Assembly (NCBI GenBank): GCA_947624305.1
Contig: CANQKC010000004.1
Span: forward strand, 1 to 64,000
Reading direction: 5' to 3'
Length of the DNA: 64,000 bases
Source of the DNA: an uncultured Monoglobus sp.
GTDB lineage: Bacteria > Bacillota > Clostridia > Monoglobales > Monoglobaceae
The translations under genes were made by a program, and so were the position numbers. The stretch's first letter is position 1, and every line of letters starts with the position of its first letter. Positions 1 through 64,000 of this stretch are shown in pieces. Under the pieces are notes generated by a model that had not been told where the DNA came from, searched no databases, and worked only from the letters and a program-made list of their open reading frames with translations.

Positions 1-125
1 TTGTCACCCTTATTAAGTATATCATGTTTTTGGATTCTTTGGGTTACAATTTTATTTCAAAATTAGATTGACGTGTAAATTAATTTAAGTGCGGAACATT
101 CGGGCATATTTTTTGCGCAAAGATA

Positions 126-154
126 TTGACTTTTTATAAAAAAAGTTGTATAAT
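126..154 (+). promoter_or_regulatory. Sigma-A promoter of the first SLH-pectinesterase gene
   Basis: TTGACT (126-131) and TATAAT (149-154) are separated by 17 bp. The promoter lies about 85 bp upstream of the start codon in an AT-rich stretch and is the only strong promoter seen in the 237-base leader. Confidence 0.8.
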
Positions 155-164
155 TTATAATAAT

Positions 165-189
165 TGCCGATATATTCGGTTTATCGGCA
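165..189 (+). other. Hairpin in the 5' untranslated leader
   Basis: TGCCGATA (165-172) is the exact reverse complement of TATCGGCA (182-189), with a 9-nt loop. It lies just downstream of the predicted transcription start and no T-run follows, so it is not a terminator. A role in mRNA 5'-end stability is possible but is inference. Confidence 0.5.
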
Positions 190-237
190 TGCGGATTTGT
201 AAAAAACATTAAATTTATTATTTTAAGGAGGGTTTTT

Positions 238-3200
238 ATGAGAACCTTAAAGAAAACACTGGCATTGGTACTTGCCATCGCTATGGTCCTCACAACCTTC
301 GGCATGGTGACGGTTTCGGCCGCGAATTACGCGGACACTCCGGGCCACTGGGCCGAGGGCGTAATCGACCTTTGGTCGGGTTACGGCGTTGTGCAGGGCG
401 ACGGCGGCTACTTCAGACCCGACGACGCGATTTCCCGCGCCGAGGTCGCTCAGATAACGCAGAACGTTATCGGCTATGTTACCAAGGCCGAAAATTCATT
501 CAGCGACGTTGACCCCAACGCGTGGTACGCCGACGCTGTTCTGCGTCTGGTTGCCGCTGCGGTCCTCAAGGGCAACGGTGACGGCACAATGAGCCCCGAC
601 GCGTATATGACGCGTGAAGAGGCCATGACGATGATGAGCAGAGCCTACGGCCTGACACCCGTGAACACCAACGCGGGCATCACGCAGTATGCCGACTATC
701 AGAGCGTTTCCGAGTTTGCCAACGGCTACATCGGCGCTATGACGGCGGCGGGCTATGTTAACGGCTATGAGGACGGAACTATCAGACCTCAGGCGACGAT
801 CTCAAGAGCCGAGTTTGTCAAGATCCTTGACAACATGATCAAGATGTACATAACGGCTCCCGGCACCTACGGCCCCGCTTATGTTGGCGGCTTCGTAATG
901 GTTAAGGCTGGTGGCGTTACGCTGGACGGCATAGTTGCCGAAAAGGTCGTTATCTCGCCTATGGTTTCGGGCAACGTTACGACAAGCGGCTCGCAGATCA
1001 ACCAGGGCGTGCTGAACCTTTCGGGCACGGCCACGGTTAACGAGGCATCTTCAAATAACGTGGTAAGCGGAATGCTCGGCGGCTATTACGGCGGCAGCAG
1101 CGGCAGCAGCGGCGGCTCAAGTACGAGGAACTACACCGTAACATTCTATGTTGACGACGCGGTTTACGCGACGAAGACATATTCGAGCAACGCTTATCTC
1201 AGCACGAATATGCCTGTCGACCCCACAAAGGCATACGCCAAGTTTAACGGCTGGTACGCTTCAAAGACAGACGCGGCTGACGCTGCGAACCACCAGCCCA
1301 TAGTTCCCGCAAGCACAAGAGTTACGCAGAACACGAGCTATTATGCCGGCTTTGTAAGCACGGGCGAGGCTCCAACGGCTTCTCCGTCTCCGGACCCGAA
1401 CGCGACGGCGGCTCCCACAGCTGCTCCCGACGAGACGACGGCTCCTTCCGAGCCGACAACGGCTCCCGAGCAGCCCACACAGGCGCCCGCGCAGCCCACA
1501 CAGGCACCCGCGCAGCCCACGCAGGCTCCCTCAACGCTCTACACCGCTGCGCTTAAGGTAAACGGCGGCGAGGGCGAGCTGACAAGCGCCGCGGCGGCAG
1601 AGCCCACGCAGGCACCCGCGCAGCCCACAGCGGCGCCGGCAGAGCCCACACAGGCACCGGATAATCCTCCGGCAGTCGGCGGCGAGACCAAGGTATGGGA
1701 TTTCTCATCCGAGGCATGGGCTGAGTTTGTTGACCCCGGCAAAGAGGTTGCCAGCGAGCAGACGGTTGACGGAATTATTATCTGCGGTTCAGCGGGTAAG
1801 AATATCACCGTCGCCACAAACGAAAAGGTAAACGAAGGCAAGACGACATATCTGAACCTTGGCGGCAGCGGCAACTGGTACTTTAAGTATAAGGCCGAGA
1901 CAGACGGAAAGATTGCGTTCACGATACACTCGTCGGGCGAGACGACCGACAAGAACGGCAATCTGCGCAACGTATTGATCAAGGTAGGAAGCGCCGATGC
2001 GGTATCCGAGACATACTGCACGACCGAAGGCGGACTTTCAAAGGATTACACATACGACCTTAAGGCCGGTGAGACGATCCAGGTAGGCGGCAAGGGCAGC
2101 TCAAACGGCTTCTGGCTGACGGCTCTGAGCTTCACGTCAAACGGCGGCGGCTCGGTTGAGCCCGGTCCCTCGACGCCCACACAGGCTCCCGCAGAGCCCA
2201 CACAGGCTCCTTCGACAGACGCCACAGCGGCACCCGCGCCCGAGGGTTCGAGCACATACACTGTTGACAAAAACGCGCTCATAAGCGAGGGCACAAAGCT
2301 GACAGACGACGCCAATGTTACGGTTGTAAACAAGTTTGCCGGCGAGATTGGTGAGAACAAAAATCCCCAGACTCTGACAATAGGCGGCAAAGAATTCGAC
2401 AGCACAAGCTTCCTGAGAGTAAGAAGTGATAACACCAAGCCGAAGTCGGTAAGCGACCTGACATTCTTCGCCTCCACGGGTGCCCAGAATGCTGACGGCA
2501 CGCCTTCAAGCTTTAACTGCACGATCCTTGAGATAACTCCTCATGTTGACGGCGTATTCAAGATCTATTACAGACGTCAGCCCGAAAGCAAGACCACCGA
2601 CTTTACTCCCGACGGCGGCAAAGACACCAAGCTTGCCGATGATACGACCGGAACGGTTCCCTGCGCCTCGGAGGATATCGAATCGTTTAGCAACGAGAAC
2701 AAAGAATACGGCTACGGCACAAAGACATGGAACCTCAGCAAGGATAAGCTTTACGGCCTCTGGGCGGGCGGCACGACCGGCACGATCTACGGCTACGAGT
2801 TTATACCCGCGGCGTCCACTTCCGACGCAACGGCCGAGGCTGCGGATCTGACACCCGTTGAGGATACCGATGGTCTCTACAAGTATATACGCGATCAATA
2901 TATTGACGACAATCTGGAATTAAGCTTCAACAAACCCGACAGCGGCGAGATTACGTATAAATCAACGTTCGGCAACAAGTATATTACCGTATACAGAAAG
3001 GACGAGGGCACGGCTCCCAAGCTCGGAACCGCGAAGACCTATGACGGCGGCAGAATTATTCTGAGACAAGGCACAATGAAAGATCCCGGATGGGAGATTG
3101 ACCTCAATAACGTTATCGCGGTTTGCGCTCCCTACGACTGCAAGATCCAGGTAAGAGCCGGCCAGTCGGGCGGCAGCGGGGTGCTCGATATGAGCATTAA

Positions 3201-6200
3201 CGCTCAGACGGGACTTGGCGTCGACAACCCGACAAAGAAGGTACTTTCGTACAGCGCGGACAGAAACGACGACGTTATAGTGCCCGAGACATACAGCGCC
3301 AAGGAAGGCGACATTGTATACTTCTGGTTTGATGGTACAGCCGGAACAGGAACGGTTATTTCGTTCACGTTCTTAAAGGACGACGGCAGCTCAGAACCCG
3401 CAGAGCCCACAACGGCTCCGGCAGAGCCGACAGCGGCTCCGGAGCAGCCCACAACAGCGCCCACAGAGCCCACGCAGGCACCGGATAATCCTCCGGCGGT
3501 CGGCGGCGAGACGAAGGTATGGGATTTCTCATCCGAGGCATGGGCTGAGTTTACCGGCGAAGGCAAAGAGGTTGCCAGCGAGCAGACGGTTGACGGAATC
3601 ACTATCTGCGGCGCGGCAAACAAGAAGATAACCGTTGCCACAAACGAAAAGGTAAACGAAGGCAAGACAACATATCTGAATCTTGGCGGCAGCGGCAGCT
3701 GGTACTTCAAGTATACGGCCGAGACAGACGGAAAGATCGCGTTCACTATCCATTCTTCGGGAGCGGCTGTTGTAAACGACGGAGTAAAAGATCCCGATAA
3801 GAAGGATGATAATCCCAGAACGGTATTGATCAAGGTAGGTTCACAAGAGGCGACAAAAGAGGCATATACCACGGTAACACCCGAAGTGCTTAGCAAGGAC
3901 TTCTCGTATGACCTGAAGGCCGGCGAGACGATTCAGGTAGGCGGCAAGGGCAGCTCAAACGGATTCTGGCTGACAGCTCTAAGCTTCACGCCTGCGGGCG
4001 GCTCGGTTGATCCCGGTCCCTCGACGCCCACAGACGCACCCGCGACAGCGGAGCCCGGAACAAAGACATATCAGTTCGAGGCAGGCGCGACGGTTACTTA
4101 CACAGGCACACCCGCGGCTGCGGGCGCGACGGCCTCGATCAAAGTGACAGGCGCTGACGGCAAGGATATTCCCGTAAGCGGCAACTCGTTCACGATGCCC
4201 GCTCAGAACGTAAATGTTGAAGTAACCTACGAAGGCGGCGCGTCGAGCAAATATGAAGTTTCGATAGGTGACATCACCGGAGAGGGCGACGCGTGGATAG
4301 TTGTTCCCGACAGCACAGAGGAAGCTACTCCCGCACCCGCACCCGCGACTGCGGCTCCCACAGAAGCTCCGGCAGAGCCCACCGCGGCTCCCACCGAAGC
4401 TCCCACGGCGGCGCCTCCCGCGGGAACTCCCGGAACGCAGGAACCCACTGCCGAAAACAACTATCCCGAAGGCTCGATCGTTTGGGACTTCTGCAAGGAG
4501 CCCTTCGTTAACGCCGACGGCACGGTGAACACCACAATGTTCCCCGAGGGTGACATGGATGGCAGATACAACGTTGGCCCCGAGTCTATCGTTAACGTAA
4601 ACGGACTGACATATTACTCGCAGTCACCTATGGGCACGACTCCTACCAAGAACGGAAACCAGGGCAGCAATAAAACTTTCTCCGACGGCGCGAAGTTCAC
4701 CCGCATGATCAAGTCTCAGGGCAAGGGCAGCATAACCTTAAATGAGGAGACCGGCGAGTACGTTAAGGACAAGTGCTTCGAGTTCCAAGCTCCGTTTGAC
4801 GGAACCATAACACTGTACGCGAGAAGCGGCGGAAGCAATGCCGACGCCAATATAACTTTCGCGATCAACGGCAGTGCTGTTAGTACTCATACCGTTATAA
4901 AAACAAATGAAGAGGGAACACTGACAGACGGACTGCCAGTATTCACCCAGACGGGCGTGTTTGAAGGCGACACCGTTCAGATATACAGCGACAATAACAC
5001 AAGCTACTACGCGATAGTATTCTCGCCTGCCGCGGCCAACGCTTCGGCTCTCGCGGCGGATATGCCCTATCAGGCGTCCGCAGTTGCGGCTGCTGACGAG
5101 CCCGCGGATTCAGGCGAGTCAGGAAGTCTCCCCGCGGATAAGCTCTGGAAGCTTAATGACAAGGCGGTGCAGGACGCGCTGGCTGCTTACAAGACCGAAG
5201 ACACTGCTCCCGTTGAAAACGTTGACGGCGCGGTTGTAGGCCCCGGATACACATATGACAAGAGCAGAAGCGTTGATTATGAGCATGCGGACGGCACAAA
5301 GTATAAATTCACCGGATCGCTGAGAGGCGGCAGCGGCAGCACAGAGAAGCTCTTTGTTTCGATCATTCCCGAGCCCTGCGCCTGCACGGTCACGGTAGTG
5401 TTCGACGGTCACGGCTCAGCCGGCAGGACCCAGAACATCGCCTATGACGCTGACGGCGACGGCACACCCGAGGTTGTTTCCTCAAAGGCTTCCGAGACCG
5501 GCGCGACAGCGGTGACATACGATATGACAAAGGCTCAGGCCGAAAGCGGCAAGCCCGTTTACACCTACGGCGGCGGCTCAAACAAGAACCTGTACGCGAT
5601 ATTTATCGAGTACTATGAGGAGACGCCCGAAAAGTGGCTGTCCGGTTCGATCGCGAACATGACCGGCCGTGACTTTACGGACAAGAATATAGTGTTCACA
5701 AACGATGCCGACCCGAGCGAGACATACACCGTTCCCTTCGCGGACGACTATATGGTAAAGCTGCCCAAGGGCAAAACATTTACCGCGACAGTTGAGGGTG
5801 AGAGCGACGTTTGCACAACGATCGACGGTCAGCACATAGCGATCGAGCAGAACAGATATGATCAAACCATGGATCTGACGTTCGTTCTTATCGCGGACGC
5901 GGAGGTAAGCGGAAAGGTTTCGACGATCACGTCGCACGACCTGCTGACTCCCGTATATGATTACGACGCGGCGATCGGCGCCAAGCTGGCATTCACCAAG
6001 CAGGGCGCTGCCGAGCCTTACGCCACAGCCGAAGTAGCTGCGGACGGCACATACAAGGCAACGCTGATGTCAAACGAGACATACGACATCACGCTCACGA
6101 CGGCGGACGGTCAGTCATACACGCTGTCGCCTCTGTCCGGAAGCTATCAGTTCCTGGCGGGCGACCAGGCTCCGTTCAAGAACATCCTTCTGATGAAGGA

Positions 6201-7560
6201 CGGCCCCGCGAAGCTTGACTATAAAGACACTCTGACGGTCGGCGCCGACAAGGAATACAAGTCGATCAGCGAGGCTCTCGCCGCGGTAAGACTGATGAGC
6301 AGAGAGCCCGGTCAGGTCGTTACTATCGTTATCGACCCCGGCACCTATGAGGAGCAGCTCTATGTAAACATGGACGACATCGCTCTCAAGGCCGCGAACC
6401 CCGATGAAAGACCTTTGATCACCTGGTACTACGGCATAGGCTACGTTTACGACTCGGCCGCGCCTCAGACAGACGCGGGCGATCCCGAGACCGGCGAGGG
6501 CAAGTCCTATCAGGGCTGGTACAGCGCCGACTACGCGGCAGCCAAGACGAGTCAGTGGACGGTCAACAACTGGGGATCGACCATCAGAACTCTGAACAGA
6601 GGATTCTACATGGAGAACATCGACGCTCAGAGCAGCTTCAACCTGTACATCACCGAGAAGGAGCTCAGCGACCATGTAACTCCCGGCGGCGGCGACGCCA
6701 AGGTAGGCGTGCTCAGAGATGACCTCGACACCGCTGTAAACAACAGGACCTACAACGAGAGAGCGGCGGCGATCTTCGCCGGCGGAAGTGAGATCGAGCT
6801 TTATAACTGCTCGTTCGTATCCAGCCAGGACACGTTCGGAACAGGCGCGAAGTCAATGTACGTTAAGGACTGCCTGATCTCGGGCAACACCGACTATATC
6901 TGCGGCGGCGACAACTGCTACTTCGAGAACTGCGAGCTGAGATGGCAGGGCATGAGCGACACCGATAACGGCGGCTACATCACGGCCTGCAAGAACTCGG
7001 CCGAGACAGACCTGGGCTACTACTTCAAGAACTGCACGATCACCAAGAACCCCGCTTCGGGTATGCAGGCCGGAAAAGGCGGCAACTGGGGCAGACCTTG
7101 GGGCGGCAAGGGCAAGACCGTTACTATCTTCGACAACACAACGATAGGCGACGGCGTTAACAAGCCCACAGGCTGGACCTCGATGAGCAGCTCTCAACCT
7201 TCCGACGCTATATACTATGTAGTAAACGGCGTTTACAAGGCGTCCGATCCCGCGACGGACATCACGGCTTCGGCCGATAACCCCAACGGCACATATGACG
7301 CCAACAGCTACACGCTGCCCACACCCGAGCAGTACTTCGGAGACTGGGCTCCCGAGAACTACGGCAAGGCGTCGTCTGATGAGAACTTAGCCAAGTCTTA
7401 TATGGCGGCTCCCGGCGAGATCATCACGATCAAGACCAGTCCGAAGGCAAAGAACGTTCTTACGCTGCCCGGCACAACGGTTACACCCGTTGAGGGCAAG
7501 GACGGATATTACACCTTCGAGATGCCCGCGGCCGACACAAAGGTAAACGTGGAATTCTAA
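238..7560 (+). CDS. Giant SLH-anchored pectin methylesterase (CE8)
   Basis: Predicted exported, cell-surface carbohydrate esterase of 2440 residues. A signal peptide ends near residue 28 (VSA-A). Three SLH domains follow (about 29-205), which in this family bind secondary cell-wall polymer. Then come an InlB/Flg_new-type beta repeat (about 298-372), proline/threonine-rich linkers, and two near-identical modules starting KVWDFSSEAWAEF (about 485-635 and 1094-1251). Other beta-rich putative binding modules follow, then carboxypeptidase-regulatory-like repeats (about 1800-1980). The pectinesterase domain occupies about 1995-2330 near the C-terminus. The CE8 catalytic set is visible: Gln2197-Asp2198 in SSQDT, Asp2219 in NTDY (21 residues on, as in known CE8 enzymes) and Arg2286 in GRPW. 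The start is set by AAGGAGGG about 6 nt upstream. It would demethylate pectin at the surface. The binding modules are unassigned. Confidence 0.88.
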   Translation: MRTLKKTLALVLAIAMVLTTFGMVTVSAANYADTPGHWAEGVIDLWSGYGVVQGDGGYFRPDDAISRAEVAQITQNVIGYVTKAENSFSDVDPNAWYADAVLRLVAAAVLKGNGDGTMSPDAYMTREEAMTMMSRAYGLTPVNTNAGITQYADYQSVSEFANGYIGAMTAAGYVNGYEDGTIRPQATISRAEFVKILDNMIKMYITAPGTYGPAYVGGFVMVKAGGVTLDGIVAEKVVISPMVSGNVTTSGSQINQGVLNLSGTATVNEASSNNVVSGMLGGYYGGSSGSSGGSSTRNYTVTFYVDDAVYATKTYSSNAYLSTNMPVDPTKAYAKFNGWYASKTDAADAANHQPIVPASTRVTQNTSYYAGFVSTGEAPTASPSPDPNATAAPTAAPDETTAPSEPTTAPEQPTQAPAQPTQAPAQPTQAPSTLYTAALKVNGGEGELTSAAAAEPTQAPAQPTAAPAEPTQAPDNPPAVGGETKVWDFSSEAWAEFVDPGKEVASEQTVDGIIICGSAGKNITVATNEKVNEGKTTYLNLGGSGNWYFKYKAETDGKIAFTIHSSGETTDKNGNLRNVLIKVGSADAVSETYCTTEGGLSKDYTYDLKAGETIQVGGKGSSNGFWLTALSFTSNGGGSVEPGPSTPTQAPAEPTQAPSTDATAAPAPEGSSTYTVDKNALISEGTKLTDDANVTVVNKFAGEIGENKNPQTLTIGGKEFDSTSFLRVRSDNTKPKSVSDLTFFASTGAQNADGTPSSFNCTILEITPHVDGVFKIYYRRQPESKTTDFTPDGGKDTKLADDTTGTVPCASEDIESFSNENKEYGYGTKTWNLSKDKLYGLWAGGTTGTIYGYEFIPAASTSDATAEAADLTPVEDTDGLYKYIRDQYIDDNLELSFNKPDSGEITYKSTFGNKYITVYRKDEGTAPKLGTAKTYDGGRIILRQGTMKDPGWEIDLNNVIAVCAPYDCKIQVRAGQSGGSGVLDMSINAQTGLGVDNPTKKVLSYSADRNDDVIVPETYSAKEGDIVYFWFDGTAGTGTVISFTFLKDDGSSEPAEPTTAPAEPTAAPEQPTTAPTEPTQAPDNPPAVGGETKVWDFSSEAWAEFTGEGKEVASEQTVDGITICGAANKKITVATNEKVNEGKTTYLNLGGSGSWYFKYTAETDGKIAFTIHSSGAAVVNDGVKDPDKKDDNPRTVLIKVGSQEATKEAYTTVTPEVLSKDFSYDLKAGETIQVGGKGSSNGFWLTALSFTPAGGSVDPGPSTPTDAPATAEPGTKTYQFEAGATVTYTGTPAAAGATASIKVTGADGKDIPVSGNSFTMPAQNVNVEVTYEGGASSKYEVSIGDITGEGDAWIVVPDSTEEATPAPAPATAAPTEAPAEPTAAPTEAPTAAPPAGTPGTQEPTAENNYPEGSIVWDFCKEPFVNADGTVNTTMFPEGDMDGRYNVGPESIVNVNGLTYYSQSPMGTTPTKNGNQGSNKTFSDGAKFTRMIKSQGKGSITLNEETGEYVKDKCFEFQAPFDGTITLYARSGGSNADANITFAINGSAVSTHTVIKTNEEGTLTDGLPVFTQTGVFEGDTVQIYSDNNTSYYAIVFSPAAANASALAADMPYQASAVAAADEPADSGESGSLPADKLWKLNDKAVQDALAAYKTEDTAPVENVDGAVVGPGYTYDKSRSVDYEHADGTKYKFTGSLRGGSGSTEKLFVSIIPEPCACTVTVVFDGHGSAGRTQNIAYDADGDGTPEVVSSKASETGATAVTYDMTKAQAESGKPVYTYGGGSNKNLYAIFIEYYEETPEKWLSGSIANMTGRDFTDKNIVFTNDADPSETYTVPFADDYMVKLPKGKTFTATVEGESDVCTTIDGQHIAIEQNRYDQTMDLTFVLIADAEVSGKVSTITSHDLLTPVYDYDAAIGAKLAFTKQGAAEPYATAEVAADGTYKATLMSNETYDITLTTADGQSYTLSPLSGSYQFLAGDQAPFKNILLMKDGPAKLDYKDTLTVGADKEYKSISEALAAVRLMSREPGQVVTIVIDPGTYEEQLYVNMDDIALKAANPDERPLITWYYGIGYVYDSAAPQTDAGDPETGEGKSYQGWYSADYAAAKTSQWTVNNWGSTIRTLNRGFYMENIDAQSSFNLYITEKELSDHVTPGGGDAKVGVLRDDLDTAVNNRTYNERAAAIFAGGSEIELYNCSFVSSQDTFGTGAKSMYVKDCLISGNTDYICGGDNCYFENCELRWQGMSDTDNGGYITACKNSAETDLGYYFKNCTITKNPASGMQAGKGGNWGRPWGGKGKTVTIFDNTTIGDGVNKPTGWTSMSSSQPSDAIYYVVNGVYKASDPATDITASADNPNGTYDANSYTLPTPEQYFGDWAPENYGKASSDENLAKSYMAAPGEIITIKTSPKAKNVLTLPGTTVTPVEGKDGYYTFEMPAADTKVNVEF

Positions 7561-7576
7561 GGGTTAATAAACAAAA

Positions 7577-7606
7577 AGGAGGTACCGCTTCGGCGGTACC
7601 TTTTTT
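7577..7606 (+). terminator. Rho-independent terminator of the first SLH gene
   Basis: GGTACCGC, a ttcg tetraloop and GCGGTACC are followed by a run of six T. It lies about 20 nt after the stop codon. Confidence 0.9.
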
Positions 7607-7653
7607 ATTATTGTTATTTGATAAAAAAACAATAATAAAAGGCTAAAAATCAA

Positions 7654-7682
7654 TTGATTTTTTGTTTCATTTATGTTACAAT
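7654..7682 (+). promoter_or_regulatory. Promoter of the second SLH-pectinesterase gene, with overlapping palindrome
   Basis: TTGATT (7654-7659) and TACAAT (7677-7682) are 17 bp apart. An 18-bp perfect palindrome, AAAAATCAATTGATTTTT (7645-7662), covers the -35 box and could be an operator. The terminator upstream and this promoter make the second gene an independent transcription unit. Confidence 0.7.
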
Positions 7683-7758
7683 GTAGAATACATATTTATA
7701 TTGTGCGCTGATTATGCAAAAAATAAAAAATTAATATAAAATTTTAAGGAGGGTTTTT

Positions 7759-10700
7759 ATGAGAACCTTAAAGAGAACACTTTCAATTGTTCTGGCGATC
7801 GCCATGGTGCTCACAACCTTCGGCATGGTGACGGTTTCGGCCGCGAACTACGCGGACACACCGGGTCACTGGGCCGAGGCCGTGATCGACGAATGGACAG
7901 GTTATGGAGTTATCCAGGGCGACGGCGGCTATTTCAGACCCGATGACTCGATCACCCGCGCAGAGGTTGCGCAGGTAACGCAGAACGTTATCGGCTATGC
8001 CGCGACGACCGAGAACACATTTACAGACGTTGATCCCAACGCGTGGTACACCGACGCGATCCTGCGCCTCGCCGAGGCCGGAGCGCTCAAGGGCAACGGC
8101 GACGGAACAATGAGCCCCGACGCGTATATGACGCGTGAAGAGGCAATGACCATGCTGGGCAGAGCCTACGGCCTGACACCCGCCAACACCAACGCGGGCA
8201 TTACGCAGTATTCCGACTATCAGAGCATTTCCGAGTATGCTAACGGCTACATTGGCGCAATGACAGCGGCAGGCTATGTCAACGGCTACGAGGACGGAAC
8301 GATCAGACCTCAGGCGACGGTTTCAAGAGCTGAGTTTGTCAAGATCCTTGACAACATGATCGGCTTGTACATAGCGGCTCCCGGCACATACGGCCCGGCC
8401 TATGTCAAGGGCCTTGTTATGGTAAAGAGCGGCGGCGTTAACCTGAACGGAATCGTTGCGAGCGGCGTTGTTATTTCTCCGTCAGCGGGCGGCCAGCTTA
8501 CGCTCACCAACTCGCAGGTTGACAACAACATCTACAATATGTCAAGCACGATGACGGTCAACAGCGTCGGCAGCAACACCACGACCTCGGGCAGCAGCGG
8601 CTCCACCATCTATGGCGGACCCATGGGCTCGAGCAATTACAGGACCTACACCGTAACATTCTATGTTGACGGCAGAACTTATCACAGCGCTTCCGTAAGA
8701 TACAACTACTATCTTACGAACATCCCCACAGACCCCGTTAAAACGGGTTATACGTTCGCCGGCTGGTACACTTCGGCGAATTACGCGGCGCAGGCGGGCA
8801 CCACAGGCATTTTTGACTTCGGCACAACAAGAATTACCGGCAACACAAGCGTTTACGCCGGATTTATCTCCAATTCGGATGTAACGCCCGACCCGAACGC
8901 GACAGCGGCTCCCACAGCAACACCTTCGGTTTCGATCAAGGATCCCACACAGGAATACAACCCCGAGGCCCCCGCGGAGGTTAAGGCGGAGCTGGTTCCC
9001 GCGGACGGAAAAGACGTGACCGTAAGCGGCGTTGTTTGGGAAGGAACCAACGAGGCCGGTCAGTCCGTTACTCTCACAGAGGGCAAGGATTATGTAATTG
9101 AAGGCAATAACGTTGTATTTAATGAAGAATTCCTCAACAGTCTCTATGACGGAACTCATAAAGTTGTAATTGAGACCAGCGGCGGAGCCGTTCAGTTTGA
9201 CATCGTAGTAAACGGTTCATCAATACCCGTACCCACAGCGGCTCCCTCAACCGAGGCTCCTTCGACCGAGACACCCTCAACCGAGGCACCCGACGTAACA
9301 GAAGCGCCTTCAACCGAGGCACCCTCGACTGAGGTACCCTCAACCGAGGCTCCTTCGAGCGAGGCTCCCGACGTAACAGGAGCACCCTCGACTGAGGTGC
9401 CCTCAACCGAGGCTCCTTCGAGCGAGGCGCCCGACGTAACAGGAGCACCCTCGACTGAGGTGCCCTCAACCGAGGCTCCTTCGAGCGAGGCCCCCGACGT
9501 AACAGGAGCGCCCTCGACCGAGGCGCCCACACCCGACGTTCAGGACGTTTACCACAAGGCAACTCTTAAGGTAACAGGCGGCACAGGCTCGCTGACAGGC
9601 GAGGGCGTTAAGGAAGCGACAGCTCCCGCGGCTGAGGCTGCGGCGGATCTGCCCGCTGACGAGGCTTGGACAGTAGCGGACGCCGAGCTGGACGCTATGG
9701 TTCTGGCATCGGAAAAAGGAAAAGCTTTCGGACCCTATAAGGACCTGAGCGGCTACGGCGAATGGGCAAAAGGCGGCAGTAAGCTTACATATGAACACAC
9801 CAACGGAGTGACTTATAGCTTTGACCACGGCTGGCAGACCGGATCGGGCGGACAGACCAACAGATGCTTCTACTTTACACCGAAGCAGGCTTGTATCGTG
9901 ACGGTTGCTTACACCGCGCAGGCGGGCAGACCCATGTACATCTACCAGGGCGGCAATCTGCTGGCAAGCGGTGAGGACGGCGCCACGACAGACGGCAAAC
10001 CCGCGATAATTTCAGCCGATATCGAGGATCCCACAGCCGGCGACGTATATGTATACGGCGGCAGCTCCAACAAGCAGCTCTACGGCATATTCGCGGATTA
10101 TTATGATCCCACCGTGGTTGTTTATCAGACGCTGAGCGGCACGATCAACTACACCGGCTCGGAGACAGGATTAAAAGTAAGATTTACGGATACAAAAGAC
10201 CAGACCACATATGATGTTGACCTTAATGCGGGCGCTTACAGCGTTGATCTGCGTCAGAACAGAAACTATACGATAAGCATAGTTGACGCGGACGGCACAG
10301 TAAGCAGCAAGACGGCAGTAACGCTTGACTCGAACAGCGTTTCTATCGCCAAGAAGGCAAAGACTCAGGACATCAACGTGGTTGACATAGCGCCCACAGA
10401 AGTAAAGGGCGACGTTGTGGTTCACGAGATAACGAACAACGACGGCAAGTCGCTTGATCTGAGCAAGGTCGCTCTGAAGTTCACGGCCAAGGACGACGCC
10501 TCTATCACATACGACGTGGCGGCGGGCAGCATCGCGGACAACAAGTACACGGTAACAATGATGCCCAACCACGAGTACGAGGTAACAGCCACAGGCATTG
10601 ACGGCTACGCGCTGTCGCCCATGTCCGGCAGCTATCTGATGGCCGCGGGCGATATGGCTCCGTTTAAGAATATTCTTATCACAGAGACTCTCGGAGAGGT

Positions 10701-13700
10701 TGCGGTTCCCGCCGACAAGACCGTAAGGGTCGGCAAAGACAAGGAATACGCGACGATCAGCGACGCTCTGGCAGCCGTTAAGGCAATGAAGAGAGACTCG
10801 GGTGAGAGCGGTCGTATCACGATTGAGATCGACCCGGGCAATTACACCGAACAGGTTAGGGTAAATTCAGGCTATGTAACGCTCAAGGCGGCAGACGCGG
10901 CAAATCCGCCCGAGATCAACTGGTACTACGGCATAGGCTATATCTATTACAGCGCCGGTCCCGATCAGTATTACAGCGAGGACTGCGCGGTTGCCAAGAC
11001 AGCCAAGAAGCCCGTAACCAGATGGGGATGCGCGGTTCGCATCGAGCAGCCTTACGTTCTCATGGAGAACATCAAGGTCATCGACACGTTCAACTGCAGA
11101 GTCGTTCCCGAGGAGATCGCTGACGGCGTTGAGGCCGCAGGCCCCGGTATCTACGGCGACGTTTCGGGCAAGCCCGACAGAACAGTCGAGGGCTACGACG
11201 CGATGAAAAAGGACGCCACAGAGAGAGCGGCTGCTATCGCGATCGACGCCAATAACTTTGAGGCTTACAAGTGCGAGTTCGTATCATCTCAGGATACGTT
11301 CTATACCAACACCGCAAACTCATATATCAAGGACTGCTACATCGAGGGCGGCACGGACTATATTTACGGCGGAAAGCAGATCGTGTTTGACGGATGTACT
11401 CTGGCATGGCACGGCTACAGCGATCAGGCGAACGGCGGATATCTGACGGCCTGCTCCGATGACGGTGTATCTTTAGGTTATCTGTTCACAAACTGCACAG
11501 TTACCAACTCCAAGTACTTCCCGAACAATAAGTTCGCGGCAGGCGGCTGGGGCAGAAACTGGGGCGGAGCTTCCTGCCACGTTGTATACGAGAGCATGAA
11601 ACTTGACGGCGTTGACGTTCCCGGCCCGTGGGTAAAGATGGGCGGCGAGCTCAGCGAGTCCACGCTCTATATCCTCAAGGTAACGGATAAGAACGGCAAA
11701 GATGTTGACGTATCGGGAACAAACTTTAACCCCAACGGCACAGCGGAAGCCAATAACTACACGGTACACCCGGCATATGATTACTTCGGCACATGGACGC
11801 CGCCTCACTACGACGGTCCCGCAAAGCCGACGCCGACACCCAGACCGGAAGGCTTTGTTGATGTAAATCTTGATTTCACAAACACGGATCTTTATACCGG
11901 CACAGAGCAGAAATCGCCTCTGTCTGACGCGACAATAGCGGAACTCGCCGAGCAGGGAGTGACCCTTGACGCGGGAACAATGTATTGGAACGATCACGGC
12001 TGCAACGGCCTCGGCACAATAACGATCGACGCCAAAGGCCCCTACAAGGTAACGATAGGCGCCTGCAGCTTCGGCGCTGATTCCGTCCAGCTCTTAAACG
12101 GCGAAGAAGTTATTGATTCGGCGCCTCTCAAGAGCGCGGGCGACGGAGCTCAGGTTGTAATGTATTACGGCGGAACCGAAAAGACGCCTATAACCGTTAA
12201 ATTCAGCTCCGCGTCATATGTTCACTCGTTCGCCGTTCAGACCGTTGATCCTTCGGAGGTTCCCGATCCCTCGACAAAGGCGAAGATAACCTACGCTCTC
12301 GGCGAGTCCGAGGCTCAGGGCGAGCTGCCTCTCGAAACAACGGTAGACGTTGGAACAAAGGTCAATATCCCGATCTACGGCAAGCTCTACAAAGAAGGCT
12401 ACACGCTCACAGGCTGGACGCCCGACGGCGGCGCAACCGAGTATAAAGTCGGCGCCGAGTTCGAGGCGACAGGTAATATGGAACTTACGCCCGTATTCGT
12501 TCAGAACGCCGAAGGCGCTGTTCCCGTGGGTGATGTAGTGGTTAGCTTCGCGAAGCAGGATGGAGCTCCGCCTTTAGCTTGGGAAGGAGGCACCGATAAC
12601 GTATACGTTGTTCAGGGCAAGACCGCGGACGGTACTCCCATAGACGTGCCTATCACTGTTGTCACCAACCCCGGTAAGCTCAACAACGCCAACTGGAACG
12701 ATTGTGCCCAGTGCAACGAGGGAACGACATTCGGCTTCCCCACCGTTGACAATACTGTTGTCACAGTGAATAAGATTTATGACGGCACAAACGGAACATA
12801 CACGATAAACGGTGTTGACAAGGTCGGAAACGAGCAGAGCGAGACAATAACCGGCAAGACATCATCGACAATAGTCGTAAAGAACATAGGTGGTTACATT
12901 TCTTACTTTACGATCTCTTATCCCGCCGAAGCGCCCAAGCCTTCGGAAGAGCCCGGCGCGTTTACGGCCGAGTATGAGATCCTCGAGGGTTCCGAGGTAA
13001 CTATAAACGCCACGCCTGATACCGAGGGTCAGACTCCTGTTATCGAGATAACGGGCGAGGACGGTACGCCTATCAACTTGGCGGTTACGGACGGCAAGTT
13101 CACAATGCCGAATAACGATATAACCGTTAATGTTGAATTCAGCAGCGAGCCCGCGGCTTCGAGCGAGCCCGGACCGGCGGTGACGGATGAGCCCGCGGCA
13201 ACAGATGAGCCAGCGGCAACAGATGAGCCAGCGGCAACAGATGAGCCCGATACGCCCCCGGTTCCCGGCGAAATTGAATTGACATGGGAACAAGGTCAGG
13301 CAAAGTCGGATACCTCAGACGGCGAGCATTTTATCGTTGACAAGGAAGGCAAGAGCGGCGTTCATCAGGTTGGCAGAAACATTTACGCCGCGCTTCCCGA
13401 GGCAATAAGCGCCGGCAAGCTCACATTTGAGACTGATATATATCTCAGCCCAGACGAGCCCGGATTCAGAATTCAGGTTGAGAATGCAGCCGGCACAAAT
13501 TACCAGAACGACAATCCCGGCGTTATAGCCCAAAATATAGTGGCGACAGGCAGCAGCACTCCCGTAACATCTGTTACGGAAACCGGCTGGTACCACGCGA
13601 CGGTAGTTATTGACTACACAAGCGGTTCGCCCGTGATCACGGGTACGCTCACGGCTCCGTCCGGAGAAAAACTCATGGACAATGTTGAGGCGACGATAGA

Positions 13701-13803
13701 AAATGTTGCCGACACAGCCGTTAAGCAGATTCGCCTTATCAGCAGAGGAACAACCGGCGAAACGGATTCATATTTCGCAGATCCGGTTCTTAAAGCCGAA
13801 TGA
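7759..13803 (+). CDS. Giant SLH-anchored pectin methylesterase (CE8), paralogue
   Basis: 2014 residues and a paralogue of the preceding gene, with nearly the same signal peptide, three SLH domains (about 29-205) and InlB-type repeat (about 295-370). A repetitive S/T-E-A-P linker spans about 495-595. A putative binding module shared with the paralogue (about 630-780) precedes the CE8 domain, which here is central (about 985-1345). Catalytic residues are Asp1179 in SSQDT, Asp1200 in GTDY (again 21 apart) and Arg1266 in GRNW. After CE8 come a beta-sandwich-like module, a second InlB-type repeat, another module, a TDEPAA repeat linker (about 1810-1830) and a LamG-like C-terminal module (about 1835-2014). 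The same AAGGAGGG site precedes the ATG. Predicted role: surface pectin demethylation, with different binding modules from the first copy. Confidence 0.88.
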   Translation: MRTLKRTLSIVLAIAMVLTTFGMVTVSAANYADTPGHWAEAVIDEWTGYGVIQGDGGYFRPDDSITRAEVAQVTQNVIGYAATTENTFTDVDPNAWYTDAILRLAEAGALKGNGDGTMSPDAYMTREEAMTMLGRAYGLTPANTNAGITQYSDYQSISEYANGYIGAMTAAGYVNGYEDGTIRPQATVSRAEFVKILDNMIGLYIAAPGTYGPAYVKGLVMVKSGGVNLNGIVASGVVISPSAGGQLTLTNSQVDNNIYNMSSTMTVNSVGSNTTTSGSSGSTIYGGPMGSSNYRTYTVTFYVDGRTYHSASVRYNYYLTNIPTDPVKTGYTFAGWYTSANYAAQAGTTGIFDFGTTRITGNTSVYAGFISNSDVTPDPNATAAPTATPSVSIKDPTQEYNPEAPAEVKAELVPADGKDVTVSGVVWEGTNEAGQSVTLTEGKDYVIEGNNVVFNEEFLNSLYDGTHKVVIETSGGAVQFDIVVNGSSIPVPTAAPSTEAPSTETPSTEAPDVTEAPSTEAPSTEVPSTEAPSSEAPDVTGAPSTEVPSTEAPSSEAPDVTGAPSTEVPSTEAPSSEAPDVTGAPSTEAPTPDVQDVYHKATLKVTGGTGSLTGEGVKEATAPAAEAAADLPADEAWTVADAELDAMVLASEKGKAFGPYKDLSGYGEWAKGGSKLTYEHTNGVTYSFDHGWQTGSGGQTNRCFYFTPKQACIVTVAYTAQAGRPMYIYQGGNLLASGEDGATTDGKPAIISADIEDPTAGDVYVYGGSSNKQLYGIFADYYDPTVVVYQTLSGTINYTGSETGLKVRFTDTKDQTTYDVDLNAGAYSVDLRQNRNYTISIVDADGTVSSKTAVTLDSNSVSIAKKAKTQDINVVDIAPTEVKGDVVVHEITNNDGKSLDLSKVALKFTAKDDASITYDVAAGSIADNKYTVTMMPNHEYEVTATGIDGYALSPMSGSYLMAAGDMAPFKNILITETLGEVAVPADKTVRVGKDKEYATISDALAAVKAMKRDSGESGRITIEIDPGNYTEQVRVNSGYVTLKAADAANPPEINWYYGIGYIYYSAGPDQYYSEDCAVAKTAKKPVTRWGCAVRIEQPYVLMENIKVIDTFNCRVVPEEIADGVEAAGPGIYGDVSGKPDRTVEGYDAMKKDATERAAAIAIDANNFEAYKCEFVSSQDTFYTNTANSYIKDCYIEGGTDYIYGGKQIVFDGCTLAWHGYSDQANGGYLTACSDDGVSLGYLFTNCTVTNSKYFPNNKFAAGGWGRNWGGASCHVVYESMKLDGVDVPGPWVKMGGELSESTLYILKVTDKNGKDVDVSGTNFNPNGTAEANNYTVHPAYDYFGTWTPPHYDGPAKPTPTPRPEGFVDVNLDFTNTDLYTGTEQKSPLSDATIAELAEQGVTLDAGTMYWNDHGCNGLGTITIDAKGPYKVTIGACSFGADSVQLLNGEEVIDSAPLKSAGDGAQVVMYYGGTEKTPITVKFSSASYVHSFAVQTVDPSEVPDPSTKAKITYALGESEAQGELPLETTVDVGTKVNIPIYGKLYKEGYTLTGWTPDGGATEYKVGAEFEATGNMELTPVFVQNAEGAVPVGDVVVSFAKQDGAPPLAWEGGTDNVYVVQGKTADGTPIDVPITVVTNPGKLNNANWNDCAQCNEGTTFGFPTVDNTVVTVNKIYDGTNGTYTINGVDKVGNEQSETITGKTSSTIVVKNIGGYISYFTISYPAEAPKPSEEPGAFTAEYEILEGSEVTINATPDTEGQTPVIEITGEDGTPINLAVTDGKFTMPNNDITVNVEFSSEPAASSEPGPAVTDEPAATDEPAATDEPAATDEPDTPPVPGEIELTWEQGQAKSDTSDGEHFIVDKEGKSGVHQVGRNIYAALPEAISAGKLTFETDIYLSPDEPGFRIQVENAAGTNYQNDNPGVIAQNIVATGSSTPVTSVTETGWYHATVVIDYTSGSPVITGTLTAPSGEKLMDNVEATIENVADTAVKQIRLISRGTTGETDSYFADPVLKAE
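9301..9520 (+). repeat. 63-bp tandem repeats encoding an S/T-E-A-P linker
   Basis: The sequence gacgtaacagg recurs at 9370, 9433 and 9496, an exact 63-bp period encoding a 21-residue unit (P-S-T-E-V-P-S-T-E-A-P-S-S-E-A-P-D-V-T-G-A). A degenerate copy starts near 9292. It lies in frame in the paralogue's linker and probably changes length by slippage or recombination. Confidence 0.85.
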
Positions 13804-13904
13804 TTTGATATGCCTGCGGCAGCAGGCGCCGCTTGATCGCTCGCGAACATAGCGGCAACGCGGAAATGAGTAATTCCTTTTCCGCTGACTGATTTGCGGC
13901 TTAT

Positions 13905-13939
13905 ATCGCCCCTCGGGAAATCCCGAGGGGCGATTTTTT
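13905..13939 (+). terminator. Terminator of the second SLH gene
   Basis: A perfect 14-bp stem (ATCGCCCCTCGGGA, 13905-13918, with its complement at 13921-13934) is followed by a T-run. The 100 bases before it hold two weaker hairpins, including GCCTGC-ggca-GCAGGC at 13812-13827, and no gene. Confidence 0.9.
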
Positions 13940-13958
13940 GCGCCCAGCCAAAAATAGC

Positions 13959-13987
13959 TTGTATTTTCAAATAAGCTGTGGTATAAT
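13959..13987 (+). promoter_or_regulatory. Promoter of the signal-peptidase-like/polyamine operon
   Basis: TTGTAT (13959-13964) and a perfect TATAAT (13982-13987) are separated by 17 bp, 28 bp before the start codon. The three genes downstream are closely spaced on the same strand. Confidence 0.75.
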
Positions 13988-14014
13988 AGTGCAAACAAAT
14001 AAAGGAGTAAACAA

Positions 14015-14569
14015 ATGCAAAAGGAAAAACCGCGCGGCGGGAGGATGAGGCCTGCCGCCATGATCGCCGTGATCGCGCTGTGCGCGCTGATCGCCGCCGT
14101 GATTATCACGGCGCTGATCAATAAATATATGTTCTCGATGATAAAAGTCACGGGCGCGGGCATGGAGCCCGCGATATATTCGGGTGAAAGATGGCTCATT
14201 GACAAACGCTTTGACGATATAAGCCGTGGCGACATTGTCGTATTTAGCTCGGACGACGGCGGAGCATCGATCTCGCGCGTCGCGGCGGTTGGCGGCGACA
14301 GCGTTTATATCGACATGCAGAGCGGCAGACTCTATATAAACGGCGGGCTTGTCGACGAGCCTTACGCGAAAATATCGGCGGGCACGGGCGGCAAATTTAT
14401 AACCGAGCTCCAAAGCGGAAGAAATTACAGCAAGGAGTCGCCGTACGTTGTGGAGGACGGATATATTTTCGTCCTCGGCGACAACCGCGGCAACAGCCGC
14501 GACAGCCGCGAGTTCGGCCCGATACCCGAGAGCGCGGTTTTCGGAATAGCCGCGCGGAAACTGAAATAA
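14015..14569 (+). CDS. Signal peptidase I homologue lacking both catalytic residues
   Basis: 184-residue S26-family protein with one N-terminal membrane segment (about 12-32) and an outside domain. The family boxes are recognisable: [33 protein letters not shown], and [16 protein letters not shown] near the C-terminus. Signal peptidase I uses a Ser in G-D-S-M-x-P-T and a Lys in the V-K-R-I/V-x-G-x-P-G-D box. Here those positions are Gly49 (GGC) and Ser87 (TCG), so neither half of the dyad is present and protease activity is not expected. The Ser-His alternative of SipW-type enzymes is also excluded by the missing Ser. The ORF is otherwise intact, has a good AAAGGAG site and starts an operon with speD. 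Inference: a pseudoenzyme with a binding or scaffold role, or a decaying paralogue. Confidence 0.8.
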
Positions 14570-14588
14570 AAAGGCGGGGGATGAAAAA

Positions 14589-15377
14589 ATGGCAAACAAC
14601 AAGATCAAGCTTTACGCGTTCAACAATCTGACAAAGACATTAAGCTTTAATATCTATGACGTGTGCTACGCCAAGAGCGCGCGCGAGCAGAAGGACTATA
14701 TCGCTTATATCGACGAGCAGTATAACTCTGAGCGTCTGACCAATATTCTGCTCAAAGTAACCGAGATCATCGGCGCGAACGTGCTGAGCATTTCAAAGCA
14801 GGACTACGACCCGCAGGGCGCCAGTGTCAACCTTATGATAAGCGACGACGCGCTGAAGCCCGCGCAGCCCGCTTACAGCACCACGGTCGCGGGAGACGAG
14901 ATCATGGCCCACCTCGACAAGAGCCATGTCACGGTTCACACCTATCCCGAATATCACCCCGACAAGGCGATCTCGACCTTCCGCGTTGACATCTGTGTCT
15001 CCACCTGCGGCAAAATATCGCCGCTTAAAGCGCTTGACTATCTTATCGGCAGCTTCGATTCCGATATAATCACAGCCGATTACCGCGTCCGCGGCTTCAC
15101 CCGCGACCTCGACGGCAAAAAGCTGTTTATCGACCATGACATAACTTCCATTCAGGATTACATAGACAAAAAGACTCTTGAGCGTTACGACGCGATCGAC
15201 GTCAACGTGTACCAGTCGAACATTTTCCACACCAAGCTGCTCATCAAGGAGATCGATTTGCAGAACTATTTGTTCAAGACCGACGTATATGAGCTCGACC
15301 CGAGGACGCGGCTCAATATCAGCAGCAGCCTGCGCCGCGAAATGATCGAGATATTCAGCGGACAAAATATTTATTGA
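14589..15377 (+). CDS. speD: S-adenosylmethionine decarboxylase proenzyme
   Basis: 262 residues, very similar in length and sequence to the E. coli-type SpeD. It makes decarboxylated SAM, the aminopropyl donor for spermidine. The family motif [13 protein letters not shown] is present and its Ser is residue 112, the serine that becomes the pyruvoyl group after self-cleavage in E. coli SpeD. The N-terminus ([19 protein letters not shown]) and the segment [16 protein letters not shown] are typical. It begins 19 nt after the signal-peptidase-like gene and is followed 14 nt later by a decarboxylase gene, so the three are probably one transcript. No speE is seen here. Confidence 0.95.
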
Positions 15378-15391
15378 CGGAGGGAGCGCCG

Positions 15392-16834
15392 TTGGAACAG
15401 GACAGAGCCCCGATCTACGAGGCCTTGCAGAATTTTAAATCAATGAGAATAGTGCCCTTTGACGTGCCCGGCCACAAACGAGGCAAGGGCAGCCCCGAGC
15501 TGACCGCTTTTTTGGGCAAACAGTGCATGGAGGCCGACGTGAACTCGATGAAGCCGCTTGACAATCTGTGCCATCCCGTTTCGGTGATACGCGAGGCGGA
15601 GGAGCTCGCGGCTGACGCGTTCGGCGCGCGCCACGCGTTTTTTATGGTCAACGGGACCACAAGCGCGGTGCAGGCGATGATATTTTCCGCCGTTAAAGAG
15701 GGCGAGAAGATCATTCTGCCCCGAAACGTCCACCGCAGCGCGATAAACGCGCTCGTGCTGAGCGGCGCGGAGCCGGTCTATGTGAACCCGGGCGTCAATA
15801 AGCGGCTCGGGATCCCGCTCGGAATGAGCGCCGACGACGTCAAGGCGGCGATAGCCGAAAACCCGGACGCCAAGGCGGTGTTCGTCAACAATCCCACATA
15901 TTACGGCATTTGCAGCGACCTCAGAAAGATAGTGGAAACGGCTCACAAGGCGGGAATGCTCGTCCTTGTCGACGAGGCGCACGGCACGCATTTTTATTTC
16001 GGCGACGGGTTCCCGATAAGCGCGATGGCCGCGGGAGCCGACATGTCCGCTGTCAGCATGCACAAAAACGGAGGCTCTCTCACCCAGAGCTCTTTTTTGC
16101 TTATCAACAACTACGTCAGCGAGGGCTACACCCGCCAGATAATCAACTTGACCCAGACCACCAGCGGCTCGTATCTGCTCATGTCGTCTCTTGACCTGTC
16201 GCGCAAGAACCTCGCCTTAAACGGCAGAAAGATCTACCGCCGCGTCAGCGAGCTCGCCGAGTACGCCCGCGGCGAGGTCAACCGCATTGGCGGCTATTAC
16301 GCCTTCGGCAAAGACCTGATCGACGGAAAGGCGGTCTATGATTTCGATTTGGCCAAGCTTTCGATCCACACCCGCGATATAGGCCTCGCCGGGATCGAGG
16401 TCTATGACATTCTGCGCGACGATTATGACATTCAGATCGAGTTCGGCGACATAGGAAATATTCTGGCGATAATCTCGGTGGGCGACACATATCTGATGAT
16501 CGAGCGGCTCATATCCTCGCTCAGCCAGATCGAGCATATCCACAGGCGCCCCACAGCGGGAATGTTTGATCACGAGTATATTTCGCCCGAGGTCGCCGCC
16601 GTGCCGAAACGCGCGTTCTTCGCGCCCAAGCGGGCGGTGCCGATCGAAAAGAGCGCGGGCATGGTGTGCGCCGAGTTCGTAATGTGCTATCCGCCCGGGA
16701 TCCCGATCCTCGCGCCCGGCGAGAGGATAACCCCCGAGATCCTTGAGTATATAGCCTACGCCAAGGAAAAGGGCTGCTTTATGACCGGAACCGAGGACAT
16801 AGAGCTTAACTACATTAATATAGCGGCAATATAA
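15392..16834 (+). CDS. speA: Orn/Lys/Arg-family PLP decarboxylase (probable arginine decarboxylase)
   Basis: 480 residues, fold-type I PLP enzyme of the Orn/Lys/Arg decarboxylase group. The N-terminus has the F-D-V-P-G-H-K-R-G-K-G motif, VDEAHGTH supplies the cofactor-binding Asp, and SMHKNGGSLTQSS holds the Schiff-base Lys225. The C-terminal lobe ends with CYPPGIPILAPGE, typical of the family. In Firmicutes this short form usually makes agmatine from arginine, but lysine or ornithine cannot be excluded. Start choice: a TTG at 15374 overlaps the speD stop, but the in-frame TTG at 15392 has GGAGGG 7 nt upstream and is preferred. Next to speD it points to spermidine synthesis through agmatine. 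Confidence 0.88.
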   Translation: MEQDRAPIYEALQNFKSMRIVPFDVPGHKRGKGSPELTAFLGKQCMEADVNSMKPLDNLCHPVSVIREAEELAADAFGARHAFFMVNGTTSAVQAMIFSAVKEGEKIILPRNVHRSAINALVLSGAEPVYVNPGVNKRLGIPLGMSADDVKAAIAENPDAKAVFVNNPTYYGICSDLRKIVETAHKAGMLVLVDEAHGTHFYFGDGFPISAMAAGADMSAVSMHKNGGSLTQSSFLLINNYVSEGYTRQIINLTQTTSGSYLLMSSLDLSRKNLALNGRKIYRRVSELAEYARGEVNRIGGYYAFGKDLIDGKAVYDFDLAKLSIHTRDIGLAGIEVYDILRDDYDIQIEFGDIGNILAIISVGDTYLMIERLISSLSQIEHIHRRPTAGMFDHEYISPEVAAVPKRAFFAPKRAVPIEKSAGMVCAEFVMCYPPGIPILAPGERITPEILEYIAYAKEKGCFMTGTEDIELNYINIAAI

Positions 16835-16835
16835 G

Positions 16836-16859
16836 GCAGCCCCGAGCGGGCTGTTTTTT
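16836..16859 (+). terminator. Terminator of the polyamine operon
   Basis: CAGCCC (16837-16842), a five-base loop and GGGCTG (16848-16853) are followed by six T, immediately after the decarboxylase stop codon. Confidence 0.85.
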
Positions 16860-16894
16860 ATGATTTTATGTAATAAAATTGTAATATAAATTGC

Positions 16895-16923
16895 TTGACA
16901 TGGTTTTGTCTGTAAATTATAAT
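16895..16923 (+). promoter_or_regulatory. Consensus promoter of recA
   Basis: A perfect TTGACA (16895-16900), 17-bp spacer and perfect TATAAT (16918-16923). I see no Gram-positive LexA box (CGAAC-N4-GTTCG type) around it, so SOS control is not evident from the sequence. Confidence 0.9.
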
Positions 16924-16991
16924 TATATTCAGGGGAATAGTATCCTTTTAAAATCACGCATAAAAATTTCGCAGAAACGGAGAAAAATATA

Positions 16992-18056
16992 ATGAATGAG
17001 GAAAAAAGAAAAGCACTTGATCTGGCAATGGGCCAGATAGAAAAACAGTTCGGAAGCGGCGCGGTAATGCGCCTCGGCGAGAAGCCCGACGCCAATGTTG
17101 AGGCGATCCCGACGGGCGCGCTGTCGCTCGACATAGCGCTCGGAATAGGCGGCCTGCCGAGAGGCAGGATCATTGAGATATACGGCCCCGAGTCCTCGGG
17201 TAAGACCACCGTCGCGCTGCATGTTGTGGCGCAGGTCCAGAAGATGGGCGGCGAGGCCGCGTTTATCGACGCCGAGCACGCGCTCGACCCGATATACGCC
17301 GAGGCGCTCGGCGTTCACACCGACGATCTTATCGTCTCTCAGCCCGACACGGGCGAGCAGGCGCTTGAGATTACCGAGCAGCTTGTGCGCAGCGGCGCGG
17401 TTGACGTTATCGTGATCGACTCGGTCGCGGCGCTGGTTCCCAGAGCCGAGATAGAGGGCCTTATGGGCGACTCGCATGTGGGACTCCAGGCGAGGCTGAT
17501 GTCACAGGCTTTAAGAAAGCTGGCCGGAATAATCTCAAAGTCCAACACTACCGCGATATTTATCAACCAGCTCCGCGAGAAGGTCGGCGTTATGTTCGGA
17601 AATCCCGAGACGACGACCGGCGGACGCGCGCTCAAGTTCTATGCCTCGGTGCGGCTTGACGTGCGCAGGATCGAGACATTAAAGGGCGACGACGGCGTTA
17701 TGGGCAACCGCACAAGAGTCAAGGTAGTCAAGAACAAGGTCGCGCCGCCGTTCAAGGAGGCCGAGTTTGACATAATCTACGGCGAAGGCATATCGAAAAT
17801 GGGCAATATTATCGACGTCGCTGTCGATTTTGACATAATCAAAAAGAGCGGTTCGTGGTTCAGCTATGAGGGCGAAAGGCTCGGTCAGGGCCGCGAAAAG
17901 GTCAAGGGAATTTTAGAGCAAAATCCCGAGCTGGCCGAGGAGATCGAGAATAAGATACGCGAGAAGGCGGGATTGCCCAAGCTCGGCGAGGAAGGCCCGT
18001 CAATGTTTGACGACGCTCCGGTCGAGGGCCTGGAAAAGCCGAAAAAGAAGAAATAG
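16992..18056 (+). CDS. recA: Recombinase RecA
   Basis: 354 residues, full length for RecA. It forms filaments on single-stranded DNA, catalyses strand exchange and triggers LexA cleavage. The Walker A motif GPESSGKT is at residues 65-72, [10 protein letters not shown] follows, [12 protein letters not shown] is the Walker B strand, and the L2 region [21 protein letters not shown] is present. The acidic/basic C-terminal tail ends in KPKKKK. The start is supported by an ACGGAGA site. recX follows 31 nt after the stop codon. Confidence 0.98.
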
Positions 18057-18087
18057 AAACGAGAAAATAAAGTGAATGGAGAAAATT

Positions 18088-18555
18088 ATGGATGATTTTA
18101 CAAAAGGAAAACATTTGGCCATGCGGTTTTTGGCGTCACGGATGTACACCTCACGCGAGATATACGACCGCCTCCGCCGCAAGGGCTATGACGAGGAAAC
18201 CGCCGAAAGTATTGTCGGCGGGCTGATTTCCGAAAAGCTGCTTGACGACAAGCATTACGCCGACTGCTATATAGCCGACAGCGTGAACCTTTCGGCCAAG
18301 GGCGAGTACCGAATTCGTCAGGAGCTGCTGCGCAAGGGCGTGGCGGCGAGCCTGATCGACCGAGCCTTTGACGACGCGGACGTTGATTTTGACGCCGCCC
18401 TGCGCGAGTATGTAAGGGAGCGGCTCCGCGTCACCGAGATAACCGACTATAAGTCGCTGATGAAGTTCAAGGCGGCGCTGGCGCGGCGCGGATTTTCGCC
18501 GGGCGGGATCAGGCGCGTGCTTGACGAGTTTGAGTTTGATTTTAACGAAAATTGA
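18088..18555 (+). CDS. recX: Regulatory protein RecX
   Basis: About 155 residues made of the repeated three-helix units of RecX, which binds and restrains RecA filaments. Typical features are the N-terminal A-M-R-F-L-A-S-R-M-Y-T-S-R-E-I segment, LRRKGYDEETAESIV, and the central I-R-Q-E-L-L-R-K-G-V stretch. It lies directly after recA, the usual place. An ATG at 18076 is in frame, but the GGAG at 18078-18081 sits 6 nt before the ATG at 18088, so the later start is preferred. The stop codon overlaps the region just upstream of rimO, giving tight linkage. Confidence 0.9.
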   Translation: MDDFTKGKHLAMRFLASRMYTSREIYDRLRRKGYDEETAESIVGGLISEKLLDDKHYADCYIADSVNLSAKGEYRIRQELLRKGVAASLIDRAFDDADVDFDAALREYVRERLRVTEITDYKSLMKFKAALARRGFSPGGIRRVLDEFEFDFNEN

Positions 18556-18566
18556 GGAGAGACAAT

Positions 18567-19913
18567 TTGAAAAACGAATTGAAAAAGGTTTCGATCGCAT
18601 CCCTCGGATGCTCGAAAAATCAGATAGACAGCGAGCAGATGATCGCGCTGCTCAAAGCGGGCGGCTTTGAGATCTGGGAAAACGAGGCTGACGCCGACAT
18701 TATGATCGTCAACACCTGCACCTTTATCGAGGACGCGCAGACCGAGTCGATAAATTGTATTTTGGAGCTCGCGCAGTACAAAAAGGCCGACAAAAACAAG
18801 AAAAAGCTGCTTGTCGTGACCGGCTGCCTCGCGCAGCGCTACAAGGAACAGATCCTGCGTGAAATTCCCGAGGTCGACGCGGTGATCGGCGTCAATGAGT
18901 TCGACAAAATCGTTGACATAATAAACGCGCGGATAGGCGGCGGCCCCGCGAGCGTGAGCTGTTCCGAAAAACCGCTTATGTTTGAGGGAGAGCGCGAGCG
19001 CTCGACCCCGCCCTACACGGCGTTCATCAAGATTGCCGAGGGCTGTGACAACCACTGCACCTACTGCGTTATCCCGTCGATACGCGGCAAATACCGCAGC
19101 CGCGCCATGGAGGATATTTTAAAAGAGGCGGAAAAAATGGCAGCGGAGGGCGTGAAGGAGATCATATTGATAGCCCAGGACACGAGCCGATACGGAATTG
19201 ATATATACGGCGAGTACCGCCTGCCCAAGCTTTTGAAAAAGCTGTGCGCCATAGACGGGATTGAATGGGTGCGCGTGCACTACTGCTATCCCGAGCTCGT
19301 GACCGACGAGCTGATCAACACGGTGGCCTCCGAGCCTAAGATCTGCGATTATTTTGATATACCGATCCAGCACTCAAGCGACAGAATATTAAAGCGCATG
19401 GGCAGAAGGACCGACAGGGCGCAGATCACCGCGATGATAAAAAAGATCCGCGAGCGTATTCCCGACGCGGCTCTGCGAACAACGCTGATCGTGGGCTTCC
19501 CCGGAGAGACCGAGGAGGATATGGAGGATTTGCTTAAATTTATAGACGAGGCGCGCTTTGACCGCCTTGGCGTGTTTACATATTCCCGCGAGGAGGACAC
19601 TCCGGCCTATGACATGCCCGATCAGATAGACGAGGAGGAAAAGCGTCGCCGCCTTGAAAGCGTCATGGTGGCGCAGGCGGATATTGACGACGAGCACAAC
19701 GCGGCCAAGGTCGGCACGATCCAAACCGTGCTGGTCGAGGGGCGAGACGAGATAATAAAGAGCTATTACGGCAGGACCTATGCCGACTCTGTCGATATCG
19801 ACGGCATGGTGTTCTTTAAGTCAAAGCAAAAGCTTAATCCCGGCGATTTCGCCAAGGTTAAGATAAATGAGGCTGAGGATATGAATTTGTTCGGAACAGC
19901 CGTGCGGGAGTAA
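18567..19913 (+). CDS. rimO: Ribosomal protein S12 methylthiotransferase RimO
   Basis: 448-residue methylthiotransferase that adds a methylthio group to a conserved aspartate of ribosomal protein S12. The N-terminal UPF0004 domain has LGCSKNQIDSE, VNTCTF and TGCLAQRY with its three cluster cysteines. The radical SAM core has C160-x3-C164-x2-C167 (EGCDNHCTYC). A C-terminal TRAM-like domain follows. LGC-x-KN-x-x-DSE is the RimO rather than the MiaB flavour. The longer frame opens at TTG 18552, overlapping the recX stop. The TTG at 18567 has AGGAGAG about 6 nt upstream and is preferred. Confidence 0.93.
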   Translation: MKNELKKVSIASLGCSKNQIDSEQMIALLKAGGFEIWENEADADIMIVNTCTFIEDAQTESINCILELAQYKKADKNKKKLLVVTGCLAQRYKEQILREIPEVDAVIGVNEFDKIVDIINARIGGGPASVSCSEKPLMFEGERERSTPPYTAFIKIAEGCDNHCTYCVIPSIRGKYRSRAMEDILKEAEKMAAEGVKEIILIAQDTSRYGIDIYGEYRLPKLLKKLCAIDGIEWVRVHYCYPELVTDELINTVASEPKICDYFDIPIQHSSDRILKRMGRRTDRAQITAMIKKIRERIPDAALRTTLIVGFPGETEEDMEDLLKFIDEARFDRLGVFTYSREEDTPAYDMPDQIDEEEKRRRLESVMVAQADIDDEHNAAKVGTIQTVLVEGRDEIIKSYYGRTYADSVDIDGMVFFKSKQKLNPGDFAKVKINEAEDMNLFGTAVRE

Positions 19914-19940
19914 AGCGTTTGAGGAAACGGAGGGGTAATT

Positions 19941-20507
19941 ATGAGTCTGCCCAATAAGCTGACGATCATCAGAGTGATACTTATTCCGGTGTTTATGGTG
20001 CTGTATCTGTGCTGCGGCACGGTCGGACTGTATCTGTCGCTGGCGGTGTTCCTGCTGGCGGCGGCCACCGATTATTTTGACGGGCAGATCGCGCGGCGCA
20101 CCAAAAGCGTCACCAATTTCGGCAAGCTGATGGACCCCATGGCGGATAAGCTGCTGACAATAAGCGCGCTGATCTGCTTTTTGTCCTCCGACGCGGCTTA
20201 TATAAGCGCCGGAGTCGTGGTCGTGATAATCGCCCGCGAGCTCATCGTGACCGGCATGCGGATGCTGGCTCTCGAGGAAAACCGCGTGATCGCCGCGAGC
20301 TTTTTCGGCAAGCTCAAGACGGTGTCGCAGTTTTTCATGATCATCGCGGTCATAATCAACGAGATACTTGAGATTTACCGTGAGCCGATGTCGGGAGGAT
20401 TTTGGAACATGATCGTGCTTGTTCTGGTCGTGCTCGCGACCGCGCTCACCGTGCTTTCGGGACTTGATTACCTTATGAAAAACCGGGGTTTGTTAACGTT
20501 TAAGTAA
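19941..20507 (+). CDS. pgsA: CDP-diacylglycerol-glycerol-3-phosphate 3-phosphatidyltransferase
   Basis: 188-residue integral membrane enzyme with four or more hydrophobic segments. It makes phosphatidylglycerol phosphate, the first committed step to phosphatidylglycerol and cardiolipin. The CDP-alcohol phosphotransferase signature D-G-x2-A-R-x8-G-x3-D-x3-D is complete in the segment starting DYFDGQIARR and ending GKLMDPMADK. It starts 27 nt after rimO, as in many Firmicutes where rimO, pgsA and recA cluster, and a GGAGGGG-like site precedes the ATG. Confidence 0.95.
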   Translation: MSLPNKLTIIRVILIPVFMVLYLCCGTVGLYLSLAVFLLAAATDYFDGQIARRTKSVTNFGKLMDPMADKLLTISALICFLSSDAAYISAGVVVVIIARELIVTGMRMLALEENRVIAASFFGKLKTVSQFFMIIAVIINEILEIYREPMSGGFWNMIVLVLVVLATALTVLSGLDYLMKNRGLLTFK

Positions 20508-20535
20508 CAATTGTGTTACATAAATATGACAGCTA

Positions 20536-20564
20536 TTGAAATTTCTCTTAATTTATATTATGTT
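20536..20564 (+). promoter_or_regulatory. Possible promoter of the plsX-fab operon
   Basis: TTGAAA (20536-20541) and TATGTT (20559-20564) are 17 bp apart in the 82-bp AT-rich gap before plsX. No FapR-type palindrome is obvious. Confidence 0.45.
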
Positions 20565-20589
20565 TTAACCGACAGATAGGAATGAGTGT

Positions 20590-21579
20590 ATGAATATAAT
20601 TATAGACGCTATGGGCGGCGACAACGCTCCGGCCGAGATAGTCAAGGGCTGCGTTATGGCGGCCGAGGATTTCGGTGAGAAAATAACGCTTGTGGGCCGC
20701 GGCGGCCTTATAAAAAGCGAGCTTGAAAGCTGCGGATACAGCGGGGATAAAATAGTTGTCGAAAACGCGGACGAGGTAATCAGCGGCGACGATGAGCCCA
20801 CCGCGGCGATCCGCAAAAAGAAGAACTCATCCTTGAGAGTGGGGCTTGAGATGCTGCACAAGGATATGGGTGATGTTCTGGTCAGCGCCGGGAACACGGG
20901 TGCGCTGATAACCGGCGCGACACTCATTGTCAAGCGTATAAAGGGCGTGCGCCGCGTGGCGCTTGCCCCGCTGATGCCCTGCGAGAACGGCTGCTTCCTG
21001 ATGGTGGACGGCGGAGCCAACACCGAATGCAGCCCGGCGTTTCTGAAGCAGTTCGCGATCATGGGCTCGATATACATGGAAAAGATCATGAAGATAAGCA
21101 GGCCGAGAGTCGCGCTTGTGAATATCGGCTCCGAGGACGAGAAGGGCACCGAGTCGGTTATCGAGGCCGGAAAGCTGCTCAAGGAGACGCCGATCAACTA
21201 TACCGGCTACATCGAGGGCAGAGACATCCCCTTGGGCCGCGCGGACGTGGTTGTGTGCGACGGATTTACCGGAAACGTGGTGCTCAAATTCATGGAGGGC
21301 ATGGGAATATTTATCAAAAACGCCCTGAAAAGCCTGCTGTTTGACGGCACTCGCTCAAAAATGGCGGCGCTTATGGTTCGCGATAAGGCGAAGGCCTTAT
21401 CCAAACAGATGGATTACACCGAATACGGCGGCGCGCCTATATTGGGCTGCGCGAAGCCGGTCATAAAGGCGCACGGAAGCTCGAACGCCAAAGCGTTTTA
21501 TCATGCGGTCAGGCAGGCGATCGATATGGTGAACAACAACCTCGCGGGCGCGATCGCGGAGAATATAAACAGCTATTAA
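20590..21579 (+). CDS. plsX: Phosphate acyltransferase PlsX
   Basis: 329 residues, standard PlsX length. It converts acyl-ACP and phosphate to acyl-phosphate, feeding PlsY in phospholipid synthesis. The N-terminus I-I-I-D-A-M-G-G-D-N-A-P is diagnostic, as are SAGNTGALITGA and the C-terminal GGAPILG...IKAHGSS segment. It leads the fab gene cluster, with fabH 33 nt downstream, the usual Firmicute order that couples acyl-chain and phospholipid synthesis. Confidence 0.96.
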   Translation: MNIIIDAMGGDNAPAEIVKGCVMAAEDFGEKITLVGRGGLIKSELESCGYSGDKIVVENADEVISGDDEPTAAIRKKKNSSLRVGLEMLHKDMGDVLVSAGNTGALITGATLIVKRIKGVRRVALAPLMPCENGCFLMVDGGANTECSPAFLKQFAIMGSIYMEKIMKISRPRVALVNIGSEDEKGTESVIEAGKLLKETPINYTGYIEGRDIPLGRADVVVCDGFTGNVVLKFMEGMGIFIKNALKSLLFDGTRSKMAALMVRDKAKALSKQMDYTEYGGAPILGCAKPVIKAHGSSNAKAFYHAVRQAIDMVNNNLAGAIAENINSY

Positions 21580-21612
21580 CCTAAATTCAGCATAAAGAAA
21601 GGCATAACAAAA

Positions 21613-22602
21613 ATGAGTGAAATATATGCAAAAATTGCCGGCGTCGGCAAATACCTTCCGGAAAAAATTCTGGACAACGCGTATTTCGAGAGCATAGTCG
21701 ACACAAGCGACGAGTGGATCACAAAGCGGGTCGGCGTTAAAGAGCGGCGCATGAGTGCGCCCGACGAGTTCTCATCCGACCTCGGCGCCAAGGCCGCGGA
21801 GGCGGCGCTTAATGACGCTGGCATGACCGCGGAGGAGATTGATCTTATCATTCTGGCCACGGTGTCGCCCGAGATGTATACGCCCTCGGTATCATGCATG
21901 ATACAGTCAAAGATCGGCGCGTCGCGGGCGGTCGCTTTTGACATAAACGCCGCGTGTTCGGGCTTTATATTCGCGGTTTCGACGGCGAATATGTTTATAA
22001 AAAGCGGAGCTTATAAGAACGCACTCGTGATCGGGGCCGACACGCTGACAAAAATCACCGAGTATAAGGACAGGGCGACTTGCGTTCTGTTCGGCGATGG
22101 AGCGGGAGCGGCGGTGCTCACGGCGACAAGCGAAAAAACCGGAGTGCTCGGCACGGTTCTGGGCTCCGACGGCTCTCAGGGCAATCTGCTCACCTGCTGC
22201 GGCCTCAAGGCGAGCGGCGAGGACATAGAGCGCAGGCCCTTCAGCGAGAACAAGCGCACGATCTGGATGGACGGTCAGGCGGTGTTCAAGTTCGCCGTCA
22301 AGACAATGGAGAGCGCGACGATCGAGGTCGCCGAAAAATGCGGCGTCAAGATCGACGATCTGAATCTGATAATCCCGCACCAGGCCAACAAGCGCATAAT
22401 CGAAGGCGCGAGAAAGCGGCTCAAGCTCGACGGAGACAAGGTGTTCTGCAACGTGGAAAAATACGGCAACATGTCGGCCGCCTGTGTGCCGATAGCGCTG
22501 TGCGAGGCTGTCGAGCAGGGCAGAGTGAAGCGCGGCGAGAAGCTGGTTATCGTGGGCTTCGGTGGCGGCCTCACATGGGGCAGCGCGCTGATCGAGCTTT
22601 AA
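21613..22602 (+). CDS. fabH: 3-oxoacyl-ACP synthase III (KAS III)
   Basis: 329-residue condensing enzyme that starts fatty-acid synthesis by joining acetyl-CoA or branched acyl-CoA to malonyl-ACP. The catalytic triad is visible: Cys115 in NAACSGF, His256 in IIPHQAN and Asn286 in YGNMSAA. The N-terminus (GVGKYLPE, DEWITKRVGV) and the C-terminal GFGGGLTWG loop are typical. It is followed 13 nt later by fabK. Confidence 0.96.
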   Translation: MSEIYAKIAGVGKYLPEKILDNAYFESIVDTSDEWITKRVGVKERRMSAPDEFSSDLGAKAAEAALNDAGMTAEEIDLIILATVSPEMYTPSVSCMIQSKIGASRAVAFDINAACSGFIFAVSTANMFIKSGAYKNALVIGADTLTKITEYKDRATCVLFGDGAGAAVLTATSEKTGVLGTVLGSDGSQGNLLTCCGLKASGEDIERRPFSENKRTIWMDGQAVFKFAVKTMESATIEVAEKCGVKIDDLNLIIPHQANKRIIEGARKRLKLDGDKVFCNVEKYGNMSAACVPIALCEAVEQGRVKRGEKLVIVGFGGGLTWGSALIEL

Positions 22603-22615
22603 GGGAGGAATGAAA

Positions 22616-23524
22616 ATGAACAGAATTTGTGAATTATTAGGGATAAAATATCCGATAATACAAGGCGGAATGGCGTGGGTCGCCACCGCCGAGCTCGCGG
22701 CCGCGGTGTCAAACGGCGGCGGTCTGGGCCTTATCGCAGCGGGCGGAGCGCCCGCCGAGGTCGTGCGCGAGCAGATAAAAAAAGCGAGGACCTTGACCGA
22801 CAAGCCCTTCGGCGTGAACGTTATGTTGATGAACCCCAACGCCGACGAGATAATGCGGATCATTATTGAGGAAAAACCGGCGGTTGTCGCCACGGGAGCG
22901 GGAAATCCCGGAAAATACATAGCTGGCCTCAAGGAGGCGGGCATAAAAATAATGCCGGTCATCGCGAGCGTCGCCATGGCAAAGCGCATGGAAAAGGCGG
23001 GCGCCGACGCGGTTATCGCCGAGGGCACCGAGGCCGGGGGCCATATAGGTGAGCTCACCACCATGGTGCTGACACCGCAGGTGGTCGACGCGGTTTCTAT
23101 CCCCGTTATATCCGCGGGCGGCTATGCAGACAGCCGCGGCACAAGAGCCGCGTTCGCGCTGGGCGCGGACGGAATACAGGTGGGAACGAGGTTCATCTGC
23201 TCCACCGAATGTCTTGCGCACGAGAACTACAAGAACGCTGTGCTCAAGGCCAAGGACAGGGACGCGGTCGTTACGGGCCGCTCGACCGGAGCGCCGGTCA
23301 GGGCGCTCAAGAACAAGCTGACGCGCGAATATGACAGACTTGAAAAGGAAGGCGCGTCGTTTGAGGAGATCGAGGCGCTCGGCGTCGGCGGACTGCGCCG
23401 CGCGTTCGAGGAGGGAGACGTTCAGACGGGCTCGCTTATGGCGGGTCAGAGCGCGGCCATGGTCAAGGCGATAGAGCCCTGCGCGGACATTATACAAGAT
23501 TATTTCAAAGGAGTAGAATTTTAA
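22616..23524 (+). CDS. fabK: Enoyl-ACP reductase II (FMN-dependent FabK)
   Basis: 302-residue TIM-barrel flavoprotein of the nitronate monooxygenase/FabK group. It catalyses the last reduction of each elongation cycle and takes the place of FabI, which is not seen here. Supporting motifs are YPIIQGGMAWV at the N-terminus, AEGTEAGGHIG (substrate and flavin loop) and G-A-D-G-I-Q-V-G-T-R-F near the phosphate-binding site. An ATG at 22610 overlaps the ribosome site, whereas the ATG at 22616 is 7 nt from GGGAGG and is preferred. Its place between fabH and fabD supports the fatty-acid role over nitronate oxidation. Confidence 0.93.
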   Translation: MNRICELLGIKYPIIQGGMAWVATAELAAAVSNGGGLGLIAAGGAPAEVVREQIKKARTLTDKPFGVNVMLMNPNADEIMRIIIEEKPAVVATGAGNPGKYIAGLKEAGIKIMPVIASVAMAKRMEKAGADAVIAEGTEAGGHIGELTTMVLTPQVVDAVSIPVISAGGYADSRGTRAAFALGADGIQVGTRFICSTECLAHENYKNAVLKAKDRDAVVTGRSTGAPVRALKNKLTREYDRLEKEGASFEEIEALGVGGLRRAFEEGDVQTGSLMAGQSAAMVKAIEPCADIIQDYFKGVEF

Positions 23525-23527
23525 GCT

Positions 23528-24463
23528 ATGAAAACTGCGTTTTTATTTTCGGGCCAGGGCGCCCAGGCGATAGGAATGGGAAAGGAGCTCTGCGAGAATT
23601 TTCCCGCCGCCGACAAGGTGTTTGACGAGGCAAGTGAGGCGCTGGGCTTTGACATAAAGGACATGATCTGGAACGGCGACAGCGAGACGCTGATGATAAC
23701 CGAGAACACTCAGCCCGCTATCTTAACAATGTCCGCCGCCGCGCTCAAGGTGGCGGAGGAGTTTGGGCTCAAGCCCGACGTTGTCGCGGGTCTCAGCCTC
23801 GGCGAGTACACCGCCCATGTCTGCTCGGGCAGCATGAGATTTTCGGACGCGGTGAAGCTGGTCAAAAAGAGAGGCAAGTTCATGCAGGAGGAGGTTCCGG
23901 TCGGCGAGGGAGCGATGGCAGCGATAATCGCGCTGACGCCCGACGACATCCGCGAAATCTGCGCAAAGGCCTCCGAAAAGGGAATTTGCGAGCCCGCCAA
24001 CTTCAACTGTCCCGGTCAGACGACCGTCGCGGGCGAGACCGCGGCCGTTGAGTACGCCTGCGAGCTGGCCAAGGAAAAGGGCGCGAAGCGCGCTCTGATG
24101 ATGCCGGTTTCCGCGCCTTTCCACTGCAGCATGCTGAGGGGCGCGGGCGAAAAGCTCAAGGCGGAGCTTGAAAACGTTGAGATAGGCGAGATGCGCGTTC
24201 CGCTTATAACAAACGTTACGGCGGACTATGTGAAGAGCAAGGATGAAATCAAGGATCTGCTCGTGCGGCAGGTTTCAAGTTCGGTTCTGTTCGAGGAAAG
24301 CTTAAGGCGCATGATAGCCGACGGTGTCGACACGTTTATTGAGATCGGCCCGGGCAAGGCGCTCAGCGGATTTGTTAAGAGGATAGACAAGACAAAGACT
24401 ATACTCAACATCGAGGATATGGCGTCGCTTGAAAAGACCAAGGCGGCTCTCGATATCGAATAG
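23528..24463 (+). CDS. fabD: Malonyl-CoA:ACP transacylase
   Basis: 311 residues. It transfers malonyl from CoA to ACP. The N-terminus MKTAFLFSGQGAQ, the nucleophile Ser90 in GLSLGEY and the catalytic-His segment S-A-P-F-H-C-S-M are present, with GPGKALSGF near the C-terminus. The ATG lies only 3 nt after the fabK stop. The nearest clear GGAG is about 14 nt upstream, unusually far, so translation may partly depend on coupling to fabK. Confidence 0.96.
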   Translation: MKTAFLFSGQGAQAIGMGKELCENFPAADKVFDEASEALGFDIKDMIWNGDSETLMITENTQPAILTMSAAALKVAEEFGLKPDVVAGLSLGEYTAHVCSGSMRFSDAVKLVKKRGKFMQEEVPVGEGAMAAIIALTPDDIREICAKASEKGICEPANFNCPGQTTVAGETAAVEYACELAKEKGAKRALMMPVSAPFHCSMLRGAGEKLKAELENVEIGEMRVPLITNVTADYVKSKDEIKDLLVRQVSSSVLFEESLRRMIADGVDTFIEIGPGKALSGFVKRIDKTKTILNIEDMASLEKTKAALDIE

Positions 24464-24478
24464 GCGGAGGTAATAAAA

Positions 24479-25231
24479 ATGGAGTTTGAGAATAAAACTG
24501 TAATAGTAACGGGCAGCGCCCGCGGAATAGGCAGAGAGATCGCGCTGAAGTTCGGCGCCGAGGGCGCAAGCGTTGTGGTTTTTGACATTGACATCGACGG
24601 CCAGGCCGAGATCGCCGACGCGGTATGCGGCGAGATCAGAGCCGCTGGCGGAGAAGCCGAATACTTTCTGGGCGACGTTTCAAAGCCCGCCGACACCGAC
24701 GCGCTGATAAAATTCGCCAAGGACAAATTCGGCAGCGTTGACGTTATCGTGAACAACGCCGGAATAACCCGCGACAATCTCATCATGCGCATGAGCGAGG
24801 CGGATTGGGACGCGGTGCTGACCGTCAACCTGAAGGGCGCGTTCAACGTGATAAAGTCGGCGGCAAGGACGCTCATGAAGCAGCGGGCGGGCGTTATCGT
24901 CAACATGGCGTCGGTTTCGGGCGTTATGGGCAACGCGGGCCAGGCGAACTACTCGGCATCAAAGGCGGGTCTTATCGGCCTCACAAAGTCTGTGGCGAAG
25001 GAGCTCGCCTCGCGCAATATACGCTGCAACGCAATCGCGCCGGGATTTATCGAGACGCCGATGACGGCCAAGCTGCCCGAGGACATTCAGAAGGCCTATA
25101 AGGACTCGATCCCGCTCAAGCGGTTCGGTCAGGTCGAGGATATAGCCAATCTTGCGGTGTTCCTCGCGGGCGACAAGGCGAAATATATAACGGGTCAGGT
25201 AATAAATGTTGACGGCGGACTTGTAATGTGA
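24479..25231 (+). CDS. fabG: 3-oxoacyl-ACP reductase
   Basis: 250-residue short-chain dehydrogenase reducing 3-oxoacyl-ACP with NADPH. The cofactor loop GSARGIGREIA, the NNAG motif, and the catalytic Ser145, Tyr158 and Lys162 (YSASK) are present with the right spacing. GGAGG precedes the ATG and the gene follows fabD by 15 nt. Context makes FabG more likely than another SDR. Confidence 0.95.
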   Translation: MEFENKTVIVTGSARGIGREIALKFGAEGASVVVFDIDIDGQAEIADAVCGEIRAAGGEAEYFLGDVSKPADTDALIKFAKDKFGSVDVIVNNAGITRDNLIMRMSEADWDAVLTVNLKGAFNVIKSAARTLMKQRAGVIVNMASVSGVMGNAGQANYSASKAGLIGLTKSVAKELASRNIRCNAIAPGFIETPMTAKLPEDIQKAYKDSIPLKRFGQVEDIANLAVFLAGDKAKYITGQVINVDGGLVM

Positions 25232-25299
25232 TAAACTAACAGAAATAAAATTAAATTAAAAATAAAAAATTTTATAAATAAAAACTGGAGGAAACAAAA

Positions 25300-25533
25300 A
25301 TGGATATTTTTGAGAAAGTAAAAGAGATCACGATCGACCAGCTTGGCGCTGATGAAGACGCCGTGACAATGGACGCGTCTTTTATTGACGATCTTGAGGC
25401 GGATTCTCTTGACATCGTTGAGCTTATGATGGCTCTTGAGGAAGAGTTTGACATCGAGATCCCCGACGAGGACGCCGAGAAGATCTCGACGGTAAGCGAC
25501 GCTGTGGATTACATCAAGGAGCATCAGGACTAA
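25300..25533 (+). CDS. acpP: Acyl carrier protein
   Basis: 77-residue acidic carrier protein with a four-helix pattern. The phosphopantetheine attachment site is Ser36 in the classical [17 protein letters not shown] context. A strong CTGGAGGAAA site precedes the ATG. It sits between fabG and fabF in the fab cluster. Confidence 0.97.
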
Positions 25534-25613
25534 TACAGTGATCAAAAACCGGCGAACGGCGGATACGCGGGCAATATATCGGCCCGCGCCCGCACTTCGC
25601 GTTTGCATCGTAT

Positions 25614-25632
25614 GGGCGGATAATATCCGCCC
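25614..25632. repeat. Palindromic repeat, GGGCGGATAATATCCGCCC
   Basis: A 19-bp palindrome that occurs again, identical, at 51875-51893. It sits in the 209-bp gap between acpP and fabF, which otherwise holds only the long hairpin just downstream and GC-rich sequence without a gene. Confidence 0.8.
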
Positions 25633-25654
25633 CCGGATGCGCGTATTTGCGGTC

Positions 25655-25704
25655 AAATCATACAGAAGCTTGTTTTGCGGACAAAACAAGCCTCTGTATG
25701 ATTT
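25655..25704 (+). other. Long hairpin upstream of fabF
   Basis: Twenty-three-base arms (25655-25677 and 25682-25704) pair with a single A-C mismatch around a cgga loop. The arms run AAATCATACAGA, A, GCTTGTTTTG and back. No T-run follows, so it is not a simple terminator. Such long duplexes are typical RNase III substrates, and the rnc gene lies 1.3 kb downstream. A role in mRNA processing between acpP and fabF is inference. Confidence 0.8.
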
Positions 25705-25742
25705 ATCGAAAACATAAAACGTACATTAGGAGGAAGCTTAAA

Positions 25743-26981
25743 ATGAACAGAGTTGTGATAACAGGCGTCGGAGCGATAACCCCGGTGGGTATAGGAACCG
25801 AGAACGTCTGGGAGAATATAAAAAACGGAGTTTCGGGCATCGGCAGGATAACAAAATTCGATCCCGAGGCTTTCGCGTGTCAGGTCGGCGCCGAGGTAAA
25901 GGATTTTGACGCCGCTGAGTATATTGACAAACGCGAAGCGAAGCGCATGGACCTTTTCGTGCAGTACGCCGTGGCGGCGGCCAAAATCGCCGCCGAGAAC
26001 GCGAAGCTTGACATGAGCGCCGAGGACAAAAACCGCGTCGGAGTCATGGTGGGCTCGGGCATAGGCGGAATTAACACCTTGTGCGAGCAGCACAAGAGAC
26101 TGCTTGACAAAGGCCCGGGCAGAGTCTCGCCCTTTATGATACCGATGATGATCTCAAACATGGCGGTCGGCCAGATAGGCATCGCGTTCGGCTGCAAGGG
26201 AGTTAACCTCACAACGGTTTCGGCCTGCGCGTCGGGCACCGACGCTGTCGGTCAGGCGATGCTCGCGATCCGCCGCGGTGACGCGGACGTTATGTTCACG
26301 GGCGGAGCGGAGGCCACGATCAACGAGCTCGCGCTGGCGGGCTTCTCGTCCATGAAAGCGCTGACGACCCGCAACGACACGCCCGAAAAGGCCTGCTCGC
26401 CCTTTGACAAAAAGCGCGACGGCTTTATTATGGGCGAGGGCAGCGGCATAATGATACTCGAGTCTCTGGAACACGCGAAGGCGCGCGGCGCGAACATCAT
26501 AGCGGAGCTCGCGGGCTACGGTTCCACCAACGACGCGTATCACATCACCGCGCCGGCTCCGGACGGCGAGGGCGGCGCGAGATGCATGGCCGCGGCAGTT
26601 AAGGACGCGGGGATCGAGCCCGAACAGGTCGATTATATAAACGCGCACGGCACGTCTACGCCGTATAACGACAAGTTCGAGACAGCGGCGATAAAGACCG
26701 TTTTCGGGGACCACGCCTACAAGCTGGCTGTGAGCTCCACAAAGTCAATGACCGGACACATGCTTGGCGCGGCGGGCGGCATTGAGGGAATAATTTCCGC
26801 GTGGGCCGTGAGAGACAACTTCCTGCCCCCGACGATCAATCTTGACGATCCGGACCCTGAGTGCGACCTTGACTACGTTCCCAACAAGGGCAGAGAGGCC
26901 GAGATCAATTACGCCGTTTCCAACTCGCTTGGCTTCGGCGGTCATAACGCCTCGATAGTTATCAAAAAATACACCGATTAG
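25743..26981 (+). CDS. fabF: 3-oxoacyl-ACP synthase II
   Basis: 412-residue condensing enzyme for chain elongation. The triad is Cys162 in VSACASG, His302 in [11 protein letters not shown] and His339 in TGHMLGAAG, matching E. coli FabF (163, 303, 340). The frame is open upstream to 25647, but that part runs through the long hairpin, while TAGGAGGAAG lies 7-10 nt before the ATG at 25743 and the protein then begins [10 protein letters not shown] as expected. It ends the fab cluster and a terminator follows. Confidence 0.96.
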
Positions 26982-26992
26982 GAAACAGCGGC

Positions 26993-27024
26993 GAGGCTTC
27001 CCCGGACAGAGGGAAGCCTTTTGT
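26993..27024 (+). terminator. Terminator after fabF
   Basis: AGGCTTCCC pairs with GGGAAGCCT (27011-27019) across a loop of about 8 nt and is followed by TTTTG. It separates the fab genes from rnc at least partly. Confidence 0.75.
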
Positions 27025-27063
27025 TTTCAAGTGGACCCGCGATAAAATACAAAGGAGCCTGCA

Positions 27064-27732
27064 ATGAAATATAATTATGAATTTAAAAATAAAAAACTGT
27101 ACCGTCTGGCCACAACACATATCTCATATGCCAACGACAAGCACGTCGAGAGCAACCAAAGGCTTGAGTTCCTCGGCGACAGCGTGCTGTCATTCGTGGT
27201 GGCGGATTATATCTATGACCGCCACCGCAATGTGGCGGAGGGCAAACTGACCGAGCTGCGCGCCTCGGCAGTGTGCGAGAAAACACTGGCGATCGCCGCG
27301 CGCGAGCTTGAACTGGGCGAGGACCTGCGCTTCGGAAAATCGGAGAGAATGTCGGGCGGAAAATATAAGGACTCAGTGCTTGCGGACACCTACGAGTCGG
27401 TGCTCGCGGCGATATATCTCGACGGAGGAATCGAGCCCGCCCGCGAGTTCGTGATGAGCACGATCGGCGGCATGATAGGCGACGTGACGTTTTCGGAGCT
27501 TGAGAACGCCAAGTCGGAAATACAGAGCTATTACCAGAAGCGCGATCGCAACCGCGAGGTCGTGACCTATCGGCTCGTCTCAAAATCGGGGCCCGACCAC
27601 GATCCGTATTTTGAGGTCGAGGCGGTCTATCTCGGCAAGGTGATCGGCAGGGGCGGCGGAAAGAACCGCAAGAGCGCGGAACAGGAGGCGGCGAAACATG
27701 CCCTTGAAAAAACAAAGAAAAAGAAAGTATAA
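27064..27732 (+). CDS. rnc: Ribonuclease III
   Basis: 222-residue double-strand-specific endoribonuclease for rRNA and mRNA processing. The signature NQRLEFLGDSVL, with its metal-binding Glu and Asp, is at about residues 31-42. A second acidic pair lies in DTYESVLAAIYLDGG. The C-terminal dsRNA-binding domain occupies about 148-218 (A-E-Q-E-A-A-K-H-A). Its 3' end overlaps the next gene by 35 bp. In many Clostridia smc and ftsY come next but one; neither is seen here. Confidence 0.95.
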   Translation: MKYNYEFKNKKLYRLATTHISYANDKHVESNQRLEFLGDSVLSFVVADYIYDRHRNVAEGKLTELRASAVCEKTLAIAARELELGEDLRFGKSERMSGGKYKDSVLADTYESVLAAIYLDGGIEPAREFVMSTIGGMIGDVTFSELENAKSEIQSYYQKRDRNREVVTYRLVSKSGPDHDPYFEVEAVYLGKVIGRGGGKNRKSAEQEAAKHALEKTKKKKV

Positions 27733-28690
27733 CATACCGCTTTTTATTCCCCACGAGGGCTGCGGCCACGACTGCGTGTTCTGCAACCAGCGCAAAATAA
27801 CGGGCTTTCAGACCTCCGTGACGCCGGAGAAGGCCAAAGAGGAAATCGCCGAATACTTATCAACGATCAAAAATCCCGACTGCGATATAGAGATCGCGTA
27901 TTTCGGCGGCAGCTTCACCGGCCTTGACCTTGAGCTGCAGCGCCGCTTTTTCGAGGCCGCCGCGTCGTTTAAGGATGAGAGGATAAGCGGCATAAGGCTT
28001 TCGACCCGCCCCGATTACATAAACGAGCGTGTGCTTTCGCAATGCGCCGAGTTCGGCGTCAGAACGATAGAGCTCGGCGTCCAGTCGGCGAGCGACAGGG
28101 TGCTTGAGCTGAACCGTCGCGGACACACCTTCGCGCGGGTGGAAGAGGCGGCGGAGATGATAAAGTCATTCGGCATCGACCTTGGCCTTCAGATGATGAT
28201 CGGAATGTACGGCTCAAGCCGTGAGGACGACATCGCGACATGCGAAAAAATAATCGGGCTTGAGCCCGTCTGCGCCAGAATATACCCCACTCTCGTGCTT
28301 AAGGACACACGCCTCGCGGAGCTTTACCAAGCGGGCGCGTACGCGCCTCTCGGCCTTGATGAGGCGGTGGAGCTTTCGGAGATCATTTTGAGCAAATTCA
28401 GGGCGCGTGGGATCGACGTTATACGCGTCGGCCTCTATCCGGGCGAGGACCTGCGGAGCGAGGGCAATATTGTGGCCGGGCCGTTTCACCCCGCCTTCGG
28501 CGAACTGGTGGAAAACCGGATATACCGAAACAGGATCGAGGCCGACATAATAAGCCGCGGCCTCAAAGACTGTGACTACGAGATCGGGGCGCCGCCCTCG
28601 GAAACATCAAAAATAATAGGCCAGAAAGGCTCGAACCGCGAGTATTTTAAGGAGAAATACGGAGTCAGATTATGCTTGAAAAGGATATGA
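27698..28690 (+). CDS. Elp3-like radical SAM protein
   Basis: 330 residues of the COG1243-like bacterial Elp3-type radical SAM group that commonly follows rnc in Clostridia. It carries the cluster motif Cys22-x3-Cys26-x2-Cys29 (GCGHDCVFC), IAYFGGSFTG, STRPDYI and ELGVQSASD. The acetyltransferase domain of archaeal and eukaryotic Elp3 is absent, so a role in tRNA modification is only suggested by homology. The gene starts inside the rnc 3' end, with GGAGG about 10 nt upstream of the ATG, and itself overlaps the next gene by 19 bp, implying translational coupling. Confidence 0.8.
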   Translation: MPLKKQRKRKYNIPLFIPHEGCGHDCVFCNQRKITGFQTSVTPEKAKEEIAEYLSTIKNPDCDIEIAYFGGSFTGLDLELQRRFFEAAASFKDERISGIRLSTRPDYINERVLSQCAEFGVRTIELGVQSASDRVLELNRRGHTFARVEEAAEMIKSFGIDLGLQMMIGMYGSSREDDIATCEKIIGLEPVCARIYPTLVLKDTRLAELYQAGAYAPLGLDEAVELSEIILSKFRARGIDVIRVGLYPGEDLRSEGNIVAGPFHPAFGELVENRIYRNRIEADIISRGLKDCDYEIGAPPSETSKIIGQKGSNREYFKEKYGVRLCLKRI

Positions 28691-29217
28691 AAGATGATTT
28701 TTTCTGGTACCTCGATATGAGCCACGAAAAGATCAGAGTTATGGAAGAGATCGTCATAGGCAAATCGCGCGCCGACGTGGCGGCGGTGCTGCCCGACAGG
28801 CTCGTCGGATACGAGCTCAAGAGCAACGGCGACAGCTACGCGAGGCTCCCGTCGCAGACAAAGTCATACGACAAATATTTTGACTGTAACTACCTTGTTG
28901 TGGGCGAGACCCACTCAAAGCACGCCGCCGAGCATGTGCCGCCGTACTGGGGGATAATCGTAATTCCCGATGTGGGCAATGAAATAACGGTCCTGCGCGA
29001 AGCCGGGCCGAACCCCAATGTCAAAATGCGGTGGCAGCTTTCGCTGCTCTGGAGAAGCGAGCTGATGAGCATAAGGCTCAGGCACGGCCTTCACAAATAC
29101 GCGGACAAAAGCAAGCTGTTCTGCATAAAATATATGATTGAAAAGCTCGACGCCGACACCCTGCGCCGCGAGCTGTGCAATGAGCTTTTTGAGCGGGATT
29201 ATGACAAATTTATTTAA
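28672..29217 (+). CDS. sce7726-family protein (predicted nuclease-like fold)
   Basis: 181 residues. The pattern I-G-K-S-R-A-D-V-A-A-V, then Y-E-L-K-S-x2-D-S-x3-L-x2-Q-x3-Y-x2-Y-F-D is that of the sce7726 family, which resembles PD-(D/E)xK nucleases with E-x-K as the second half. Function is unknown. Those proteins are thought to act on DNA, but no activity is shown here. It overlaps the radical SAM gene by 19 bp, so it belongs to the rnc transcript. Confidence 0.7.
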   Translation: MLEKDMKDDFFWYLDMSHEKIRVMEEIVIGKSRADVAAVLPDRLVGYELKSNGDSYARLPSQTKSYDKYFDCNYLVVGETHSKHAAEHVPPYWGIIVIPDVGNEITVLREAGPNPNVKMRWQLSLLWRSELMSIRLRHGLHKYADKSKLFCIKYMIEKLDADTLRRELCNELFERDYDKFI

Positions 29218-29224
29218 AAATATC

Positions 29225-29253
29225 TTGTAAAATTTGTGAATATGTGTTAAAAT
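29225..29253 (+). promoter_or_regulatory. Promoter of the cation antiporter gene
   Basis: TTGTAA (29225-29230) and TAAAAT (29248-29253), 17-bp spacer, 38 bp before the ATG, which also has a GGAGG site. Confidence 0.6.
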
Positions 29254-29291
29254 AAGAACTGTAATTTCGATTAAAATTCAGGAGGTCGGTT

Positions 29292-30254
29292 ATGGGAAGT
29301 GTTTTGATGTACGTTTGGCTTTTGGTGGGCTTTGTGCTGCTTATCAAGGGCGCGGATCTTTTTGTTGACGGCTCGTCGTCGATCGCGAGGCTGCTCAAGG
29401 TGCCGAGTATTGTCGTGGGTCTGACGATCGTGGCAATGGGCACCAGCGCGCCCGAGATGGCGGTGTCGGTTTCCGCGGCGATCAAGGGCAGCAACGACAT
29501 TGTTATCAGCAACGTTCTCGGTTCGAACATGTTTAATCTTCTGGTTGTCGCCGGCGGCTGCGCTGTTATCAAAAATCTGCCGATCTCAAAAGACCTTAAA
29601 AGGCGTGACTTTCCGTTTTCGATAATTGTCGCGCTGGTTTTGCTGCTGTTTTGCGCAGACGGCCTGTTCATCGGCGGCGGATTAAAAATAGGCAGGATCG
29701 AGGGCATTGTTATGTTCGCGCTGCTTATCGCGTATCTGGTATATCTGGTGTTCGCTGCGATAAAAAACAGGACCGAGGCGGGCGAGGAAATTAAAGTTAT
29801 GTCGCCGCTGAAGAGCGTTATCTTCACGCTCATCGGAATTGCCGGAATAGCGTTCGGCGGCGATATGGTCGTTGACGCGGCGACCGATATTGCCAAAACG
29901 TTCGGCCTCAGCGACGTTATAATCGGTCTGACGATTTTGGCGGTCGGCACGTCCCTGCCCGAGCTCGTGACCTCGCTGGTCGCAACGCGCAAGGGCGAGA
30001 ACGATCTGGCGATGGGCAACGTTATCGGATCGAACATTTTCAATATTCTCGGCGTCGCGGGCCTTTCGGGAGCGATAAGCCCCTATTCGGTCGGACACCT
30101 TTCGATAATCGACCTGTGTCTGTTTATCGCGGTCAGCGTGATTATATACATAATCGTTCGCATGCGGAACAAGATCGAGCGTCTGCCGGGTATAGCGATG
30201 GTGCTTATGTACGCGGCATATATGGTCTACGCGGTAATGAGAGAAATAATGTAA
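29292..30254 (+). CDS. Calcium/sodium (CaCA-family) antiporter
   Basis: 320 residues with about ten hydrophobic segments, YrbG-like. The two inverted alpha repeats of the CaCA superfamily are clear: VAMGTSAPEMAVS...NVLGSNMFNLL in the first half and AVGTSLPELVTS...NVIGSNIFNIL in the second. It exchanges Ca2+ (or another cation) for Na+ or H+ across the membrane, but the substrate cannot be told from sequence. It has its own promoter. A small membrane protein gene follows 21 nt later and may be cotranscribed. Confidence 0.9.
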   Translation: MGSVLMYVWLLVGFVLLIKGADLFVDGSSSIARLLKVPSIVVGLTIVAMGTSAPEMAVSVSAAIKGSNDIVISNVLGSNMFNLLVVAGGCAVIKNLPISKDLKRRDFPFSIIVALVLLLFCADGLFIGGGLKIGRIEGIVMFALLIAYLVYLVFAAIKNRTEAGEEIKVMSPLKSVIFTLIGIAGIAFGGDMVVDAATDIAKTFGLSDVIIGLTILAVGTSLPELVTSLVATRKGENDLAMGNVIGSNIFNILGVAGLSGAISPYSVGHLSIIDLCLFIAVSVIIYIIVRMRNKIERLPGIAMVLMYAAYMVYAVMREIM

Positions 30255-30275
30255 AATTATACATAAAGCGAGGTT

Positions 30276-30464
30276 TTGTATATGAGCAGGAGAACTTTTT
30301 ATATAATAGCCGCAATATGGTTCATATTGGTTATTATTGCCGTGGCCGCGAGCTTTTTGCCGGTGGTTGACCAGGCGACGCAGGCCGAGGTGCGCAAGTA
30401 CCTCGTGTTTGTTGTGATTATCGGGGCGTTATGCCTGATGCTTATCAGAAAACGGGTAAAATAA
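30276..30464 (+). CDS. Small two-helix membrane protein, unknown
   Basis: 62 residues. Two hydrophobic helices (about 6-28 and 41-57) flank a short polar loop (VDQATQAEVRKY), and the C-terminus is basic (RKRVK). The ribosome site is weak (GCGAGG). No family recognised. It lies between the antiporter and the pectate lyase on the same strand. Confidence 0.6.
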   Translation: MYMSRRTFYIIAAIWFILVIIAVAASFLPVVDQATQAEVRKYLVFVVIIGALCLMLIRKRVK

Positions 30465-30490
30465 AAAAATAATACGAAAGAGGGATAAAT

Positions 30491-33298
30491 ATGAAACTCA
30501 GAAAAATGACGGCTGTTATTTGGCTTGTTATTTTGTGCGTGGCGCTTTCGTCGATATGCGTTCCGACGTTCGCGGCGGAAGGCGACGCTGCTGTTTACTA
30601 CACATCAGAGCCGACGGTCTCGGGAAACACCGTCTCGGCAAAGGTCATGAACACAAGCGGCTCCGACGTTATGTTTATTGCGGCGGCATACAGCGGCGAC
30701 GCTCTTACCGATGCCGCGGTCAAAACAGTGCCGAGCGGCGGCGAAACGGCTGTTTCCGCGACATTAAACGGCGCGTCAAGCGGCGTTAAATGCTATCTCT
30801 GGTCGGATAATTCGATCGCGCCCCATGGCGAGCCCGTCGCGGCTGCGCCTGACAAGCTTCCCGCTTTCCCCGGAGCCGAAGGCGGCGGAATGTGGACAAC
30901 GGGTGCCAGAGGCGGCAGCCCGGAGGTTTACCATGTATACAAGCTGACCGACGACGGCAGCTACGGAACTCTGCGCGACGCGGTGTCGCAGCCGAACAGA
31001 ATAATCGTGTTCGACGTCGCGGGAAACATTGAGCTTTCCGACACGCTGACGATCAAGGCCGATAATTTGACAATACTCGGCCAGACGGCTCCCGGAATGG
31101 GCGTGTGCGTGAAAAACTGCAACACCGACATCACCGGAAACAACGTCATTCTGCGCTACATGAGGTTCAGAATGGGCGATGAAAAGACGATGGAGGAGGA
31201 CACTATCGGAAGCCGCGGCAGGCATAATATAATCGTTGATCACTGCTCGTTCAGCTGGAGCGTTGACGAGTGCGCTTCGTTCTATGAAGTAACCGACTTT
31301 ACCATGCAGTGGTGCATAGTCGCGGAAAGCCTCAAGCACTCTGTTCACGCCAAGGAAGCTCATGGCTACGCGGGAATTTGGGGCGGCACAAACGCCAGCT
31401 TCCACCACAACCTGCTTGCGCATCACGACAGCAGGAACCCGAGGATCGCCGAGGGCCCGTTTGTCGGACAAGCGGATTATGACATGAGCGCGCAGACCAG
31501 TCTGACCGATCTTCGCAACAACGTAATCTACAACTGGGGCGGCAACTCCGCCTACGGCGGACAGGGCGCCGCGGCTGCGAATATAATCAACAGCTATTAT
31601 AAATACGGCCCGTCAACGTCAAATCGCGTGAGAAGCAGGATATTCCAGACCACATCCTCGGGCAACGACATAACGTCGCCGTGGAGCACGGATATTTATG
31701 TTGACGGAAACTATGTTGACGGAAACGCCGAAGTCACCGCCGACAACTCAAAGGGAGTTGACGAGGACAGCTCGGCATCCAAAAAATATATCTGGACAAA
31801 AAATAACATAACCGACGAGGCGAAGGCGGTTCACTTTAAATATGAAAACGATTATCCCATCACGACCCAGACTGCCGAGGAAGCCTATCAGTCGGTGCTT
31901 GAGAGCGCGGGCGCGAGCATCGCGCGCGATTCCGCGGATCAGCGTGTCATAGACGACACCAAGAACCGCACGGGTGTAAAGCTTGATAAGAAATACGACG
32001 ACAACGGCGTTACAAAGACCGACACGACCTACGGCATAATCAGCTCGCCCTCCGACGTTGGCGGATATCCGGAACTCACCGGAACCAAATCCAAGGACAG
32101 CGACGGCGACGGAATGCCCAACGAGTGGGAGGACAAAAACGGTCTTGACAAGAACAACGCGGACGACGGCCTCGCGTTATCGGCAAGCGGCTATACCAAT
32201 CTGGAGGTATATGCCAACGCTCTGGCCGACAAGAGCTACACCCCCGACCCCGCATATGATCCGGACGCGAAGGATTTTGACCCGTCCGTAAACGAGCCCG
32301 AGCCATCAACAGGCCCCTCAAGTCAGCCGACTCTTGAGCTTGTCAATGAGTGGAAAGCGGCGAGCGGCGATGAGAACAAGGCGGCGGGCACCGAATTTAT
32401 GCCCGGTCTTGTGGGTATGACGCAGCTCGAGAGAGCGATGACCGACGAGAAAGAGTACTCCGACGGCTTTAAGCACAACTTTGCGATAACCTGCAAAAAC
32501 ACAAACGGCGGCTGGGCCGACGGCGCCGCCACCGGCTGCGCGATGAAATATACCGCGCCCGAGAGCGGACGGTTCACGATCTACGCCTACGGCGTTTCGG
32601 TTAAAGATCCGCCCACGATGTTCTACGCGGTTCCCGAAGGTGCTGCCGATCCCGCCGCGGAGAATATCTACAATAATCCGATCGATGAGGCCAACAAGAA
32701 AGTGCTTTGTCAAGTCGACGTCGAGGCCGGCAAGAGCTATTACTTCTATATAGCGGGCGGTTCCAAGACAAGGTTTATGGGAGCCAAGCTCGAAAGATAT
32801 GTGACTCCCGCAGAGCCGCAGTATGAGATTGCTTCCGAGTGGAAAGCAGCGAGCGGCGACGAGAACAAGGCGGCGAGCACCGAGTTTATGCCCGGCCTTG
32901 TGGGAATGACGCAGCTCGAGAGAGCTATGACCGACGAGAAAGAGTATCCCGACGGTTTTAAGCACAACTTCGCGATAACCTGCAAAAACACAAACGGCGG
33001 CTGGGCCGACGGAAAGGCCACCGGCTGCGCGATGAAATACACCGCGCCCGAGAGCGGACGGTTCACGATATACGCCTACGGTGTTTCGGTAAAAGATCCG
33101 CCCACGATGTTCTATGCTGTTCCCGAGGGCGCGGCCGATCCCGCCGCCGAGAATATTTACAGCAATCCGATCGACGAGGCAAACAAGAAAGTGCTTTGTC
33201 AGATCAACGTCGAGGCCGGCAAGAGCTATTACTTCTATATAGCGGGCGGCTCCAAGACGAGGTTTATGGGCGCCAAGCTCGAAAGACCCAAAAATTAA
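30491..33298 (+). CDS. Secreted pectate lyase (PL1-type) with duplicated C-terminal modules
   Basis: 935 residues with a signal peptide (cleavage near TFA-AEG, residue 29). The right-handed beta-helix lyase domain spans about 125-530: FPGAEGGG...TGARGG at its start, LGQTAPGMGVCV, RYMRFRMGD, DHCSFSWSVDE, SLKHSVHAKEAHGYAGIWGG and HHDSRNPR, which holds the candidate catalytic Arg. A Ca2+-binding-like D-S-D-G-D-G-M-P-N-E-W-E segment follows (about 535-580). Two nearly identical modules of about 150 residues close the protein (about 617-770 and 777-935). There is no SLH domain, so it may be free or held by the terminal modules. Predicted to cleave polygalacturonate left after demethylation. The GAGGG site fits the ATG. 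Confidence 0.87.
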   Translation: MKLRKMTAVIWLVILCVALSSICVPTFAAEGDAAVYYTSEPTVSGNTVSAKVMNTSGSDVMFIAAAYSGDALTDAAVKTVPSGGETAVSATLNGASSGVKCYLWSDNSIAPHGEPVAAAPDKLPAFPGAEGGGMWTTGARGGSPEVYHVYKLTDDGSYGTLRDAVSQPNRIIVFDVAGNIELSDTLTIKADNLTILGQTAPGMGVCVKNCNTDITGNNVILRYMRFRMGDEKTMEEDTIGSRGRHNIIVDHCSFSWSVDECASFYEVTDFTMQWCIVAESLKHSVHAKEAHGYAGIWGGTNASFHHNLLAHHDSRNPRIAEGPFVGQADYDMSAQTSLTDLRNNVIYNWGGNSAYGGQGAAAANIINSYYKYGPSTSNRVRSRIFQTTSSGNDITSPWSTDIYVDGNYVDGNAEVTADNSKGVDEDSSASKKYIWTKNNITDEAKAVHFKYENDYPITTQTAEEAYQSVLESAGASIARDSADQRVIDDTKNRTGVKLDKKYDDNGVTKTDTTYGIISSPSDVGGYPELTGTKSKDSDGDGMPNEWEDKNGLDKNNADDGLALSASGYTNLEVYANALADKSYTPDPAYDPDAKDFDPSVNEPEPSTGPSSQPTLELVNEWKAASGDENKAAGTEFMPGLVGMTQLERAMTDEKEYSDGFKHNFAITCKNTNGGWADGAATGCAMKYTAPESGRFTIYAYGVSVKDPPTMFYAVPEGAADPAAENIYNNPIDEANKKVLCQVDVEAGKSYYFYIAGGSKTRFMGAKLERYVTPAEPQYEIASEWKAASGDENKAASTEFMPGLVGMTQLERAMTDEKEYPDGFKHNFAITCKNTNGGWADGKATGCAMKYTAPESGRFTIYAYGVSVKDPPTMFYAVPEGAADPAAENIYSNPIDEANKKVLCQINVEAGKSYYFYIAGGSKTRFMGAKLERPKN
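32335..33294 (+). repeat. Recent internal duplication in the pectate lyase gene
   Basis: Two direct copies of about 460 bp (from about 32341 and about 32830) encode almost the same module, starting EWKAASGDENKAA and ending AGGSKTRFMGAKLER. Most differences are silent or conservative (for example AGT to AST, DGAA to DGKA). Confidence 0.9.
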
Positions 33299-33307
33299 AT
33301 AACGCTG

Positions 33308-33347
33308 AAAATCCCGATCCGGAAAAATCCGGGTCGGGATTTTTTTG
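33308..33347 (+). terminator. Terminator of the pectate lyase gene
   Basis: ATCCCGA-T-CCGGA and TCCGG-G-TCGGGAT form a long stem with an A-rich loop, followed by TTTTTTT. Confidence 0.9.
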
Positions 33348-33381
33348 TTTAAAAAATATATTTTTTTAATTATCGTACCGA

Positions 33382-33416
33382 TTGCGACAAATTTTTCCAT
33401 ATCGCTTTATTATAAT
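33382..33416 (+). promoter_or_regulatory. Spo0A-type promoter of spoIIE
   Basis: TGCGACAAA (33383-33391) is the complement of TTTGTCGCA, an 8/9 match to the Spo0A box TTTGTCRAA. It overlaps a TTGCGA -35-like element (33382-33387), and a perfect TATAAT lies at 33411-33416, 23 bp away. In B. subtilis, Spo0A-activated promoters such as spoIIE and spoIIG also have overlong spacing with a 0A box over the -35. The match is direct; the control is inferred. Confidence 0.55.
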
Positions 33417-33460
33417 ATTTTTGTAAAACAAAAGAAAATTTTGGTTACGGAGGTATTTTT

Positions 33461-35845
33461 ATGAATAATACGGAGCTTATGGCGATGGAATATTTGCCGG
33501 AGCCGAATAACGGGAAAAGGGACAAAAGCCGCCTAAGGCTGAAACTTCGGGACATTCCGCTGCGAATGCTCGGTTTTTTGCTCGCGGGGGCCATGCCGAT
33601 AAGCGGGCTGGCGCCGTTCGGCTTGTCGTTCCTTACGATCGACCGCAAATTTTCGCTCGGAAGCGTGTTGAATTTGCTTTTTGTTTCCGCGGGCTATCTT
33701 GTTCTGTTTGATTTCCCCGAGGCCTTCGCCTACATATCCGCCTGCCTGATTTTTGAGACGGCTCTTTTTGTGGTCGAGCGCGGCGAAACGCCATCCTTCG
33801 TTTTTATAGCCGCGGCGGCGGGCGTTTCGATGTTTCTGTGCGAGACCGCGGCCCTGCTTTTGAGTGGGTTCACCGTGGCGGGGCTCATTCTCGCGCTTTG
33901 CGACACGCTGCTTATGGTCGTGGGCGCGCTGGTGTTTGACCGCTGCCGAGTGGTTCTGCTTGAAAACAAATTTTTGAGCAGGGGCCTGCTGGTCGATGAG
34001 AAAATAAGCCTGTGCGTTACCGCGGGAATAATTCTGCTGAGCACCCGATATATGACCGTTTTCGGCCTGTTTAACCTTTCCAATTTTCTCGCGTTCCTGA
34101 TGATTGGAATTGTGACGCTGACCGGCAAGAGCGTGACGAGGGGCGCGGTTTGCGGAACGGCGGCGGGAATAATTCTGGGGCTCGGCGGGAATTTTCCGGA
34201 TTACGCCGCCTATCTCACGATCGGCGGACTGCTGATAGGGGTCGCCGCCAAGCTCGGCAAAAAGGCGGCGTGCGCGGCCGCGGCCCTGTTCGGCTTCGCG
34301 GCGATGCTTTATCTGGGAATACCCGAGGGTTACGCGCACCTGCCTAATATTTATGAGATAATCGCGGCGGCTGCCGCGCTGTATTTCGTGCCGAGATCGG
34401 CCATAGTCGCGGCTGACAAGATAATAGATTTCGACATCGGCGGCGAGGATGAGATCGGGCGTTTCCGCCGCTATGTTGACGAGAAGCTGGGCGGGATAGC
34501 GGACTCGTTTGACGATATCTCGGAAATTCTTTCCGAAACGTCGGAGGGCCGCGGCGCGGCCGATATGACCGAGATCTCGCTGCTGTTTGACACCGCCGCC
34601 GACCGCGTCTGCAAAAACTGTGAAAGATCGAGATACTGCTGGGAAAAGGATTTTAATGCCACCTACGCGGCAATGTTCAAGTTCCTTGAGATAATGGAGC
34701 GCAAGGGAGTTTTGCAGCGCTCGGATGTGCCGAAGGCGTTTTCGGACAAGTGCGTGCATTTGCTGCCGCTGATAACCGAGATAAACCGTCTGTTTGAGAT
34801 ATACAAGATAAACACCACATGGAAAAACAAGCTTGAGGAGAGCCGCGAGCTGACCTCGCAGCAGTTTAAAGGGATTTCCGAAATAATAAAAAACGCCGCA
34901 GAGGAAATATGCGGCGGGAACACGCTTGACATCGAGGCCGCGGACGAGCTCAAGGCGCGGCTCTGCGACGCGGGGATAAAGGCAGAGCGCGTGGAGGTTA
35001 TCTGTGACAAAAACCGTAAATACACGATCGAGGCGCATGTCAGCGACTGCAATGATTACAGCGTGTGCCGCAAAAAAATAAAAGACGAGATAAAAAACAC
35101 ACTTGGCATAAGCGTCTCCACGCCCTTCGGCGTCTGCGAGGCCAAAAACGGCGGCAAATGCAAAATCCGTTTCTGCCAGCTCGAGAGCTTTGAGCCGAAT
35201 GTGGGAATAGCGTCGCGGTCGGGAAGCGCGGAAAGCGGGGACAAGCATTACACCGACTATTTAAGCGGCGGCAAGCTCGCCGTTACGATAAGCGACGGAA
35301 TGGGCACGGGACGCAGGGCTTCGCTTGAGAGTGGAACTATCGTAAGCCTTTTAAGCAGTTTTCTTGACGCGGGTTTTGACAAAAAGATCGCGGTGAAGCT
35401 CGTGAACTCGATCATGGTAATGAAATCGGCGCGGGACGTTTTCGCCACGATCGACATGTGCATAATCGATCTTTACACCGGCCAGATCGAGTTTATAAAA
35501 AACGGCGCGGAGCCGAGCTTCATAAAGTACGGCGCCTACACCGAAACGATCCGCGCCGCCTCTCTGCCGATAGGGATAGTGCCGATCGGGGACATTGAGG
35601 CCTTCGCGAGGACTCTTGAAAACGGCTCGCTCGTGGTTATGACCAGCGACGGAGTGACGTCGCCGCCCGAGGACCCGTGGATCAAGGAGCTTGTGGAGCG
35701 CGTTGACATAGAGGTCCCGCCCAAAGAACTCGCCAAGATCATTCTGGACGAGGCTGTGCGGCGGAACAAGGAAAACAATATCGAGGATGATGACATGACG
35801 GTGATCTGCGTCCGCCTTGAGCCCGGCGGAGACGCGGCGGCTTAG
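33461..35845 (+). CDS. spoIIE: Stage II sporulation protein E (PP2C phosphatase)
   Basis: 794 residues. SpoIIE dephosphorylates the anti-anti-sigma factor SpoIIAA to activate sigma-F in the forespore and takes part in polar septation. The N-terminal third has about ten membrane segments (to about residue 310). A central regulatory region follows (about 320-580), then the PP2C domain (about 590-790) with the metal-binding S-D-G-M-G-T-G and a later S-D-G-V motif. The first residues (MEYLPEPNN...RDIPLRMLGFLLAGAMPISGLAPFGLSFL) are typical of clostridial SpoIIE. ACGGAGG fits the ATG. This gene is the main evidence that the host makes endospores. The 3' end overlaps the opposing gene by 4 bp, with no terminator visible. 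Confidence 0.94.
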   Translation: MNNTELMAMEYLPEPNNGKRDKSRLRLKLRDIPLRMLGFLLAGAMPISGLAPFGLSFLTIDRKFSLGSVLNLLFVSAGYLVLFDFPEAFAYISACLIFETALFVVERGETPSFVFIAAAAGVSMFLCETAALLLSGFTVAGLILALCDTLLMVVGALVFDRCRVVLLENKFLSRGLLVDEKISLCVTAGIILLSTRYMTVFGLFNLSNFLAFLMIGIVTLTGKSVTRGAVCGTAAGIILGLGGNFPDYAAYLTIGGLLIGVAAKLGKKAACAAAALFGFAAMLYLGIPEGYAHLPNIYEIIAAAAALYFVPRSAIVAADKIIDFDIGGEDEIGRFRRYVDEKLGGIADSFDDISEILSETSEGRGAADMTEISLLFDTAADRVCKNCERSRYCWEKDFNATYAAMFKFLEIMERKGVLQRSDVPKAFSDKCVHLLPLITEINRLFEIYKINTTWKNKLEESRELTSQQFKGISEIIKNAAEEICGGNTLDIEAADELKARLCDAGIKAERVEVICDKNRKYTIEAHVSDCNDYSVCRKKIKDEIKNTLGISVSTPFGVCEAKNGGKCKIRFCQLESFEPNVGIASRSGSAESGDKHYTDYLSGGKLAVTISDGMGTGRRASLESGTIVSLLSSFLDAGFDKKIAVKLVNSIMVMKSARDVFATIDMCIIDLYTGQIEFIKNGAEPSFIKYGAYTETIRAASLPIGIVPIGDIEAFARTLENGSLVVMTSDGVTSPPEDPWIKELVERVDIEVPPKELAKIILDEAVRRNKENNIEDDDMTVICVRLEPGGDAAA

Positions 35846-37176
35846 GTCAGCCCGCTCCAGAGCCCCGTCTTGAGCGACAAAATCAGGCGCGACACGCGCT
35901 TTACGTCGAGGCTGTCCAGAATTTCGGAAGAATAAAGATACTCGCCGCGGTCAAAGACGACGGGAATGTTTTCGGGATCAATTCCGTTCGTGCGGGCGAA
36001 GCTTTCGGCGCTCTCTGCAGCCGCGGCGTATTCGGGAAAGGTCTTCTCAACCGCCCTTAATGCCGCGGCAGCGTAGGCGCTCTGCTCTGCGGCGGCGCGG
36101 GCGCTGTAGGTATAAGGCGTGGTGAACGAGCCGTCCGTCCGCAGGCAGCACATAAGCGCTCTGACGGCGGCCTCGGCCAGCTCCCGCGCCCGCGCGAAGG
36201 TCATGGACTTCGGGTCCGAAAGACCGCCGCCGAGCCTCGGCCTTCCCGCCTCGGAGCCGCCAGCGAGTGAGATCCGCGCGGCTCTTATGTCGCCTTCGGA
36301 AAAGCTTATAACGCAGCGGTTCTCGGGGCACAGCACTCCGGTCTCTGCGGCGAGCCTCGCCGCCTGCTTTTTGAGCCTGATTACCGACTCGGGCGCGAGG
36401 GTGTTCTGGCGGATATATTTATACATTTCATTTATGGTGCGGCAGGCGAAGGCGTGAGCGGCCCCGGGTGAGCCGATCTGCGTTATTTTGTCTATCGGAA
36501 CCTCGGTCTCCGCGCCGCCGTGTTCCAAATAGAATTTTTCGGGATATGAGATCTGCGAGCCCAAAGTGACGGTTATCGGCTCGTCCTTTTTGAGCCCGTC
36601 AAGCTCGCGCGGCACCATGTAATAGGTTCCGTGGGAATATTCTCTTATGCTTATGTGCCCGAACAGGCCGCGGCTCAGCCTCGGGCGCAGCGCGTAAAGG
36701 CAGTATACTCCGCCCGTCTGGCATTTATATATATAGCCGCTGCTGTCCGCGTCGGGAACCGCGGTGATCCTCTCGGCCCTGCCGCGGATCGGGATATTTA
36801 AAAAATACGCGCCCGCGCCGTCATATTCCATGACCGCCGCCGAGAAAACGGTGACGGTCAGAATATTTCCGACCGCGGGAACGTCGAAAAGCTCAAGGCT
36901 GTATTCCGTTTCGCTTGTTTGGCGCAGAGAGGCGGCGGTCTTTCCGGGTACCTCGGTGATAGCCCCGCCGACGGTCAGCCGTCCGTTTCCGAGCTCAAAG
37001 CCCGAGACCGCCGCGCTTTTCGGCAGGCTGAATTTCAGGCGTTGAGAAAAAGGCTTCCCGGGGGAAACCTCAAACTCAAATCTGTGACGGAGGGCGATAA
37101 GCGGGCCGAACAGCGGCTCGGCGCAGACCTCCGTGTTTTCCGTCTTAAACAAGCGCTCCGCGCCGCCGCTATTCAT
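35842..37176 (-). CDS. VIT-like domain protein of unknown function
   Basis: 444 residues with no signal peptide or membrane segment. Residues about 20-125 resemble a VIT (vault/inter-alpha-trypsin) domain: LRHRFEFEV, SLPKSAAVSGFELGNGRL and GKTAASLRQ. A beta-rich middle follows, and the C-terminal 170 residues are alanine-rich and probably helical (about 330-420). No von Willebrand A domain with its MIDAS motif is seen, although VIT is usually paired with one. The ATG at 37176 overlaps the stop of the ThyX-like gene by 8 bp, with AGGAG about 10 nt upstream inside that gene, so the two are translationally linked. The VIT call is a pattern judgement. Confidence 0.5.
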   Translation of the reverse strand: MNSGGAERLFKTENTEVCAEPLFGPLIALRHRFEFEVSPGKPFSQRLKFSLPKSAAVSGFELGNGRLTVGGAITEVPGKTAASLRQTSETEYSLELFDVPAVGNILTVTVFSAAVMEYDGAGAYFLNIPIRGRAERITAVPDADSSGYIYKCQTGGVYCLYALRPRLSRGLFGHISIREYSHGTYYMVPRELDGLKKDEPITVTLGSQISYPEKFYLEHGGAETEVPIDKITQIGSPGAAHAFACRTINEMYKYIRQNTLAPESVIRLKKQAARLAAETGVLCPENRCVISFSEGDIRAARISLAGGSEAGRPRLGGGLSDPKSMTFARARELAEAAVRALMCCLRTDGSFTTPYTYSARAAAEQSAYAAAALRAVEKTFPEYAAAAESAESFARTNGIDPENIPVVFDRGEYLYSSEILDSLDVKRVSRLILSLKTGLWSGLT

Positions 37177-37786
37177 CAAGAAACAGCTCCTTTGTGTAGG
37201 GCAGCGTCAATATCCAGTCGCAGTATTCGTGCCACTCGCTCAGCTTGTGGTTCCTGCGCGCATAGTACATATTGATCAGATTTTCATAGTTCATGGTCAC
37301 GGTGCGCTTCTGGTTGTATGACGAGGGCAGGAGCTGTATAATATCGTCCCAGTCCGCCTTGCCCTTTGTCTCAACATAGTGGAGGCGCTTGAGCTCCAAA
37401 AATTCCATATACGCCGTGAAGGCTTCCATCGCGCTTTTGCTCAGCTTCTCGCATGAAAAGTCGGTCGCCTCAAACGGCTTGGCGTGAATTTTGTGCATAG
37501 TGCTGGTCGAGTTCGCCACGGTGCCCACCTTGTAGGTGTCAAATTCTTTCCACCAGTAAAGAGGAGCGGTGATGTCCACGCTCACCATGATCTGGCGTAT
37601 GAATTTGCGGTCGTCGCTGCCTGCCCTGCACAGCCGCTTCGCGAGGTCAAGATCGTTGGGGCCTAAGATGTAGCGGCCATTTTCGTCATATTTGCTGTCT
37701 ATCCTCGCCCAGCTGTTCATGGGGTTCCGTGCGCCGCGTATGGCGCCCTCAAAATTCATAACTTTTGTTTTCTCGATTAAAATCAT
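37169..37786 (-). CDS. ThyX-like protein (divergent FAD-dependent thymidylate synthase)
   Basis: 205 residues. The fold pattern resembles ThyX: D-R-K-F-I-R-Q-I-M-V-S-V-D-I-T-A-P in the middle, and a C-terminal L-L-P-S-S-Y-N-Q-K-R-T-V-T-M-N-Y-E-N-L-I-N-M-Y-Y-A-R stretch like the ThyX helix after the FAD site. The ThyX signature R-H-R-x2-S-x-N-E-x-S-x-R-Y is not present; its place holds WWKEFDTYKVGTVANSTSTMHK. Thymidylate synthase activity is therefore uncertain. AGGAGG precedes the ATG. It lies 35 bp after gyrB in the dnaN-recF-remB-gyrB series, a fitting place for a DNA-precursor enzyme. Confidence 0.55.
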   Translation of the reverse strand: MILIEKTKVMNFEGAIRGARNPMNSWARIDSKYDENGRYILGPNDLDLAKRLCRAGSDDRKFIRQIMVSVDITAPLYWWKEFDTYKVGTVANSTSTMHKIHAKPFEATDFSCEKLSKSAMEAFTAYMEFLELKRLHYVETKGKADWDDIIQLLPSSYNQKRTVTMNYENLINMYYARRNHKLSEWHEYCDWILTLPYTKELFLDE

Positions 37787-37821
37787 AGTTAAGCCTCCTA
37801 TAAAATATGGTTGAGCTTTTT

Positions 37822-40145
<2,324 letters not shown>

Positions 40146-40170
40146 AAACAAATCCCTCTCTGTCGCTCGC

Positions 40171-41292
40171 TTACGGCTGCCGCTCGGCGCGGCCTCCGCT
40201 CACGTATATTTTGTTGATCTCGCCGCCGCTGTCGATAGTCTCGGAAAATTCCTCAAGGTCGGTGCAGGTGATGATGATCTGCATATCGTCAATGCATTTC
40301 ATGACAAATCTGCGGCGGTTCCTGTCAAGCTCGCTCAAAATGTCGTCCAGCAGCAGCACCGGCGTTTCGGAGATCTCGTCCCTTATCAGGCGCACCTCGG
40401 CCAGCTTCTGCACGAGCACGATGGTTTTTTGCTGCCCCTGCGAGGCGAACGAGCGCGCGTCTTTGCCGTTTATCTCAAAGGCAATGTCCTCGCGGTGCGG
40501 GCTGATTATCGTCTCGCCGCTGTCAAGCTCCCGCGGCTCGGCGGCCTTGATTTTTTCGCGCAGCTTTTCGCCGAGCTCGTCGGGTGTCATATCGTTTTTG
40601 GCGTCGATCCTGCCGATGCAGGACATGTAGCGGTATTTAAGCTCCTCGCGGCCTCCCGAGATCTCGCTCTGGATCTCCGCCGCCAGCTTTTCGACGCGGC
40701 GGATAAACCCGATCCTGTAACCGATGATCTCGGCCGAGTACGCGATAAGCTTTTCGTTCATTATCTCAAGCAGAGAGCGGTTGGGCTCCGACATGCGGAG
40801 CAGCGCGTTTTTGCTTTCCACCACCCGTCTCAGATTGCTGAGAGCCGAGAAATAGTTGGGGCGGAGCTGGCTTATCAGCATGTCAAAATTGCGCCGCCTG
40901 CCGCGCGGGCCTTCCTTCACGAGCCCCATAAGCTCGGGGCCGAAATAGACCACATTGAACTTGCCCAGAAGCTCGCTGTTTTTCCTCACCGGAATGTCGT
41001 TATAGGTTATCGACTTGCGCTTGTTTCTGCCGAGCTCGATCTCAAATCTGCTCTCGCGGTCATAGGCCGCGTAGTCAAGAGCGATCTTCGCCTCCGCGCA
41101 GCCGTGGCGGATAAGCTCTGCGTCCTTGGCCGTCCGGTTGGAGCGGCCGAGCGAGAACATGTGCACGGCCTCGAGCAGGTTGGTCTTGCCCTGGGCGTTG
41201 TCGCCGTGTATCACGTTGATCTTTGGCCCGAACTCGATTTCCTGCTCCTCGTAGTTGCGGAAGTTTTCAAGCCGGAGTTTGTCTGCCCTCAT
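40171..41292 (-). CDS. recF: DNA replication and repair protein RecF
   Basis: 373 residues. An SMC-like ATPase that helps load RecA at gaps. Walker A is HGDNAQGKTN near residues 33-42, the signature is SQGQQKTIVL, and Walker B is VLLLDDILSELD. It follows dnaN by only 7 bp, so it is cotranscribed. Confidence 0.95.
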   Translation of the reverse strand: MRADKLRLENFRNYEEQEIEFGPKINVIHGDNAQGKTNLLEAVHMFSLGRSNRTAKDAELIRHGCAEAKIALDYAAYDRESRFEIELGRNKRKSITYNDIPVRKNSELLGKFNVVYFGPELMGLVKEGPRGRRRNFDMLISQLRPNYFSALSNLRRVVESKNALLRMSEPNRSLLEIMNEKLIAYSAEIIGYRIGFIRRVEKLAAEIQSEISGGREELKYRYMSCIGRIDAKNDMTPDELGEKLREKIKAAEPRELDSGETIISPHREDIAFEINGKDARSFASQGQQKTIVLVQKLAEVRLIRDEISETPVLLLDDILSELDRNRRRFVMKCIDDMQIIITCTDLEEFSETIDSGGEINKIYVSGGRAERQP

Positions 41293-41299
41293 GACCGGC

Positions 41300-42418
41300 T
41301 TAGTATGAGCTTCTCAGCCTGATGGGCAGGATCATGTACATATAGTCATTGCCCTCTTTGGGAGTGATGATAAGCGGGTTAACGCTTTTGTTGAACCTCA
41401 TCACGATCTCATCGTCGGGAACGACGTTGAAAACGTCCTGAAGATAGCGGTTGTAAAATCCTATCTCAAGCATGGCGTCGGGCGGCGTGTCGACCGATAT
41501 GTTGTCGTCAACCGAGCCCGCCGACGTGCTGCACGAGACGTTGATATTGCCGTCGGTTATTGTGAATTTTATGGGGCCCTTGATAACGTCGTTGATGATA
41601 ATAAGCGACGCGCGCCTTACCGAGTCGGCTATCATGGCGGTCGAGCACTCAAGCTCCAGATCAAACGATGTGGGGATTATCCTCTCATAGTTGGTGTAAG
41701 ACCCCTCGATCAGACGGGTCACGAGACGGCAGCTGTCGATCGTGAACACCGCGTGGCCGGGCGCCGCGACGATCTTGACGTCGCCGTCATAGTCGCCGAT
41801 TATCCTCGCGAGCTCCGTCAGTGATTTTTCGGGGATTATCATTTCCTTCGGCTCATATTCGCCCTCAAGCTCGACAATGCGGCGCGCGATCCTGTATCCG
41901 TCAAGAGCGACCATTGAAAGACCATGCTCCGCGATTTTGAGCTGAACGCCCATTCTCGTGGGGTCGTTGTCGGTCTTGGCCGCGGCGAAGGCCGTGGTCT
42001 CGATCATGTTTTTAAGCACCGCCGCCGGGAGCGATGCGGAATATTCCTCGTCAACATGGGGAAGATCGGGAAAGTCGTCTGACGGGATCCCGGGGATTTC
42101 AATCTTGGCGTTGCCCGATTTGATGAGCGTAAGGTTGTTGCTGTCGGTCTCGACCGAAACCGAAACGTCGCCCGACGCCGCGATGATCCTCGCGAGCAGC
42201 TTGGCGTTGAGCACGACCTCGCCCGCCTCGCGGACGTCCGCGTCAATAACCGATTCGATAGCGATTTCAAGGTCGTTTCCGATAACCGTCAGCCGTCCGC
42301 CGTCCTCGGCTTTTAAGTAAATTCCTTCAAGGACGGGCATGCTGGAACGAGCCGCGACCGCCCTTGAGGCGTCGGTAACAACCGCGTTTAAAGCGTCTCT
42401 GCCGCATATAAATTTCAT
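41300..42418 (-). CDS. dnaN: DNA polymerase III sliding clamp (beta subunit)
   Basis: 372 residues, the three-domain clamp. The N-terminus MKFICGRDALNAVV, the middle DGYRIARR and the C-terminal YMYMILPIRL (the M-P-x-R-L end of the clamp) are characteristic. It heads the minus-strand dnaN-recF-remB-gyrB series. dnaA, which normally precedes it, is absent. Confidence 0.96.
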   Translation of the reverse strand: MKFICGRDALNAVVTDASRAVAARSSMPVLEGIYLKAEDGGRLTVIGNDLEIAIESVIDADVREAGEVVLNAKLLARIIAASGDVSVSVETDSNNLTLIKSGNAKIEIPGIPSDDFPDLPHVDEEYSASLPAAVLKNMIETTAFAAAKTDNDPTRMGVQLKIAEHGLSMVALDGYRIARRIVELEGEYEPKEMIIPEKSLTELARIIGDYDGDVKIVAAPGHAVFTIDSCRLVTRLIEGSYTNYERIIPTSFDLELECSTAMIADSVRRASLIIINDVIKGPIKFTITDGNINVSCSTSAGSVDDNISVDTPPDAMLEIGFYNRYLQDVFNVVPDDEIVMRFNKSVNPLIITPKEGNDYMYMILPIRLRSSY

Positions 42419-42470
42419 AGCTTTTTTCCTTTCGATTTTAAAGATTAAGCGTTTAATTCACACTATAATA

Positions 42471-42499
42471 ATTATAACATAACGAAATTTCCAAATCAA
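42471..42499 (-). promoter_or_regulatory. dnaN operon promoter
   Basis: On the minus strand, TTGATT (42499-42494), 17 bp, and a perfect TATAAT (42476-42471), about 52 bp before the dnaN ATG. Confidence 0.75.
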
Positions 42500-42678
42500 C
42501 AGTTTTTTGAAATTTCCGCAACTTTTTTAAAGCCTTAAAAGTGCCGAAAATACGTTGTTTTTTAAGATTTTTTTATACAAATTGCCCCCGCGTTTTAAGG
42601 GGCCGCGCGGGGCCCGCGAATTCAAATCAGAGACGCGGTTCTCGGGCCGCGGGATCGGGGAATTTTTTAAAAAATATG

Positions 42679-42706
42679 TTGACGTATGAAAAATTAATGG
42701 TATAAT
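42679..42706 (+). promoter_or_regulatory. fprA promoter
   Basis: TTGACG (42679-42684), 16 bp, TATAAT (42701-42706), 28 bp before the ATG, which has a TTGGAGG site. Confidence 0.8.
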
Positions 42707-42734
42707 AATAAAAGAAAATTTTGGAGGTGCAAAT

Positions 42735-43904
42735 ATGAAATACAGTGATATTGTTGTAACCGACGCGGTAAAATATGTCGGCGTTCAGGACTATGATCTT
42801 GATCTGTTCGAGGGCCAGTACATCATCCCAAACGGCGTCGCTTATAATTCCTATGTTATTATGGACGAAAAAACAGCGGTCATGGACACGGTCGACATCC
42901 GCGCCTGTGATGAGTGGCTCAAAAACCTTGACGAGGTGCTCGGCGGCAAAGCGCCCGACTATCTCGTGGTCCAGCACATGGAGCCCGACCACTCGGCGAG
43001 CATCAAGGCGGCCGCCGAGAAATACCCCGGCATGAAGATCGTCGGCAACGCCAGAACCTTTGTGATGATCAATCAGTTCTTTGATATTGATTTAAGCGGC
43101 AGAACGGTTGAGGTCAAGGAGGGCGACACGCTCCCGCTTGGCTCGCATACGCTGACGTTCGTTATGGCGCCCATGGTTCACTGGCCCGAGGTCATGGTGA
43201 GCTATGAGAGCAGCGAGAAGATCCTGTTCGCCGCCGACGGCTTCGGAAAATTCGGCGCGCTTGACACCGACGAGGATTGGGACTGCGAGGCCCGCCGCTA
43301 TTACTTTAACATTGTCGGAAAATACGGCGCGCAGGTCCAGGCTCTGCTTAAAAAGGCCGCGGCGCTTGATATTAAGATCATTTGCCCGCTTCACGGCCCG
43401 ATCCTTAAAGAGGACCTCGGCCACTATATCGGCCTCTATGACACATGGAGCAAATATGAGCCCGAGAGCCGCGGCGTGTTTATCGCCTACGCTTCGATCT
43501 ACGGCAACACCAAAAAGGCCGCCGAAAAGCTGGCCGAGCTGCTGCGCGAGAAGGGCGCGGAAAAGGTTTCGATCGCCGATCTGGCGCGCGACGACTGGGC
43601 CGAGTGCGTCGAGGACGCGTTCCGCTATGACCGTTTGGTTATCGCGTCGCCCACATATGACGGCGGAATATTCACTCCCGCCGAGGAATTTATCGGCCAC
43701 CTTACCGCCAAGACCTACAGAAACAGAAAGGTCGGCATAATCGAGAACGGCACATGGGCGCCGTCCGCGGGCAAAAAGATCAAAGAGGCAATGGAAAAGC
43801 TGAGCGGCATCGAGATTATCGAGCCGATCGTCACCGTTAAATCCTCAATGAAGCCCGAGACGGTCGAGGCGCTGAACGCTCTCGCCGACGCGCTGGTAAA
43901 ATAA
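42735..43904 (+). CDS. fprA: FprA-family A-type flavodiiron protein
   Basis: 389 residues. A cytoplasmic enzyme reducing O2 to water or NO to N2O in anaerobes. The N-terminal metallo-beta-lactamase-like domain has the di-iron ligand motif H81-x-E83-x-D85-H86 (HMEPDH), FAADGFGKFG and CPLHGPI. The C-terminal flavodoxin domain starts near 252 with IAYASIYGNTKKAAEKLA for FMN binding, then SPTYDGGIF. It is monocistronic, with its own promoter and terminator. Confidence 0.94.
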   Translation: MKYSDIVVTDAVKYVGVQDYDLDLFEGQYIIPNGVAYNSYVIMDEKTAVMDTVDIRACDEWLKNLDEVLGGKAPDYLVVQHMEPDHSASIKAAAEKYPGMKIVGNARTFVMINQFFDIDLSGRTVEVKEGDTLPLGSHTLTFVMAPMVHWPEVMVSYESSEKILFAADGFGKFGALDTDEDWDCEARRYYFNIVGKYGAQVQALLKKAAALDIKIICPLHGPILKEDLGHYIGLYDTWSKYEPESRGVFIAYASIYGNTKKAAEKLAELLREKGAEKVSIADLARDDWAECVEDAFRYDRLVIASPTYDGGIFTPAEEFIGHLTAKTYRNRKVGIIENGTWAPSAGKKIKEAMEKLSGIEIIEPIVTVKSSMKPETVEALNALADALVK

Positions 43905-43922
43905 AAGATTAAAATAACTAAC

Positions 43923-43948
43923 AAGGCGCGCCCCTCGGCGCGCCTTTA
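43923..43948. terminator. Terminator between fprA and the opposing lipoprotein gene
   Basis: A perfect 10-bp stem (AAGGCGCGCC with GGCGCGCCTT) and a cctc loop. It is symmetric, so it can act in both directions, though T-runs are short. Confidence 0.75.
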
Positions 43949-43955
43949 TGCTGCG

Positions 43956-45251
43956 TTATTTGCTTACCGTAATTTCAAATTGATCGCTTCCGTGATCGAC
44001 ATAATCCACAGTATAGCCAAGCTTTTCCATTTCGCGGATTTTTACAAAATAAGTGTCGTCATAAAGAACCCCGTCCATGGCTATGATTTTTCCGTCACGT
44101 TTGATCCCCGCTGTTCCTGTGTTTTCGTCCCACACAACGGTTTCGCCGAAAAACTCAGCCGTTCCGCGCAGCGGGACATAAAAGCTGCCGTTTTCGTCGG
44201 TAACATATTCAATATGATAATCACGATCAAATCCTAAATAAGGCTGTTCGCTTCCGTCTTCGCGTATGATGGAAACAGTTATGTTTTTTACGAGAGACAC
44301 ACTGAAATTTTTTCCGCATATCATTGTGTCCGTCATAGTCACATACCTCGGTCTTGGATTCATAAAACTAAGCGAAACCGGAGGATCTAATTTGTCATAC
44401 GCCTCATGTGTTTTTTGCATAAATTCCGAAAAATCCGCCACGCCTTCGGGAATTGTAATCGGCACATCTGTCGTGGAAATATTTTCTTCAAAATAATCCT
44501 GATTGACAGTTGTTCCGTAATAAGTTGAGGAACTGAAAATATTTTTATAACCCTCTGTTGTCGCGTCGGTTGTCACTTTTTCGACCGTATATACGCCCAT
44601 GTCCGTTATTTCCGCGGTCATACCGTAGCCGGTATCAGTTTTTTGGACCGAGAGATTTCGACGGGATAATGCCTGCCGCGCATATTCTTCAAATGTTTTT
44701 CCGCTGATCGTTTCATTTGACGCGGGCTCAAGCATAAAGGGAAAATCGGTGCCTATGATAGAATAATCGCTGTCATCGGCAATGTAATCCGAACCGAGCA
44801 TATCCAAGGCCTCTTTTGCCGCTTTGTACATTGTTTGGACCTGAAGATCATCGGGATATTTTTCGTTATAACGCCTTATGTAGTCAAGTAACAAACTCGC
44901 GGATAAATATGTTTTCCCGTCGTAATATATGATCTCGGCAGGCTCTGTTATTTCGACGCCCTCGAGTATGCCGCTTATCTCGGCCTTTATATATGGTTTG
45001 TCCGGATCTGAATTGTTGACATATTTGTTGTAATAAACATCATAAGTGCTTGTCAAACTTTCGTCGTATGTCAGACTTCCGTCCGTGTCGTAATGTGAGA
45101 TGTTTGAGCCAAAAACGCCTTGAACCGCATACTGCTCATTGCCGTAAGACTCCTTGGCCAAATTATACATTCCGGTCTCATCCTCGGAACAGCCGCAAAG
45201 CAGCGCCGCCGAGCACGCTAAAACCAACACCGCAAAAAACAATCTTTTCAT
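43956..45251 (-). CDS. Stalk-domain lipoprotein, unknown function
   Basis: 431 residues. A lipoprotein signal peptide ends in L-L-C-G-C, with the lipid-bearing Cys at about residue 21. The C-terminal part (about 330-431) resembles the copper-amine-oxidase N-terminal/stalk domain, with FYVPLRGTAEFFGETVVWDE and MEKLGYTVDYVDHG, a module common on clostridial surface proteins. The middle has no recognised domain. It has a strong promoter with an unusual array of direct repeats upstream. Codon use appears more AT-rich than in neighbouring genes. Confidence 0.75.
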   Translation of the reverse strand: MKRLFFAVLVLACSAALLCGCSEDETGMYNLAKESYGNEQYAVQGVFGSNISHYDTDGSLTYDESLTSTYDVYYNKYVNNSDPDKPYIKAEISGILEGVEITEPAEIIYYDGKTYLSASLLLDYIRRYNEKYPDDLQVQTMYKAAKEALDMLGSDYIADDSDYSIIGTDFPFMLEPASNETISGKTFEEYARQALSRRNLSVQKTDTGYGMTAEITDMGVYTVEKVTTDATTEGYKNIFSSSTYYGTTVNQDYFEENISTTDVPITIPEGVADFSEFMQKTHEAYDKLDPPVSLSFMNPRPRYVTMTDTMICGKNFSVSLVKNITVSIIREDGSEQPYLGFDRDYHIEYVTDENGSFYVPLRGTAEFFGETVVWDENTGTAGIKRDGKIIAMDGVLYDDTYFVKIREMEKLGYTVDYVDHGSDQFEITVSK

Positions 45252-45277
45252 AACGGACTCCCCCCTTTCATGATATA

Positions 45278-45306
45278 ATTATACCACAATATTAAATCAC
45301 GGTCAA
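45278..45306 (-). promoter_or_regulatory. Promoter of the stalk-domain lipoprotein gene
   Basis: Minus strand: TTGACC (45306-45301), 17 bp, perfect TATAAT (45283-45278), with a GGGGGGAG site before the ATG. Confidence 0.8.
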
Positions 45307-45336
45307 TCGTAATATAAAAATATATATTAAAAGAAT

Positions 45337-45387
45337 TTAGAAGAAAATTAGAAGAAAAAACCTTAAATTAGAAGAAATTTAGAAGAA
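45337..45387. promoter_or_regulatory. Four helically phased TTAGAAGAA repeats
   Basis: Exact copies start at 45337, 45348, 45368 and 45379, so the steps are 11, 20 and 11 bp, or one, two and one DNA turns. They lie 31-81 bp upstream of the lipoprotein gene's -35 box. The layout is that of a DNA-binding activator's site array. The protein is unknown. Confidence 0.6.
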
Positions 45388-45415
45388 TATTTCTTGACTT
45401 TTTCGTTTAAAACCA

Positions 45416-45447
45416 AAAGTAAAAAGGGCTGCCCGAAGGCAGCCCTT
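45416..45447 (-). terminator. Terminator of nifJ
   Basis: A perfect 10-bp stem (AAGGGCTGCC with GGCAGCCCTT) and a cgaa/ttcg loop. On the minus strand a T-run follows. Confidence 0.9.
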
Positions 45448-45457
45448 GAGTTTTGCA

Positions 45458-48991
<3,534 letters not shown>

Positions 48992-49011
48992 TGTTTTTGT
49001 CCTCCTTTGGG

Positions 49012-49039
49012 ATTATAATATATTGTTATTTTTTGTGAA
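49012..49039 (-). promoter_or_regulatory. nifJ promoter
   Basis: Minus strand: TTCACA (49039-49034), 16 bp, perfect TATAAT (49017-49012). The -10 lies only about 20 bp before the ATG, so the leader would be very short unless a second promoter exists. Confidence 0.5.
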
Positions 49040-49306
49040 TTTTACGGGTATTTTGCGCTCCCGGACACAGCAAGAACCGGAGCGCATTATATCCCTTAAA
49101 GAGTATAACATAACTTTTTGCGAATTTCAAATGTTTTTATAAAAAATTTGCAAAAAATTTGAAAATTTTTTCGCGGCCTTTAAAATGGGCCCGAAGCTTT
49201 GCGAAAATGTCGAAAAAAGCGCAAATTTTCCGCTCTGAATTAAAAATTCGGTATTTACTTATTTGATAAAATATGGTAACATAAAAATAATGATTAAACT
49301 TATATC

Positions 49307-49350
49307 GACTCCCCCTCGGGGGAGCTGTCGCCGAAGGCGACTGAGGGGGG
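49307..49350 (+). repeat. Double-hairpin palindromic repeat next to the AI-2E gene
   Basis: CTCCCCC-tc-GGGGGAG and GTCGCC-gaa-GGCGAC stand side by side, and the outer CCCCCT also pairs with the final AGGGGG. The same architecture occurs at 51978-52025. The last G-run (GAGGGGGG) is placed where the ribosome site of the next gene should be. Confidence 0.8.
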
Positions 49351-49360
49351 AAATCATATT

Positions 49361-50569
49361 ATGAAATGGAAAGACGTATCTAAATATTTGGGACTGTTTG
49401 TGTTCGCGGTGGCGGTCATCGCGGTTTACAAGACGTTTGACAATATCGGAACGATCTTCAAGTGGCTGGGCGGTCTGGTGACGCTGGTGCGCCCGTTTAT
49501 AATCGGATTTGTAATAGCATACATATTGGTGGCGCCCTGCCGCTTTATCGAAAGATTTCTGGAAAAGCGCGGCAATGCCTGGCTCAGGGACCACCGCCGC
49601 CCCATCGCGGTCGTGACGATCTACGCGGCGTTTATCCTGCTTATCGCTCTGGTGCTTGTGGCGATCGTGCCCGCCATCGTGTCGAACCTGATCGAGTTCT
49701 ATAACAACCTGCCCGAACTTATAGACGAGTTTGTGAACTGGTTCAACTCTCTCGATCTGGGCATCACGCTCGGCGAGAACACGCTGTCGCAATTGTTTGA
49801 GAACGAGTATTTCTCGGTTCAGCAGCTCTTAAAATTTTTAGACCTCGCCAATATGAACCGCTACGCACAGGGCGTCATAAACTTCGGCTCGGGCGTTGTG
49901 CATGTGTTCATGGGGCTGATCGTCTCGATCTATATGTTGCTTGACCGCTTGAACATAAAACGCGGACTGGCGCGTCTGTCGCGGGACATATTCAAGGACA
50001 GGACCCGCGCGTTTATAGTAAAATATCTGCGCCGCATAAACGAGTTCGCGAACAAGTATATCTATTGCATGCTGGTCGACGCAGTGATAATCTTTGTGCT
50101 CGGCTTTTTGGTCCTGACGGTTGAGGGCGTCGAATATGCGCCGCTGCTGGGCCTTATGCTGGGTGTGTTCAATCTGATCCCGTATTTCGGCGCGATCATA
50201 GCCACCGCGGTCATAGGCATTATCACCGTGTTCACCGGCTCGCTTACTCTGGCGATCGTGGCGGTTGTCTCAATGATAGTCGTTCAGCAGCTCGACGCGA
50301 ACCTTATACAGCCAAAGCTGTTCGCGGGCTCGCTGCAGGTAAAGCCGCTGTGGGTCATCTTCGCGGTGTTCGTGGGCGGCGGTCTCTGCGGAACGATCGG
50401 AATTTTTCTGGCGGTGCCGATCGCGGCGCTCGGACGCAGCATAATCATCGATTTTATGGAATACCGCGAGGCCAAGGCCGGCATCCCCAGCCCGCCCCGC
50501 GAAGAAGAACCGCCCCCGAAAAAACATAAGCGCCATATACATTTCGGTAAACATAAAGATGAGGAATAA
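49361..50569 (+). CDS. AI-2E family transporter (permease)
   Basis: 402 residues with about eight membrane segments, PF01594-like. The end of the membrane part, with DANLIQPKLFAGSLQVKPLWVIFAVFVGG and LAVPIAALGRSI, is diagnostic. Members include TqsA (AI-2 export), Na+/H+ antiporters and unassigned permeases, so substrate is open. The C-terminal tail (from about 370) is proline-, glutamate- and lysine-rich and cytoplasmic. The gene has no separate ribosome site apart from the G-run of the upstream repeat. Confidence 0.88.
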   Translation: MKWKDVSKYLGLFVFAVAVIAVYKTFDNIGTIFKWLGGLVTLVRPFIIGFVIAYILVAPCRFIERFLEKRGNAWLRDHRRPIAVVTIYAAFILLIALVLVAIVPAIVSNLIEFYNNLPELIDEFVNWFNSLDLGITLGENTLSQLFENEYFSVQQLLKFLDLANMNRYAQGVINFGSGVVHVFMGLIVSIYMLLDRLNIKRGLARLSRDIFKDRTRAFIVKYLRRINEFANKYIYCMLVDAVIIFVLGFLVLTVEGVEYAPLLGLMLGVFNLIPYFGAIIATAVIGIITVFTGSLTLAIVAVVSMIVVQQLDANLIQPKLFAGSLQVKPLWVIFAVFVGGGLCGTIGIFLAVPIAALGRSIIIDFMEYREAKAGIPSPPREEEPPPKKHKRHIHFGKHKDEE

Positions 50570-50609
50570 TGGGTATATAATATTCGGATAGATAAGGAGG
50601 TGCACTGTA

Positions 50610-50930
50610 ATGGTACTGACGGTTGACGAGTTAAAAAAATGCGTCGCGCCGGTGGCAAAAAAGTATAATCTAAACGCCGTGTATGTTTTCGGTTCATATG
50701 CCCGGAACGAGGCCACGGACAGCAGCGACGTCGATATTCTTATTGACAGAACCGGCTCCAAGATACGCGGTATGTTTGATATGGGAGCTTTATACAATGA
50801 CCTTTGCGACAGCATCGGGAAAAATATAGATCTTGTCACTTCGCATACCTTGGAGCAGCAAAGCACAAAACAGCGCACGCCGTATTTTATTGAAAACGTA
50901 AACGCGGAGAGGATCAAAATATATGAATAA
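50610..50930 (+). CDS. MNT-type nucleotidyltransferase (antitoxin of a HEPN pair)
   Basis: 106 residues. The minimal nucleotidyltransferase motif G-S-x10-D-x-D is complete (GSYARNEATDSSDVD). In HEPN-MNT modules the MNT protein neutralises the HEPN RNase, in studied cases by adding AMP to it. TAAGGAGG precedes the ATG. The stop overlaps the next start by 8 bp, the usual arrangement of these pairs. Confidence 0.9.
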   Translation: MVLTVDELKKCVAPVAKKYNLNAVYVFGSYARNEATDSSDVDILIDRTGSKIRGMFDMGALYNDLCDSIGKNIDLVTSHTLEQQSTKQRTPYFIENVNAERIKIYE

Positions 50931-51276
50931 GAGTGATTTTCAGAGACTGCTTCATATTCGCACATATTGCGGAGATATTTCGGAATTTATCGAGAGGTTT
51001 GGCAAAGACTATAATACGTTTGTCGGTGATCGGGCGTATTTCAGCGCCGTTTCAATGTGCATACTGCAAATCGGGGAGCTTGCAAACGGCCTTTCCGATA
51101 AATTTCGCGAGGAAACGCAAAAGAAAATTCCTTGGAAAATGATACGCGGTATGCGAAACTGGATGGCTCACGCATATGCGGAAATGGACGAACATATTAT
51201 TTGGGAAACAGCTATCAATGATATACCGCGGTTGCTTGATTTTTGTAATGAAGCCATTGAGAACGGTATAGAATGA
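50923..51276 (+). CDS. hepT: HepT-like HEPN ribonuclease toxin (DUF86)
   Basis: 117 residues. The R-x4-H-x-Y motif of active HepT is present (RNWMAHAY at about residues 78-85), within a DUF86 helical bundle. It would cleave RNA when not held by the MNT partner. It overlaps the antitoxin gene by 8 bp. Confidence 0.88.
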   Translation: MNKSDFQRLLHIRTYCGDISEFIERFGKDYNTFVGDRAYFSAVSMCILQIGELANGLSDKFREETQKKIPWKMIRGMRNWMAHAYAEMDEHIIWETAINDIPRLLDFCNEAIENGIE

Positions 51277-51280
51277 ACAT

Positions 51281-51310
51281 AAAAAAGAAATCCGCGAGGA
51301 TTTCTTTTTT
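51281..51310. terminator. Bidirectional terminator between hepT and sodC
   Basis: AAAAAAGAAATCC, gcga, GGATTTCTTTTTT: a 13-bp symmetric stem with A and T tracts on both sides, serving the two convergent genes. Confidence 0.9.
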
Positions 51311-51314
51311 ATGT

Positions 51315-51768
51315 TCAGCGGCGGATCTTGCCGCAGGCGATTTTGATTCCCGGAGTCCCCGGACGGCTGAGTCTTAAAATCGTCCGGCTTGCTGTGAATA
51401 ATGACCGTTTTGCCGATAATCTCTTTTACGGTGAACCGGTCGGTCAGCACCGATATGTACGCGTATCCGTTGTTCCCGAAAAGCGGCGGCAGGTCGCCGG
51501 CGTGGCATGGGTGCAGGCTTTCGCCCGGGTTGTAATGCGTGCCCGCGTCGGCAAACGGGTCGTCCGCGTCTCCCGAACAGCTTGTTCCGCCGTGGATATG
51601 AAACGCGAATATGCCGCAGCCGTCATCGGTTGGCAGACCGCATATTTTGGCTGTAACCAGCACGCCGTTTGTCATCTGCCTGAAGGTCACGGTTCCGTGA
51701 ATGTCCGGGCAGTCACCGATCCCTTTTACTTCCGCCCGCGCGGCGGAGCATGTGTTATTTTTAGTCAT
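51315..51768 (-). pseudogene. sodC: Cu/Zn superoxide dismutase family gene with a C-terminal frameshift
   Basis: About 140 residues of good SodC-family sequence: FHIHGG (copper ligands), HYNPG, HPCHAGDLPPL, RFTVKEIIGKTVIIH and DDFKTQPSGDSG. After SGDSG the open frame (which continues to 51052) turns into unrelated sequence across the terminator and the opposing hepT gene. Removing one base near 51340-51346 restores G-I-K-I-A-C-G-K-I-R-R and a stop at 51315-51317, just before the terminator. The lost segment carries the conserved Cys of the structural disulfide. No signal peptide is present. GGGAGG precedes the ATG at 51768; the longer N-terminus to 51804 has none. Either a true inactivating indel or a sequencing error. 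Confidence 0.8.
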
Positions 51769-52224
51769 ATTATTACCTCCCGAGGTATAATATGACCAAA
51801 ACAAAGCAGCGGTGAAACAAAATGATTGGCAGGTAAATTGTTGTCCGCATAAAATTTATGAAAGTATTAATAGCGGGCGGATAATATCCGCCCCTACAAC
51901 CGAACACACGGTATCATCAATGTTAATGCGCGGCATTTGCGCATACCGTTGTAGGGGCGGCAATCTGCCGCCCGTGAGCCTCGCCCCTTGGGGAGAGGTG
52001 TCAGGCGAAGCCTGACGGAGAGGGGTTAACATAGTGATTATGGATTAGCGAATAGGTCTCCCGGTGTAGGGCGGCATGCCCACATGCCGCCGCGGGACGT
52101 CGAGGGCGCCGTCCCCTACGACCAAAGTTCGCAAAATGTTGTAGGGGCGGCAATCTGCCGCCCGCTTTATGGGAACAAACCGAAAATTTATTTCGGGGCG
52201 GTAAAGTCCGCGTTGGATTTTTGC
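51769..52224. repeat. Cluster of palindromic repeats
   Basis: 456 bp without a gene. A unit at 51875-51973 starts with GGGCGGATAATATCCGCCC and CCCCTACAAC and ends with the inverted GTTGTAGGGG and GGGCGGCAATCTGCCGCCC. A second unit at 52065-52163 starts GTGTAGGGCGGCATGCC and ends with the same 26 bp as the first (51948-51973 equals 52138-52163). Between them, 51978-52025 is a double-hairpin element like 49307-49350. A weaker copy lies at about 52195-52212. The ends are inverted, as in MITE-like or REP-like units. Confidence 0.85.
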
Positions 52225-52914
52225 TTATTGCACCATCATGTTGCCTATGCCGATTCCTCCGTCACCCACGATTTTCAACTGCAAACCGTAATTTACAGGG
52301 ATAGAAACTGTTTTGGGCAAAGCTTCATCTTCAAGCTCTACCTCTTTTACCGTCCTTCCGTCAACGATAAATGATACAGATTTACTATTTTGACCAACGG
52401 CATGTATTGTACATTCTATGGTTGAATATTTGCCGTTAAGATTAAATAATGCATTTCCATTCTTGCCTCCCCAATTGTCCCTGAATGCGAAACCGTTACT
52501 GTATTTTTCTCCCGACATCTCAAAGCTTTGACCTTCGCTTGCTAAATATGTGTAGCAATTACTTTCATCATACGGCGGGCAGGCTTCCAAAAACGGGGTT
52601 CCGCCCGGAACCATTTCGTCCCATAAATACACGCTTTGGGTCGCTCCGTCCCATGTTACCTGCATATCGGCAAGATTTGCCGTGCCTCTTACGGGCATAT
52701 AGGTCGTTCCGTTGTAGATAAACGGCTCGATCGTGCTGCCGTTCGCGTCCTTTAATTCACATAAAACATTGTCCTTGTAAACTTTGATATTGTTGTATTC
52801 CACTTCGATCGTTTCAAATTTCTGCTTCGCGAAAACTCCGCCGCTTACGACTAAGGCTCCGATAATGAGGCCGGAGACCGCGCCTTTTAATCTTTCTTTT
52901 ATTATTGGTTTCAT
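52225..52914 (-). CDS. Exported stalk-domain plus NPCBM-domain protein
   Basis: 229 residues. The N-terminal hydrophobic segment (about 10-30) is a signal peptide or anchor. Residues about 35-100 resemble the copper-amine-oxidase N-terminal stalk domain (YNGTTYMPVRGTANLADMQVTWD). About 125-229 resemble an NPCBM carbohydrate-binding module (GEKYSNGFAF, NLNGKYSTIECTIHAVGQ, LQLKIVGDGGIGIGNMMV). GGAGGG precedes the ATG. No catalytic domain. A wall- or sugar-binding role is inferred. Confidence 0.75.
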   Translation of the reverse strand: MKPIIKERLKGAVSGLIIGALVVSGGVFAKQKFETIEVEYNNIKVYKDNVLCELKDANGSTIEPFIYNGTTYMPVRGTANLADMQVTWDGATQSVYLWDEMVPGGTPFLEACPPYDESNCYTYLASEGQSFEMSGEKYSNGFAFRDNWGGKNGNALFNLNGKYSTIECTIHAVGQNSKSVSFIVDGRTVKEVELEDEALPKTVSIPVNYGLQLKIVGDGGIGIGNMMVQ

Positions 52915-53329
52915 TTTTAACCCTCCGATATTTTATAATGTGGCCGACAATTTTATCCGAGCGTCATGTTCTCTCCCCGCCTTTCCGACAAAAATTTCAA
53001 ATAAAAAATGTGCAGCCCGAGTCTGAGCTGCACATAAAAACGCGGCTAAGACTTCAATGCTGCCACACATCCGAAACAAATACAACAATAACACACATAC
53101 TGTTTTATTTACGCTTGTCAAAGCCGACATTTTTAGCTTATTACAGCGTAAATAAAACTATGCATGAAAAAAACAGCTTTCATTGCTATATATTCAGATA
53201 TGTGGCACAATCAGTATATCATAATATTCCAAAAAGGTCAATGCGGAATTGAAAAATATAACAAAACAGAGGCACGGCCGTACCTCTGTTTTGTTATATT
53301 TTTCAAGCGCTCCCGCGAGTAAATACGTT
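52915..53329. other. AT-rich intergenic region with several inverted repeats
   Basis: 415 bp with no supported gene. A 9-bp hairpin with A/T flanks lies at 53008-53035 (ATGTGCAGC/GCTGCACAT). Exact 13-bp inverted repeats GTTTTATTTACGC and GCGTAAATAAAAC lie at 53102-53114 and 53146-53158. A 54-bp palindrome at 53251-53304 is listed separately. A 30-codon frame from 53160 has no ribosome site. Confidence 0.65.
53251..53304. terminator. 54-bp palindrome, probable bidirectional terminator
   Basis: Perfect 22-bp arms (53251-53272 and 53283-53304) surround a 10-nt centre that itself contains the palindrome ACGGCCGT. A and T tracts flank both ends. It lies 25 bp after the end of the minus-strand HEPN gene, so it could end that transcript. 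Confidence 0.75.
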
Positions 53330-53725
53330 TTAATTGATTTTTTCTATTATACTTTTAATATATTCATACAGTTTTTCGGTATCTTTAAGAGCTTTTTCGG
53401 CGTGGTGTTCCGCTATGAACAGTTCCTGCGGGTATCGGATTTTAACTCCGTAAGGCGTGAGATTGTCACACATTTCGATATATTCCTCGTCTATGTCAAT
53501 GAATTCGCCAAGTTCCTCGGCAAGCAGACCCAAATCATGAGTTTTTCGTAAATTCGCTCCGCTTGCCAAAAGCGCGCCTTTGAGCAGTTTTTCAATCGTT
53601 TGCTGGCAATGATAGCAAATTATTTCGAGAGGGCGGGGTTTCATATTGTAGTACAGATGTTTTGCCGTTTTATAATCCATTTCGGCAAAACTTTCCCATT
53701 CATTGATTAAATCATTATTCTTCAT
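53330..53725 (-). CDS. HEPN-domain protein (toxin-side partner)
   Basis: 131 residues of the classical HEPN family: YHCQQTIEKLLKGALLASGANLRKTHDLGLLAEEL. The R-x4-6-H RNase motif is not clear (there is R-K-T-H only), so RNase activity is uncertain and a substrate-binding role is possible. It overlaps the MNT gene by 11 bp. Confidence 0.85.
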   Translation of the reverse strand: MKNNDLINEWESFAEMDYKTAKHLYYNMKPRPLEIICYHCQQTIEKLLKGALLASGANLRKTHDLGLLAEELGEFIDIDEEYIEMCDNLTPYGVKIRYPQELFIAEHHAEKALKDTEKLYEYIKSIIEKIN

Positions 53726-54029
53726 AAAGCAAAATTCCTTCCTGCTTTACAGTTTTTTCAAGGGTGTTTTGCGTTGAGCGCTTATCAAAAGCGGTCTCAT
53801 ATCCGACCACGATATCTACGGGGCGTTTTCTTATGCCGCGCAAAGATTTGTACGCCTTTTGCGACAGTTCTATTTTATCTCCCGCCTCGTCGGGAACAAC
53901 GACATAAAAATCATAGTCGCTGTCGTCGGTATAATTATCTTTGGCAAAAGAGCCAAACAAATATATGCGCTTCGGCGCTACGCTTGCGCGTATCTTGTCT
54001 TTAATTGCGGTTATCTCGTAATTAACCAT
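53715..54029 (-). CDS. MNT-type nucleotidyltransferase (second pair)
   Basis: 104 residues with a complete G-S-x10-D-x-D motif (GSFAKDNYTDDSDYD). It is first in a two-gene minus-strand operon with the HEPN gene, with AAAGGATG as ribosome site. This is a second, distinct HEPN-MNT module within 3 kb of the first. Confidence 0.88.
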   Translation of the reverse strand: MVNYEITAIKDKIRASVAPKRIYLFGSFAKDNYTDDSDYDFYVVVPDEAGDKIELSQKAYKSLRGIRKRPVDIVVGYETAFDKRSTQNTLEKTVKQEGILLYEE

Positions 54030-54052
54030 AAAACCACATCCTTTATGTGATT

Positions 54053-54080
54053 ATTATATCACAATTATATAAAATGTCAA
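54053..54080 (-). promoter_or_regulatory. Promoter of the second MNT-HEPN operon
   Basis: Minus strand: TTGACA (54080-54075), 16 bp, TATAAT (54058-54053), both perfect. Confidence 0.8.
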
Positions 54081-54109
54081 TCAAACAATATTTTAATTGT
54101 TATTCCAAA

Positions 54110-54147
54110 GCAAAAAGCGCTGGAATATGCCATTGCATATTCCAGCG
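54110..54147 (-). terminator. Terminator of the ABC transporter operon
   Basis: A perfect 13-bp stem (CGCTGGAATATGC with GCATATTCCAGCG), 4-nt loop, followed on the minus strand by CTTTTTG. Confidence 0.9.
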
Positions 54148-54154
54148 GGGTTGT

Positions 54155-54949
54155 TTAGTTTAATAGCGCGCGGTCGTTGGCGAATTCCTCGCCGCTGATG
54201 TCGGCGAACTTTTTGAGCAGGTCGTCGACTGTGAGTGACTTTTTCTCGTCGCCCTCGGCGCTGTATATTATTCTGCCCTCGTGCATCATGATCAGCTTGT
54301 TTCCGTGGGTTATCGCGTCCTTCATGTTGTGCGTGATCATCATCGCGGTCAGGCCTTCCTCGCGGATAAACTTGTCCGAAAGCTCCAGCACGGTCGCCGC
54401 GGTCTTAGGGTCGAGCGCCGCCGTGTGCTCGTCGAGAAGCAGCAGCTTCGGCTTCCGCATTACCGCCATCAGAAGAGTCAGCGCCTGACGCTGGCCGCCC
54501 GACAGCAGCCCGACCTTGGTGGACAGCCTGTCCTCAAGGCCGAGACCGAGGTGCGACAGCATCTCTTTGTACATCTTGCGCTCCTTGTTGGTTATCGCCC
54601 ATTTAAGGCCGTGGGATTTTCCCCTTCGGTAGGCGATCGACAGGTTTTCCTCGATCCACATGTCCGCCGCGGTGCCCATCATCGGATCCTGGAACACGCG
54701 GCCGAGATACTTGGCGCGCTTGTGCTCGGGAAGGCGCGTCACGTCGATCCCGTCGATCACGATGCTGCCGCGGTCCACGCGGAACACGCCGCAAATGCTG
54801 TTGAGCAGCGTGGATTTTCCGGCGCCGTTGCCGCCGATAATCGTAATAAAGTCGCCTTCGTTCAGCGTCAGATCAACGCCGCGCAGCGCCTGCTTCTCAT
54901 TGACGGTGCCCTTGTTGAACGTCTTGTGAATGTTTGTCAGTTTAAGCAT
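54155..54949 (-). CDS. ABC transporter ATP-binding protein (TrpZ/COG1101 type)
   Basis: 264 residues. Walker A is GGNGAGKST (about 38-46), the signature is LLSGGQRQALTL, and Walker B is LLLLDEHTAALD, followed by the H-loop ITHN. It energises uptake with the permease and binding protein genes upstream. Its start overlaps the permease stop by 8 bp. Confidence 0.92.
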   Translation of the reverse strand: MLKLTNIHKTFNKGTVNEKQALRGVDLTLNEGDFITIIGGNGAGKSTLLNSICGVFRVDRGSIVIDGIDVTRLPEHKRAKYLGRVFQDPMMGTAADMWIEENLSIAYRRGKSHGLKWAITNKERKMYKEMLSHLGLGLEDRLSTKVGLLSGGQRQALTLLMAVMRKPKLLLLDEHTAALDPKTAATVLELSDKFIREEGLTAMMITHNMKDAITHGNKLIMMHEGRIIYSAEGDEKKSLTVDDLLKKFADISGEEFANDRALLN

Positions 54950-55847
54950 CCCGCGCCGCCTCCTTATCTGTTTTTCTCTCGGCTATTTTGCGCTTCCAGT
55001 ACGGCACTCCGAGGAATACCGCGACAACCAGAGCTGACAGCATCTTCAGGTCGTTGGCGTTAAGACCCGCCTGAAGAATAAGGGTGATCACCATATAATA
55101 TATTATGCCGCCGATCACCGCCGCAAGCAGCTTCAGCGCGAAATTCTTGAATATCCGGCTTAGCAGCACCTCGCCTATGATGACCGCCGCAAGTCCGATA
55201 ACGATCGCACCGCGGCCCATGTTGATGTCCGCAAAGCCCTGGTATTGCGCCAGCAGCGCGCCCGAGAGAGCGACCAGACCGTTTGACAGCACGAGGCCGA
55301 TTATTTTGTTTGTCTCGGTGTTTATTCCGTTGGCCCTTGCCATGTTCCCGTTGCAGCCTGTGGCGCGCAGCGAGTGGCCGAGCTCGGTGCCGAAGAACCA
55401 GTACATGACCGCGATGATAACGATAACGAATATCGCTCCCGTGAGTATCGCGCCGGGAATGTTGCGCAGCGAGATCATAAGGTCATACTTTTCGACCGAG
55501 AGCGGAAGATTGGCCTTCTGCGACATGATGCGCAGGTTTACCGAGTAGAGGACAAACTGTGTCAGAATACCGGCGAGTATGGCGGGAATTCCGAATTTGG
55601 TGTGAAAAATTCCGGTGATCAGACCCGCCAGACAGCCCGCGATAAAGGCGATAAGCAGCGCGGGCCACACGTTCATTCCTCCGGTCACGCAGACCACAAG
55701 AGTCGCGCCGCCCGTGGCCATGGTCCCGTCAACCGTAAGGTCGGCGACATCCAGTATTCTGAACGTTATGTAAACGCCCATGGCCATTATGCCCCAGATT
55801 ATTCCCTGCGCTATCGCGCCCGGCATGGGGGCAAAAATACTTAGCAT
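54942..55847 (-). CDS. ABC transporter permease (COG4120 type)
   Basis: 301 residues with about eight or nine membrane segments of the branched-chain/BMP-type permease fold. Motifs include GVYITFRILDVADLTVDGT near the N-terminus and GCNGNMARANGINTETNKIIGL in the coupling region. It forms one operon with the binding protein (89 bp upstream) and the ATPase (overlapping). The three-gene set matches TrpXYZ-type systems, some of which take up tryptophan or tyrosine. Confidence 0.9.
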   Translation of the reverse strand: MLSIFAPMPGAIAQGIIWGIMAMGVYITFRILDVADLTVDGTMATGGATLVVCVTGGMNVWPALLIAFIAGCLAGLITGIFHTKFGIPAILAGILTQFVLYSVNLRIMSQKANLPLSVEKYDLMISLRNIPGAILTGAIFVIVIIAVMYWFFGTELGHSLRATGCNGNMARANGINTETNKIIGLVLSNGLVALSGALLAQYQGFADINMGRGAIVIGLAAVIIGEVLLSRIFKNFALKLLAAVIGGIIYYMVITLILQAGLNANDLKMLSALVVAVFLGVPYWKRKIAERKTDKEAARDA

Positions 55848-55936
55848 TTATATCATCCTTCCGTTTGTGTTCAGCAAAGAAATTTGCAATGAGACGGTTC
55901 AGCCCCATTGCAAATCCGTGTTCATTTTGGTTTGAA

Positions 55937-56971
55937 TTACTCGGCGGCTTCCTCTGCCAGAGCCTCGTAATCGTCGGGAATCGTGATTCCCAGCGCTTCC
56001 GCGCGCTCGGGAGCGTACATCTTTGTGAGGTCCTCAGCGTACTGGATCTCCATTTCGGCGGGATCTTTGCCGTTTACGAGAATGTCATAAGCCATCTCGC
56101 CCGCCGCTTGACCGAGGCTGTAGTACGAGATAGAGAGCGTCGCGATGCCGCAGGCTCTGCAAATGCCTTCCTCGCCGGCGATGACCGGAATGTTGGCGGG
56201 AACCGCGATATTGGCAACGATCTCGCCGTTTGCCGCAACCGTGTTGTCGGTGGGGATATAGAGAGCGTCCGCGCTGCCGCAGGCCGTCGTGGTCACTGCC
56301 GCGATGTCGTTGGAGTCTGCGAAGGGATACTCGGTCGTGGTGTAGCCCAGCTTCTCAAGTTCAGCCGCGACAATGTCGATCTGATACTTCGAGTTGGCCT
56401 CGTTTGAGCAGTAGAGCAGACCGATATTTTTCGCGTCGGGAAGCAGCTCTTTGAACATTGCCGCCTGCTCCTCAAGAGGCGCTAAGTCGGCTGTGCCGGT
56501 GATGTTTCTGCCGGTCGTGCCCGTCCAGTCGTCGATATCGAGAGCCGTGGCGTAGTCCGTGATCGAGGTGCCCACGATCGGGATCGAGTCGGTGGCGGCC
56601 GCCGCAGCCTGAAGTGCGGGCGTCGCGTTGGCGAAGATCAGGTCAACGTTTGAGGAAACCTGCTGATTGGCGATCGTTGCGCAGGTGGCGCTGTCGCCCG
56701 CGGCGTTCTGAAGGTCAAATTTAACCTTGTCGCCCAGCTTTTCCTCGAGAGTGTCCATAAATCCTTCGGTCGCCTTATCGAGCGCCTCGTGCTGAACCAG
56801 CTGAATGAGACCGATGCTGTAGCTCTCGGCGGTGTCGGCCTTAGACTCGGCGCTGCCGCCTGATGTGCCGCTTGCGGCACCCCCACCGGTTGTGCCGCCG
56901 CAGCCGGCCAGAGACGTAACGGCGAGAGTGGAAGCGGCCATAATTGCCAGTAATTTCTTCATTTTCTTCAT
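55937..56971 (-). CDS. ABC transporter substrate-binding lipoprotein (PF04392/TrpX type)
   Basis: 344 residues. The lipoprotein signal ends in SLAGC (Cys at about 24), followed by a Gly/Ser linker. The mature part has the ABC_sub_bind pattern: IGLIQLVQHEALDKATEGF, FANATPALQAAAAATDSIPIVGTSITDYATA, IGLLYCSNEANS and ADALYIPTDNTVAAN. The substrate may be an aromatic amino acid by family analogy, but this is not certain. No T-box or other riboswitch is visible in the short leader. Confidence 0.9.
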   Translation of the reverse strand: MKKMKKLLAIMAASTLAVTSLAGCGGTTGGGAASGTSGGSAESKADTAESYSIGLIQLVQHEALDKATEGFMDTLEEKLGDKVKFDLQNAAGDSATCATIANQQVSSNVDLIFANATPALQAAAAATDSIPIVGTSITDYATALDIDDWTGTTGRNITGTADLAPLEEQAAMFKELLPDAKNIGLLYCSNEANSKYQIDIVAAELEKLGYTTTEYPFADSNDIAAVTTTACGSADALYIPTDNTVAANGEIVANIAVPANIPVIAGEEGICRACGIATLSISYYSLGQAAGEMAYDILVNGKDPAEMEIQYAEDLTKMYAPERAEALGITIPDDYEALAEEAAE

Positions 56972-57022
56972 AAAACATAAGCTCCTTTTGGAAAAATTTT
57001 TATTTAATTTTGCCTAAAATTT

Positions 57023-57051
57023 ATTTTAACATTTAACCTTCGGCTTGTCAA
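57023..57051 (-). promoter_or_regulatory. Promoter of the ABC transporter operon
   Basis: Minus strand: perfect TTGACA (57051-57046), 17 bp, TAAAAT (57028-57023). Confidence 0.85.
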
Positions 57052-57070
57052 GCGAAACTGCCAAATTCTA

Positions 57071-57102
57071 CAAAAAATACGTCGGACGCAGCCGTTCCGA
57101 CG
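57071..57102 (-). terminator. Terminator of the Na/Pi cotransporter gene
   Basis: CGTCGGA and TCCGACG, a 9-nt loop, then TATTTTTT on the minus strand. Confidence 0.8.
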
Positions 57103-57111
57103 CGTGACGCT

Positions 57112-58881
57112 TTATTCAAGCGCGTATTTTTTCTTGTAATGCTCGTAATCGTCGCGGTACCTTCCGGGCATCTCGGCATGAAGTCTGCGCAGATACTCGT
57201 GTCTGTCGATATCCTCGCTTGAGTTGTTCTGGAGGATTGCCACGCCGATGTTGGAGCAGTGGTCGGAGATCCTCTCGGCGTTGCTCGTTATCTCAAGCAG
57301 CATGACTCCCGCCTCGACCGAGCAGGTCTGCGACTTGAGCCTCTGCATATGGTCGCTCTCGAGCTTTTCCTGGATACTGTCAACGACCTCCTCAAGCGGC
57401 TCTATCTTGAGCGCGAGATTTACGTCGTTTTTCGCGAGCGCCTCGTAGGTCAGCTCAACAATGTTTATAACGGCGCCGAACAGGATGTTAAGACCGTGCT
57501 CGGCGGTGTCGCTGAACTCAAGCCCGCGGGTTGAAAGGCCCTCGCATATCTCACGGATATTGTCGCAGTAATCGCCTATGCGTTCGATGTTGTTAACGAG
57601 CCTTAAATATGTCGTTGAGCGCTCGTTGTCGTGCTGCGAGAGATTTTCGTCCGAGATTTTTGAAAGATATGAGCTTATGCGTATCTCATATTCGTCAAGC
57701 AGGTTCTCGTTCGCGATCATCTGCTCATAGTCGCTGTCCGACGCTTCGCCGCGCACGATCGAGGCGCAGAGGCTGACGTTCTTTTTGGCGACCTTGAACA
57801 TTTTGATCAAAGTGATGCGAACGCGTCCGACGGCCACGAACGGGGTTTTGAGGAAACGCTCGTCAAGCTGCGCGAAGGGGTTGTCCTCCGTCTCGGATTT
57901 GCTGTCGCGGATCGTCTTTTCCGCGAGCCACACCAAAAGCTTTGAAAACGGCAGCAGCATGATCGTTGACGCGACGTTGAATATCGAGTGAAATATCGAT
58001 ATGTCGGTCGCCGAGACTCTGGAGTCCCAGAACGGCAGACCGATAGTGTACTGGAGTATATATATAACGGTCAAAAACACGATGGTTCCGATAACGTTGA
58101 AATAAAGGTGGATCATCGCGGCGCGCTTGGCGTTTTTGCTTGCGCCCACGGACGACAGAAGCGCCGTCACGCAGGTTCCGATATTCTGACCCATGATGAT
58201 CGGGAAGGCCGACGCGAATATGACCGTGGTGCTTGAGGCCACCGCCTGCAGCATTCCGACCGACGCCGCGCTGGACTGGATAATTCCCGTAATTCCCGCG
58301 CCTATCAGCAGGCCCGTGAAGGGGTTGGTCTGCATGGCGAATATGTTTTTGAGCGAAGGGACCATGTCAAACACGACCTCCATAGAGGACGACATAAAGT
58401 CCATGCCTATGAATATCAGGCCGAGGCCCACGAATATCTCGCCGATCGTTTTTATATTCTTTTTCGCGAAAAACACCAGCATGACCGCACCTGTGACAAT
58501 AAAAATCGGCGCCAGCGTCGTCGGCTTGAGCATGGCGAGGTACCACACGTCTCCGGGCAGGTCGTTAAGGCTCAGTATCCACGCCGTTATCGTGGTTCCG
58601 ATGTTCGCGCCCATGATTATGCCCACGGCCTGATTTAAGGTGAGCACTCCGGCGTTAACAAAGCCGACCACCATAACGGTGGTGGCTGAGGACGACTGCG
58701 TAAGGGCCGCGACAACCGCGCCCAAAGCCACCGATTTTACTATATTGCCGGTGACCTTTTCCATTATTTTGCGAAGCTTTGAGCCCGCGGCCCTCTCGAG
58801 CGAGGAGCTCATGGCGTTCATGCCGAACAAAAACATTCCCAGACCGCCGAACAGCGAAATTATTTGCAATGCTATATCCAT
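57112..58881 (-). CDS. Na/Pi cotransporter family protein with PhoU-like domain
   Basis: 589 residues. The membrane half (about 1-330) has the two inverted PF02690 repeats with the Q-S-S-S-A motifs (AALTQSSSATTVMVVGF and GIIQSSAASVGMLQAV). The C-terminal half (about 360-560) has PhoU-like helical repeats (NNIERIGDYCDNI, SNAERISDHCSNIG). It imports phosphate with Na+. The frame opens at 58935, but the ATG at 58881 has GGAGG 7 nt upstream and fits the family's start (LQIISLFGGLGMFLFGMN). Confidence 0.92.
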   Translation of the reverse strand: MDIALQIISLFGGLGMFLFGMNAMSSSLERAAGSKLRKIMEKVTGNIVKSVALGAVVAALTQSSSATTVMVVGFVNAGVLTLNQAVGIIMGANIGTTITAWILSLNDLPGDVWYLAMLKPTTLAPIFIVTGAVMLVFFAKKNIKTIGEIFVGLGLIFIGMDFMSSSMEVVFDMVPSLKNIFAMQTNPFTGLLIGAGITGIIQSSAASVGMLQAVASSTTVIFASAFPIIMGQNIGTCVTALLSSVGASKNAKRAAMIHLYFNVIGTIVFLTVIYILQYTIGLPFWDSRVSATDISIFHSIFNVASTIMLLPFSKLLVWLAEKTIRDSKSETEDNPFAQLDERFLKTPFVAVGRVRITLIKMFKVAKKNVSLCASIVRGEASDSDYEQMIANENLLDEYEIRISSYLSKISDENLSQHDNERSTTYLRLVNNIERIGDYCDNIREICEGLSTRGLEFSDTAEHGLNILFGAVINIVELTYEALAKNDVNLALKIEPLEEVVDSIQEKLESDHMQRLKSQTCSVEAGVMLLEITSNAERISDHCSNIGVAILQNNSSEDIDRHEYLRRLHAEMPGRYRDDYEHYKKKYALE

Positions 58882-59020
58882 AAGGATGCCTCCGTGTTGA
58901 ATTTTACCCAACTTCCACCAAATACAATATATCACGAAATAAGGAAAAAAACAACCGGTAAATTATAGCAATAACAGCCTGTCAAACGCGTCAATTTTGG
59001 CAATTATTTTGTCTGTTTGC

Positions 59021-60328
59021 TTAAAGCCCGCCGTCCGTGGAGCTTTTGAGCTTTTCGGCGGCCTTCGCGAGGCAGTTCAAAAGCAGCAGAGCGAGGAGAT
59101 AGAACAGAACTATCGCGCCGGGGCCGGGACGGTGGAGCGGGGTGTAGGCGAAGCGCGAGAAAAATCCGGCGCAGCTTAGAATTATTTTAAGAAAGGGCTT
59201 CACAAAAACGCCGCCGAGCAGCACCGCGGCTGCGGGGAAAACGGCATAGACCGCCGCGCAGACAAGGCCGCACACAAACACGGCCATGGTGCACGGAATG
59301 ACGATTATGTTGCCGATAAACGACATGACCGAGATCCTGTGAAAATAATAAAGCGCGATCGGCATGATACCTATCTGGCTGACCAGGGACGTCGCCGCCG
59401 ACATTGTCAGCGCGGTAAGGACCGAAAATATTATTTTTCCGAAAAATTGCGGACGCGGCAGACGTTTTGACAACAAAGCCGAAAGGCGGCTGTTTGCGCG
59501 GGCGAGAACGGTTGACGCGGGCGGCATGAACAGCAGCAGGGCGAGTGTCGCGGAGTATGACATTAAAAAGCTGACGTTTTTGAGCGCGTCGGGGCTGATA
59601 ATACAGAGCAGCAGCGCCGAGAACGAGAGAGCCGTGACCGGGTCGGGCGTGCGCGGAGCGATTTGCGAAACGAGATAAACGCAGCACATGATGACCGCGC
59701 GGCTGACCGACGGCGTGAACGCCGCGACCGCCATGTAAAACAGCAGCAGCGGAATTGCGGCCGCTGCCCGCTTTTTGCGCTCGGCCCGCCTCAGACAGAA
59801 TGAGATAAACGCAGTCAAAAAGCCGATGTGCAGGCCCGATACGGCAGCGATGTGCATAAATCCGGAGTTTGACATTGTTTCATAGAGCAGGTCGCTGAAC
59901 CCGCCTCGGCTGCCGATAAGTATTCCGCAAAGCAGGGCGCCCTCGTCGGCTGAAAAGCACGGGCTTTCGCAAAATTCGGTTATTTTTGAGCGGACCGCCT
60001 CGGCCGCGCGCATGAGCCCGAGGTACGGGAGCCTTAGCGCCTCGGCAGGACGGCGGAGCGTGGAGACCAAAACGCCGCGCAGCGCGGGATAACCAAGGCC
60101 GAGCAAAAACGCTCCGCAAAGCGTCAGGCACAGAGCCGCCGCCTCATGCCGCGAGAACGCGCAGAACGCCGCAGTCGCGAACAAAATAAAAGCCGCGCCG
60201 AGAAAAGGCGCGGCAAAATTGAGCGAAACAGAGGCGCGGTATACCGGAACCGCGAGCCCGATCATAAAAAGAGCCGTGAAGCAGGCGAGATAACGGTACC
60301 TTAAATACCGAAACCCCCTTTTGATCAT
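59021..60328 (-). CDS. ComEC/Rec2-family membrane protein, short form
   Basis: About 435 residues with many membrane segments. The competence domain is clear: EGALLCGILIGSRGGFSDLLYETMSNSGFMHIAAVSGLHIGFL, TPSVSRAVIMCCVYL, and a later SFLMSYSATLALLLFMPP. ComEC forms the inner-membrane channel for DNA uptake. The C-terminal metallo-beta-lactamase domain of full ComEC (usually 700-800 residues) is missing, and the ORF ends cleanly. Other com genes are not in the window, so true DNA uptake is uncertain. ATG 60328 is preferred over GTG 60337. Confidence 0.85.
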   Translation of the reverse strand: MIKRGFRYLRYRYLACFTALFMIGLAVPVYRASVSLNFAAPFLGAAFILFATAAFCAFSRHEAAALCLTLCGAFLLGLGYPALRGVLVSTLRRPAEALRLPYLGLMRAAEAVRSKITEFCESPCFSADEGALLCGILIGSRGGFSDLLYETMSNSGFMHIAAVSGLHIGFLTAFISFCLRRAERKKRAAAAIPLLLFYMAVAAFTPSVSRAVIMCCVYLVSQIAPRTPDPVTALSFSALLLCIISPDALKNVSFLMSYSATLALLLFMPPASTVLARANSRLSALLSKRLPRPQFFGKIIFSVLTALTMSAATSLVSQIGIMPIALYYFHRISVMSFIGNIIVIPCTMAVFVCGLVCAAVYAVFPAAAVLLGGVFVKPFLKIILSCAGFFSRFAYTPLHRPGPGAIVLFYLLALLLLNCLAKAAEKLKSSTDGGL

Positions 60329-60357
60329 TCCGCCCACACCCTTTCATAAATTTTAAA

Positions 60358-61767
60358 TTAAATATACAGAACTTCCATTCCCACGCCCAGCATATCGCCG
60401 GGGACCTCGCCCACGCGCCAGCCGGGCTCCGTGGTTTCAATGTAATAATATTCGGCTCCGCCGAATGACAGATTTCCGTTGCCGGAGGTCTGGAGCCCGA
60501 CTGCCATATGGTCGTTGCTGACCAGAAGAACCGAGCCGTAGCCCAGAAGCTTCAGCAGCTTGGCCAGCAGCGCGGCCTTGTCCTCGCAGTCGCCGCCCTG
60601 CTCAAAGAGCGTTTCGATCGGGTATTTCGGATATTCCGCCACACCCTTTGTTGCCATGTCGTCCATATAGCTTATGTTCTGCACAAACGCGGTGATAAAT
60701 CCCGCGATGTCATAGGGGGAGGTGAATCCGTTTTCCTCGGCTATGCTCTTGAGAGTGCTCGCGAGCACCGAAAGCCCGCCCACGTCCGCGTCGTCCATGG
60801 CGTAAACGGTGTAGTCATAGACCCGCCGCTTGCTGTTGAAATAGTTGAAGTCATAATATGATATTTGCAGGTTTAGCGAATACTCGCTGCCGTAGCTCGG
60901 ATATTTCCATGTGAAGAACAGATTTTTAAGCGGAATGTTCGGGTTCAGCGAAAATCTCGCCCTAAGATCGGGATTGATCGCCCTCGCGACCATTGCCGCG
61001 ACCTCGCAGCGCAGTATGCTTGAGTAGGGGTAAAACGTGCCGTACTCGTCGTTTCCGGTTATGACGCCCGCCTCGTAAAGCGTGAGTATTTCCCTGTAAT
61101 ACGGGCCCGAGGTGTTCACGTCCGGTATCGGCGTGATGTCGTTGATTTTGGAATAGCAGTCCGGCAGCGCGCGATAAAGCAGATACGCGAGCTGCTCGCG
61201 GGTGGCGGCCTCAAAATACAGGCCGCCGAACTGATTTTGACCTATTATTCCCTGACCGATCGCGTAGGCCAGATAAGGCATGAACCACGCCGTCTCCTCG
61301 GCGGAGTGAGTCGCCGCGGCAAGCCCGTCGGTCCTGATGTATCTGCCCGTCATTTCCCCCTCGGAGACGCCGGAACTTACCACAAAGCCCGCGTCGCCCG
61401 AAACCGGGCGCGAAATATCGGCGCCGCCCGCGGCGGACAGCCGAATGTTCTGCGGGTTGGGGTCAATGGTGTTGCCGTAAAATGTGGCGTTCAGCCTCGC
61501 GGCCACGGTTATCGCCTCGGCGAGCGTTAGCTTTCCGTTAGGCGAGAAAGCGTTTTTTTCGGTTCCGGTCATAATGCCGTAATCATATACGAAGCCGACG
61601 TAGCCGTTGTACCAGTCGTCCGCGCTCACGTCGTAATAAGTCTCGGGGCCGTAATAATTGACTTGGGTGAAATTTGAGAGAACAGCCGCGAACGCGCTGA
61701 AAGACGCGGCGCTTGTCATGACAAACGCCGCTATGGCGGAAATAATTCTAAGTAACCTGTTTCTCAT
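60358..61767 (-). CDS. SLH-domain protein with transglutaminase-like domain
   Basis: 469 residues, exported (signal peptide ending near FSAFA, residue 27). Three SLH repeats (about 38-270): YYDVSADDWYNGYVGFVYDYGIMTG, WFMPYLAYAIGQGIIG and PYYREILTLYEAGVITGNDEYGTFYPYSSILRCEVAAMVAR. The C-terminal transglutaminase-like fold has Cys394 in GGDCEDKAALLAKLLKLLGY and a His in SNDHMAVGL. Probably a surface protein of the S-layer; protease or cross-linking activity is not known. It lies 29 bp upstream of the ComEC-like gene on the same strand. Confidence 0.88.
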   Translation of the reverse strand: MRNRLLRIISAIAAFVMTSAASFSAFAAVLSNFTQVNYYGPETYYDVSADDWYNGYVGFVYDYGIMTGTEKNAFSPNGKLTLAEAITVAARLNATFYGNTIDPNPQNIRLSAAGGADISRPVSGDAGFVVSSGVSEGEMTGRYIRTDGLAAATHSAEETAWFMPYLAYAIGQGIIGQNQFGGLYFEAATREQLAYLLYRALPDCYSKINDITPIPDVNTSGPYYREILTLYEAGVITGNDEYGTFYPYSSILRCEVAAMVARAINPDLRARFSLNPNIPLKNLFFTWKYPSYGSEYSLNLQISYYDFNYFNSKRRVYDYTVYAMDDADVGGLSVLASTLKSIAEENGFTSPYDIAGFITAFVQNISYMDDMATKGVAEYPKYPIETLFEQGGDCEDKAALLAKLLKLLGYGSVLLVSNDHMAVGLQTSGNGNLSFGGAEYYYIETTEPGWRVGEVPGDMLGVGMEVLYI

Positions 61768-61841
61768 ACCTTACACCTTGCGAAAGCATTATTTCTTAAA
61801 TATAGTACTGTTCGGCGGGGCCGTTCCGACAGCGCGGCGGC

Positions 61842-63155
61842 TTAATCGCCGTCCGCCTCGTCCGTCTCGTCCTCGAGCGTCACGACCGCCTCTTCAATTC
61901 TGTGCTCCCTGACCCTCGTGACCTTGATCTTCATTCTGCCGAAGGTCAGCTCGGGCGTCTCTCCGTCCGCCGGAACGGTGCCCAGAATATCCAAAATCAG
62001 TCCCGCGAACGTGTTGTAATCGTCATCGTCCGGGATCTCGATCCCAAGCTCTTCCTCAACGTCCTCGATCTCAGCACCGCAGTCAATGAGCCACGAGTTT
62101 TTCTCGCTGGGGATCTTGTATATTTCAACGTCTTTTTCGGGCTCGTCGTACTCGCTGTAAAGCTCGCCGACGATCTCCTCGATCAGATCCTCCTGCGTGA
62201 CAATGCCGCGGAAGCCGCCGTATTCGTCAAGCACGATCGCGAAGTGGGCGTTTTCGGCCTGCATCCGCTGGAACATCTCGTCCGCCTTGATCGAATCGGG
62301 CGCGAAGTACGGCTCACGCAGGATCGATTTGAGATCGGCGTTTCTGTCCTTGAGCATCAGCCGATAAAAATCGCGGCTGTTGAGTATGCCGACAACGTCG
62401 TCGATCGCGTCGCCGCAGACGGGATAGCGCGTGTGGTTCGTCTCGTTGATTATCTTTTCCCACTCGTCGGCGCCGTCCTCCGTCCAGAGTATTACCGCGT
62501 CGGTTCTGTGGGTCATTATGTCCTCGATCGGCTTGTCGTCCATCTCAAAGATATTGTGGATCATTTCTTTTTCGTCATCGTCAATGGCGCCGCTTTCCGA
62601 GCCGATGTCAAGCATCATGCGGATCTCTTCCTCGGTGACGTCCTCGGCGGTCTCGCCGAGGTTTATGCCGAAAAGCTTAAGCAAAATTTTGGACAGAATT
62701 CCCGGCACAAACAAAAACGGAACTCCAATATATGTGACAAGCTTTGTGACCGGCAGCAGCGCGAGAGCGATGCTCTCCGGCTTTTTCCCCGCTATGCCCT
62801 TTGGGAGAAAAACTCCCAGAACAAGGTAAAGCATGGCCGATATAAAAATGATCAGCGTCAGCGCCCAAACATGGGGCATGCCCGTTTTTCCCGCCAGCAG
62901 CGGAGCGAAGCCCGCGGCGGTTCCGCCGACTCCGATTATAAGCAGCAGATCAAAAAACCTGACCGCCGCCGCCAGCATGCGCGAGCGACCGTCCAGAAAT
63001 TCAATAAGATCGGCGGCGCGCTTGTTTCCCTCTTCCGCCATAAGCTTCAGGCGGGAGTCACCCGCCGCCACCGTGGCGTGCTTGATCATAGTGATCAAAA
63101 AGGCCAATATGTAAAGAATAACCGATGTCACCCATAAAGGGGGCTGCGTGTCCAA
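61842..63155 (-). CDS. CorC/HlyC (CNNM) family protein with CBS domains
   Basis: 437 residues. An N-terminal DUF21 membrane domain (about 1-190) is followed by two CBS domains (about 200-340; EDIMTHRTDAVILW, LDEYGGFRGIVTQEDLIEEIVGEL) and a C-terminal CorC_HlyC domain (about 350-425). Related proteins act in Mg2+ export or cation homeostasis. The predicted start is TTG at 63155, about 10 nt after GGAGAGG. An ATG further upstream lies in another frame. Confidence 0.9.
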   Translation of the reverse strand: MDTQPPLWVTSVILYILAFLITMIKHATVAAGDSRLKLMAEEGNKRAADLIEFLDGRSRMLAAAVRFFDLLLIIGVGGTAAGFAPLLAGKTGMPHVWALTLIIFISAMLYLVLGVFLPKGIAGKKPESIALALLPVTKLVTYIGVPFLFVPGILSKILLKLFGINLGETAEDVTEEEIRMMLDIGSESGAIDDDEKEMIHNIFEMDDKPIEDIMTHRTDAVILWTEDGADEWEKIINETNHTRYPVCGDAIDDVVGILNSRDFYRLMLKDRNADLKSILREPYFAPDSIKADEMFQRMQAENAHFAIVLDEYGGFRGIVTQEDLIEEIVGELYSEYDEPEKDVEIYKIPSEKNSWLIDCGAEIEDVEEELGIEIPDDDDYNTFAGLILDILGTVPADGETPELTFGRMKIKVTRVREHRIEEAVVTLEDETDEADGD

Positions 63156-63239
63156 AAAAAATCATCCTCTCCGGCGAAAGCCGATAAAATATACATAAAA
63201 ACATTATAGCACTACTTTTTACCCTTGTCAACAGCGGAG

Positions 63240-63283
63240 TTTGCGCGCGCCGGAATAGTGTGTTTGCGCGCGCCGGAATAGTG
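63240..63283. repeat. Two direct repeats of TTTGCGCGCGCCGGAATAGTG
   Basis: 21-bp identical copies at 63240-63260 and 63263-63283, separated by 2 bp (23-bp period). They lie between the CorC gene and the feo promoter. Confidence 0.8.
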
Positions 63284-63355
63284 CACAATATTTAAGTTGC
63301 CCGAGGCTAACTATTTGTTAAAAGCTCCGAACTTGATTTTTTTCAAAAAACCGTA

Positions 63356-63384
63356 TTGACAAATATAGTTAGTCGTGGTAAACT
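63356..63384 (+). promoter_or_regulatory. feo promoter
   Basis: Perfect TTGACA (63356-63361), 17 bp, TAAACT (63379-63384). The spacer contains AGTTAGTC, a half-site like those of the box just downstream, and GGCTAACTA occurs upstream at about 63305-63313. Confidence 0.8.
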
Positions 63385-63392
63385 TTTAACAG

Positions 63393-63411
63393 TTAGTCAA
63401 GCCTAACTTAA
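63393..63411 (+). promoter_or_regulatory. DtxR/IdeR-like iron box
   Basis: TTAGTCAAGCCTAACTTAA matches the 19-bp IdeR/DtxR-family consensus TTAGGTTAGSCTAACCTAA at 15 of 19 positions. It covers the expected transcription start of the feo promoter, so a metal-loaded DtxR-type repressor would block it. The regulator is not in the window. Confidence 0.65.
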
Positions 63412-63439
63412 TTCTTTTGTTTGTTCCAACCCCGCAGCG

Positions 63440-63712
63440 GGTGAGACTTTCGCGTTTGCGCGGAAGCGAACAAGCGTAGGGAATAAGCAGGGCTCCCAAA
63501 AAGCGCCAGCGAAGCGCACTTTTTGGGAAAAGGAGTAGCATCGTAAATAAACATGCCGGTGGCACGTTTTAGATGCGATTGAGGCGCGGGAGCGCCGGAC
63601 ATAAAAAGCAATAATGGAGTGAAACGGAATTATTGCTACAAATGAATAACCCGCAGCGATGAGCAAAAGCAGTATGAGGCTTTTGTGATAAGCGGAGAAA
63701 TTTGCGACGTGG
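63440..63712 (+). ncRNA. Multi-hairpin leader upstream of feoA (candidate structured RNA)
   Basis: At least six hairpins follow one another: TTCGC/GCGAA (63449-63470); CCCAAAAAGCGC with GCGC-ac-TTTTTGGG (63495-63527); GCATC/GATGC enclosing AAAC-a-TGCC-ggt-GGCA-c-GTTT (63538-63576); GGCGC-ggga-GCGCC (63583-63596); AGCAATAAT/ATTATTGCT (63607-63637); and CCGC/GCGG enclosing CAAAAGC/GCTTTTG (63651-63695). The leader runs from the iron-box promoter to the feoA ribosome site. No known riboswitch family was recognised. No coding frame here looks real. Confidence 0.5.
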
Positions 63713-63724
63713 GGGGTGAATTTT

Positions 63725-63934
63725 ATGCCGTTATCAATGATGAATATCGGAGAGCGGGGCAAGGTCGTTAAAATAAACGGAAAGGACGAAACACGCCGCT
63801 TTCTGGAAAATCTCGGCTTTGTGCAAGGGAGCGAGGTCACGGTCGTGTCCGAAATATCGGGCAATATGATCGTCGACGTGAAAGACACACGCGTCGCCAT
63901 TGACAGATCAATGGCCAACCGCATTGTGGTGTAA
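63725..63934 (+). CDS. feoA: FeoA-family ferrous iron transport protein
   Basis: 69 residues, an SH3-like FeoA domain: PLSMMNIGERGKVVKINGKDETRRFLENLGFVQGSEVTVV, then V-D-V-K-D-T-R-V-A-I-D and MANRIVV. FeoA assists the FeoB iron permease. A GTG at 63716 is in frame, but the ATG at 63725 follows GGGGGG by about 8 nt. It is the first gene after the iron-box promoter and the hairpin leader. Confidence 0.9.
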   Translation: MPLSMMNIGERGKVVKINGKDETRRFLENLGFVQGSEVTVVSEISGNMIVDVKDTRVAIDRSMANRIVV

Positions 63935-63988
63935 CGCGTGGTTAAAATCGGAACCGATCAAAATTAAAACAGAAAGGAAGAGTGATTT

Positions 63989-64000
63989 ATGAGAACTCTC
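63989..64000 (+). CDS. Start of the next gene, cut by the window end (perhaps a second FeoA)
   Basis: ATG AGA ACT CTC with AAAGGAAG about 8 nt upstream. Only four codons (MRTL) are visible. In Clostridia a second feoA and then feoB often follow, so this is a guess from context. Confidence 0.4.

Follow-up and report, generated by a model that had tools for sequence, protein, structure and literature searches.

An intact gene in a 64,000-nucleotide stretch of DNA from an uncultured Monoglobus sp. (GenBank assembly GCA_947624305.1, contig CANQKC010000004.1, positions 1 to 64,000; hereafter the window) codes for a homologue of type I signal peptidases (SPases) in which, as judged from sequence comparison, both catalytic residues have been lost; it belongs to a monophyletic clade under strong constraint, and an intact paralogue is encoded elsewhere in the genome. 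Based on the analogy with the SPase-like protein SipA of Streptococcus pyogenes, we propose that this pseudo-S26 protein most likely serves the cell envelope as a binding or assembly factor anchored in the membrane. The fuller account, in which a dead SPase I paralogue was kept in such a role and came to lie next to speD through the loss of an exopolysaccharide cluster, appears to us reasonably probable.

A signal peptidase homologue without its catalytic dyad

The reading frame at 14015..14569 (all window coordinates are on the forward strand) is open over 184 codons. Its product matches Pfam Peptidase_S26 (PF10502; E=1.2e-32, 113.6 bits against a cut-off of 22.9) and the signal peptidase I model TIGR02227 (E=4.5e-31, 107.9 bits, cut-off 47) which, together with the SPase fold of its structural model (Z 16-18), places it by homology in the Peptidase S26/SPase-I superfamily. 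A hydrophobic N-terminal segment, residues 13-39 (14051..14131), is helical in the AlphaFold2 model by DSSP and is taken to be the membrane helix. The general base of SPases is a lysine, or a histidine in the ER-type enzymes. In line with the earlier note, which had described an intact S26 homologue devoid of the catalytic serine and lysine, the alignment places Gly49 (GGC, 14159..14161) in the serine column of box B and Ser87 (TCG, 14273..14275) in the general-base column of box D, leaving neither nucleophile nor Lys or His base. The box at residues 154-165 (14474..14509) is intact in the alignments; box E is intact in the window protein and mostly kept across the clade.

We then compared genomes, most of them draft or metagenome-assembled and labelled G000, G001, G005 and so on, recovering orthologues in 11 of 12 Monoglobus genomes and in one genome of a sister genus of the same family (G017); none was found in the Monoglobus genome G007, which is 74% complete. 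Outside Monoglobaceae no orthologue was found in a sample of 148 genomes of the class or, among the matches listed, in a scan of public contigs with box-E patterns; clade members score at least 269 bits and canonical Monoglobaceae SPases at most 206, and sequences from elsewhere in the 148-genome sample reach at most 129. The 12 pseudo-S26 sequences form one clade (support 100/99) apart from 20 canonical Monoglobaceae SPases; inside this clade, G008, G001 and G017 branch together, away from the other nine. All relatives examined outside the clade that cover both columns have Ser and Lys. The expectation that Gly49 and Ser87 would be conserved held for the latter, which is invariant in 12/12 orthologues, an identity that argues against a chance replacement of the lysine; at position 49, ten sequences have Gly, and those of G008 and G001 have Ser. 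As these two retain the serine while all 12 have Ser87, the lysine was probably lost first and the serine later, perhaps twice, the simplest history inferred being a single Lys-to-Ser change followed by two Ser-to-Gly changes. The series from the Ser/Lys paralogue through Ser/Ser to Gly/Ser suggests that the general base can go before the nucleophile with the protein still under selection. The serine codons were also considered as a proof by convergence of selection on Ser87, an idea we rejected because the codon is TCN in every clade member and common descent explains this.

The window genome carries its second S26 gene, with Ser and Lys in place, on another contig, and an intact Ser/Lys SPase I was recovered in every genome of the pseudo-S26 clade. 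In Monoglobus and G017 the membrane helix of the canonical SPase I (e.g. L044:3484-4830, G000:C15) is preceded by about 250 low-complexity residues in which Arg, Lys, Ser and Gln abound. This N-terminal extension is missing from other Monoglobaceae and co-occurs with pseudo-S26 except in the incomplete G007. The pseudo-S26 protein might accordingly be a regulatory or decoy partner of active SPase I, binding either the enzyme or its substrates, and the long SPase ORFs of all pseudo-S26 carriers (430-496 aa, versus 175-290 aa in other Monoglobaceae) would fit such a role. However, the two traits can be placed on roughly the same branch, which makes their correlation non-independent, and G007 has the extension with no pseudo-S26 found; we consider this alternative unlikely.

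Polyamine genes and an exopolysaccharide cluster

Downstream of the pseudo-S26 gene the tight succession of polyamine genes reported earlier is readily recognized: speD, coding for an E. coli-type S-adenosylmethionine decarboxylase of 262 aa (14589..15377; TIGR03331, 1.4e-124, 414 bits), begins after 19 nt and is followed by an Orn/Lys/Arg decarboxylase-family gene (15374..16834; PF01276, 2e-70), the start of which may be the TTG at 15392. Neighbor genes were called by a longest-ORF rule, and the Pfam scan covered part of them. Scanning detected intrinsic-terminator-like hairpins on both sides of the three-gene unit, one after the upstream pectinesterase-like gene (13905..13934; the same hairpin is seen in G010) and one after the decarboxylase gene (16833..16857); no Rfam element reaches the gathering threshold in 13700-17100. 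Of the consensus promoter previously ascribed to the gene, the perfect TATAAT -10 element with its upstream TG (13982-13987) stands, but the -35 element, TTGTAT (13959-13964), matches at 3/6 positions. The resulting promoter-like site, TTGTAT-17-TATAAT (13959..13987), is conserved in G010, absent upstream of the G006 orthologue and not listed by the promoter scan. Five more distant species have a perfect TTGACA-17-TATAAT upstream of S26. As such sites precede S26 in both sub-clades, the transcript probably begins with S26 in each of them. Another perfect TTGACA-17-TATAAT lies at 16895-16923, just past the decarboxylase gene and before recA.

Directly upstream of pseudo-S26 the window codes for two adjacent giant secreted proteins (238-7560, 2440 aa; 7759-13803, 2014 aa), both with SLH-like N-termini, proline/threonine-rich repeats and pectinesterase-like regions. 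Similar regions lie ahead of pseudo-S26 in G006, G010, G008 and G001.

The S26-speD-decarboxylase unit is common to eight members of the genus; wherever the gap from S26 to speD was measured, it spans 19-29 nt. The proposed conservation of the speD linkage thus holds for 8/11 of the orthologue-bearing genus genomes and fails in G005, G008 and G001; G017 likewise has pseudo-S26 without an adjacent speD. In both G005 and G008 an exopolysaccharide cluster of 15-20 kb intervenes, in the order S26, sugar transferase (PF02397), flippase-like gene, glycosyltransferases, Wzy-type ligase and GGDEF protein, with speD and the decarboxylase gene following on the same strand as S26, 14.8 kb (G005) and 20.5 kb (G008) further on. 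In G005 the S26 stop codon is 12 nt from the gene for the PF02397 priming sugar transferase. The large GGDEF protein of the cluster (L178:7981-10515 in G005, and a similar one, L179:13677-16319, in G008) has its GGDEF domain behind a membrane N-terminus, which suggests an involvement of c-di-GMP. G008 and G001 have their polyamine genes in a separate run that lacks S26 and comprises speD, the decarboxylase gene, and spermidine synthase, agmatinase-type and saccharopine-dehydrogenase-type genes; in G001 this run and S26 are on different contigs.

Most simply, the arrangement of these genes would indicate that the tight unit resulted from loss of the exopolysaccharide cluster, which was the probable ancestral neighborhood of pseudo-S26. 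In a tree of SpeD, the decarboxylase and the canonical SPase, G005 falls outside the eight speD-linked species (87/86), so that losing the cluster once is enough to account for the adjacency; the tree of S26 alone instead joins G005 to the window clade (97/84), a topology that would call for two losses. Alternatively, but less simply, the cluster could have been inserted twice at one site, independently in G005 and in G008. The priming transferase cannot be the obligate partner of pseudo-S26, since five speD-linked species without a match to it keep the gene. We also considered and rejected a general association between S26 and sugar transferase genes: when the 80 listed public-contig loci were searched by tblastn, the transferase was seen only beside the Monoglobus G005 gene, making the link a local one.

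In contrast to a historical origin of the linkage, pseudo-S26 might be a functional member of a polyamine operon, sensing or binding a factor through which spermidine synthesis is coupled to the membrane, and hence co-expressed with speD. The short gap in eight species, S26 standing first in each, and the terminator-like hairpins bracketing the unit in the window are compatible with this, and the block persists while its outer flanks differ between the two sub-clades of the eight species, as a functional link predicts. Nevertheless, four genomes (G005, G008, G001 and G017) keep the gene away from speD, two of them (G008 and G001) having a polyamine run of their own, and, whereas the polyamine enzymes are cytosolic, homology points to an extracytoplasmic S26 domain. 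We therefore regard this alternative as quite improbable, and membership of the polyamine operon, to which the earlier note had assigned the gene, is not supported as a clue to function in view of the intervening cluster and the separate runs. History more probably than function accounts for the polyamine link, although the three-gene block of the eight species leaves room for a functional tie. More generally, the case cautions that tight operon-like linkage can arise by the loss of intervening genes.

Predicted fold, cleft and selection

An AlphaFold2 model built from a 78-row alignment, which includes canonical SPases and so favors the canonical fold, has a mean pLDDT of 88.9 and comprises the helix at residues 13-39 and an S26 domain. 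Its top match by VIA-align is S. pyogenes SipA (4n31; Z 18.4, rmsd 1.8 over 131 residues), tied with E. coli SPase (Z 17.7) and followed by S. aureus SpsB (Z 16.9) and then by LexA-type domains at Z of about 9 or less. A model from the 12 orthologues alone (pLDDT 75) again has SipA and SPases as its top matches. The S1 floor (Val45, Met50, Ile54, Ile86) remains hydrophobic. Three clade invariants, Glu58, Trp60 and Phe167, replace what in the canonical set are mainly Asp, Leu and Ile/Leu, and the C-terminus is altered in the clade. Trp60 (14192..14194), found in 12/12 clade members and 0/34 sequences outside, is 11 residues past the nucleophile position, like LepB Ile101 and SpsB Val47, as seen by alignment to SpsB. 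LepB Ile101 is among the residues of the S3 subsite (PMC2259416), and its replacement by Trp60 makes it likely that the S3 pocket has changed. Hence the fold appears to persist as previously suggested, with a cleft that is predicted to be remodelled rather than simply kept.

Could the protein still act as a protease via other residues, or be active in the serine-retaining G008 and G001 with another general base? The kept serine of these two and the mostly kept box E would be consistent with this. However, no Lys or His replaces the general base in any member, the 34 invariant columns of the clade alignment contain neither residue, and the serine is absent from 10/12 sequences including the window copy, making residual proteolysis very unlikely.

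Among close pairs (dS 0.11-0.33) the dN/dS of pseudo-S26 is 0.093-0.170, as compared to 0.019-0.053 for the active paralogue and 0.005-0.047 for speD. The gene is under constraint, yet it is evolving several times faster than the active paralogue. Although this higher rate, also evident in the identities between G000 and G011 (68% for pseudo-S26, 84% for the paralogue and 94% for speD), is what a slowly disappearing relic might display, frames open in 12/12 genomes over a deep divergence, the invariant columns and the low pairwise dN/dS led us to reject decay, which the earlier note had named as grounds for refutation, as scarcely credible. The clade tree, dN/dS and the structural model together bear out the notion of a repurposed pseudoenzyme with its fold kept.

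Relationship to known inactive signal peptidase-like proteins

Taken together, these observations are best accommodated by an SPase I paralogue that would have lost catalysis and been maintained by selection in Monoglobus and in a sister genus. Held in the membrane by a single helix that leaves the S26 domain on the outer side, such a protein presumably could not cleave; instead its remodelled cleft, with the S1 floor kept and a Trp at S3, might bind a peptide or the juxtamembrane segment of a protein, so that the protein would serve the cell envelope or export as an adaptor or assembly factor, as proposed for SipA. The probable ancestral exopolysaccharide neighborhood would point to the envelope and not to polyamines; loss of the intervening cluster would have left S26 beside the speD-decarboxylase pair, with which it is probably co-transcribed. 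More tentatively, the clade might represent a new pseudo-SPase class whose members hold a partner in the assembly of exopolysaccharide or surface proteins, or tune the extended SPase I, with intermediates (Ser present, Lys lost) recording the order of dismantling. Annotation pipelines will label the gene as signal peptidase I, a name that very probably misstates its activity. One clade member is probably present in the cultured species M. pectinilyticus, which would allow what a dead signal peptidase does in a non-pathogen to be studied.

Relative to canonical type I SPases (SpsB, LepB and the Monoglobus paralogue G000:C15), the window protein shares the S26 boxes, fold, membrane anchor and matches to the Pfam and TIGR models, but both Ser and Lys are replaced, the S3 residue is now Trp and the C-terminal RFWP... 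segment of the Monoglobus paralogue is missing. SipA (LepA) of S. pyogenes is an established inactive SPase-like assembly factor that is required for pilus polymerization and for which binding of a surface component has been proposed; encoded in a pilus locus, it has Asp48/Gly85 in place of the dyad and retains SPase I-like S1 and S3 pockets (PMC4049620). It is the closest solved structure to our model (PDB 4n31/4k8w), and the two proteins have in common the SPase-I fold, a single membrane anchor and loss of the dyad at both positions. They differ in the replacing residues, Gly/Ser in the window protein, in its Trp at the S3 position, in overall sequence (about 29% identity in the structural alignment) and in gene neighbors: those of the Monoglobus gene that were annotated are exopolysaccharide, polyamine and glycan-degrading genes and include neither a pilin nor a sortase gene. 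SpsA of S. aureus, a distant organism, is an inactive SPase-I homologue without both catalytic residues (PMC12445088) and, compared by description rather than by sequence, is likewise a dyad-less homologue beside an active paralogue; its exact residue changes were not found in the literature searched. Inactive SPase-like proteins are thus already known as a kind through SipA and SpsA. With an SPase-I fold in which both dyad residues are replaced, kept by selection (dN/dS) beside the intact paralogue of the clade genomes, the Monoglobus clade joins them as a new, independent lineage.

Follow-up and report, generated by a model that had tools for sequence, protein, structure and literature searches.

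Hairpins between an iron-box promoter and feoA in an uncultured Monoglobus sp. are probably copies of a mobile palindromic element of Clostridia

The window analysed here is a stretch of 64,000 nucleotides from an uncultured Monoglobus sp., which carries near its 3' end a feoA gene on the plus strand (63725-63934, start codon ATG at 63725; Pfam PF04023, FeoA, E 1.7e-18), followed in tandem by a second FeoA-domain gene (G000:C4:63995-64204, G000 being the genome of the window). Upstream of feoA, the plus-strand sequence contains a promoter composed of TTGACA at 63356-63361, a 17 nt spacer and TAAACT at 63379-63384. A DtxR/IdeR-like box lies behind it at 63393-63411; it agrees with the DtxR consensus at 15 of 19 positions on the minus strand and is the top-scoring site in the window. 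Consecutive stem-loops then extend from 63427 to 63709, between the promoter and feoA, and directly behind the last of them a G-rich run on the plus strand (63711-63716) is the probable Shine-Dalgarno sequence of feoA, as judged from its letters; the same juxtaposition of element terminus and G-rich run was found at other genes. A run of stem-loops with purine-rich linkers behind a consensus promoter and an iron box had been described by an earlier sequence-only reading, and all of these features are present. The fold of 63356-63740 reached -122.2 kcal/mol compared to -104.8 ± 4.7 kcal/mol in 100 shuffled sequences (z -3.69), none of which was as good. A search of the window with Rfam 15 yielded no match at the gathering score and only two snoRNA matches at E 5.1 and 8.5. 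Further upstream of the promoter, a perfect tandem direct repeat with a 22-nt unit (GTTTGCGCGCGCCGGAATAGTG) and a period of 23 occupies 63239-63283; single copies related to this unit are present in two other genomes of the genus (G006 and G010).

A covariance model of the repeat family described below (R1) produced three matches in the window, all in the feo leader and all in sense orientation (63431-63482, 63489-63580 and 63601-63709), and the modules named in the following all lie on the plus strand. The first match (40.7 bits, model positions 53-104) belongs to a fragment of the P2 hairpin module, termed X, at 63427-63482 with the arrangement CAACCCCGCAGCGGGTGAGAC-hairpin-GCGAACAAGCGTAGGGA. 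Similar copies occur elsewhere in the same genome, and the X module is found at the same place of the leader in G006 and in a shortened form in G010. The second match (45.7 bits) opens with the 5' frame and the P1 hairpin belonging to a second element at 63489-63535 (AGGGCTCCC-hairpin-GGGAAAAGGAG), the leader stretch with the most matches in its own genome, and runs into the C module, a three-hairpin unit (GTAGCATCG...TTATTGCTAC) which occupies the usual P2 place at 63535-63639. Copies of the C module with 86-93% identity are present in G004, G005, G009 and G011; comparing the leader with its own genome revealed no second copy beyond about 20 nt. The third match (29.6 bits, with a poor fit in its 5' half) ends at 63709 and represents a D variant of the P2 module at 63650-63709 (CCCGCAGCGATGAGC-hairpin-GATAAGCGGAGAAATTTGCGACG), which carries a CGACG terminus at its end; this part of the leader (positions 297-358) recurs in the own genome and in the genus. 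Folded singly, the modules showed modest z values of -1.9 to -3.8, with -3.8 for the C module region at 63536-63646. With its cut-down and nested copies, the leader is a mosaic and not one designed RNA: what had been taken for a six-hairpin leader very probably combines one rarer module with members of a single modular repeat family, present in at least three whole or partial copies. These copies would have been inserted, partly into each other, between the iron-box promoter and the feoA Shine-Dalgarno sequence. Nesting of this kind is also a property of the small dispersed repeats (SDRs) of cyanobacteria.

Many dispersed copies were found in the genome itself. A BLAST search with the leader returned 51 matches at E values up to 10, including the leader, and 29 of the others were below 1e-3; the best 19 of these 29 ranged from 6.9e-18 to 2.5e-7. 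The good matches nearly all fall on the leader stretches around positions 72-127, 132-180 and 297-358, and they are often clustered (e.g., on contigs C29, C38, C10, C31, C28, C59 and C60). With the covariance model, at least 40 matches in 26 arrays were obtained. The hairpins are therefore scattered over the genome, an outcome which the sequence-only reading had named as speaking against its regulatory proposal, and its alternative, a structured RNA or repeat family not yet classified, proved to be right.

We compared the feo leaders of eight genomes of the same genus (G002, G003, G004, G005, G006, G009, G010 and G011) and one of another genus (G022), leaving out G001, G007 and G008. The promoter and operator are kept in all eight species and partly in G022, with 83-98% identity at leader positions 1-56 across the eight, and the box persists in relatives where the hairpins do not. 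This conserved part of the leader fits ordinary transcriptional iron control. The distance from TTGACA to the ATG amounts to 369 nt in the window vs. 95-300 nt in the eight other species. In G002, G009 and G011, the modules are absent, leaving leaders of 95 nt which retain a short inverted repeat. The remaining five leaders contain differing assemblies, namely a shortened P2 module in G010 (125 nt; seen solely as DNA matches to leader positions 1-86 and 336-357), one P2 module in G006 (152 nt), P1 together with D in G003 (179 nt), and further assemblies in G004 (190 nt) and G005 (300 nt). Model R1, applied to these leaders at E values up to 0.01, matched in G003, G004, G005 and G006 and gave no match in G002, G009, G010, G011 and G022. 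With three of eight leaders free of modules and the other five differently assembled, the structure is not conserved across orthologous feo leaders. Modules are absent or rebuilt where promoter and box stay, which is the behaviour of an insertion-prone leader and not of a conserved regulatory RNA.

A similar distribution was observed upstream of glmM, where the element is present in the genome of the window and in G003, G005, G006, G009 and G011 and missing in G001, G002, G004, G007, G008 and G010 (six of 12 genus genomes each). In G003, the element touches the ATG of glmM, and the 3' arm of P2 supplies the likely Shine-Dalgarno sequence. The empty leaders of G002, G004 and G010 contain AAAGGAATTTGTGACG, AAAGGGATTTGTGACG or GCGGAGGATTTGCGACG just before the ATG; this stretch is similar to a P2 3' arm and possibly a remnant of one that has become the ribosome-binding site.

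The full element comprises about 100-120 nt and consists of a 5' AGGGCTCCC, the P1 hairpin, the linker GGGAAAGAGGAG, the P2 hairpin and a 3' CGACG. The linker reads exactly GGGAAAGAGGAG in 115 of 138 copies, a set which is enriched for GGGAAAGAGGAG by the search pattern. Analysing 27 copies with RNAalifold yielded 27 base pairs, 17 of which show double changes. In an alignment of 119 matches to R1 from 78 loci, 95.7% of the cells were paired, all 27 pairs showed double changes, and 766 double-change cells were counted vs. a mean of 196 in shuffled alignments (0 of 500 as high), with 36-54% paired in slid controls; these values lean towards the model, because the alignment was fitted to it. We therefore also used a model-free count on 138 copies which had been picked without a pairing criterion. 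The five basal pairs of P2 were paired in 80% of cases vs. 48% with the arms swapped, and when only one copy per distinct P2 arm was kept (50 arms), the paired fraction was 0.78 vs. 0.46 after swapping (maximum 0.53). The palindromic structure is thus conserved by covariation as well as by the model-free arm test. Compensatory changes, which the earlier reading had asked for in homologous leaders, are abundant in the dispersed copies and at a locus within RNase P RNA, and there are none in a feo-specific structure. The P1 and P2 hairpins are replaced wholesale between lineages, and the purine-rich frame stays constant across Clostridia. This is illustrated by the leader of a tRNA-Ala gene in three genomes (L085, L139 and L162), where the same frame and a near-identical downstream flank enclose different hairpins. 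P1 and P2 do not form an inverted pair of one REP, and the ends of the element (AGGG... and ...CGACG) are not inverted repeats, as they would be in a MITE in the strict sense.

The element is widespread in the genus and beyond. Searching 100 related genomes with the leader gave some match in 85 of them at E values up to 1, with the strong ones concentrated in the same genus. Model R1 (E up to 0.01) detected the element in all 12 genus genomes with at least 5 to at least 59 matches each, the numbers being lower bounds because 150 candidates were scored per genome: at least 40 in G000, 17 in G001, 24 in G002, 32 in G003, 43 in G004, 21 in G005, 44 in G006, 35 in G007, 5 in G008, 59 in G009, 39 in G010 and 55 in G011. 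In a survey of the class Clostridia with stricter filters (E up to 1e-4, 12 candidates scored per genome, and hence again lower bounds), at least 58 of 291 genomes from 40 of 179 genera carried the element, seven of these 58 belonging to the same genus. The frame pattern was found in at least 112 stretches of a genome collection, among them Ructibacterium, Christensenella, Candidatus Borkfalkia, Ruminococcus and Dysosmobacter; two matches in archaeal MAGs were taken for chance. A plasmid or phage vehicle was rejected, as one element copy searched against plasmid and phage collections yielded no match and the frame pattern occurred in two viral contigs only. Rfam assigned no family to the leader of the window or to ten carrier loci beyond the neighbouring structural RNAs.

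Most of the arrays (148 of 151) lie outside of genes called by a simple gene caller, and two of the three exceptions lie in archaeal MAGs and were taken for chance matches of the pattern. Where both neighbouring genes were known, 41 arrays were oriented in sense to both and 11 in antisense to both; the corresponding p value of 3.6e-5 is too small, because orthologous loci were counted. The genome of the window alone shows five sense and two antisense arrays, which is not significant. Both these orientation counts and the junction counts below include many loci that are orthologues in related species, so that the counts are not independent.

For the analysis of the 3' junctions, we used 121 of 160 arrays which showed a recognisable terminus and dropped the other 39. 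The next downstream feature was a tRNA in 18 of the 121 arrays, and the CGACG end was located 0-4 nt from the tRNA on either strand in 14 of these 18. Seven of the 14 junctions abut the 5' end of a tRNA read in the same direction (four tRNA-Pro, two tRNA-Ala and one tRNA-Ser, partly representing one locus in several species) and the other seven the CCA end of a tRNA on the opposite strand. Of nine junctions with the element antisense to a tRNA, seven are within 1 nt; the nearest upstream tRNA in the survey is 34 nt from an array. Among 48 arrays with a co-directional gene downstream, the called start codon follows at 16-33 nt past a Shine-Dalgarno-like stretch in 11 cases (including three feoA and three glmM leaders) and is closer in two. 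Other stable RNAs confirmed by Rfam are approached as narrowly, as observed for 5S rRNA (1 and 2 nt; L010 and L125), 23S rRNA in G008 (2 nt; L246, with L247 and L248 showing the same copy and 23S start), tmRNA (4 nt; L154) and RNase P RNA (within 1-2 nt; L005, L178 and L266). The 16S rRNA start in L176 is far off, at 208 nt from the element. The three copies upstream of 23S rRNA in G008 are identical, and that of L246 is located downstream of tRNA genes. A parS motif lies 0 and 1 nt from the terminus in L262 and L259, respectively. At both loci, which come from two genomes (G119 and G042 among the carriers), the motif is the exact TGTTTCACGTGAAACA (L262:842-857 and L259:720-735). Of the 26 arrays in the genome of the window, eight stand next to a called stable RNA (at up to 5 nt) or a start codon (at up to 30 nt; feoA and glmM), six of them with a CGACG-type terminus and the other two as ends of model matches without it. 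The sequences flanking 126 junctions (after removing duplicates and array-internal junctions) show a preference for A followed by C or T on the 5' side (A-Y); on the 3' side, G is never the first base and is frequent at the second and third (H-N-G). With regard to a target-site duplication, these flanks show preferences of this kind only. A 3' flank containing GG was found in 45% of the junctions vs. 11% at control positions; parS and certain further sites depart from this pattern.

Two Clostridia MAGs carry the element within RNase P RNA itself (L083:223-336 and L158:1843-1956), where it is located in the loop of a peripheral stem, which we take to be P12, of a class A RNase P RNA that is otherwise of full length. 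The insertion point is after model position 136 in both cases, and common descent of the two copies was inferred from this identity. Both copies are 114 nt long and differ in 14 columns. Six of their 42 pairs are changed on both sides and still paired, and one is changed on one side; as only two sequences are compared, the shuffle control for these double changes is weak (4 and 10 of 500 as high), and slid controls gave 0 or 1. This suggests that the structure is kept by selection where the element is part of RNase P RNA and that the element is more than inert junk.

Several explanations of the hairpins in the feo leader were weighed against this evidence. The sequence-only reading had proposed a second layer of iron control, which would take the form of a feo-specific cis-regulatory RNA such as a metal riboswitch. 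A long stable fold directly between the iron-box promoter and feoA and the sense orientation of the three model matches would suit such an RNA. NiCo (czcD) and other metal riboswitches are structured RNAs in the leaders of metal-transport genes; the element differs from them in lacking an Rfam match and in a structure which is not kept at orthologous feo leaders. An iron riboswitch was rejected, because the orthologous leaders are empty or differently filled, with the same promoter and box retained in the three species without modules and the five with rebuilt ones, and the hairpins recur throughout the genome and beside unrelated genes as well as those for tRNA, rRNA and RNase P RNA. We consider this explanation extremely unlikely. 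A more general cis-acting RNA, selected in transcribed spacers (e.g., for RNase III processing, transcript stabilisation or antitermination) and spread by recombination with mobility being secondary, is possible but doubtful. It would account for the sense bias of 41 vs. 11 arrays, the copies beside 23S, 5S, tRNA, tmRNA and RNase P RNA, the compensatory changes at the common RNase P site, and the purine-rich frame kept across lineages. However, the junction is just as sharp in antisense to tRNA and beside parS, which is a DNA site, so that an RNA role is not needed; moreover, the element is absent at feo and glmM in several species and its hairpin sequences swap freely.

Old repeats that multiplied by plain tandem duplication and ectopic gene conversion, without any transposition, would explain the head-to-tail arrays, the differing copy numbers at one locus defined by its flanks (L011 in the genome of the window, L064 of G006, and L172) and the swapping of modules at the tRNA-Ala leader, where the frame is fixed. 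This is unlikely, because the copies occupy many sites which are unrelated in position and flanks and yet show a consistent 3' junction, and because the element is present in 40 of 179 genera. Finally, the short intergenic palindromes and their arrays, together with Y1 transposases in the genome of the window and in G006, recall REP/REPIN-type repeats moved by a Y1 (RAYT/TnpA-REP) transposase. Y1 genes were detected in two of 12 genus genomes vs. the element in all 12; in the class, 178 of the 291 genomes have one. Assuming that the surveys of Y1 and of the element drew on the same genomes, a hand count placed Y1 in 33 of 58 carriers vs. 145 of 233 non-carriers. Because Y1 does not track with the element, it does not explain it, and with P1 and P2 lacking the form of an inverted REP pair, we rejected this very unlikely assignment.

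According to passages of PMC3049150, the BOX elements of Streptococcus pneumoniae are small, mostly intergenic and modular, with a variable number of internal modules and stem-loops predicted when transcribed, and one BOX is part of a composite RNA with T box riboswitches. The element resembles BOX as a small modular intergenic repeat with stem-loops, a likeness in organisation alone. BOX has terminal boxA and boxC modules with inverted ends like an insertion sequence in the description of PMC3049150, unlike the ends of our element, which also differs in a frame constant across many genera, in hypervariable hairpins and in a 3' end abutting functional sites. REPs and REPINs, as characterised in parts of PMC3116915 and PMC6006769, are likewise short palindromic intergenic repeats, single or clustered, and probably moved in trans. 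Canonical REPs have the foot GT[AG]G, and REPINs consist of two copies in inverted orientation and are linked with a Y1 gene (same sources), whereas the element has two dissimilar hairpins, AGGG...CGACG ends and no association with Y1. ERIC and Correia elements are transcribed palindromic insertions able to alter mRNA processing, again by the account in PMC3049150; they are found in other hosts and resemble our element by this description. The element is therefore a small interspersed palindromic element which we do not file under BOX, REPIN or strict MITE.

The reading that we prefer, with a probability of about 0.85, is that of a non-autonomous mobile palindromic element (MITE/BOX/REP-like) whose copies make up the feo leader, which is then not an iron sensor. 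Its observed part consists of the dispersal, the modularity, the empty and filled orthologous sites, the covariation, the intergenic placement, the sense bias and the sharp 3' junction; mobility itself is most likely, judged from the dispersal and the presence and absence between species. The element would be moved by a putative enzyme acting in trans, with its 3' terminus settling at the edge of functional sequences. Copies in transcribed leaders may be tolerated because their RNA folds into closed hairpins, and the hairpins may be exchanged as modules between copies by ectopic exchange, with the short frame retained. The insertions upstream of feoA leave the Shine-Dalgarno sequence intact and may affect the stability or translation of the leader. 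Other small repeats are reported to have such effects in the part of PMC3049150 that treats them. Any effect on feo expression would here be a side effect of insertion, and an iron-sensing role is not supported.

Tentatively, and with a probability that we place well below even, the data may point to a widespread and so far undescribed class of minimal mobile elements in Clostridia, each recognised by its short single-stranded frame and not by its hairpins. The CGACG end of such an element would be placed exactly at functional boundaries (tRNA 5' or CCA ends, 5S, 23S, tmRNA, RNase P RNA, parS or Shine-Dalgarno sequences) by a mechanism unlike those of known transposon classes, and a functioning RNase P RNA could harbour the element, whose own structure would be maintained by compensatory changes. 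It is unusual for a junction to be this exact at the boundaries of tRNA, rRNA, RNase P, parS and Shine-Dalgarno sequences, which raises a testable question of how such a small element chooses its site. We found no paper naming the element in the open-access literature searched exclusive of supplements; it may be included among the 3161 structured RNA candidates reported in PMC8040213. The analysis removes a false riboswitch candidate and puts a large uncatalogued family of structured repeats in its place. This family will continue to yield false candidates for regulatory RNAs in gut Clostridia, and the covariance model and frame can be used to mask or annotate such genomes.

Some further observations concern the surroundings of the copies. 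Spacers of the genus (L013, L222 and others) are packed with additional repeats, such as CTAATCACTA-type tandem tracts and those of the GTAGGGGCGGATATTATCCGCCC and CCCCTCTCAGTC... types, and such families inflate leaders like that of glmM. The element-free glmM leaders L219 (G010), L221 (G004) and L223 (G002) have a GGAGG-ATTTGCGACG-like stretch at their end, just before the ATG. In the genome of the window, an apparent family of repeated small ORFs is preceded by a variant of the element (C3:20518, C34:1028, C34:1810 and C25:38897), and about 240 nt of the unit downstream of this variant recur without the element in many genus genomes. Another copy (C1:52813) is located upstream of a reading frame which looks like that of a serine recombinase by inspection only (L289:1501-2700), and a 3' flank of the same type was seen again at C14:56558. 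In L245, L098 and L164, a phage-like region contains, in repeated form, alternative 3' cassettes for a single large protein gene; several of these cassettes share a common truncated start, and the element is placed between them like punctuation.
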